35,191 nucleotides of DNA from the NCBI GenBank assembly GCA_025927765.1, contig JAICKU010000040.1, positions 1 to 35,191 on the forward strand, in the 5' to 3' direction. The notes below the pieces were generated by a model that did no database searches, was not told the DNA's origin, and worked only from the letters and a program-made list of their open reading frames with translations. Shown here piece after piece: positions 1-35,191 of this stretch (the first letter of the stretch is position 1; each line of letters starts with the position of its first letter). A program made the position numbers and the translations under genes. Origin of the DNA: Burkholderiales bacterium (GTDB taxonomy: Bacteria; Pseudomonadota; Gammaproteobacteria; Burkholderiales; Casimicrobiaceae).

Positions 1-54
1 CATGCCACGCCGCGCCATCACTCTGATTTCCACTACCAGCTCCTGGGTAAGCAT
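1..54 (-). CDS. istA: IS21-type transposase IstA, first 18 codons (partial)
   Basis: The reading frame starts with ATG at 54-52 and gives MLTQELVVEIRVMARRGM, which resembles the usual N-terminus of IS21 IstA (the segment just before its helix-turn-helix). It is cut by the left edge of the window. The start lies 86 bases inside the element end, as expected for istA, with the terminal repeats upstream. Whether the rest is intact cannot be seen. Confidence 0.65.
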   Translation of the reverse strand, partial: MLTQELVVEIRVMARRGM

Positions 55-88
55 CCTCGGCGGCCAAAAGGCCGCCATCTTCGCCCAG

Positions 89-122
89 GTGGGTCAGTTT
101 TACTTCGACGAAGTGGGTCAGT
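89..122. repeat. Terminal direct repeats of the IS21-type element
   Basis: GTGGGTCAGT occurs at 89-98 and again at 113-122, 24 bases apart. Between them lies the palindrome CTTCGACGAAG. In IS21 elements such internal repeats near each end are transposase-binding sites; that role is inferred here. Confidence 0.6.
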
Positions 123-140
123 ATTACTCCGGCGCTAACA

Positions 141-307
141 CCTGGCGCCTTCGCGAAATCGAGCGATTCGAGCTACTGCTCGGTGATGGCGTTCAGGCGC
201 CGAAGCGCCCCGCCATAGTTGTTTTCGTAGTGGCTCTCGATGAGCTTCAGCGAAAGGCCGCTCAGCGTCCAGGGACGGCAGTAAATTTGTTTGAGGTGAT
301 AGCGCAC
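141..307 (-). pseudogene. Fe/Mn superoxide dismutase gene, 5' fragment cut by IS
   Basis: Translation starts at GTG 307-305, seven bases after a good GGAGG (319-315). It gives 44 residues that resemble the N-terminus of Fe/Mn-family superoxide dismutases, including LIESHYENNYGGALRRLNA. An in-frame TAG at 175-173 ends it, yet SOD-like sequence resumes in the same frame after the stop (LESLDFAKAPG) up to base 141, where the IS21-type end begins. The gene is therefore broken twice: by a nonsense codon and by the insertion. Superoxide dismutases turn superoxide into oxygen and peroxide; this fragment lacks most metal ligands and cannot do so. A distal part may lie beyond the element, outside the window. 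Confidence 0.7.
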
Positions 308-892
308 GACGATACCTCCAAGCACAAGGTTGAATTGCGCCCAGACGGATCGTGACGACTGATGGGTGCCCGCATCCGCCTTGCGACGCTCACAGGATTG
401 GACGGGGCACCGTCTTGGAGGGATGAAACCCGGGGGTCCTGCAACCCCCGCACATACGTTACTTACCGCCTGGGAGAAAGTCAAATACAACGGATGCAGG
501 CACGGTAAGCGTCAGCTGCGCGCCGTTGCATCACGTGGTTGCTCCACTTCCTCGGGCGGGCGCACGTTACGAAGCACAGGGGTAGCGCTCGACCCAAATT
601 GACCGCGTAAGAGCCAGGTTTAGCGGCCCGCGACATCCACGCGCAGATCGACCGCGTTGCGCAGGCGATCGTAGAGGCGCGCCTTCCCGCACCAAATCAC
701 GTAGCGCGTTAGGAACGCAATCACGAGTTCCCGCTCGTCCGCACAGATGCCCGGCCAAGCGCGATGGGCGTGCACATGCAGCTCGCGGCCGTTGAGGGCC
801 GGCCGTCGTCGGTGTTGCCTTGGGGGATACGCAAACATCAGCGCTCAGGTAACGACTCAGTTGGGAGACGTTTCGGAATAATATGCGGCCCC
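308..892. other. Long gap between SOD remnant and papain-like gene
   Basis: No convincing intact gene was found. On the minus strand upstream of the SOD remnant there is a promoter-like pair, TTGACT (484-479) and TAACGT (461-456), with 17-base spacing; the -10 match is poor. A hairpin with a 7-base stem and 6-base loop lies at 431-450 (CGGGGGT/ACCCCCG), in what would be the SOD leader. It has no clear U-tract. The only frame with protein-like composition is at 620-838, listed separately. No ribosome site stands out for the papain-like gene. Confidence 0.4.
620..838 (-). CDS. Small hypothetical reading frame, perhaps a regulator fragment
   Basis: A 72-codon frame whose last 45 residues have ordinary protein composition. 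The stretch ending KARLYDRLRNAVDLRV is vaguely like the first helix of MarR-type regulators, which would make it an N-terminal remnant cut by a stop. No ribosome site is obvious and the ATG at 838 may not be the true start. The function is unknown and this may not be a gene. Confidence 0.2.
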   Translation of the reverse strand: MFAYPPRQHRRRPALNGRELHVHAHRAWPGICADERELVIAFLTRYVIWCGKARLYDRLRNAVDLRVDVAGR

Positions 893-1795
893 ATGACTCG
901 TCTACTCGCCCGCGCTTGCTGTGCCGCCCTTCGCCTTGTCATGGCCTCAGTGCTTTCTGGAGCGCCGCTCGGCGCCAGCGCGGTCGTTTTCACTACGGAC
1001 TACGACCGGCTTACCGTCCTGCCCGCACTGACAAGCAACGGAGGGGACGTGGACTGGCGGTCGAAAGGAGCTGTGACGCCGGTTAAGAATGAAGGCACGT
1101 GCGACGCGAGCTGGGCCTTTGCCGTCGCAGGGATGGTCGAAGCTGATCATTTGATTCGGGCGGGACGGCTATTCAATCTCTCCGAGCAGGAACTGCTCGA
1201 CTGCACGGGCGCAGGGTCGGCATGCCGCGGCGGAAGTCCGGTCGCCGCATTGCGCACCGTTATCGCAAAGGGCGGCCTTGCCAAGACGGCCTCGTATCGC
1301 TATACCGCCCGTGAGGGAACCTGCAAGTCATTGACGCCAGTGGCCCCGATCCCGGGCGCGGGACGCGTGCCGCCGGGTGACGAAGCGTCGCTGCAAGCTT
1401 ACGTCGCTCAAGGTCCGGTGCTGGCACTCGTCAACGCGAGTGCGGCGTTCGATAGCTACAAAGGCGGGATCTTCACTGGGCCGTGCAGCGACAACAATCC
1501 CACCCGGGCGGTGCTAATCGTTGGCTACACGACTGGGGGTGGTGGTGGATACTGGATCGTCAAGAACTCCCTCGGTTCTTCATGGGGTGCGCAGGGGTAT
1601 ATCTACATGGCTCGCGGCACAAACCTCTGCGGGATCGCCAACTACGCAATCGCGGTCAGCAACGATCCTCTACCGCCGCCGGCCCCAGCCATCGCAATAG
1701 CAACACCGACATTGAGCGCGTGGGCTAACGGCATGCTTCTACTTGGCGTCGCCGCGCTTGGGTTCGCTGCGCTACGTAAGAATTCTGAGCGCTAA
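893..1795 (+). CDS. Papain-fold (C1) protein lacking catalytic Cys/His, IPTL-CTERM-like tail
   Basis: A 300-residue exported protein. Residues 1-30 form a signal peptide ending GASA. Residues 52-255 align by eye with papain-family (C1A) peptidases: DVDWRSKGAVTPVKNEG at the N-side, YWIVKNS near the end and paired cysteines (70, 104, 111). The catalytic positions are changed: the oxyanion Gln is Glu67, the nucleophile Cys is Ser73 (CDASWAF in place of C-G-S-C-W-A-F), the catalytic His is Arg205 (TRAVLIVGY) and the conserved Trp after Asn225 is Leu227. It should not act as a cysteine peptidase and may bind rather than cut. Residues 271-300 read TPTLSAW, then a hydrophobic helix, then RKNSER, like the IPTL-CTERM signal processed by exosortase H in other bacteria. 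The ATG at 893 is preferred over the in-frame ATG at 764 because the signal peptide starts there. Confidence 0.82.
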   Translation: MTRLLARACCAALRLVMASVLSGAPLGASAVVFTTDYDRLTVLPALTSNGGDVDWRSKGAVTPVKNEGTCDASWAFAVAGMVEADHLIRAGRLFNLSEQELLDCTGAGSACRGGSPVAALRTVIAKGGLAKTASYRYTAREGTCKSLTPVAPIPGAGRVPPGDEASLQAYVAQGPVLALVNASAAFDSYKGGIFTGPCSDNNPTRAVLIVGYTTGGGGGYWIVKNSLGSSWGAQGYIYMARGTNLCGIANYAIAVSNDPLPPPAPAIAIATPTLSAWANGMLLLGVAALGFAALRKNSER

Positions 1796-1883
1796 CGGCC
1801 GTCGCCTGCTATCGGCCGAAAGCCGCTTACGCGATGCGCCATGCTACCAAAGCCACTTCGCCCGGATACGGTTAACGCCTATG

Positions 1884-2336
1884 CTATTTCTCGACCACCA
1901 GTTTCGTGAACATGCCCGACCTGTAATGGCCTGGCTCGTTGCACACCAATAGATACGTGCCCGGTTTCAGCGACAGCGTGATCCGGCCGCGCGCGCCCGG
2001 CTTTAGGTCGGAAACCTCTCCCCTGGAGTGGGCGCGCTTCTCGACGATCGTGTTCGTCTTCGGATCGTACGGCAGCTTGTTTTCGTCGGCGGGCGCGGGG
2101 ATGACGAGCACTTCGTGAACGAGATCCTTCGATTGATTGATCGCCTCGAGCGTGATGCGGCCGGCCTTCACTGTCGACGGCTCGGCTTTCATTTGCATGC
2201 CCGAGATCGCGGGATCCGTGCTCGAATCGCGCAGTGCGATTTGCACGACGTGACCCGTTGCGGCCTTCACGGCCGAAATGGCCGGCGCTACGAGAGCGAC
2301 TGTCGCGACCGTTGCAACGGCAATGGGCTTTCGCAT
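1884..2336 (-). CDS. Periplasmic cupredoxin (blue-copper domain protein)
   Basis: A 150-residue protein with a signal peptide ending near ISAVKAA, followed by one cupredoxin domain. The expected type 1 copper ligands are visible: His74 (LVHEVLVI), and Cys132, His137 and Met142 in VCNEPGHYRSGM. Such proteins carry single electrons or bind copper in the periplasm. The start at 2336 has a strong site, GAAGGAG, seven bases upstream. The gene is convergent with the papain-like gene, with an 88-base gap and no clear terminator. The electron partner is unknown; an oxidase or nitrite/nitrous oxide reductase would be typical, but none lies nearby. Confidence 0.85.
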   Translation of the reverse strand: MRKPIAVATVATVALVAPAISAVKAATGHVVQIALRDSSTDPAISGMQMKAEPSTVKAGRITLEAINQSKDLVHEVLVIPAPADENKLPYDPKTNTIVEKRAHSRGEVSDLKPGARGRITLSLKPGTYLLVCNEPGHYRSGMFTKLVVEK

Positions 2337-2380
2337 GGTATGGCTCCTTCGCGGGCCTTCCAGTGTAACCGCTGCACCCG

Positions 2381-2725
2381 CTACCCATGATCGAACTCGG
2401 TGGCAGGACTGCCGAGAGGGAATGCGCCGCGTTGCAGCGGGTCATGGAAGGGGAATAGCGCGACGGCACGCGATCCGAGATCGGGCACGACGATGGCAAG
2501 CTTCTTGGCATCGACGATCACGAGGCTTCGAAGCGCCACACTGATCAATTCGTTGTCCTGAAACCTTGACAGCACTCGACTTACCGTCTCGAGCTTCACG
2601 CCGAGGTCACTGCCTATTTCTTCACGCGTCATGCGCAAACGAAACTGGGCCGCCGAGATGGCCGTACCGCGTTTTCGCACGACAGCTTGACCCCACAAGC
2701 AACTGGTACGTGGCCCAAGGAGCAC
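2381..2725 (-). pseudogene. Fnr-type regulator, C-terminal DNA-binding remnant
   Basis: The frame holds only the tail of an Fnr-family regulator. Residues 23-70 include SAAQFRLRMTREEIGSDLG and KLETVSRVLSRFQDNELI, matching the helix-turn-helix of Fnr proteins, where the TVSR helix contacts DNA. The sensor half, with its iron-sulfur cysteines and cyclic-nucleotide fold, is missing: upstream of base 2725 the strand already belongs to the histidine kinase gene. The ATG at 2725 gives a non-homologous lead of about 20 residues. This looks like a 5'-deleted fnr copy, though a small DNA-binding-only product cannot be excluded. Confidence 0.6.
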
Positions 2726-4503
2726 TATGCTTCCTGTTGGTTCAAGGCTTCATCTACTGGCGTGCCGGACTTCGGTACGGCAGGTTCAGCGGGAATCGCG
2801 AGCGGCAGCCAAAAACATATGCTCACGCGCTTGCCCGGCTCGGGCAGCGCCTGGATCGTGCCGCCGTGCGCTTCGATGATCGAGCGGCAAATCGACATTC
2901 CGAGCCCCGCGCCTCGGGAATCTGCGTGACCGGATTGCCAGAACGGTTCGAACATCCGGTCCAGCTCGCTGGCGGAAAGCGCGGGTCCGCTGTTCGCCAC
3001 GCAGAACTGAACTCCGTCCGCCTGGTGCTCGGCTCTTAGCACAACGTGCCCCCGCCGCTCAGTGAACTTGAGCGCGTTGTCGAGCAGGTTCGCGAACACC
3101 CGCAAAATGCGGTCCGGATCCACCCTCAAATCGGGCAGCGGGCCATTCGCATCCATTTCGAGCTCGATGCTCTCGCGTTCGAAAAGTGGACGAGCTGACT
3201 CGAATGCTTGCGCCAGTAGGGAAGCGGCATTTATGGATACGATCCTCAGCATGCACCGTCCGCCGCCGGTCGATGCCGCGATGGAGAGCAGATCTTCCAC
3301 CATGCCCGACATGCGACGCGCGATATCGCCGACCGCCGCGATCCGGGCCTGCAACTCCTTGCCTTCGGTAAGCCGCGCCGCCAGCCGTGCAGCGACCGCG
3401 GCGTTGAGCATTAGCCCATGGAGTGGATTGCGCAGATCATGGCACACGACCGCGAGAACCCTTTCCCGGTCGTGCAGGATCTTGGCGGCACGCATGATTT
3501 CACGGCCGACCTCATCCGCTTCTGCAAGGCCGAACGGGGCCACGACCACCGACGCTCCCCGCCCCAGCGCTGATGCCGGTGCAAGCAGCCCACGAATCGC
3601 CCCGGCGATCCGGGACTCTATCTTGAGCGCCAGCGTGATTCCAAGCAGTAGCAATAGGATCGTCCCGGCCGTGATCCATGCGATGCGAGTCCACAGATAT
3701 CCGGTGAAGGTCGTACGAGGAATCGCGATCGCCACCGACCAGTCGGATACCGCAGAGCGGCTGAAGACGGCCACGACAGGAATTCCCTCCAGTGTGTCGG
3801 CCTCCAGTCGCCCTTCGCTGACCTGCGCCATGCGTTGCACCAGCTTCGACGAGCCCTTGTGCCCGACGTACTTGTCCGGGTCATGTGTGCGCGCGACGAT
3901 GGTGCCTTGTTTGTCGAATATGGCCGCCACCCAGCTTGGCGAAAGGTTTTGGCGCAGAAGGATTTCGCGAAGGCGTTCCGGTGTGAATCTCATGGACAGG
4001 TAATAGACGACCCTGCCATCGCGACGCACGGGAACGGCGACCGAGACAATCTTCCGGCCCGAGACCGCACCATCGAGCAGGTCGGAGACGACAGGCATCT
4101 CCGTATCGAACACGCGTCGAACCTGTGCCACGGCGCTCGGTAGCGGCTTGGGGAGCACAGCGCCGAACGGCCGCGCCGTGTACAGGACGATCTGGCCCGA
4201 CCCATCGGCGAGGGCGAACACGTCGCCGGGCATGTGCGCAATCACGTCACGAGCCTGGCGGTGGAATGCGGCAAGGTCGCCCGATGCCAAATGATCTGAT
4301 CCTGCGAGCACCTGAAGCGCGGCACGACCACCCGCTAGTTCCCGATCGACCGCCTGCATCAAGGCGCGTGCCGTCTCCAGCGTTCTCTGTTCGACGATCG
4401 TGCGCTCGCGGTCATAGGAGTCGTAAATGAGCAAGGCTACGGCGATCCCCGCGGGCAACACCGTGGCGGCGACCAGACGCGTAAGCTGGCGTTGGATCGT
4501 CAT
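2725..4503 (-). CDS. Membrane sensor histidine kinase with periplasmic Cache-like sensor
   Basis: A 592-residue kinase. One membrane segment lies at about 8-26, a periplasmic sensing region at about 27-268 that looks like a double Cache/PDC domain, and a second membrane segment at about 271-293. The cytoplasmic part holds the dimerisation helix with phospho-acceptor His355 (VCHDLRNPLHG) and an ATPase domain with N-box Asn476 (NLLDNALKF) and G-box GAGLGMS (531-537). No receiver domain or response regulator lies beside it, so it is an orphan here. The stop overlaps the first base of the Fnr remnant. The ligand is unknown; Cache domains usually bind small organic molecules. No strong ribosome site precedes the ATG. 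Confidence 0.85.
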   Translation of the reverse strand: MTIQRQLTRLVAATVLPAGIAVALLIYDSYDRERTIVEQRTLETARALMQAVDRELAGGRAALQVLAGSDHLASGDLAAFHRQARDVIAHMPGDVFALADGSGQIVLYTARPFGAVLPKPLPSAVAQVRRVFDTEMPVVSDLLDGAVSGRKIVSVAVPVRRDGRVVYYLSMRFTPERLREILLRQNLSPSWVAAIFDKQGTIVARTHDPDKYVGHKGSSKLVQRMAQVSEGRLEADTLEGIPVVAVFSRSAVSDWSVAIAIPRTTFTGYLWTRIAWITAGTILLLLLGITLALKIESRIAGAIRGLLAPASALGRGASVVVAPFGLAEADEVGREIMRAAKILHDRERVLAVVCHDLRNPLHGLMLNAAVAARLAARLTEGKELQARIAAVGDIARRMSGMVEDLLSIAASTGGGRCMLRIVSINAASLLAQAFESARPLFERESIELEMDANGPLPDLRVDPDRILRVFANLLDNALKFTERRGHVVLRAEHQADGVQFCVANSGPALSASELDRMFEPFWQSGHADSRGAGLGMSICRSIIEAHGGTIQALPEPGKRVSICFWLPLAIPAEPAVPKSGTPVDEALNQQEA

Positions 4504-4528
4504 GCGCTAGATACCGTATTCCAGTGCA

Positions 4529-4841
4529 TCCCCACACCGCCGCGAGCTCATGGCACATCGCGAGCATCGTCTGCAAGACATGCGATTTCGGCAGGAGCTC
4601 AGCAACGCGCGTGCGTTCGTGCTGGCGCAGCAATTTTTCGTCGGTCGAGACACGGCTCGGCCGCTTTGAAGGGTGCCAGGTGAGGGACCGGCGCAGTGTG
4701 TTTGACCCTCGCCAACCCAAAGATCTCGAGCAAGCGGATGTAGAGCCGGCCTATGTCGAATTCGTACCATTTCATCGACAGTTTTGCCGACTTGGGGTAG
4801 GCGTGATGGTTGTTGTGCAGCTCCTCGCCGCCGAATATTTG
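4529..4841 (-). pseudogene. Acyl-CoA desaturase gene, 3' remnant with frameshift
   Basis: Two pieces of a membrane fatty-acid desaturase survive in different frames. The first (about 4841-4675) holds GGEELHNNHHAYPKSAK, with the HNNHH iron-binding box, then WYEFDIG and LARVKHTAP, typical of delta-9-type bacterial desaturases. The second (about 4642-4529) resembles the tail of these proteins (TRVAELLPKSHVLQTM). The membrane segments, the first two His boxes and part of the linker are gone, so no active enzyme can be made. An Fnr-type site and a possible -10 (TAAATA, 4870-4865) lie directly upstream and point into the remnant, as if a deletion had joined the old promoter to the gene's tail. Confidence 0.65.
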
Positions 4842-4893
4842 GCGTGAGCTTGCGAATTGCTCCTTATTTAGGACTCTAGCGAAACATGAGATA

Positions 4894-4907
4894 TTGACCG
4901 AAATCAA
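4894..4907. promoter_or_regulatory. Fnr/Anr-type site, TTGAC-N4-ATCAA
   Basis: TTGACCGAAATCAA differs by one base from the Fnr consensus TTGAT-N4-ATCAA. On the minus strand its centre lies about 33 bases from the middle of TAAATA (4870-4865), the spacing of a class II Fnr-activated promoter leading into the desaturase remnant. In the other direction it is about 255 bases from the kinase start at 5162 and no -10 is seen. Direct control of the kinase is less likely. Confidence 0.55.
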
Positions 4908-5161
4908 CAAAGGTTCCGACTGGTCAAGCTGGTGCCTTCCTGAGCCACCTTCACCGACGCGCACCCTGATTCGAGCCGGCGGTCCCCCTGTGTACGCCAG
5001 CGCACAGACTGCTCGACTCGATCGCGCGAGCATCGCAGACGATGAAATGCGCCGCGGTTGCGCGCTTCGCCGAAGGGCTTTTCCCCTTTTCGATGCCCGT
5101 ACAGGGCAAGACGCCGCAGATCAGTGAAGCGCCATCGAAAGCATGGCGGGAGGAGATCAAC

Positions 5162-6343
5162 GTGCTGCACGAATTCCTTGCGGACCACCGGACCGATTTG
5201 ATCGACCGCTGCAAATCGAAAGTTGCTCAGCGTCCGTCTCCAGCTGCGATCGGCGAGGAACCCGAGCACGGCGTACCGCTTTTTCTCGACCAGCTTATCA
5301 AGACGCTGCGCATGGAGCAGACCATGGAGCCCATGCAAAGCCGGAAGATATCCGGTCCGGCAGGCGGTGGGACGCCGGCGTTGTCAGAGATCGGTGTATC
5401 TGCAGCACAGCATGGTCGGGAGCTGCTGGAGCGCGGGTTCACGGTCGACCAGGTGGTGCACGACTATGGCGACCTTTGCCAGGCGATCATGGAGGTTGCC
5501 TTCGAGCACACCGCTCCAATCCAAGTCGACGAATTTCAAACACTCAACCGCTGCCTGGACAACGCGATCGCTGACGCCGTGACCGAGTTTGCGTACCAGC
5601 GCGATCTTGCGTCTGCCGACAACCGGGTTCACACGTTCAACGAACGGTTGGGATTTCTCGCGCACGAGCTGCGCAACCTGCTTAGTACCGCAACCCTTGT
5701 CCTTGCCACCATCAAGGCCGGCAACGTGGGTTTAGGCGGAGCAACAAGCGCGGTACTGGACAACAGCTTGATTGCCATGCGCCACCTGATCGATCGCTCG
5801 CTCGCCGACGTGCGCGCAACGGCCGGGTTGAATGCGCGGCACCAGCTGATCTCGGTTGCCCGCCTCGTCGCTGACATCAAGACCGCAACGTTACTCGAAG
5901 CGCAAGAGCGGGGATGCGAACTGACGGTCTCCTACGTCGATCCGACGCTGGCGGTAGATGCAGATCGCGACATGCTTTTGGCAGCCGTCGGGAACTTGCT
6001 GCAGAACGCGTTCAAGTTCACCAAGCCCCGAACGCGCGTCGCCCTGAACACCTACGCCGCCGCCGACCGCATCCGCATCGACATCGAGGATTGCTGCGGC
6101 GGCCTTCCCCCGGGCGGCGCGGAGAGACTGTTTCTGCCGTTCAGGCAATTTGCGGCGGATAAGTCCGGTCTGGGACTCGGATTGGCGATCTGTCGACGCA
6201 GCGTCGAGGCGAACAACGGCGTTCTCAGCGTCCGGAATCTGCCCGACGTAGGATGCGTTTTCACCATCGATCTGCCGCGCCACTCGCTAAGTATCGAGCG
6301 CGCGCTCGGTGCTTCCGGGGCCAATCGCGTCGTCGGCAGATGA
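5162..6343 (+). CDS. Soluble sensor histidine kinase, RsbRD-like N-terminus
   Basis: A 393-residue kinase without membrane segments. The GTG at 5162 is chosen because GGGAGGAG lies six bases upstream and the product then starts directly in the domain (LHEFLADHRTDLIDRCKSK); the frame is open back to an ATG at 5042, which has no good ribosome site. Residues 1-140 resemble the RsbRD-type N-terminal domain of stress-linked kinases. The phospho-acceptor is His168 in FLAHELRNLLSTA, an H-box lacking the usual Pro. The ATPase domain has Asn282 (NLLQNAFKF) and GLGLGLAI. No response regulator is adjacent. It is convergent with the YihY-type gene. Confidence 0.83.
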   Translation: MLHEFLADHRTDLIDRCKSKVAQRPSPAAIGEEPEHGVPLFLDQLIKTLRMEQTMEPMQSRKISGPAGGGTPALSEIGVSAAQHGRELLERGFTVDQVVHDYGDLCQAIMEVAFEHTAPIQVDEFQTLNRCLDNAIADAVTEFAYQRDLASADNRVHTFNERLGFLAHELRNLLSTATLVLATIKAGNVGLGGATSAVLDNSLIAMRHLIDRSLADVRATAGLNARHQLISVARLVADIKTATLLEAQERGCELTVSYVDPTLAVDADRDMLLAAVGNLLQNAFKFTKPRTRVALNTYAAADRIRIDIEDCCGGLPPGGAERLFLPFRQFAADKSGLGLGLAICRRSVEANNGVLSVRNLPDVGCVFTIDLPRHSLSIERALGASGANRVVGR

Positions 6344-6414
6344 TCGCCAGCAAGGAGGCGCGTTGTTTTCGTAGACCAATTCGGACAAACAGCGCGAAAG
6401 GCACATGCCGCTCG

Positions 6415-7323
6415 CTAAGGAGGGCACGATAGCGCGCGTTGCACTCCGGGGGCATCCTCCCGCCGACGCTGCTGGTGCTTTGAATAGACGCAGGTGAATT
6501 CCGCGCCAAGCAGGAAAACCTGCGCCGAGTAGTACAGCCACAACAAAAGCACCACGAGCGTTCCGGCCGCGCCATAAGCGGATGTGATCGCGCTTCGACT
6601 GAGGTAGAGCCCAATGGCGGCCCGCCCGACGCTGAAGAGAACCGCTGTGATGGCCGCACCGATCCATACGTCTTTCCAAACGATCCGGACATTGGGCAGC
6701 GATTTGTACAGCATGGCGAAAACGACCGTTTCGGCACCCAGGGAAAAGAGGATATTCGAAACGTGCAGGAGCACTAGCGCGGTGCGGGGAAAGAACGACC
6801 CAAAGTACATCCGGAGCGCTTCCAGTGCACCGCTGACCGTAAGCAATATCAGGAACACCAAACCGACCGCCACAATCATACCGAGCGAAAGGATTCGGGC
6901 GCGGAGAAGCGACCGCAGGCCGCTACCCGGCCTCGGCGGCGCCTTCCAGATGTAGTCGAGATCATCCTGCAGTTCCACCAGCAGTGTCGTGGCACCCACT
7001 AGCATCGTCACAATGCTGACAACAGTCGCGAATACGCCCGCTGTCTTGTGCTGGGCTGCCTTGATCAATGCCTGGATCGCCTCCGCCGCAGGCGCGCCGA
7101 CCGCGTCGGCCAGTTGACCGGCGATCGTTCCACGAGCCGCGTCGACCCCCCATAGCACGCCCGCAAGCGCGATGACGACGATCAGTAGCGGCGCAAGCGC
7201 AAAAGCGCTATAGAAAGCGAGAGCAGCGCCCAAGGTCGGCGCTCTATCCTTTATCCACGCGGCGCCAGCCTGCTTCATCAGATCGAAGCATAGCCGCACG
7301 GCAATGGCGATCCGCGTCCTCAT
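6415..7323 (-). CDS. YihY/BrkB-family inner membrane protein
   Basis: A 302-residue polytopic protein. Hallmarks of the YihY/BrkB family (once annotated as RNase BN) are present: APTLGAALAFYSAFALAPLL near the N-terminus, a long loop with DLDYIWKAPPRP, and YGAAGTLVVLLLWLYYSAQVFLLGAEF near the end. About six membrane segments are expected. The molecular role of the family is not settled; the RNase assignment was withdrawn and transport or envelope roles have been proposed. It ends in a short hydrophilic tail. It is separated by 149 bases from the Crp/Fnr gene upstream on the same strand, so co-transcription is possible. Confidence 0.88.
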   Translation of the reverse strand: MRTRIAIAVRLCFDLMKQAGAAWIKDRAPTLGAALAFYSAFALAPLLIVVIALAGVLWGVDAARGTIAGQLADAVGAPAAEAIQALIKAAQHKTAGVFATVVSIVTMLVGATTLLVELQDDLDYIWKAPPRPGSGLRSLLRARILSLGMIVAVGLVFLILLTVSGALEALRMYFGSFFPRTALVLLHVSNILFSLGAETVVFAMLYKSLPNVRIVWKDVWIGAAITAVLFSVGRAAIGLYLSRSAITSAYGAAGTLVVLLLWLYYSAQVFLLGAEFTCVYSKHQQRRREDAPGVQRALSCPP

Positions 7324-7472
7324 ACTGCGCTAACGTGCGCTTATTCCAGTCGTAGTGAATCAGATTCCGCTTCTGCAAAAAACTTGCCGCATGGGTGTCC
7401 CGTCTGCGCGCTGGCGCACTCGGCGGAGGACGGCCGCCGATGGATGACGCCCCAAAACGAGCGGTTTTGCCG

Positions 7473-8213
7473 TTACCCGGCGACGTACGGAAGGAGCCGG
7501 TCGAACTCCGTCTTGACGACCTGGTAGCACTCGCACGACCGCGCTTCCAATGCCGGGCGATCGAGCACGGTAATCTTGCCTCGACGATAACGAATCAGAC
7601 CCGCGTCTTGCAGCTTGCCTGCAGCCTCGGTGACGCCTTCGCGGCGAACGCCCAGCATGTTGGCGATCAATTCCTGCGTCATCGAGACTTCGCTCGATGA
7701 CAGGCGGTCGAGACTCAGCAACAGCCACCGGCACAATTGCTGGTCGACCGAGTGATGCCGATTGCACACCGCCGTCTGCGCCATCTGTGTGATGAGCGCC
7801 TGGGTATAGCGCAGCAACAGGTGCATCATGGGCCCGAACCGACCGAACTCTTCCTTCAACAACTGCGCCTCCAGCCGGAACCCATAGCCGGCGCTCTGCA
7901 CGACGGCACGACTGGGCGTCGTCTCGCCGCCCATGAACAGCGAGATGCCGAGCATGCCCTCATTTCCCACGATCGCAATCTCGGCCGACGCGCCGTTCTC
8001 CATGACATACAGCAGCGATACGATGGCGGTGGTCGGAAAGTAGACGTGCCGCATCCTGACACCGGGCTCGTACAGGACCGCACCCAGTGTCATCGGAACC
8101 AGTTCAAGGTGCGATTCCAGCCGCTCATAGTCGCTCTTCGGCAACGCATCGAGCAGAAGATTTCGATCGCGGCTTTGGCTTGACGGAGCCGCTGATTTCG
8201 ACCTGTCTTTCAA
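7473..8213 (-). CDS. Crp/Fnr-family transcriptional regulator
   Basis: A cyclic-nucleotide-fold sensor domain (from about LLLDALPKSDYERL, with VYFPTTAIVSLLYV and GNEGMLGISLFMGG) is followed by a winged helix with MTQELIANMLGVRREGVTEAA. There are no N-terminal Fnr-type cysteines, so it is not an Fnr-like iron-sulfur sensor. This subfamily, common in beta- and alphaproteobacteria, has been linked to redox and stress control, but its ligand is mostly unknown. The TTG at 8213 is my choice of start: it gives the usual length of about 246 residues and has AAGG upstream. The frame stays open to an ATG at 8429, but the added residues look like non-coding translation. It is a candidate reader of the Fnr-like sites nearby. 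Confidence 0.8.
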   Translation of the reverse strand: MKDRSKSAAPSSQSRDRNLLLDALPKSDYERLESHLELVPMTLGAVLYEPGVRMRHVYFPTTAIVSLLYVMENGASAEIAIVGNEGMLGISLFMGGETTPSRAVVQSAGYGFRLEAQLLKEEFGRFGPMMHLLLRYTQALITQMAQTAVCNRHHSVDQQLCRWLLLSLDRLSSSEVSMTQELIANMLGVRREGVTEAAGKLQDAGLIRYRRGKITVLDRPALEARSCECYQVVKTEFDRLLPYVAG

Positions 8214-8258
8214 GGGGCGATACCTTGGCGACGCGGCGGCCGGGTTAACCGGATTCCG

Positions 8259-8272
8259 TTGATCATAGTCTA
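8259..8272. promoter_or_regulatory. Degenerate Fnr-like site upstream of the Crp/Fnr gene
   Basis: On the minus strand this reads TAGACTATGATCAA, one base from the TTGAC-N4-ATCAA form seen at two other places in the window. It is about 46 bases upstream of the proposed TTG start, where a self-regulating site would fit. No clear -10 follows, so it may be chance. Confidence 0.25.
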
Positions 8273-8447
8273 GACCAGAACGGGGACGAATTGGTCCATA
8301 TCGGCAAAGCCGCGCCCGGCCTCTTCGCCGGAGGGGAACTTTCGGCCGTGATTTGCGTGCTTGCACGACGACTCGGACAGCGTCCGATGACTCGCGCGTT
8401 TGCGCCGACGCTCCGGCGCAGCACTCCATCGCTCATTCCATAGCGAT

Positions 8448-8933
8448 TCAGTAGTGCAGGGACATGGTCAAGTCTATGCTGCCCCCGTCGTACCTGAAGC
8501 TTGCGTCAGCGAACGAAGGGGCGCTAAACAAGGCTTTTGCATCGTTTGAAAACCCGTACCCTTCGGTCGGAATGCCGAGCAAACCGGTGTCGAGCTTGCC
8601 ATTCATGTTTTCATCGTGAACGACGGCCATCGCATACGTTCCCGGCGGGACTTCCTCGAAGTCACAACGCGCGCGCGCCTTCCGAATCTTGATCACCATG
8701 ACGTTCGTCGCAGAGTGGAGGTATTCATAAGGGCAGCCTTCCGGCGAGTCGAACAGGGCGCAGGCCACCGTTCCCGTGCTGTTCCTTATGTTCAGGATAT
8801 CCACGTGAATTCCCGGACAACTCGATTGCGCAAAAGCGATTGCGGCAACATTCCAAAGCATGAGCGCCGTAAACCACGTGGTGCATCGCGCTGCCGTTGA
8901 GACGCGCAACATACGATCGTCATCCATGAACAC
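8448..8933 (-). CDS. Secreted DUF2141-family protein
   Basis: A 161-residue protein with an N-terminal signal peptide ending AIAFAQ, then a DUF2141 domain: LNIRNSTGTVACALFDSPEG, a central PPGTYAMAVVHDENMNGKLD and the typical LGIPTEGYGFSNDA. The domain is a small beta-sandwich of unknown function, exported to the periplasm or surface. The HDENMNGKLD loop resembles a metal-binding loop but this is unproved. The GTG start at 8933 overlaps the stop of the PAS kinase (TAGTG), so translation is probably coupled; ATGs at 8927 and 8912 are in frame and either could be the true start. Confidence 0.85.
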   Translation of the reverse strand: MFMDDDRMLRVSTAARCTTWFTALMLWNVAAIAFAQSSCPGIHVDILNIRNSTGTVACALFDSPEGCPYEYLHSATNVMVIKIRKARARCDFEEVPPGTYAMAVVHDENMNGKLDTGLLGIPTEGYGFSNDAKALFSAPSFADASFRYDGGSIDLTMSLHY

Positions 8934-10117
8934 TACCGCTTTGGGTTGACTGGTTCAAACACTGTCTGGCAGCCCCGACGCGACGCTGCTCCGCCCGCAT
9001 CTTGGCGGAGATCCCGGTTGCTCTCTTGATCGCGTTGATCGCGCGCGATGGGCAGCGCGAACGCGAAGGTACTTCCTGCGCCAAGTTCACTCTGCGCCCA
9101 AATGCGTCCGCCGTGCGCTTCAACGATCAAACGACTGTTGTACAGCCCAAGGCCCAGGCCTTTGATCGTGGGGTCGGTCGTGACGCGGGAGAACCGTTGG
9201 AACAACTTGGGCAATGCGTCCTCGGGAATGCCGACGCCGTGATCAGTGACCGTCACGACCGTTTCATTTTCATGGGTGCCGATCAGGACCGTCACCGGCG
9301 CGTCATCGGAGGAGTACTGGAGGGCGTTGCCGATCAGGTTATCGAGGACGCGCTCCACCCGGCCTGCGTCCGCCAAAACAGGCGCCGCCCCATCGGCGGC
9401 GAGGCGAACGCGGCGCGAGGCGTCCGCATCGAGATTCTCGAGCACGCCGCTCGCGAGTTCGCTCAGATCGAACAGCGACTTGTGGAGCTGTATCTGCGCC
9501 GATTCCAGCCGAGTCGTCTCGATGAGGTCATCGATCATGCCGGTCATGCGCCGACTGCTGCGGAGGATCATGTCCACGAACTTCGCGCCCTGCGAGACGT
9601 CGTCTTTTTCCAGCAATGCGCGCAGTACTGATGCCGAATAGCTGATCGAAGAAAGCGGATTGCGTAGATCGTGGGAAATCAGGCCGACGTACTGCTCATG
9701 GAACTGCTCGCGCGCCTTCCGCTCTGTAATATCTATTGCAACTTCCATCCGGACCAGACGTCCGTCGACCCACGGGATGCCCTTGTCTACACAGAGAAAC
9801 CAGCGATGGTTGACCGTATTCTGGAACTCCCACATCACTGGCGAGCATCCATGCCGGTTTTCCACCAGCCGGTGATTGGTACAGAAGGGGCACGGGCCGT
9901 TTTGGCCCCGCTGCAGTACCTTGTAGCAGAGTTGACCGACGGCGTTCGATCCCCATAGCTGCTGCCCGTAGCCGTTCAGGAATAGCAGTTCGTGGGTCTT
10001 CATGTCCGCGACATAGAGCAGGACCTCGAATGCATCAAAGATCCTCGAGACGGCGGTAAACTGATCGAGGCCCGGGTGCTCGAAGAGATCGATCCACGAA
10101 CCTGCCTGTTTCTTCAT
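8933..10117 (-). CDS. PAS-domain sensor histidine kinase with CPFC motif
   Basis: A 394-residue soluble kinase. Residues 20-135 form a PAS domain (FEVLLYVADMKTHELLFLN) that contains CPFC at 76-79 within NGPCPFCTN, a motif that could bind a metal or form a redox-sensitive disulfide. The phospho-acceptor is His149 (LISHDLRNPLSS) and the ATPase domain has Asn264 (LIGNALQYSS), DHGVGIP and GLGLGLYNS. The last 35 residues are polar and unconserved in appearance. No response regulator is adjacent. The stop overlaps the start of the DUF2141 gene, so the two are likely one transcript. Confidence 0.87.
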   Translation of the reverse strand: MKKQAGSWIDLFEHPGLDQFTAVSRIFDAFEVLLYVADMKTHELLFLNGYGQQLWGSNAVGQLCYKVLQRGQNGPCPFCTNHRLVENRHGCSPVMWEFQNTVNHRWFLCVDKGIPWVDGRLVRMEVAIDITERKAREQFHEQYVGLISHDLRNPLSSISYSASVLRALLEKDDVSQGAKFVDMILRSSRRMTGMIDDLIETTRLESAQIQLHKSLFDLSELASGVLENLDADASRRVRLAADGAAPVLADAGRVERVLDNLIGNALQYSSDDAPVTVLIGTHENETVVTVTDHGVGIPEDALPKLFQRFSRVTTDPTIKGLGLGLYNSRLIVEAHGGRIWAQSELGAGSTFAFALPIARDQRDQESNRDLRQDAGGAASRRGCQTVFEPVNPKR

Positions 10118-10150
10118 CGACTTCTCGTATCGGTTCGCATCCGGACTCTG

Positions 10151-10846
10151 TCAGACCACAGTCCCGAAGAGTCGTCCGACGCCGGCGGTCAGTGCCATCG
10201 CCAGTGCGCCCCAGAACGCTACTCGCATCGCACCCTTCGTCACTCCCGCGCCGCCCACGCGGGCGGCCAGGCCGCCCAGGATCGCGAGGAACACGAGCGA
10301 AGTTACCGATACCACCGGAATCAGAGCCGACGACGAGACTATCGCGACAGCCAGCAGTGGCATGGCGGCGCCCAACGCAAAGCTCGCCGCTGACGTGAAC
10401 GCGGCTTGAATCGGCCGCGCGCTCAGCGTTTCCGAGATACCGAGTTCGTCGCGAGCATGCGCGCCGATCGCGTCATGGGCCATCAGTTGCTCGGCAACCT
10501 TTTTCGCGAGCTCGGGATCCACGCCGCGGCCGACATAGATCGCTGTCAGTTCGCGTCGCTCCCCCGAGTCGTCCGCTTTGAGTTCGGCGCGCTCGAGCGT
10601 GAGCGCAGCTGTTTCGGAATCGGACTGCGAACGTACTGACACGTACTCACCGGCAGCCATCGACATGGCTCCCGCTACCAGGCCCGCGACACCTGCGACC
10701 ATCACTGCGCCGTGGGTCGCGCCCGCCGCGGCGACACCGAGCACGAGGCTCGCCGTCGAGACGATGCCGTCGTTCGCGCCGAGTACCGCAGCGCGTAGCC
10801 AGCCGATGCGATCGGTACGATGGGACTCGCGATGGATTCTTGGCAT
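10151..10846 (-). CDS. VIT1/CCC1-family metal transporter
   Basis: A 231-residue membrane protein of the VIT/CCC1 family, which moves Fe2+ or Mn2+ across membranes in exchange for protons. Family marks are LGANDGIVSTASLVLGVAAA, AGAMSMAAGEYVSVRSQSD in the second helix, and a cytoplasmic Glu-rich region (ERAELKADDSGERRE) corresponding to the metal-binding helices. Three further membrane segments follow. It is 33 bases upstream of the PAS kinase on the same strand. An Fnr-like site lies about 165 bases upstream, so anaerobic control is plausible. Whether it exports metal or fills a compartment is unknown. Confidence 0.88.
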   Translation of the reverse strand: MPRIHRESHRTDRIGWLRAAVLGANDGIVSTASLVLGVAAAGATHGAVMVAGVAGLVAGAMSMAAGEYVSVRSQSDSETAALTLERAELKADDSGERRELTAIYVGRGVDPELAKKVAEQLMAHDAIGAHARDELGISETLSARPIQAAFTSAASFALGAAMPLLAVAIVSSSALIPVVSVTSLVFLAILGGLAARVGGAGVTKGAMRVAFWGALAMALTAGVGRLFGTVV

Positions 10847-11212
10847 AAGATTCGCGCCGGAACCTTGTACCCCTCTTGACCGCTGCCTTCGGTTCGCTGA
10901 GCGCCTCCTTCACATCGAGTCGATGCAAAGCCGGCCGATGCCCGTCCGACCGTTCTGACGGCCGAACTGAACTCGCCTTGAAACTACTGCGGAATCTGCC
11001 GAGGCGATTTGATCAACGTCAAAGCGAGAGGCCGCCGAGCTGGTTTCGCTCTCGTCTCGATTCCTGTGTCAACCCCGGACGAAAACCGTGCAGTTGGTGT
11101 GGCGGCTGCATCACCGCGACGGTCCTCGAGCGCCAGGAGCCTTAGTCGCCTTCACTCGTAGAGCAGGTCCGGTTGCAAGCCCCCGCAGCCGGGAATCACA
11201 TTCCTACGCGCG
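10847..11212. other. Gap between VIT gene and SulP gene; holds one Fnr-type site
   Basis: No reading frame here looks protein-like. The only clear feature is the Fnr-type site at 11009-11022. Base use shifts across this gap: the genes to the left have more A/T in third positions than those to the right, where GC-rich dinucleotides dominate. No repeat or tRNA marks a boundary. Confidence 0.5.
11009..11022. promoter_or_regulatory. Fnr/Anr-type site, TTGAT-N4-GTCAA
   Basis: TTGATCAACGTCAA is one base from the Fnr consensus and, read on the minus strand, has the same TTGAC-N4-ATCAA form as the site at 4894. On the minus strand a weak -10 (TAGTTT, 10987-10982) lies at class II spacing and would lead toward the VIT gene with a leader of roughly 130 bases. 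No gene lies close by in the other direction. Confidence 0.5.
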
Positions 11213-13222
11213 CTACCGCGTCAGCGCCGTCGCCGCCCGATTCGCGGTCTCGATGCGATCCGCCAGCGTGCGCATGATGAAGTCATCGAACGCGTGCGCG
11301 AGCTCGGGACGTTCCTGGCGCATGCGCTCCATCCTCGCGCGCGTCAACGTGAAAATCGTTGCCGGGCCTTCGGCGGAAACCGTCGCCACTCGCGCGGTAT
11401 TGCGCACGAAGCCCATTTCGCCAAGCATCGTATGCGTCGTGATGCGACGCAGGCGCACGCGCCCGTCATCGCCCTCGACGTCGACCGCGAGATCGCCCGC
11501 CGCAACGAGGTCGATGCTGTCCGCCGGCTCGCCCTGGCGGTAGATCGTCTGTGACGCGTCGACGTGCCGCCTCTCCAGGTACCGCATGAGATCGCCGGCC
11601 GCGACGTTCGTGCCGAGCTGGTGCTGCAGCCACGCTTCGAACGCAGGCAGATCCCGCTCGGGCTCGACGCCGCCGTCAGCGATCAATCGATCCTCGCACC
11701 ACGCGAGCCCAGTGTTGAGATCGGCAAAGACCTGGTGGCGGCTCCTGCCGCCGAAGAAGCCCGCGCGCGCGAACGCTGCGCGATTGACTGGCGACAGCGA
11801 GCAATAGACGATCGTCGTCGCCTGCCAATCGCAAAGATTGCGAAGTTTGGTGAGGCTCATGATGGCCGAGGCGTCGACGCCCGACACCATCGCGAAATCG
11901 AGCACCACGTAGCGGACCGTTCCGCGACGTGCCGACTCGATGTCGTTGCGGATGCGCTCGAACAGGCTTTCCGACGAGCCGAAGAAGATGTAACCCGACA
12001 GCCAGTAGAGCCGGATGGCCGCCCCGTGGTCGCGCAGATACGCCGATTCCTGCACCGAGCGGTCGACGTTGCTCGCGAAAAGCGCCCGCGTGGCGTAGCG
12101 GCGTACGGCGCCGAGGCGTGCGTAGTCGAGCGCAAAGCGAACGCAGGCCGCCACCACGCCGACGAGCACGCCGACGACGAATCCGTACCGTACGCACACG
12201 AGCATGATCGCGATTGCGAGCAGCAGCTCCTGCCACGCGCGCTGCGCCAAGGGTCGCGCGAGCGCCTCGACGAAGAACGTGTAGCCGAGATAGAACACGA
12301 GGCCGGCAATGATCGGAACGGGGATGAGGCCCGGCAGGTCGAAATGCGCGACCGCCACGACCCCGAGAACCAGCGCTGCGGCGACGCCGCTCATTCGCGT
12401 GGCGGCCCCCGCCTGCTTGAGCAGCACGCTCGTGCCGGTCTGCAGTCCCGATGCGATGCCGCCGAAGGGTGCGGCCACCACATTGCCGAGGCCATTTGCA
12501 CGGAATTCGCGATCGAGGTCGCCGGACGTCTTTCGCATCACCTCGATGCTCGACACTTTCGTGACGAGGGAAATGAGCGCGACGATCGCCACGGCAATGA
12601 ACTGCGGCAGCATTTCGATCACGATCGGCCACGTGAGGCGCGTCGTTCGCACCGCCTCCAGAGGGACCCAAGGCGTCAGCGCGCCGAGCGCGGGCAGGTA
12701 CCAGCCATGCTCGGGTCCCGACAATCCGAGTTCGCGCAGAGCCAGGGCCGCGATGAGCCACATCGCGAGCAGCGTCACCGGCATCGCCAGCGCCCATCGG
12801 CTCCAACGGCGCACGGCGAGCAAGACCAGCAGCGCGGCGAGGGCCGAGACGAGTTGCGCATTGGACGTGGTGGTCCACGCGGGAGTCACCGACGTCAGCG
12901 AAAGCGAGATGCCCGTCGCCGTGCGAACGCCGCCGATGATCAGCAGCCAGCCGGTGGCCGCCAGAAATCCACCGACGACGAAATACGGGATGAAGCGGCA
13001 ATACGATCCCAGGCGAAAGGCGCCGATGCAGAACAGGAGCGCGCCGGCCACCACGGTTGCGGCCGTGAACACGAGCATCACGGTCTGGATCGCGACCGCC
13101 GCACTTTGCGTTGCTGCGAATACCGATGGGCCGGTCGTCGCGCTCAACAGCACGAGCACGGCACCGGTGGGAGAATCGATGCCGTGGCGAGCGGCGGCAA
13201 CGAGGTGCGAAGAGCGATCCAT
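11213..13222 (-). CDS. SulP-type anion transporter with STAS and cNMP domains (main part)
   Basis: A 669-codon frame holding most of a SulP/SLC26 transporter: hydrophobic membrane domain to about residue 365, a STAS domain at about 400-510 (LDFAMVSGVDASAIMSL) and a cyclic-nucleotide-binding domain at about 545-650 (GEMGFVRNTARVATV). Such fusions are thought to carry sulfate, bicarbonate or other anions under nucleotide control. The true N-terminus is in another frame (13144-13482): adding one G in the ACGGC near 13182-13186 would join RTSLPPLAT to GIDSPTGAV as in relatives. As sequenced, the first membrane helix is detached, so the gene is probably inactive unless this is a read error. The ATG at 13222 is not a natural start. 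Confidence 0.75.
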   Translation of the reverse strand: MDRSSHLVAAARHGIDSPTGAVLVLLSATTGPSVFAATQSAAVAIQTVMLVFTAATVVAGALLFCIGAFRLGSYCRFIPYFVVGGFLAATGWLLIIGGVRTATGISLSLTSVTPAWTTTSNAQLVSALAALLVLLAVRRWSRWALAMPVTLLAMWLIAALALRELGLSGPEHGWYLPALGALTPWVPLEAVRTTRLTWPIVIEMLPQFIAVAIVALISLVTKVSSIEVMRKTSGDLDREFRANGLGNVVAAPFGGIASGLQTGTSVLLKQAGAATRMSGVAAALVLGVVAVAHFDLPGLIPVPIIAGLVFYLGYTFFVEALARPLAQRAWQELLLAIAIMLVCVRYGFVVGVLVGVVAACVRFALDYARLGAVRRYATRALFASNVDRSVQESAYLRDHGAAIRLYWLSGYIFFGSSESLFERIRNDIESARRGTVRYVVLDFAMVSGVDASAIMSLTKLRNLCDWQATTIVYCSLSPVNRAAFARAGFFGGRSRHQVFADLNTGLAWCEDRLIADGGVEPERDLPAFEAWLQHQLGTNVAAGDLMRYLERRHVDASQTIYRQGEPADSIDLVAAGDLAVDVEGDDGRVRLRRITTHTMLGEMGFVRNTARVATVSAEGPATIFTLTRARMERMRQERPELAHAFDDFIMRTLADRIETANRAATALTR

Positions 13223-13482
13223 GTGCCCGCGATGCAGCTGCCGATCAACATCGCCCAGATCGCGATCGGAACGCCGTGAGCGAGCTCGCCGGGGAACATC
13301 AACGCGCCGAACGACACGATGTTGGCGATCAGCACGATCGACGAAACCAGCCCGGCGACGACGTCCTTGAAGGCGTCGCGCACGACGCCGATCGCGCGCA
13401 GCCTGGCGCGTGATCGTGGGCGCGGAGTGCCGGATGCGGTGGCGACGCGTGACGGAGTCAGGATTCCGGAGCGATCGTTCAT
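13144..13482 (-). pseudogene. SulP transporter, N-terminal piece before the frameshift
   Basis: This 112-codon frame starts at ATG 13482 and encodes the cytoplasmic lead and first membrane helices of the SulP protein (DVVAGLVSSIVLIANIVSFG, then PLATASIL). It leaves the SulP frame near 13185 and stops at 13144. With one base restored, the whole gene would span 11213-13482, about 756 residues, divergent from the Sir2 gene 68 bases away. Confidence 0.75.
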
Positions 13483-13550
13483 GAGCGCACGCGGCGAAAC
13501 CGCTCGTCCATCAGCGCGGTCCCATGATCACGGATCGATGCAGGAGCGTC

Positions 13551-14426
13551 ATGCACGACGAACCGAACGCTGACATCGCGTCGCTCGCACGATTCGTGCG
13601 CCGCCACCCTCGGCAGTTCGTCCTGACCGGCGCGGGCACGAGCACCGATTCAGGCATTCCCGGCTACCGCGATGTCGACGGACGCTGGGCCCACCCGCCG
13701 CCGATGCGCATCGACGAGTTTCTTCACAGTAAGCAAGGACATCGTCGCTATTGGTCGCGCAGCATGATCGGCTGGCCGGAACTCGACAACGCGCGCCCGA
13801 ACGCTGCGCACCGCGCGCTCGCAACGCTCGAGGCGCTGGGCTGCATCGACCAACTCGTCACGCAGAACGTCGACGGCCTGCACGAGCGGGCAGGAAGTAT
13901 GCGCGTCATCGAGCTGCACGGCAACGTGCACCGCGTGGTCTGCCTCGTGTGCGGCGCGATGCATTCGCGCGCCTCCGTACAGCGCGCGCTGGAGCGTCGC
14001 AATCGCCTGTTCATGCCGACCACGGCCCTCCCGGCGCCGGACGGCGATGCCGACACGAGCGCGAGCGGCGAGCATCTCGACGAATTCATCCCGCCGTCGT
14101 GCAGCATCTGCCATGGAAAGCTCAAGCCCGACGTCGTGTTCTTCGGCGAAGCCGTGCCACGCCCGCGCGTGGACGCCGCGCACGACGCGCTCGAGCGCGC
14201 CGATGCGATGCTCGTCGTCGGCTCGTCGCTGATGGTCTATTCCGGTTACCGCTTCTGCGTGTGGGCCGCGCAGATGGGCAAGCCGATCGCCGCCGTCAAC
14301 GTCGGACGCACGCGGGCCGATGCGCTGCTTGCCCTCAAGGTCGAGCAGCGGTGCGGTGAAGCGCTGAGCGCGCTCGTCGATGACTTGACCGCGCAATACG
14401 CGGCGCATGCGACTCGACCTCATTGA
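13551..14426 (+). CDS. Sir2-family NAD-dependent protein deacylase
   Basis: A 291-residue sirtuin. It shows the NAD-binding GAGTSTDSGIPGYRD (27-41), TQNVDGLH (104-111), the catalytic His123 in ELHG, and four zinc cysteines (131, 134, 184, 187), then PDVVFFGE and a late GSSLMVYSG. Sirtuins remove acyl groups from lysines using NAD+. An insertion of about 30 residues, rich in Ala, Asp and Ser, lies between the two Cys pairs. The ATG at 13551 is chosen because AGGAG lies four bases upstream; an in-frame ATG at 13524 has none. It is divergent from the SulP gene and ends three bases before psuG, which faces it. Confidence 0.88.
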   Translation: MHDEPNADIASLARFVRRHPRQFVLTGAGTSTDSGIPGYRDVDGRWAHPPPMRIDEFLHSKQGHRRYWSRSMIGWPELDNARPNAAHRALATLEALGCIDQLVTQNVDGLHERAGSMRVIELHGNVHRVVCLVCGAMHSRASVQRALERRNRLFMPTTALPAPDGDADTSASGEHLDEFIPPSCSICHGKLKPDVVFFGEAVPRPRVDAAHDALERADAMLVVGSSLMVYSGYRFCVWAAQMGKPIAAVNVGRTRADALLALKVEQRCGEALSALVDDLTAQYAAHATRPH

Positions 14427-14429
14427 GGG

Positions 14430-15395
14430 TCATACGCGCTTGGATGACCGTGCTTCACGTCGTTCGTCCATAGCCGCGTAGGCAACGGCCACGTCGGCGG
14501 CCAGCCGCGCGTTGTTGCGCACGAGCTCGACGTTGCTGCGCAGGCTTCGGCCCCCCGTCAACGCATTGACGCGCGCAAGCAGGAATGGCGTGAGCGCCTT
14601 GCCGGCGATGCCTCGCGTACGCGCTTCCGCGAGTGCCGTTTCCGTGGCCCGCTCGAGCGCATCGCCTGCCAACGCGAACGCTTCGGGGATCGCATTCGCG
14701 ACGACGATGCCGCCGTCGAGGCCGAGCCGCCACTTCGCGTGCATGACGCGCGCGACCTCACTCGCTTCGTCGCAGCGCGCGTCGAGGCGCAGGCCGCTGT
14801 CGCGTTGCAGGAACGCGGGAAAGCGGTCGGTGCGATAGCCGATCACCGGGACGCCCTGCGTCTCCAGGTATTCGAGCGTGAGTGGAAAATCGAGGATGGA
14901 TTTCGCACCGGCGCACACCACGGCAACCGACGTTCGCGCGAGTTCCTGGAGATCGGCGGAGATGTCGAAGCTCGCTTGCGCCCCGCGATGCACGCCGCCG
15001 ATGCCGCCCGTGGCGAACACGCGGATGCCGGCAAGCGCGGCGACGATCATCGTCGCGGCCACCGTCGTGGCGCCACCGACCCCGCGCGCGACGAGCACGG
15101 GAATGTCGCGGCGGCTCGCCTTGGCGATCGCCACGCCTTCGCGGCCGACGCGCTCGAGTTCGTCGTGCGTGAGCCCTGCCTTCAGCCGGCCGTCGACGAT
15201 CGCGATGGTCGCCGGCACGGCACCGCCGGCACGCACATCGGCCTCGACGGCGAGCGCCGTCTCGACGTTCTGCGGCCATGGCATGCCATGCGCGATGATC
15301 GTCGACTCGAGCGCGACGATCGGCTGCTGCGCGTCGAGCGCCGCGCGAACGTCGGTGCCGAGCTCCACGGCATCGGCATTCGCCTGCAGCCGCAT
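14430..15395 (-). CDS. psuG: Pseudouridine-5'-phosphate glycosidase
   Basis: A 321-residue PsuG, near the usual length of about 310. It reversibly splits pseudouridine 5'-phosphate into uracil and ribose 5-phosphate. Visible are ALESTIIAHGMPWPQNVETA with Glu30, GGVHRGAQASFDISADLQEL with a metal-binding Asp144, and Lys165 in CAGAKSILDFPLTLEYLETQ, the lysine that forms the ribose adduct in E. coli PsuG. The frame is open well upstream through the antisense of the M20 gene, but homology begins at the ATG at 15395. The usual partner kinase (psuK) is not adjacent. Confidence 0.9.
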   Translation of the reverse strand: MRLQANADAVELGTDVRAALDAQQPIVALESTIIAHGMPWPQNVETALAVEADVRAGGAVPATIAIVDGRLKAGLTHDELERVGREGVAIAKASRRDIPVLVARGVGGATTVAATMIVAALAGIRVFATGGIGGVHRGAQASFDISADLQELARTSVAVVCAGAKSILDFPLTLEYLETQGVPVIGYRTDRFPAFLQRDSGLRLDARCDEASEVARVMHAKWRLGLDGGIVVANAIPEAFALAGDALERATETALAEARTRGIAGKALTPFLLARVNALTGGRSLRSNVELVRNNARLAADVAVAYAAMDERREARSSKRV

Positions 15396-15409
15396 TCGCG
15401 ATTCGCCTG

Positions 15410-15598
15410 TCACTCGGGGACTCCGGCGAGGCGCAACGCATCGAACAGCGGCGCATACCCGGCGAGGTTCGCCGTCGGACGGATCCATCCCTTGATCGCG
15501 GTGATCAGCCGCGAGTAGCCGGCGACGTCGACGGCGACGATCGCGGCGAATCGCCGCTGATCGCGCACGCTGGGCTGGGGCAGAGGACGCTCGCTCAT
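15410..15598 (-). pseudogene. Class III adenylate cyclase gene, internal-deletion remnant
   Basis: A 62-codon frame that begins like bacterial class III cyclases (RRFAAIVAVDVAGYSRLI, the strand carrying the first metal-binding Asp) and, right after that, continues with GYAPLFDALRLAGVPE, which looks like the extreme C-terminus of TPR-containing cyclases. The catalytic core and repeats between are missing. The simplest reading is an in-frame internal deletion of a gene once well over 1.5 kb. It lies 14 bases upstream of psuG on the same strand. Confidence 0.5.
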
Positions 15599-15692
15599 GA
15601 CACGGGCTGTCATCAACGCAAGACGGCGCATGATACGCGTTGCGGCACGTCCCGTAATGGGGCCGCGGCTGCACATCGAACGAGACCCCATC

Positions 15693-17081
15693 ATGGCCAC
15701 GGCAAGCCGTTGCATCGAGCTCGCATCGTTGCGAGACGCGCTCGCGCGCCGGGTCGCGATTCCCACGGAGAGCCAGGACGACGCACGCCGCCCCGACCTC
15801 TTGCGCTATCTCGCCGACGAGATGGCGCCCGCGTTCGCGCGGCTGGGGTTCGCCACCGAACGATGGGACAACCCGCGCGCGGACGCGCCGCCCTTCCTCT
15901 TCGCCCGGCGCATAGAGGATCCTGCGCTGCCGACGATGCTCATGTATGGGCACGGCGACGTGGTGCGCGGGTACGACGAGCAATGGCGCGAAGCGTCGTC
16001 GCCATGGCAGCTCGAAGCAAAGGGCAATCGGTGGTACGGCCGCGGCACCGCCGACAACAAGGGCCAGCATTCGATCAACCTGGCAGCGCTCGAGCACGTG
16101 CTCGCGACGCGAGGTGCACTGGGCTGCAACGTCAAGTGGCTGTTCGAGATGGGCGAGGAAATCGGCTCGCCAGGGTTGCGGGCGATCTGCGAAATGCGTC
16201 GTCACGAACTCGCTGCCGACGTGTTCATCGCGAGCGACGGCCCGCGGCTGCGCTCGGACACGCCGACGCTTTTCCTCGGCTCGCGCGGCTGCCTCAACTT
16301 CACGCTGGACTGTGCGTTGCGTAGCGGCGCTCACCATTCCGGCAACTGGGGCGGCCTGCTCGCGAATCCCGGAACGATCCTCGCCAACGCGATCGCGTCG
16401 CTCGTCGACGGGCGCGGACGTATCCTCGTCGAAGCACTTCGGCCGCCGCCGACTCCCGCGAGCGTGCGCCACGCACTCGCCACGATCGAGCCGGGCGAGC
16501 CCGAGGGCCCCGCGATCGACGTCGATTGGGGCGAGCCGGACATGACACCCGCCGAGCGCGTGTTCGGCTACAACGCGCTGGAGGTGCTCGCGTTCGAGAC
16601 CGGGAACCCGCGGCAGCCGGTCAACGCAATTCCGCCGCGCGCGAGCGCGACGCTTCAATTGCGCTTCGTCGCCGGTTGCGATCCAGACACGTTCATTCCG
16701 GCGATCCGCACGCACCTCGATGCGCACGGCTTCACAAACGTGGGGGTCGCGCGCGACCGCGCAGAAGTCATGCGCGCCACACGCCTCGATCCAGACGATT
16801 TCTGGGTGCGCTGGGCGGTGACGAGCATCGAACGCACCACCGGCAAACGCGTCGCAGTTCTTCCAAACCTTGGCGGGTCGCTACCGAACGATTGCTTCGC
16901 GGACGTACTCGGACTCCCCACGCTCTGGGTGCCCCATTCGTATCCCGCATGCGCGCAGCACGCGCCCGACGAACACCTGCTGGCCGACGTCGCGGAGGAA
17001 GGCCTTCGCATCATGACGGGACTGTTTGAGGACCTGCGAAGCGTGCCGCCGGCGTCGGATCCTGAACGTACGCCACGATGA
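15693..17081 (+). CDS. M20-family metallopeptidase/amidohydrolase
   Basis: A 462-residue di-zinc M20 enzyme. Metal and catalytic residues are visible: His87 and Asp89 (YGHGDVV), bridging Asp121 (GRGTADNKGQ), catalytic Glu155 and ligand Glu156 (EMGEEIGSPG), Asp182 (SDGPR) and a late His in HAPDEHLL. A dimerisation domain sits in the middle (HHSGNWGGLLANPG). These enzymes cut dipeptides or N-acyl amino acids; the substrate here is unknown. The ATG at 15693 is chosen as the protein-like sequence begins there; ATGs at 15597 and 15657 are in frame. Its stop overlaps the next gene's ATG (ATGA). Confidence 0.88.
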   Translation: MATASRCIELASLRDALARRVAIPTESQDDARRPDLLRYLADEMAPAFARLGFATERWDNPRADAPPFLFARRIEDPALPTMLMYGHGDVVRGYDEQWREASSPWQLEAKGNRWYGRGTADNKGQHSINLAALEHVLATRGALGCNVKWLFEMGEEIGSPGLRAICEMRRHELAADVFIASDGPRLRSDTPTLFLGSRGCLNFTLDCALRSGAHHSGNWGGLLANPGTILANAIASLVDGRGRILVEALRPPPTPASVRHALATIEPGEPEGPAIDVDWGEPDMTPAERVFGYNALEVLAFETGNPRQPVNAIPPRASATLQLRFVAGCDPDTFIPAIRTHLDAHGFTNVGVARDRAEVMRATRLDPDDFWVRWAVTSIERTTGKRVAVLPNLGGSLPNDCFADVLGLPTLWVPHSYPACAQHAPDEHLLADVAEEGLRIMTGLFEDLRSVPPASDPERTPR

Positions 17082-17602
17082 GCGAAACGAAAACATGTGC
17101 GACGGTTCCGCAGCACGAACGGATGCGCTACGCCGCCATGGCTATCCTCGTGGTCGGCCTGCTCGCCGCGGCGCTCGTGTTCTGCCTGTCCCCCGACGAG
17201 GTTGCCCTCGATGTCGCAGGCATCGCCGGCAGCAAGCTCTATCAGCACAACCTCGCGCTGATCGGTGGCCACGCGGCGGTCAATGCAGCACGCTTCGACG
17301 ACTGGTTCGCGAGCCTATGGCATGGGCGCCCGCTTGCGCTGATCATCGTACTCGCGACCATCGGCATCGCCGCGGCGTGCTTCTGGGTGGCGCACATGAT
17401 GACGATTCCGCCGCTACCCCTTCATGCCTCCGGCGGTGAGCCCACCGACGACGCGCTCCTGGAAGAGCGCGATCAGCACGGCGATCGGCACGATCGCGAT
17501 GACGAGCGCGGCGGAGATGATGTGCCAGGGGAACGTGAACTCTCCTTGGTAGAGCGCGATGCCCACGGGCAGCGTGCGCATCCGCACGGCGGAATTGAGT
17601 GA
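17078..17602 (+). CDS. Small two-helix membrane protein, unknown function
   Basis: The ATG overlaps the M20 stop (ATGA at 17078-17081), so translation is probably coupled. Residues 1-110 look real: a short polar lead, a membrane helix at about 18-37, a loop with GSKLYQHNLALIGGHAAVN and a second helix at about 86-106. After about residue 113 the frame runs antisense through the end of the permease gene, giving a charged His/Asp/Arg-rich tail until the stop at 17602. Either this long convergent overlap is real or an earlier stop has been lost. No known family was recognised. Confidence 0.55.
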   Translation: MSETKTCATVPQHERMRYAAMAILVVGLLAAALVFCLSPDEVALDVAGIAGSKLYQHNLALIGGHAAVNAARFDDWFASLWHGRPLALIIVLATIGIAAACFWVAHMMTIPPLPLHASGGEPTDDALLEERDQHGDRHDRDDERGGDDVPGERELSLVERDAHGQRAHPHGGIE

Positions 17603-18253
17603 CAGCGCGAGCAGGAACTCGTCCCACGAATTGACGAATGCGAGAATGCCGGCGGTGAACACGCCGGGCGCCGCCAGCGGCACGACGACGCGCCACAGCG
17701 CGCCGAAGCGCGTCGCGCCGTCGATCATCGCGGCGTTCTCGAGGTCGCGCGGAATGCTCTGGAAGAAGCTCACCAGCACGAGCGTGCACACCGGCAGGCT
17801 CAGCACGACGTAGGGCAGGATCAGCGCCGGGTACGTATTGAGGATGCCGAGCGTGCGCATCGTCTCGAAGATCGGCACGAGCAGCGTCACGAGCGGAAAC
17901 GTCGACGACGCGATGATCGCGGCGAGGATCAGGTCGCGATGACGCAGGCGCAGTCGCGCGATGGCGTACGCGGCGAATGCCGACACGACGAGCGTGACGA
18001 TCGTGGAGGCGGTCGCGACGACCACGCTGTTCAGGAGATAGAGCCCGAGCGGCTGCTGCGCGAACACCTGCACGTAGTTCTGCACGGTGAAGTCCTGCGG
18101 CAGGTACGTGATCGGCTTTTGCACGAGCTCGAGCTCGGGCTTGAACGACGTCAGCAGGATCCACACCGCCGGGAAGAAGCCGTTGACCACGATGATGGCT
18201 GCCGCGATCAGGCGCAGCGTAGCCGGCGTGAAGAACGCGCGATCGGACGTCAT
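17414..18253 (-). CDS. Carbohydrate ABC transporter permease (MalG-like)
   Basis: A 279-residue inner-membrane permease with six predicted helices. It holds the coupling motif ENAAMIDGATRFGALWRVVVPLAAPG, which docks on the ATPase, and WDEFLLALSL near the end, as in MalG/UgpE-type proteins. Its ATG overlaps the stop of the upstream permease (ATGA at 18253). It is the last gene of the ABC operon and its 3' end overlaps the convergent small membrane gene. The frame stays open far upstream, but the family start is at 18253. Confidence 0.9.
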   Translation of the reverse strand: MTSDRAFFTPATLRLIAAAIIVVNGFFPAVWILLTSFKPELELVQKPITYLPQDFTVQNYVQVFAQQPLGLYLLNSVVVATASTIVTLVVSAFAAYAIARLRLRHRDLILAAIIASSTFPLVTLLVPIFETMRTLGILNTYPALILPYVVLSLPVCTLVLVSFFQSIPRDLENAAMIDGATRFGALWRVVVPLAAPGVFTAGILAFVNSWDEFLLALSLNSAVRMRTLPVGIALYQGEFTFPWHIISAALVIAIVPIAVLIALFQERVVGGLTAGGMKG

Positions 18254-19155
18254 CAATCGCGTTGAATCCGCCGCAGGTACAGCGCGGTCACGACCATCGA
18301 CAGCAGGAACATCAGCACGGCGAGCGCCGAGCCGTAGCCGATGTCGCCGTAGTCGATCGTCGTGTCGTGGATCAGCATCGCGAGGGTCTGCGTGGCGTGC
18401 GCCGGACCGCCCTTGGTCATCGTGTACGGAATGTCGAACGTCTGCAGCCCGGCGATCGTGCGAAAGATCAGCGCGACGACGATCGACGGCACGAGGAGCG
18501 GCAGCGTGACCTCGCGAAACTGCTGCAGGCGCGTCGCGCCGTCGACCTCGGCGGCCTCGTAGAGCGAGCGCGGAATCATCTGCAGTCCGGCGAGCAGGAT
18601 CAGCGCGATGAACGACGCCGACTTCCAGACGAGCGTGATGCACACCGCGGCGTATGCCGTGCCGGGCGACAGCAGCCACGAGCGTGGGGCGATGCCGATG
18701 CGCATCAGCCAGTCGTTGACGACGCCGTAGTCGGTGTTGAAGAACCACGCGAAGATGAGGCCGGCGAACGCGAGCGGCATCGCCCACGGCAGGAGCAGCG
18801 CGAGCCGCACCGGCCATTGGATCCGATACGGCAGGTTCGCAAGCAGCGCGAGCGCGAGCCCGACGAGAAGCGCGCCGATCGTGCTGATGATCGTGATCGA
18901 CACCGTCACCCAGACGGCATTCCAGAAGATGCCGTCCTGCAGCGCGCTCGCGAAGTTGTCGAAGCCGACGAAGGGCGCGTGCTGGCCGCCGGACAGGCGC
19001 AGGTCGAAGAACGCGTTGTACACGAGCTTGCCGATCGGGTAGACGACGATCAGCGCGAGCAGCACCGCGGCGGGCGCGAGCAGCAGCGCGGCGAGCGTGC
19101 GCTCGCCGGGATCGGCGAACCGCTCGACGCCGCGTACCCGCGCGATCACGCGCAA
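18253..19155 (-). CDS. Carbohydrate ABC transporter permease (MalF-like)
   Basis: A 300-residue permease of the MalF/UgpA type: LLLAPAAVLLALIVVYPIG in the first helix, VGFDNF in the periplasmic loop, the EAA motif YEAAEVDGATRLQQFREVTLP, and YTMTKGGPAHATQTL after it. It pairs with the next permease to form the channel. Translation is tightly packed: four bases separate it from the binding-protein stop and its own stop overlaps the next ATG. Confidence 0.92.
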   Translation of the reverse strand: MRVIARVRGVERFADPGERTLAALLLAPAAVLLALIVVYPIGKLVYNAFFDLRLSGGQHAPFVGFDNFASALQDGIFWNAVWVTVSITIISTIGALLVGLALALLANLPYRIQWPVRLALLLPWAMPLAFAGLIFAWFFNTDYGVVNDWLMRIGIAPRSWLLSPGTAYAAVCITLVWKSASFIALILLAGLQMIPRSLYEAAEVDGATRLQQFREVTLPLLVPSIVVALIFRTIAGLQTFDIPYTMTKGGPAHATQTLAMLIHDTTIDYGDIGYGSALAVLMFLLSMVVTALYLRRIQRD

Positions 19156-19159
19156 CGGG

Positions 19160-20422
19160 TCACCGCATTGCGCGCGAGAGCCGGTTGTCGATCTCGTCGA
19201 CGGTCGCCTCGGGCTTTTGCACGCGTGCGAGCGCCGCGCTCGTTTGCGTGCGCACGACGTCGGACACCTCGGCGTAGCGCTCGGTCACCGGCCGCGACTT
19301 CGCCGATTCGACGACGGGCAGCGCGAGCCCGTACCATGGATTGACCTTGAGCACGGCAGGATCCGAGTACACGTTCGCGTAGACCGGCAGAAGCGAGCCG
19401 TTGATCGACAGGTACTTCGACACGTCGGGCGACGACATGAACTGTACGAGCTTCGCCGCTTCGGCCTTGTTCTTCGAGAACGCCGACACCGACCATTGCC
19501 AGCCGCCGATGCACGTCACGGGCTGCCCGCCCTGCATCGCAGGAAGCTTGGCGACGCCGACGTTGCCCTTCACCTTCGATTTCGCGTCGGTCTGGAACAG
19601 GTCCCACGCGAAGCCCCAGTTGATCGCGAACACGACGTGGCCTGCCATGAATTCATTGACAGTGTCGCCGGTCTTCACCTCGGCGATGTTCTTCTTCGCG
19701 ACACCCTTGTCGACCATGCCGAGCCACATGTCGAGGCCGTTGACCGCCGCCTTCTTGTCGAGCTTCACGCCCTTCTGATAGTCCTTGCCCTGGCTCCAGT
19801 ACGGCAGCAGGAACGTGCACACCGCGCCTTCGATCGGCGCGCCCTGGAACGACAGGCCCTGCAGGTTCGGATTCTTCTCGCCCTGCTGGATCTTTTCGGA
19901 GACCGTCGCCAGATCGTTCCATGTCGTGGGCGGCCTGACGCCATACTTGTCGAGCAGGTCCTTGCGGTAGTAGAGGAACATGGCGTCGGCGAAGTCGGGC
20001 AGCGCGACGACCTTACCGTCGATCACGTCGGCCGTCGCATACGCCGGCAGGTACTTGCTCATGTAGGCCTTGGCGTCCTTGACGCCGAGATAGCCGTTGA
20101 GCGGCTCGATCCAACCCGCCGCGTAGTACTGCGCGGGATTGATGATGTCGAGGATCAGCACGTCGAGCGAGCTGTCCTTCGCGCCGAGCACCGTCGACAG
20201 GTATTGCCGCTGCAGCTCGGACGTCGCGCCGCCCGACTCGAGGTTGATCTTCACGCCCGGATGGCTCTTCTCGTATTCGTCGAACATCTTCCGCGTGAGG
20301 TCGGTGCGCTGCTGCGGGCCGCCGGCGAAGACGCGCAGCACGGTGTCGGCGAGCGCGGGTGGAACGGCCGCCAGCGAAACCACCGCGGCGGCAAGGGTCA
20401 GGAAGCGCGTGCACGTATTCAT
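19160..20422 (-). CDS. Sugar ABC transporter substrate-binding protein
   Basis: A 420-residue periplasmic binding protein of the family 1 (MalE-like) type. It has a signal peptide ending PPALA, then TVLRVFAGGPQQRTDLTRKMFDEYEKSHPGV and the two-lobe pattern, with FMAGHVVFAINWGFAWD and GGWQWSVSAFSKN in the C-lobe. The ATG at 20422 has an excellent AAGGAGG about seven bases upstream; the open frame further up is antisense noise or the ATPase. It likely binds an oligosaccharide; the GH31 neighbour suggests an alpha-xyloside or alpha-glucoside, but this is inference. Confidence 0.92.
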   Translation of the reverse strand: MNTCTRFLTLAAAVVSLAAVPPALADTVLRVFAGGPQQRTDLTRKMFDEYEKSHPGVKINLESGGATSELQRQYLSTVLGAKDSSLDVLILDIINPAQYYAAGWIEPLNGYLGVKDAKAYMSKYLPAYATADVIDGKVVALPDFADAMFLYYRKDLLDKYGVRPPTTWNDLATVSEKIQQGEKNPNLQGLSFQGAPIEGAVCTFLLPYWSQGKDYQKGVKLDKKAAVNGLDMWLGMVDKGVAKKNIAEVKTGDTVNEFMAGHVVFAINWGFAWDLFQTDAKSKVKGNVGVAKLPAMQGGQPVTCIGGWQWSVSAFSKNKAEAAKLVQFMSSPDVSKYLSINGSLLPVYANVYSDPAVLKVNPWYGLALPVVESAKSRPVTERYAEVSDVVRTQTSAALARVQKPEATVDEIDNRLSRAMR

Positions 20423-20454
20423 CGACAACCTCCTTCTCGGAAAGGGAATGCTCG

Positions 20455-21549
<1,095 letters not shown>

Positions 21550-21623
21550 GGGTGGAAAGCGCGGACGCGGATCCTTGCGCCGGAACGCGCTAGGATGCGT
21601 GGCCGCATCGCCCGCGCATCATA

Positions 21624-23834
21624 ATGCAACTCGAGCCGTCGCGTTTCACCCGCGCCGTTCGCCTCGTCGAGCGGGCACGGCAGCGCACGCGCGTCGATCT
21701 CGACGTCGAGATGGACGACGGAACGCACGTCGCTGCGCTGCTCGAGCGCTACGGCGACGGCGTGTTCCGGCTGCGGCTCGGGCCGAAGACGTTGCCCGAT
21801 TACGGTCTCATAGTCGCGCAGGCGCAACCCCTCGGCGAGCGCGCGAATGCGTCGACGCCCGGCGTGCAGGCGTTGGAACTGGCAAGCGACGGCACCCGGC
21901 TTCGCATCGACCGCGAACTGCTCCGCATCTCGCTTGCTCGCGGCGATAGCGATGTGATCGCGTCGATCACCGACGAGCACTTCCGCGGCTTCACGCGCTT
22001 GCCCGCATTCGGCCACGATGGCTCCCGCTGGCTCGCCTCGTTTGCGCTCGCGTCCGGCGAGCCGGTGTACGGGCTCGGCGAAAAAGCGTCGTCGCTCGAC
22101 CGCCGCGGCCAGCTACTGCATTCGGACGTCGTCGACGCGCTCGGCGTCAATACCGGCCTTTCGTACAAGAACGTGCCGTTCTGCTGGAGCCCGCACGGCT
22201 GGGGCCTCTTCGTCAATACGCCCGCCCGCGTGTCGCACGGCGTGGGCTATCCGGAATGGTCGCATCGCTCGTACGTCGTGGTCGTCGAAGACGAGGCGCT
22301 CGACCTGTTCCTGATCGCCGCCGACACGCCCGCCGGCATTCTTCGCCGCTACAGCGACCTCACCGGCTACGCGCCGGCCCTGCCCGCCTGGGGTCTGGGC
22401 TTGTGGATGTCGAAGGCGTATTACCGGACCGCCGATGAGGCGATCGGCGTCGCCGCAGCGCTGCGCGCGCACGACATCCCCTGCGACCTGCTGACGCTCG
22501 ACGGTCGCGCCGCCTGGGAGGTGCGCACGCGCTTCGACTTTCGCTGGGACACGAGCCGGTATCCAAACCCGAAGGACACGCTCGCGCGAATGCGCGCATT
22601 CGGCTTGCGCGTCTGCGTGTGGATGTACCCGTACGTGTCCGTGCACAGCCCGCGCTACGACGAGTTCGCGCAGCGCGGCTACTTCCTCAAGCGCGCCCAC
22701 ACCGGCGCGCCGTACGTGTTCGATTGGGATCGCGGCGACGCGACGTCACCGTTTGGCAGCGTGCTGACCGCGCTTTCCCCGTCGTCGATCGTCGATTTCA
22801 CGAATCCCGATGCGTACGCGTTCTGGCGCGACGAGCACGCGGCGCTGTTCGAGGCGGGCGTCGACGTGATCAAGTCCGATTTCGGCGAGCACGTGCCCGA
22901 CGACTGCGTCGCGTTCAACGGCGATACCGGACGGCGACTGCACAACGTGTATCCGCTGCTCTACAACCGTTGCGTCTACGAGGCCACCGCCCGTTACCGG
23001 CGGGGCACGCCGATGGTCTGGGGACGTGCCGGCTGGACCGGTGCGCAACGCTACCCGATCCAGTGGGGCGGCGATCCGCAATCGGATTGGGAAGGCATGG
23101 CAGCGTCGATTCGCGGCGGCCTTGCGTGGGGTCTTTCCGGTGTGCCGTTCTACGCCACCGACATCGGCGGGTTCTACGGTTCGCGGCAACCGGATGCCGA
23201 GTTATACCTGCGGTGGCTGCAGTGGAGCGTGTTTTCGTCGCACCTGCGCATGCATGGCGTGGGCGCGCGCGAGCCGTGGGCGTTCGGGGCGAAAGCCGAA
23301 GCGATCGCGCGCGACTGGCTGCGGTTTCGCTATCGACTGGTGCCGTACCTGAAGGCAATGTGCGACGAAGCCTCGGCGACGGGGCTGCCGGTCATGCGTG
23401 CGATGAGCCTCGCGTTTCCCGACGATCGCCTCGCATGGGGCTTCGAGGAGCAGTTCCTGTGCGGCGATTGCCTGCTGATCGCGCCGGTGATCCGCGCCGG
23501 CGGCGAAGTCGATCTTTACCTGCCGCGCGGTGCCGACTGGATCGACCTCGACGACGGTTCGCGCCATGCCGGCGGAACGCCGCTTTCGCGCACGGTGCCG
23601 CTCGACACCCTTCCACGCTTCGGCCGTGCCGGCTACACGCTGCCGCTCGGGCGCGCCGTCGACCGCGTCGACGCGATCGACTGGTCGGCGCCGGTCGAGG
23701 AAGCGTGGTTGTTCGGCGAGCCGGCCGTCGAGCGAACGGGCTTCGCGCAGCTGCGCTACGCCGTACGCGACGGGCGGCTCGAGGTCGATGCCCGCGACCT
23801 GCGAGTTCGCCGATGGGGACGTGCCGAAAAGTAG
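21624..23834 (+). CDS. GH31 glycoside hydrolase, alpha-xylosidase-like
   Basis: A 736-residue family 31 enzyme. Order: N-terminal beta-sandwich (to about 245, with YGLGEK at 149-154), the barrel with WGLGLWMSKAYY, nucleophile Asp419 in IKSDFGEHVP, acid/base candidate Asp484 in WGGDPQSDW, and C-terminal beta-domains (LPRGADWIDLDDG). The K-S-D-F-G-E form is close to that of E. coli YicI, an alpha-xylosidase, rather than alpha-glucosidases. No signal peptide is seen, so it acts in the cytoplasm on sugar brought in by the divergent ABC transporter. YicI is somewhat longer (772 residues). Confidence 0.9.
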   Translation: MQLEPSRFTRAVRLVERARQRTRVDLDVEMDDGTHVAALLERYGDGVFRLRLGPKTLPDYGLIVAQAQPLGERANASTPGVQALELASDGTRLRIDRELLRISLARGDSDVIASITDEHFRGFTRLPAFGHDGSRWLASFALASGEPVYGLGEKASSLDRRGQLLHSDVVDALGVNTGLSYKNVPFCWSPHGWGLFVNTPARVSHGVGYPEWSHRSYVVVVEDEALDLFLIAADTPAGILRRYSDLTGYAPALPAWGLGLWMSKAYYRTADEAIGVAAALRAHDIPCDLLTLDGRAAWEVRTRFDFRWDTSRYPNPKDTLARMRAFGLRVCVWMYPYVSVHSPRYDEFAQRGYFLKRAHTGAPYVFDWDRGDATSPFGSVLTALSPSSIVDFTNPDAYAFWRDEHAALFEAGVDVIKSDFGEHVPDDCVAFNGDTGRRLHNVYPLLYNRCVYEATARYRRGTPMVWGRAGWTGAQRYPIQWGGDPQSDWEGMAASIRGGLAWGLSGVPFYATDIGGFYGSRQPDAELYLRWLQWSVFSSHLRMHGVGAREPWAFGAKAEAIARDWLRFRYRLVPYLKAMCDEASATGLPVMRAMSLAFPDDRLAWGFEEQFLCGDCLLIAPVIRAGGEVDLYLPRGADWIDLDDGSRHAGGTPLSRTVPLDTLPRFGRAGYTLPLGRAVDRVDAIDWSAPVEEAWLFGEPAVERTGFAQLRYAVRDGRLEVDARDLRVRRWGRAEK

Positions 23835-23844
23835 GGTCGGCCCT
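23833..23844. repeat. Short palindrome AGGGTCGGCCCT at a convergent junction
   Basis: The arms AGGG/CCCT start in the GH31 stop codon, 13 bases before the converging pilU-type stop. With the following GC it reads AGGGTCGGCCCTGC, nearly identical to the minus-strand form at 32460-32472 (which has one more A). The stem is too short for a classic terminator and has no U-tract. Confidence 0.45.
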
Positions 23845-23856
23845 GCGTTCGTGGAG

Positions 23857-25188
23857 TTACGCCGCCTGCGATTCGCGCGAACGATTCGCCGCGCGCAACG
23901 CCTCGAGTTCCTTCTCCTCGAGCTCGCGCTTCTTCTGCAGCGCGAGCTTCTGCTCGGCGATGCGCTCGAGCTCGAGCTCGCGCTTCTTATCCTGCTGCTT
24001 CGCAAGCTCCTGCTCGCGCTGCTTTTCGAGCTCCTCGCCCGTCGGCTCCTCGTCGATCGACAGCGTCAAGCCGCTCGACGACGCCGGCTCGCCGCGCTCG
24101 CTCTTGAGCTTGATCGCGAGCCGCAGCTCGTTCGCCGAATCGGCGTTGCGGATCGCCTCCTCGTAGCTGATGTGCCCGTCATTGTAGAGCTCGAACAGCG
24201 CCCAGTCGAACGTGCGCATGCCGAGCTCGCGCCCCTTCGACATGATCGCCTTGATCTCGTGGAATTCGCCCTTGAAGATCTTGTCGGCGATCGTCGGCGT
24301 GTTGATCAGGATCTCGATCGCCGCCTTGCGGCCCTCGCCATCCTGCTTTCGCACGAGGCGCTGCGAGATGATCGACCGCAGGTTGGCCGACAGGTCCATC
24401 AGCAACTGGTTGCGGCGCTCTTCGGGAAAGAAGTTGACGATGCGGTCGAGCGTCTGGTTCGCGTTGTTCGCGTGCAGCGTGCCGAGGCACAGGTGTCCCG
24501 TCTCCGCGAACGTGATGGCGTGCTCCATCGTCTCGGCATCGCGGATCTCGCCGATCAGGATCACGTCCGGCGCCTGCCGCAGCGTGTTCTTCAGCGCGTC
24601 GTGCCAGGAATGCGTGTCGACGCCCACCTCGCGATGCGTCACGAGGGACTTCTTCGACACGTGCACGTACTCGACCGGATCCTCGATCGTGATGATGTGG
24701 CCCGACGACGTCGAGTTGCGGTGATCGATCATCGCGGCCAGCGACGTCGACTTGCCCGAGCCCGTGGCCCCGACGACGAGCACGAGGCCGCGCTTCGTCA
24801 TGACGATGTCCTTGAGCGTCTCCGGAACGCCGAGCTTCTCGATCGTGGGAATCTCGGAGGCGATCGTGCGAATCACCATGCCCACGTTCTGCTGCTGCAC
24901 GAGCACGTTGACGCGAAAGCGCGACACACCGGGCACCGAGATCGCGAAGTTGCATTCGAGGTCGCGTGCGAACTCCTCGCGCTGCCGCTCGTTCATCAGC
25001 GCGTGCGCGAACGTGTGCGTCATCTGCCCGCTGAGTTTCTGCGACGTCATCGGCTGCATCTGGCCGTGCGCCTTCATGCTGGGTGGAAAATCCGCGGCGA
25101 TGAAAAGATCGGAGCCGCCGGCGGATTTCATCGCCGCGAGCAGCTTGTGCATATGCGCGCGGGCTTGTTCTTCGTTGATGTTGGACAT
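23857..25188 (-). CDS. pilU: Type IV pilus retraction ATPase PilU with charged C-terminal tail
   Basis: A 443-residue PilT/PilU-family ATPase that powers pilus retraction from the inner-membrane base of the pilus. Walker A is GATGSGKST (140-148), the Asp box ITIEDPVEY (167-174), Walker B VILIGEIRD (209-217) and the His box GTLHANNANQTLDRI (236-250). It resembles PilU rather than PilT in its N-terminus and in FFPEERRNQLLMDLSANL. Known PilU proteins are about 380 residues; here residues 385-443 form a Glu/Lys/Arg/Gln-rich tail with heptad-like spacing, probably a coiled coil. No pilT or other pilus gene lies beside it. The ATG at 25188 is where homology starts; the frame is open to 25425. Confidence 0.9.
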   Translation of the reverse strand: MSNINEEQARAHMHKLLAAMKSAGGSDLFIAADFPPSMKAHGQMQPMTSQKLSGQMTHTFAHALMNERQREEFARDLECNFAISVPGVSRFRVNVLVQQQNVGMVIRTIASEIPTIEKLGVPETLKDIVMTKRGLVLVVGATGSGKSTSLAAMIDHRNSTSSGHIITIEDPVEYVHVSKKSLVTHREVGVDTHSWHDALKNTLRQAPDVILIGEIRDAETMEHAITFAETGHLCLGTLHANNANQTLDRIVNFFPEERRNQLLMDLSANLRSIISQRLVRKQDGEGRKAAIEILINTPTIADKIFKGEFHEIKAIMSKGRELGMRTFDWALFELYNDGHISYEEAIRNADSANELRLAIKLKSERGEPASSSGLTLSIDEEPTGEELEKQREQELAKQQDKKRELELERIAEQKLALQKKRELEEKELEALRAANRSRESQAA

Positions 25189-25510
25189 GCGTCGTGGTCG
25201 TGAATGCGAGACGCCGGACGCAATGCACGAAGCGGACCAGCGTCCGTCCGCGCGCGCCGCATTGCGACGAGCGGCGCGGGCGAACGCGATCACCGATTGA
25301 ACGCTACAAGGCGACCGCGCGCATGTTTCGCGCGGCAACTTCGTTCGCCAGAACGGGCCGGGCACGCCGCCATCGCGGGCGGCCTCGTACTTCGCGTATT
25401 CGTCGCGGCCATCCCACGGAGCCAACGTTTCCGGCTACGTCATGCTGCGATACAGCCATTCCATGCCGGTTCGAGGTTGCGCAGATGGCCCATCGCGTCG
25501 ACGTTGTGCG
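25189..25510. other. Gap between pilU and the zinc-ribbon gene
   Basis: No supported gene. The minus strand is open in the pilU frame to 25425 and its first part (APWDGRDEYAKYEAARDGG) has protein-like composition, so a decayed small gene is possible, but I recognise no family and the sequence before the pilU ATG looks non-coding. No terminator or clear promoter was seen. Confidence 0.4.
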
Positions 25511-25879
25511 TCAGTGCCGCGTGCCGCGCTTGCCCGCGCGCCGGGGCGCCGCCACCGCTTCGACGGCCAGCGTGAACGTGCAGCGCTCGTTCGCGTCCAT
25601 CGCGCCGACGCCCACGAGCTTGCGCGCGATCTCCTCGCCCCGCTCGTTCTGGATCGTGACGACGACCGTGTATTCCCACGGATCGCCGTCGGCCGGGTGG
25701 CGGATGCTGCCTTCGATGCGAAGCGGGGTCAGCGCCGGCGTTGCGGTCGCGTCGGCGCCGTCATAGCGCAGGTAGTGCCGGCACGCCGGGCACCGCGCTG
25801 CGCTTTCGAGGATGGTTTCCCGGCAGTGCGGGCATTGTCGGGTGGCGCCCGCTGTGCCCGGGCGCGCACTCGGCGTCAA
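25511..25879 (-). CDS. Zinc-ribbon protein overlapping the bactofilin gene
   Basis: A protein of about 122 residues with a treble-clef/zinc-ribbon pair near its start: Cys16, Cys19, Cys30 and Cys33 (CPHCRETILESAARCPAC). A beta-rich region follows (PLRIEGSIRHP, EYTVVVTIQNERGEEIARK, NERCTFTLAVEAV), perhaps a small Ig-like or FxLYD-type domain, and a basic tail. No membrane helix or signal is present. I favour the TTG at 25879, which overlaps the bactofilin stop (TTGA), giving translational coupling after a purine-rich GAGGGCGGGG; an in-frame ATG lies inside bactofilin at 25933. Exact function unknown; the overlap argues that it works with the bactofilin. Confidence 0.68.
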   Translation of the reverse strand: MTPSARPGTAGATRQCPHCRETILESAARCPACRHYLRYDGADATATPALTPLRIEGSIRHPADGDPWEYTVVVTIQNERGEEIARKLVGVGAMDANERCTFTLAVEAVAAPRRAGKRGTRH

Positions 25880-26415
25880 CTCGCCCCGCCCTCGCGTTGC
25901 TTGCCAAGCTTGACGGGCTTCGCGTCGTCCCAACCGAACTCGGCCTGGCCACGCAGGCGCGCGCCGGCCGCGACCGTGAGCGAACCCGCTTTCACATCGC
26001 CGATCAGCACCCCCGACTGCAGCAGATCGACCAGCGTCGCTTCCTCGACGTTGCCTTCGAGTTCGCCGGCGATCGTCACCTTGTCCGCGCGGACGGCGCC
26101 GGTGAGCTTCGCGCCGTTTTCGATCGTGAGGTCGCCCTGCACGTTGACGTCGCCCTTGAACTTGCCGGCGATGCGCACGCTGCCGCCGCCTTCGATCTTG
26201 CCTTCGATCGTGATGTCGGAGGCGATCAGCGACTCCTTGCGCACGACCGGCGCTTCCGCACGCGCGACATGCGCGGGGGCCGGCGAGGGCGCGTGGTGCA
26301 CCGGAGCGGGCGCGGGTGTGATTTCGGGCTTGGGCGGCTCGTAGCGCGCGGGTTCGCGCGGTTCGGGCGCGGGCGTGGGCGTTGCCCGGGCGGTACTGTC
26401 TTTCCAGATGGCCAT
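25876..26415 (-). CDS. Bactofilin (polymer-forming cytoskeletal protein)
   Basis: A 179-residue bactofilin. Residues 15-58 are a Pro/Ala-rich flexible lead; residues 60-165 form the repetitive beta-helix core (SLIASDITIEGKIEGGGSVRI, GKFKGDVNVQGDLTIENGA, KVTIAGELEGNVEE). Bactofilins polymerise without nucleotide and scaffold cell-wall enzymes, stalks or polar pilus machinery. The tail (DDAKPVKLGKQREGGAS) overlaps the start of the zinc-ribbon gene. It is 35 bases downstream of the C13-like membrane gene on the same strand, and PilU lies just beyond, so a role in envelope or pilus positioning is a reasonable inference. Confidence 0.92.
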   Translation of the reverse strand: MAIWKDSTARATPTPAPEPREPARYEPPKPEITPAPAPVHHAPSPAPAHVARAEAPVVRKESLIASDITIEGKIEGGGSVRIAGKFKGDVNVQGDLTIENGAKLTGAVRADKVTIAGELEGNVEEATLVDLLQSGVLIGDVKAGSLTVAAGARLRGQAEFGWDDAKPVKLGKQREGGAS

Positions 26416-26450
26416 GGAAAAGTTCCTGTTATGACAATGGAATATCGAGG

Positions 26451-27950
26451 CTAACCCGAATCGCGCGCGGATGCAATGCTAAGCGACCGGGTCCCTTGAT
26501 GCCAAGAGAAAGTTCGAGCGCGGAACGTCGGCGCCGCGGTGCCGCGTTGCCGCGCGACGAGTCGGATCGGGGTCGCGTTCGAACCCGCGAAAGCCGTGGC
26601 CTCCGCCAGGGTGCGGCCCTGATGAGCGCGCAGCGACTTCAGGTGGTCGGCGATCGATGCACCCATCCACATCACCGGCGTGGGCGCGCCGAGCGCAGCG
26701 AGGCGCTTCTTCGCGGCGTCGAACGCCGCCTGCAGATCGTCGCTCTGGCCCATCTGGCCGAAGAACGCGTCGCCGAACCGGGACGCGACGAGACTGCCGG
26801 CGCAATCGTCCCCGCGCACGTTGGCGGCAGACGACGCGATCACGATCGTATCGTCGTCCGAGAGGGCGTCCTTCCATGCGCCGGCTGCGCAGGTCGACAC
26901 GACGACGATGCGCCAGCGGATGCCGGCCGCGTCGAGCAGTTGCTTGAGGCCGGGGGGTGACAGGTTCACGAGCTCGAGGGGCGGATTCGCCGCCGTCAGC
27001 GCGTGATCCGCTGCCGAGCTGCCCGTCAGGTACACCATCACGACGTCGTCATCCGGATCGACGAGGTCGCCGATCTCGAGCAGCGCTTCGCGCAGGTTCG
27101 TGATCGTTGCGAACGGCCGCTCGGCGACGGTCAGCGGACTGTTGACGAGCACGAGCGAGCGTCCCGACGTATGCCAGCGATTGTCCATCGCACGCTGCGC
27201 GGCCTCGACGTCGCTCACGAAGCCGGGCCGCCGCGCGTCCGGTGCGAAGCCGACGAAATAGAGATCGGTCACGCCGCGTCGCTCGTCGTCGAGCTGGTCG
27301 AGCGCGCGATCCATCAGGAACTGCTGCGCCGCGAGCACGGGCTCGGACGCCGGGTTCATCGCGTTCGACGCCGCGGCGGCGTCGTAGGTCCGCCACCATG
27401 GCTCGATGGGCCCGACGAGCGGCGAAAACCAGATGGGTGCAATGACGACGATGCCGCCGAACACCGCAAACGCGCGGCGATGGCGCGCAGCGCGATCCGT
27501 ACAGACGAAGACGGCGCGCATCGCGACGATCAGCATCCACGCGAAGAGCGCGGCATCGAACACGTCGCGCGTGAGGCCGGACACCACGGCCGACTGCCGC
27601 GGCAGGTCGGGCAGCAGGTGCACCACCTGGATCGCTGGAAACGACGCAAGGATGACGACGGGCAGCCAAAGGTACAGCGTGCGGTCGCGCCGCAGTGCCG
27701 CGAGCACGGCTGCGGTGAGCGCGAGCAGGCCGAGCGCGAAGAGCTCGCCGTGCACGCCGAGCACGGAAAAGCGCGCATCGCGGGCTGCACGCAGCCAGTC
27801 GGCATCGACGTCGATCGCTGCCGACACGAGCACGAGCAGCACGAGCTGCGCTGCCGACACGCGAAACGCCGCGGCGTCGACGGGCATGAAGAACGCGAGC
27901 CGAAGGCCCGCGGCGAGGTTTCGCCCGAGGGCGTGCAGGGCGCCGCGCAC
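26451..27950 (-). CDS. Membrane protein with C13 peptidase-like domain, catalytic His missing
   Basis: A 499-residue protein. Residues 15-180 hold four or five membrane helices; residues 205-420 resemble the bacterial branch of peptidase family C13 (legumain clan CD): DLYFVGFAPD, VVMVYLTG, ADHALTAANPPLEL, LLDAAGIRWRIVVVSTCAAG. The expected nucleophile Cys354 is present. In relatives the preceding strand ends S-H-G-S with the catalytic His; here it reads GSSA (310-313), with Ser at 311. The domain may thus bind substrate without cutting, or use His316 nearby. It starts 10 bases after the thrC stop and precedes bactofilin, so it may share their transcript. Confidence 0.75.
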   Translation of the reverse strand: MRGALHALGRNLAAGLRLAFFMPVDAAAFRVSAAQLVLLVLVSAAIDVDADWLRAARDARFSVLGVHGELFALGLLALTAAVLAALRRDRTLYLWLPVVILASFPAIQVVHLLPDLPRQSAVVSGLTRDVFDAALFAWMLIVAMRAVFVCTDRAARHRRAFAVFGGIVVIAPIWFSPLVGPIEPWWRTYDAAAASNAMNPASEPVLAAQQFLMDRALDQLDDERRGVTDLYFVGFAPDARRPGFVSDVEAAQRAMDNRWHTSGRSLVLVNSPLTVAERPFATITNLREALLEIGDLVDPDDDVVMVYLTGSSAADHALTAANPPLELVNLSPPGLKQLLDAAGIRWRIVVVSTCAAGAWKDALSDDDTIVIASSAANVRGDDCAGSLVASRFGDAFFGQMGQSDDLQAAFDAAKKRLAALGAPTPVMWMGASIADHLKSLRAHQGRTLAEATAFAGSNATPIRLVARQRGTAAPTFRARTFSWHQGTRSLSIASARDSG

Positions 27951-27960
27951 GTGAAAACGC

Positions 27961-29376
27961 TCAGCCGGAGACGTCGTGGTCGCGAACGAACGTCGCGACG
28001 GCGTCCGCGTCGGCGGGCAGCACCGTGCAATGCTGCGGACGCGATTCGAGTCCTTCGAACACGTTCGGGCGCGGCGGATCGATCGCGAGCGCCTCGCGGA
28101 TCGTCGCGGCGAACTTCGCGGGCTGCGCCGTCTCGAGACAGATCATCGGCACGCCGGGTTCGCGATGCGCGCGCGCAACGTGAAGCCCATCGGCCGTATG
28201 CGGGTCGACGAGCACGTCGTAGCGGCGCTTGACGTCGCGGATCGTCGCGATGCGGTCGGCGTGCGTGCTGCGGCCGGAAACGAAGCCACTCGCGCGGACG
28301 CGCGTGGCCACGGACGTGCCCGCGATGTCGAAGCTGCCGCCGGCACGAAGGTCGCGCCACAACGCGGCCAGCACATCGGCATCGCGGCCGGCCATGTCGA
28401 ACATGTAGCGCTCGAAGTTCGAGGCCTTCGAGATGTCCATCGACGGCGACGACGTCGCGTGCGTTTCCGCCGCGACGCGCGGACGGTACCGTCCGCTCGC
28501 GAAGAATTCGTGCAGCACGTCGTTCTCGTTGGTCGCGACGACGAGCCGTTGAACGGGCAGGCCCATCTCGCGGGCGACGTGGCCGGCGAGCACGTTGCCG
28601 AAGTTGCCCGAAGGCACGGCAAAGGCGACGCGCTCGTCGTCGCTTCGGGTCGCGGCGAAGTAGCCCTTGAAGTAATAGACGACCTGCGCCGCGATGCGCG
28701 CCCAGTTGATCGAGTTCACGGCACCGAGCGCGTGACGCCGCTTGAACGCAGCGTCGCCCGCGAGCACCTTGACGATGTCCTGGCATTCGTCGAACGTACC
28801 TTCGATCGCGAGGTTGTGGATGTTCGGTGCATCGAGCGAATACATCTGTGCCTGCTGGAACGCGCTCATGCGCCCGCGCGGCGACAGCATGTACACGGCG
28901 ATGCCCTGCTTGCCGAGCATCGCGTACTCGGCCGAGCTGCCGGTGTCGCCGGACGTCGCGCCGAGGATGTTGAGGCGCTCGCCGCGAAGCGCGTGCTCGA
29001 ACAGGTTGCCGAGGAGCGACAGCGCGATGTCCTTGAACGCGAGCGTCGGCCCGTTCGACAGGTGCAGCAGGTGCACGCCGGGCTCGAGCGTCGTGAGCGG
29101 CGTGATGTCGGAGCTGCCGAAGCGCGCGCGCGTGTACGTGAGGCGCACGAGGTCGTCGAGGTCGGCGTGCGCAATGTCGTCGGCGAAACGCGCGAGAATG
29201 GCCGAGGCGAGTTCCGGGTACGAGAGCGGCCGCAGCGCTGCAAGCTCATCGCGCGTCAACCGTGGATACGCGAGCGGCACCGCGAGGCCGCCGTCGGGCG
29301 CGAGGCCTTCGAGCAGGATCGCCGAAAACGGCTGCGGCGCGCCGCGCCATGCGCCACGCGTGCTGACGTACTTCAT
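27961..29376 (-). CDS. thrC: Threonine synthase
   Basis: A 471-residue PLP enzyme that turns O-phosphohomoserine into threonine. It starts MKYVSTRG, has SNGPTLAFKDIALSLLGNL with the PLP lysine Lys115, and GATSGDTGSSAEYAMLGKQG, the phosphate-binding motif. Its length and the long N-terminal domain match the class found in E. coli-like proteobacteria. It lies 40 bases downstream of hom, as the third gene of a threonine operon. Confidence 0.95.
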   Translation of the reverse strand: MKYVSTRGAWRGAPQPFSAILLEGLAPDGGLAVPLAYPRLTRDELAALRPLSYPELASAILARFADDIAHADLDDLVRLTYTRARFGSSDITPLTTLEPGVHLLHLSNGPTLAFKDIALSLLGNLFEHALRGERLNILGATSGDTGSSAEYAMLGKQGIAVYMLSPRGRMSAFQQAQMYSLDAPNIHNLAIEGTFDECQDIVKVLAGDAAFKRRHALGAVNSINWARIAAQVVYYFKGYFAATRSDDERVAFAVPSGNFGNVLAGHVAREMGLPVQRLVVATNENDVLHEFFASGRYRPRVAAETHATSSPSMDISKASNFERYMFDMAGRDADVLAALWRDLRAGGSFDIAGTSVATRVRASGFVSGRSTHADRIATIRDVKRRYDVLVDPHTADGLHVARAHREPGVPMICLETAQPAKFAATIREALAIDPPRPNVFEGLESRPQHCTVLPADADAVATFVRDHDVSG

Positions 29377-29416
29377 CGCTCGCGTCCGGGCGAACGTCGA
29401 TCGAAAGCCGTCATGC

Positions 29417-30733
29417 CTAACCCAGGTCCTCGAGCCGGATGCGCACGACCTTGCCGCGCACCGTCGGCAGCGATTCGATCTTCGCGATCGCGTCGACGAC
29501 GCGATGCTCGATCGACTTGTGCGTGAGCAGGATGATGTCGGTCTGGTCCTCGCCTTCGGTCGGCTCCTTCTGGATCATCGCGTCGATCGAGATCTCGCGA
29601 TCCGCGAGGATGCGCGTGATGTCGGCGAGCACGCCGGGGCGATCGAGCACGCGCATGCGCAGGTAATAGCTCGTCTCGACGTCGCCGATCGGCAGGAACG
29701 GCAGGTCGGTCAACTGATCGGGCTGGAACGCGAGGTGCGGCACGCGATGCTCGGGGTCGGCCGTGTGCATGCGCGTGACGTCGACGAGATCGGCGATCAC
29801 CGCGCTCGCGGTCGGCTCGGCGCCCGCGCCCGCGCCGTAATAGAGCGTGGCCCCCACGGCGTCGCCCTTCACCAGCACGGCGTTCATCGCGCCTTCGACG
29901 TTGGCGATGAGGCGCCGCGCGGGAATGAGCGTCGGATGCACGCGCAGCTCGATGCCGTTGGCCGCGCGCCGCGTGATGCCGAGGAGCTTGATGCGATAGC
30001 CGAGCTCTTCGGCGTAGCGGATGTCCTCGCGCGTCAACTTCGTGATGCCCTCGGCGTACGCCTTGTCGAACTGCATCGGCACGCCGAACGCGATCGCCGA
30101 CATGATCGTCAGCTTGTGCGCCGAGTCGATGCCCTCGACGTCGAACGTCGGGTCGGCCTCGGCGTAGCCGCGCGCCTGCGCCTGGGCGAGCGCGTCATCG
30201 AACGACGTGCCGCACTCGCGCATCGTCGACAGGATGAAGTTCGACGTGCCGTTGATGATGCCGGCGATCCACTCGATGCGGTTCGCGGTCAGGCCTTCGC
30301 GCAGCGCCTTGACGATCGGCACGCCGCCGGCGACCGCACCTTCGAACGCGACCATCACGCCCTTCGCGTAGGCGGCGGCGAAGATTTCGTTGCCGTACTG
30401 CGCGAGCAGCGCCTTGTTCGCGGTGACCACGTGCTTGCCGTGCGCGATCGCGTCGAGGATCAGCGAGCGCGCGGGTTCGATGCCGCCGATCAGCTCGCAG
30501 ACGATGTCGACGTCGTCGCGGCGAACGACCTCCGATGGCTGGCTCGTGAACTGCACGCCGCTCATGCCGCGCGTGCCCTGCCGCGCGCGCTCGAGCGAGC
30601 GCGTGCCGATCCACGTGATGCGAATCGGGCGCCCGGCGCGGCGCGTGATCTCCTCCTCGTTGCGGCGCAGCACGTCGAAGGTCCCGCGGCCGACGGTGCC
30701 AAAGCCGATGAGGCCGACGTGGAGGGGCTTCAC
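29417..30733 (-). CDS. hom: Homoserine dehydrogenase
   Basis: A 438-residue enzyme that reduces aspartate semialdehyde to homoserine. NAD(P)-binding [12 protein letters not shown] lies at 7-18; the middle has [28 protein letters not shown] and [25 protein letters not shown] holds active-site residues. The C-terminal 85 residues form an ACT domain ([17 protein letters not shown]), the usual site of threonine feedback. The GTG at 30733 overlaps the aminotransferase stop (GTGA), which implies coupled translation. Confidence 0.95.
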
Positions 30734-31929
30734 AACAAGTGATCTTCCCGGAACATCTGCTTGATGCCTCGGATCGCCTGCCGCGTGCGCGCTTCGTTCT
30801 CGATCATCGCGAAGCGGACGTGCGCATCGCCGTACTCGCCGAAGCCGACGCCCGGCGACACCGAGACCTTGGCCTTCGTCAGCAGCCGCTTCGCGAACTC
30901 GAGCGATCCCATTTCCGCGTACACGTCGGGGATCTTCGCCCACACGTACATCGACGCCTTCGGCACGTCGACCTTCCAATTCGCCTCGTGCAGGCCCTTC
31001 ACGAGCACGTCGCGACGGCGCTGGTAGCGCTGCGCGATCTCGACGACGCAGTCCTGCGGACCTTCGAGCGCGGCGATGGCGGCGACCTGGATCGGCGTGA
31101 ACGTGCCGTAGTCGTGATAGCCCTTGATGCGCGACAGCGCATACACGAGTTCGCGATTGCCGACCATGAAGCCGATGCGCCAGCCCGCCATGTTGTAGCT
31201 CTTCGACATCGTGAAGAACTCGACCGCGACGTCGCGCGCACCGGGCACCTGCATGATCGACGGCGCCTGCCAGCCGTCGAAGCAGATGTCGGCGTACGCG
31301 AGATCGTGCACGATCCAGATGCCGTATTCCTTCGCGAGCGCGACGAGCTTCTCGAAGAACGCGAGCTCGACGCACTGCGCGGTGGGATTCGCGGGAAAGT
31401 TGACGATCAGCATCTTCGGCTTCGGCACCGACAGCTTGATCGTCTGCTCGAGCTCCGCGAAGAAGTCGACGTCGGGCGTCAGGCGCACCTGCCGGATGTC
31501 GGCGCCCGCGATCACCGGACCATAGATGTGGATCGGATAGCTCGGATTCGGCACGAGCACCGTGTCGCCGCGGCCGAGCGTGGCAAGGGCGAGATGCGCG
31601 ATGCCCTCCTTGGAGCCGATCGTGACGATCGCCTCGCTCTCGGGATCGAACGACACCCCGAAGCGCCGGTCGTACCAGTGGCAGATCGCGCGACGCAGGC
31701 GGGGAATGCCCTTCGACACCGAGTAGCCGTGCGTGTCGCCGCGCTGCACCGTCTCGACGAGCTTCTGCACGATGTGCGGCGGCGTCGGCCCGTCGGGGTT
31801 GCCCATTCCGAAGTCGATGATGTCCTCGCCGCGGCGGCGAGCCTCCATCTTGAGCTCGGTGGTAATGCTGAAGACGTACGGAGGAAGCCGGTCGATCCGG
31901 GCGAACTGCGTCTTGGGAAGCGTAGCCAT
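30730..31929 (-). CDS. alaC: Alanine-type aminotransferase (AlaC-like)
   Basis: A 399-residue fold-type I PLP aminotransferase. It has [16 protein letters not shown] near the start, [23 protein letters not shown] and the PLP lysine Lys243 in [14 protein letters not shown]. The family includes AlaC, which makes alanine from pyruvate and glutamate. It is the first gene of the alaC-hom-thrC run, the order usual in betaproteobacteria, divergent from the Mth938 gene by 159 bases. Exact amino donors are not evident from sequence. Confidence 0.9.
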
Positions 31930-31991
31930 GGCGGGCGTCTTTCGTGAGCGCCCGGAACCGTCCGAGCGACGAGAGATCGTGAAGGGCTACA

Positions 31992-32021
31992 ATCGTACGC
32001 GAACTGCCTCGTTTTCCGCAA
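31992..32021 (-). promoter_or_regulatory. Possible sigma-70 promoter for alaC-hom-thrC
   Basis: On the minus strand TTGCGG (32021-32016) and TACGAT (31997-31992) are 18 bases apart and would give a leader of about 55 bases before alaC. TACAAT at 31988-31993 on the plus strand is a good -10 for the Mth938 gene but no matching -35 is seen. Confidence 0.35.
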
Positions 32022-32088
32022 CGCACAATCGAAGTTTTGGACAACCGGCCGTGCGTGCGTACAACGGCCGTCCGCACGTGATCCGTCG

Positions 32089-32457
32089 ATGAAATTCCAT
32101 CTGCAGACCCCCGCGCCGAACCTCGTCACCGCCTGCGGACCGGGATGGGTGCGCGTCGGCGCGGACGAATATCGGGAAAACCTCGTGCTGACCCCCGGGC
32201 ATGTCTCGCCCGGATTCGCGCCGTCGGGCTTCGACGCGCTGAAAGCGGACGATTTTGCGGCGCTCCTCGCGAACTCGCCCGAGATCGTGCTGCTCGGCAC
32301 CGGCGCCACGCAGCGCTTCCTGCGCCCCGCCGTCACCGCGCCGCTGCACGACGCGAACGTGGGGCTCGAGGTGATGGATACCCGCGCGGCGTGCCGCACG
32401 TACAACATCCTCGTCGCGGAGGGCCGCACGGTCGCCGCCGCGCTGATCGTGGAATAG
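32089..32457 (+). CDS. Mth938-domain protein (NDUFAF3-like)
   Basis: A 122-residue single-domain protein. It begins MKFHLQTPAPNLVTACGPGW, has the conserved IVLLGTGATQRFLRP and ends with VMDTRAACRTYNILVAEGRTVAAALIVE, matching the Mth938/DUF498 fold. The mitochondrial relative NDUFAF3 helps assemble respiratory complex I; bacterial function is not established. It sits divergent from alaC, a common arrangement in betaproteobacteria, and convergent with the Rieske gene. Confidence 0.92.
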   Translation: MKFHLQTPAPNLVTACGPGWVRVGADEYRENLVLTPGHVSPGFAPSGFDALKADDFAALLANSPEIVLLGTGATQRFLRPAVTAPLHDANVGLEVMDTRAACRTYNILVAEGRTVAAALIVE

Positions 32458-32459
32458 GC

Positions 32460-32472
32460 AGGGTCCGACCCT
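32460..32472. repeat. Short palindrome AGGGTCCGACCCT at a convergent junction
   Basis: Arms AGGGT/ACCCT around CCG, three bases after the Mth938 stop and 19 before the converging Rieske stop. On the minus strand it reads AGGGTCGGACCCTGC, the near-copy of the element after the GH31 gene at 23833. It could be a weak bidirectional hairpin or a dispersed repeat. Confidence 0.45.
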
Positions 32473-32491
32473 ACTCATCGGCCGCGCCGAT

Positions 32492-33199
32492 TCAGCACTC
32501 GATCGTGTTGCGGCAGTAGTTCGACAGCTCGCGCACGACGGTCGTATCGCCCACCGGCGCGTGGGCGCGGCCGAGGCCACCGTACTCGAACGTGAGCTTC
32601 ATCTCGTACTTCGCGAAGAACGGCACGAACTGCTCGGCGCCCGCCGTGCCGACCGCGTAGAGCTCGTCGCGCGCGGCGTCGTGCTCGAGCACGATGCACG
32701 CGAGCGGCTGGGGTGCGGGACCCGCGACGACGCGTGCGCCTGCCGACGGGTCGTACACGCTGTGGTCGGCGCAGCAGTGGATCACGTTCCCCGACGACGT
32801 CGCCGAACGCCGGCGCTGGTAGCGGATGAACGACACGTCGCGCGTCGGGTACGCGAGCTTGTGCGCGCAGATCGCCGAGAACGCCACGAGGTCGCGCGCC
32901 GGGCCCACGCCGCCGGGCGCCATGTACGGGTCCCCCTGCTCGCGATGCATCGCTTTCGCCGGCGGCACCGACTTCGCAAGCCGCAGCAGGAAGCATGGCG
33001 TGGCCGCATACGGGTACATGAACACGTAGTTCGTCTCGGCGGCGATCGCCGCCTGCCGGAGGGGATTGCCATGTGCATCGACGAGGCGCGCGCGCGCATA
33101 GCGGCGCACTTCGACGCCCTCCGGCAACGCAACGGCGCACGCGAGCGGCGCGAAGCCGGACAGCAGCGCGCACGAACCCAGGAATTCGCGACGCTTCAC
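32492..33199 (-). CDS. Tat-exported Rieske [2Fe-2S] protein
   Basis: A 235-residue protein. The twin-arginine start KRREFLG and following hydrophobic stretch mark a Tat signal, used for cofactor-loaded proteins. Iron-sulfur ligands are Cys111 and His113 (CAHKL) and Cys143 and His146 (CCADH), the Rieske pattern. A second cysteine (142) precedes the second pair and two more lie at the C-terminus (YCRNTIEC). It probably carries electrons in the periplasm, but it is not next to a cytochrome b or arsenite-oxidase gene, so the partner is unknown. It starts 13 bases after the deacetylase stop on the same strand. Confidence 0.85.
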   Translation of the reverse strand: MKRREFLGSCALLSGFAPLACAVALPEGVEVRRYARARLVDAHGNPLRQAAIAAETNYVFMYPYAATPCFLLRLAKSVPPAKAMHREQGDPYMAPGGVGPARDLVAFSAICAHKLAYPTRDVSFIRYQRRRSATSSGNVIHCCADHSVYDPSAGARVVAGPAPQPLACIVLEHDAARDELYAVGTAGAEQFVPFFAKYEMKLTFEYGGLGRAHAPVGDTTVVRELSNYCRNTIEC

Positions 33200-33212
33200 G
33201 ACTCAGCGCATG

Positions 33213-34139
33213 TCAATGGGCGACGAGTTCGCGCAAATGCGCCGCCGCGCTACGCCCAAGCGCCGACAGCGCGTAGCCGCCTTCCAGCGTCGACACGATG
33301 CGTCCCTTCGCGTGACGCGCGGCGACGTTCATCAGCTCGCGCGTCACCCACGCGTAATCGCTTTCGACAAACGCGAGGCCGGCCAGCGGATCGTCGCGAT
33401 GCGCGTCGAACCCGGCCGAAATCAGGATCAGCTCCGGCTCGTGTTCGTCGAGCGCGGGCAGCCAGCGCTTCTGCACGGCATCGCGGAATTCGGCGCCGCC
33501 GTTGCCTGCCGAAAGCGGGATGTTGACCATATTGGGCGCCGGGTTGTCGACACCCGAATACGGATACAGCGGATACTGGAACGTGGACACCATCAGCACG
33601 CGCTCGTCGTCCTCGAACATCTCCTCGGTGCCGTTGCCGTGATGAACGTCGAAATCGACGATGGCCACGCGCGAAAGGCCATGCACCGCGAGCGCATGCG
33701 CTGCGGCGACGGCGACGTTGTTGAAGATGCAAAACCCCATTGCGCGCCTGCTTTCCGCGTGGTGGCCCGGTGGACGCACCGCACAGAACGCGTTGTCGTG
33801 CCCGCCGCCGCACACCAGATCGACCGCGTGCACGACGGCGCCGGCGGCGTGGAACGCCGCGGTGACCGAATGCGGATTCAACGCCGTGTCGGGATCGAGA
33901 TAGCGCAGGCCGCTCGCGGGCGACGCCGCTTCGATCGCCTCGACGTAGCCCCGGTCGTGCACGCGCGCGATCTGCTCGACCGTCGCGCGCGGCGCCTCGT
34001 ACCGCCGGACGTGCGCGTCGAGCCCCGACGCCAGCATCTCGTCGGCGATCGCGGTCAACCGGTCGGGGCACTCGGGATGACCCGGGCCCATTTCGTGCTG
34101 CAGGCACGACGGGTGCGTGATGAAGGCGGTGCCGGTCAT
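33213..34139 (-). CDS. Histone-deacetylase-family enzyme
   Basis: A 308-residue zinc amidohydrolase of the HDAC/acetylpolyamine amidohydrolase superfamily. It has MGPGHPECPDRL at the start, the catalytic pair His126-His127 (RPPGHHAES), zinc ligands Asp164 and His166 (DFDVHHGNGT), a third Asp in SAGFDAHRDDPL and the final STLEGGY with the active Tyr. Bacterial members act on acetylated polyamines, acetoin-related compounds or proteins; the substrate is unknown. It is upstream of the Rieske gene and divergent from moxR. Confidence 0.92.
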   Translation of the reverse strand: MTGTAFITHPSCLQHEMGPGHPECPDRLTAIADEMLASGLDAHVRRYEAPRATVEQIARVHDRGYVEAIEAASPASGLRYLDPDTALNPHSVTAAFHAAGAVVHAVDLVCGGGHDNAFCAVRPPGHHAESRRAMGFCIFNNVAVAAAHALAVHGLSRVAIVDFDVHHGNGTEEMFEDDERVLMVSTFQYPLYPYSGVDNPAPNMVNIPLSAGNGGAEFRDAVQKRWLPALDEHEPELILISAGFDAHRDDPLAGLAFVESDYAWVTRELMNVAARHAKGRIVSTLEGGYALSALGRSAAAHLRELVAH

Positions 34140-34243
34140 GGATCGACCTTTCCTAGGAAGCGGTGGTGCAAGGCGCGCAACGAACGAGGCTTGGATCGGT
34201 AGCGAAGTCTAGCGTGAGCATGCGCCGGTGACGACCCTCGTAT

Positions 34244-34271
34244 GATCCCCGATACCTGATCCCCGATCCCT
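34244..34271. repeat. Two tandem 14-base units just before the MoxR gene
   Basis: GATCCCCGATACCT (34244-34257) is followed at once by GATCCCCGATCCCT (34258-34271), one base different. The second ends four bases before the moxR ATG, where a ribosome site would be expected; no purine-rich site is present. Repeat number may vary between strains. Confidence 0.6.
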
Positions 34272-34275
34272 GAAA

Positions 34276-35191
34276 ATGACCGTTCGCCCCGCGACCGAAA
34301 ACATTCCCACCGCGCGCCGCCTCGCCGTCGTCCTCGCGCAGCTTGCGCAGATCGTCGTCGGCAAGGAAGCGCCGCTGAAGCTCGCCCTCGCCTGCCTGCT
34401 CGCGCGCGGCCATCTGCTGATCGAAGACATCCCCGGCGTCGGGAAGTCGACGCTCGCGCAGGCACTTGCGACCACGCTCGGCCTCAAGTACGCGCGCACC
34501 CAGTTCACGAGCGACCTCCTGCCGGCCGACGTGCTGGGTGTGTCGATCTTCGACGAGCGCGCGCACGAGTTCCGCTTTCACGCCGGCCCGATCTTCCATT
34601 CGGTGGTGCTCGCCGACGAAATCAACCGCGCGCCGCCGAAGACGCAAAGCGCGCTGCTCGAGGCGATGGAGGAGCGGCAGGTGTCGGTCGACGGCGAAAC
34701 CCGCGTGCTGTCCGAGCCGTTCTTCGTCATCGCGACGCAGAATCCCGTCGAGCAGATCGGCGCGTATCCGCTCCCCGAGTCGCAGCTCGATCGCTTCCTG
34801 CTCGCGATCGAGCTCGGCTATCCCGATGCGGCATCGGAGCGCGAGCTCCTCGCCGGCGGCGACCGGCGCGCAAAGCTCGCCGGACTCACGCCGGTGGCCG
34901 ATGCGGCGACGCTCGTCGCGTGGCAAGGCGAAGCGGCCGCGATCCACGTCGCGCCCGCGTTGCTCGATTACGTGCAGGCGCTGCTCGCCGCATCGCGCGG
35001 GCATTTGCCGGGACGCGCGGCCGCGTCGCCCGAGCGCGAGGCCCGTCGCGGCCTGAGCCCGCGCGCGGGCCTGATGCTGCTCGCCGCCGCGCGCGCGCTC
35101 GCGCTGATCGAGGGCCGCAGCATGGTCGTGCCCGAGCACGTGCAGACGGTGTTCCCCGCCGTCGCGGGGCACCGGCTTGCGGGCGCCGCAC
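34276..35191 (+). CDS. MoxR-family AAA+ ATPase (cut by the window edge)
   Basis: The first 305 codons of a MoxR ATPase, still open at the right edge. Walker A is GVGKST (54-59) in IEDIPGVGKST, followed by QFTSDLLPADVLG and Walker B VVLADEINRAPPKTQSALLEA, sensor 1 IATQNPVEQIG and YPLPESQLDRF. MoxR proteins act as chaperones that activate partners, usually VWA-domain and DUF58 proteins encoded just downstream; those lie outside the window. The ATG at 34276 starts the conserved domain; the tandem 14-base repeat lies directly upstream in place of a normal ribosome site. Confidence 0.92.
   Translation, partial: MTVRPATENIPTARRLAVVLAQLAQIVVGKEAPLKLALACLLARGHLLIEDIPGVGKSTLAQALATTLGLKYARTQFTSDLLPADVLGVSIFDERAHEFRFHAGPIFHSVVLADEINRAPPKTQSALLEAMEERQVSVDGETRVLSEPFFVIATQNPVEQIGAYPLPESQLDRFLLAIELGYPDAASERELLAGGDRRAKLAGLTPVADAATLVAWQGEAAAIHVAPALLDYVQALLAASRGHLPGRAAASPEREARRGLSPRAGLMLLAAARALALIEGRSMVVPEHVQTVFPAVAGHRLAGAA

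Follow-up and report, generated by a model that had tools for sequence, protein, structure and literature searches.

A gene of a Burkholderiales genome raises the question of what a papain-fold protein would do in a bacterium when the residues that carry catalysis in papain have been replaced and when its C-terminal end resembles a sorting signal. The window, that is the whole stretch of DNA analysed here, has 35,191 bases and corresponds to the entire contig C93 of a 4.0 Mb genome (148 contigs, 95.6% complete). The location of the gene and of its relevant parts is given in Table 1. An alternative in-frame ATG at 764 would extend the product to 343 aa, in which case the signal peptide would be internal. 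A spacer of ca. 21 aa separates the signal peptide from the papain-like domain, the tail terminates in the basic motif RKNSER, and no sigma-70-like promoter was detected by a promoter scan of positions 400 to 2000.

Table 1. Location of the gene, its segments and the codons of papain active-site positions in the window
Feature	Coordinates	Strand	Basis or remark
CDS, 300 aa, predicted secreted papain-fold pseudoprotease with IPTL-CTERM-like tail	893..1795	+	ATG at 893, intact
Probable Sec signal peptide, residues 1-30	893..982	+	By eye: hydrophobic core, ASA before VV
Peptidase_C1 (papain-fold) domain, residues 52-254	1046..1654	+	Pfam match, no I29 propeptide
Glu67 codon, papain Gln19 (oxyanion hole)	1091..1093	+	Alignment
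Ser73 codon, papain Cys25 (nucleophile)	1109..1111	+	Alignment
Arg205 codon, papain His159	1505..1507	+	Alignment
Asn225 codon, papain Asn175, kept	1565..1567	+	Alignment
Leu227 codon, papain Trp177, lost	1571..1573	+	Alignment
Pro/Ala-rich linker, residues 255-270	1655..1702	+	Sequence
IPTL-CTERM-like sorting tail, TPTLSAW followed by a hydrophobic stretch and a basic end, residues 271-300	1703..1792	+	Models

The protein matches Peptidase_C1 (PF00112) with 189.9 bits over model positions 4-218 of 220, which corresponds to a whole C1A domain. No second Pfam family was found in it up to E 10, and the I29 propeptide of eukaryotic-type active C1A peptidases is therefore absent. Residues were assigned by alignment to two plant enzymes, ervatamin B at 48% identity and caricain at 45%. 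This alignment agrees with the sequence-only reading, in which serine, arginine and glutamate had been placed at the positions of the nucleophile, the catalytic histidine and the oxyanion glutamine, respectively, and in which the fold-defining cysteines and Asn225 were said to be retained. Indeed, Cys70, 104, 111, 144, 198 and 246 align to papain cysteines 22, 56, 63, 95, 153 and 200 (6/6), which form the disulfides of papain. The loss of Trp177 and the missing propeptide come in addition to that first observation. The protein resembles plant C1A peptidases (ervatamin B, caricain and ficin) in its fold, its six disulfide cysteines and Asn175, and differs from them in that Cys25, His159, Gln19 and Trp177 are all replaced, in that I29 is lacking and in that it carries a bacterial sorting tail. 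These data support the prediction of a catalytically dead papain fold.

Two AlphaFold runs, based on 6 and 5 sequences, gave low-confidence models with a mean pLDDT of 44.8 and 38.5, respectively. In a Foldseek search with the first model, ranks 1-8 were all occupied by plant enzymes of the papain family (best E 5e-15), with TM values of 0.33-0.37 by query and 0.41-0.48 by target and an rmsd of about 10 to 12 in the best 50 rows, values that would be enough to indicate the fold class of the predicted model but not its geometry.

Whether the substitutions are peculiar to this copy was addressed by scanning 84,980 species genomes with two peptide patterns obtained by aligning the window protein with the two plant enzymes. 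Forty-eight stretches matched and five loci were confirmed (L022 to L026); as short peptides have to match exactly, the scan would overlook more distant members. Three of the five proteins have also lost Cys25, His159 and Trp177. The first, L022, belongs to a Burkholderiales of the same genus and is 76% identical to the window protein over residues 9-300; its residues at Gln19, Cys25, His159, Asn175 and Trp177 are E/S/Q/N/R. At the same positions, L023 (Bryobacteraceae, Acidobacteriota) has E/D/Q/L/M and L024 (Ca. Binataceae, Binatota) has Q/S/A/N/L. The two remaining loci, L025 (Chitinophagaceae) and L026 (Tepidiphilus), have intact Cys and His. In the order window protein, L022, L023 and L024, the four dead proteins thus display S/S/D/S at Cys25, R/Q/Q/A at His159 and L/R/M/L at Trp177. 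All four have an intact reading frame and the six structural cysteines, and none has an I29 propeptide, which was detected in the control L025 with E 1.3e-10. The window gene is therefore not a lone copy with random changes. Of the two residues that stand at the catalytic sites, serine occurs in three of the four and arginine is not conserved; since position 205 reads R/Q/Q/A across the four proteins, Arg205 is probably no functional substitute for the histidine.

The gene is rare in its own lineage. It occurs in 2 of the 22 genomes of the genus, the second being G715 (84% complete), which is taken to be the genome of L022 because it encodes the same 336-aa frame, and a family-level search with the alignment matched 3 of 64 genomes, namely these two and one with a weak match. 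Site counts were made on the loci among the matches listed (best 20-30 per search), with five duplicates left out and with no row for the L014 match, a 68-aa open frame. Cys25 is a cysteine in 51/55 and His159 a histidine in 54/58 of the loci aligned there, the four exceptions corresponding in both cases to the dead proteins. Trp177 is kept in 53/59 distinct loci, the exceptions beyond the dead four being L104 (Met) and L040 (Gln), and Asn175 in 56/59, with Leu in L023 and Asp in L091 and L105. No further dead member was seen in the order of the L024 genome (3/41 genomes matched, among the sites read), in that of the L023 genome (32/257, among 20 loci listed) or in the phylum of the L024 genome (72/395, among 20 loci listed), and dead copies among the lower-ranking matches of these order and phylum searches are possible. 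Samples of the window's class (9/369 genomes matched) and order (5/300), which include the window's own genome, otherwise contained distant C1 peptidases only. Phages gave no match, plasmids gave two records that are distant C1 peptidases with no near relative, and 56 pattern stretches in viral contigs yielded no confirmed locus.

In a maximum-likelihood tree of 48 rows, from which 27 locus ids were excluded (5 duplicates and 22 split or very divergent matches), the four dead proteins form one clade with a support of 100/98. An artefact of common active-site losses was ruled out, since the clade persists at 98/94 after dropping the active-site columns. In the same tree, nine plant enzymes join the dead clade (93/96), and a 100/99 branch separates them from the ordinary bacterial C1 loci. 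A second tree, in which six more eukaryotic enzymes were added and the bacterial side was reduced to 8 of 32 rows, joins the dead four to caricain (89/87). Plant enzymes are also the top solved relatives of each of the three members searched, namely the window protein, L024 and L023. A single dead clade, nearer to eukaryotic papain and cathepsin L than to ordinary bacterial C1 peptidases, is thus well supported.

Its ultimate origin is less firmly placed. AU tests of five groupings reject none of them (p 0.452, 0.123, 0.144, 0.138 and 0.211), including those in which plants alone form one clade (0.123), the dead four fall outside all sampled eukaryotes (0.144) or the dead four join non-plant eukaryotes (0.211), and a plant origin is therefore given as the best tree only and is not firm. 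The four proteins probably descend from a eukaryote-type gene, papain- or cathepsin L-like, acquired by horizontal transfer. The competing view, that of an old bacterial lineage standing beside eukaryotic cathepsin L and papain with no transfer, draws on these three surviving groupings and on a eukaryotic sample limited to 17 solved enzymes and L025; the nesting of the dead four with plant papains in the top trees, the plant enzymes as nearest solved relatives and the position of ordinary bacterial loci beyond the 100/99 branch argue against it. It is the less probable of the two, though a serious candidate, and it concerns the origin only, leaving the pseudoenzyme reading unaffected. As a separate observation, L025 (CANJII010000087.1, 2425-3534), carried by a 5 kb contig of a Chitinophagaceae MAG, is a eukaryote-type cathepsin L with I29 and intact catalytic residues; one tree groups it with an insect enzyme, and it may represent eukaryotic contamination of that MAG.

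The C-terminal end had been likened to the IPTL-CTERM signal processed by exosortase H. With the IPTL-CTERM model TIGR04174, the window tail scores 7.7 bits for a cut-off of 20.5, and with NF033207 it scores 13.4 bits for a cut-off of 45, so that the likeness does not stand at the level of the general IPTL and midcut models. It does stand at the level of the genus: a model built from 29 IPTL tails of 30 loci (L003 and L058-L086, with L078 omitted for its PEP-CTERM-like tail, and with the window's own tail excluded) gives 29.1 bits, a lineage-specific match. A chance origin of this match was ruled out by 5000 shuffles of the last 36 residues, of which 2931 scored, the best at 9.0, and none reached 29.1. 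The tail of L022 has no Trp and scores 14.0 bits with the genus model, the best of 5000 shuffles reaching 2.8. From these scores it would appear that, in genomes with XrtH, lineage-specific tails can escape the general IPTL-CTERM model.

The exosortase that such a signal calls for was found in the window's genome, on contig C88, with 176.1 bits for a cut-off of 86 (XrtH, TIGR04177), together with one IPTL-CTERM match above cut-off (34.1 bits). XrtH is above cut-off in 20 of the 22 genus genomes versus 0 of 14 control genomes, and 21 of the 22 have a tail above the TIGR04174 cut-off. In G715, which is 84% complete, no XrtH was detected and the only tail match is weak and PEP-CTERM-like, which could mean either that sequence is missing or that the signal is relaxed there. 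Among the four dead proteins, the tail is confined to the two Burkholderiales genus members; L023 and L024 have none, though the genome of L023 has XrtH. The window protein thus has in common with IPTL-CTERM/XrtH systems the PTLS-x-W motif, the hydrophobic stretch, the basic end and an XrtH in the genome, and differs from them by a tail that starts with Thr and stays below the general cut-off and by a dead C1A domain as cargo. Several other tails of the genus lack the usual Trp, such as IPTLSRAAL, VPTLDATSL and IPTLGEAAS (L071, L074, L085, L077 and L070), and are still above the TIGR04174 cut-off; recognition may extend to motifs beyond IPTL-x-W.

The reading that we favour, with a probability of about 0.72, is that of a secreted, envelope-anchored pseudoprotease acting as a putative binding module, which probably binds instead of cutting. 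As a papain-fold pseudoenzyme, the protein would be exported by Sec, exosortase H would cleave its IPTL-type tail, and the domain, once folded, would stay attached to the envelope or the surface, where the cleft would bind a peptide or a protein with no cutting. A putative role as a binding or inhibitor protein, as first proposed, is reasonable. The candidate ligands judged most natural are a cystatin-like or propeptide-like C1 inhibitor, for which the protein would be a decoy, and an extracellular protein, as for TINAG. In known complexes Trp177 contacts cystatin, and its loss disfavours classical cystatin docking in the present case. The idea that it regulates a sister protease was abandoned because the window gene is the only PF00112 match in its own genome, with no active C1 paralog. 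With no C1 sister to shield, a decoy would have to serve another protease or an environmental inhibitor.

For this mechanism, the closest tested precedent by analogy is an insect protein. According to PMC8583781, the pseudo-cathepsin L Sl-CathL-CS, which has Ser for Cys, is inactive as a protease but binds a cystatin from sugarcane, and a decoy role has been proposed; the same paper mentions further variants in that insect transcriptome, in which Arg or Phe occupies the Cys position and both His and the propeptide are missing. Sl-CathL-CS is like the window protein in its cathepsin L-type fold, its serine and its dead site. The two differ in that Sl-CathL-CS is a gut protein for which cystatin binding has been demonstrated, while the predicted feature of the window protein is its envelope anchor. 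A papain fold without the catalytic cysteine is also indicated by the title of PDB 2b1m (SPE31), which comes from seeds of Pachyrhizus erosus and is a plant protein, unlike the bacterial one described here. Other papain-like domains of non-enzymatic role include those of Plasmodium SERA5 (PMC4671257) and of human TINAG and TINAL, named as inactive in PMC10318531; these proteins differ from the window protein in being eukaryotic and of other architectures.

In a more specific scenario, a plant or another eukaryote would have been the source of a papain gene that lost catalysis once and then passed between bacterial phyla as an inactive domain used for binding, the exosortase tail being added in one Burkholderiales genus; the product, displayed on the cell, would serve as decoy or receptor, either for eukaryotic inhibitors of C1 proteases, such as phytocystatins, or for other plant-papain ligands. 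Taken as a whole, this chain of events is speculative and rather unlikely.

An enzyme retooled for another reaction, with Ser73 as the nucleophile and Glu67 as the base of a silicatein-like or esterase-like chemistry, would also account for a replaced cysteine. Silicateins keep the histidine, and a silicatein-like protein is defined by Ser25 with His kept; this is not what is found here, the histidine being replaced in 4/4 dead proteins. Some points favour such a conversion, since silicateins are described in PMC4671257 and PMC6233156 as Ser-containing cathepsin L relatives with activity, and since the two genus members agree at Ser73 and Glu67 but diverge at 205 and 227. Yet L023 has Asp in place of the Ser and L024 has Gln in place of the Glu, so that no dyad is common to the dead clade, and the conversion appears improbable.

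Selection was estimated by comparing the window gene with L022. The domain is under purifying selection, with dN 0.11, dS 0.65 and dN/dS 0.17 (NG86), the ratio being 0.17 with LWL85 and 0.16 with YN00, and differences over the whole gene are distributed as 49/37/111 by codon position (chi-square p 4e-11). The signal peptide (residues 1-29; dN/dS 0.43, NG86 alone) and the tail (0.37, NG86; a short segment) evolve faster than the domain. Glu67, Asp71, Ala72 and Ser73 are identical in the two proteins, and positions 205 (R/Q) and 227 (L/R) differ. A fold under selection from which the catalytic residues have been lost corresponds, as far as the sequence can tell, to a pseudo-C1A protein. Decay would instead mean that drift has removed the catalytic residues of a formerly active protease whose gene is now disappearing, and the patchy presence of the gene in the genus, together with active-site positions that differ even between its two members, could be taken in that sense. 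Such a course is very unlikely given the low dN/dS at a dS of ca. 0.65, the bias in codon positions, the intact frames and six structural cysteines of all four proteins, and a single dead clade represented in three phyla. An assembly artefact or eukaryotic contamination, to which the location of the gene 0.9 kb from the contig end and its resemblance to plant enzymes might point, is hardly credible, as the same contig carries ordinary bacterial genes, the tail is bacterial and of the genus type, a second assembly of the genus has the gene at 76-78% identity with other neighbours, and its GC content is 0.63 versus 0.656 for the window.

Dead papain-like proteins are already known from animals, plants and parasites. 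In the open-access literature, a corpus that leaves subscription papers mostly outside, the titles and abstract openings listed include no paper on XrtH sorting or on a dead C1A protein from bacteria, and a dead C1A clade joined to an exosortase-type tail is absent from the part of it searched. Earlier notice of bacterial cases is possible, since a table arranged by domain of life in PMC10380794 has an entry 'Loss of active site'. A dead eukaryotic-type clade that occurs in three bacterial phyla without a propeptide, with an exosortase-type tail in one genus, would be an uncommon cross-kingdom example in which an enzyme has become a binding protein displayed by the cell, and would offer a small domain for asking what a non-cutting papain cleft binds.

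Finally, several observations were made around these loci. No conserved gene neighbourhood was apparent when the ORF lists of L022, L023/L036 and L024 were compared by eye. Next to the Bryobacteraceae dead C1A gene, the protein encoded by L036:2640-3446 (-) ends in APNSLWLMSLGVAGMAGLEALRRLRKSA, which by eye looks like a sorting tail of a different type, and L023:931-1356 encodes ca. 140 aa, signal peptide included, ahead of the papain domain, a segment that matches no Pfam family up to E 1. In the window, a 765-aa ORF at 14430-16727 (-) matches Pfam Indigoidine_A at residues 460-749 only; nothing in the 459 residues at its start matches at E 0.001, which would suit either a fusion or a start codon located further downstream. 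Two other ORFs, of 300 aa at 25442-26344 (+) and of 409 aa at 27003-28232 (+), have no Pfam match at E 0.001 and are possibly spurious frames of high-GC DNA.
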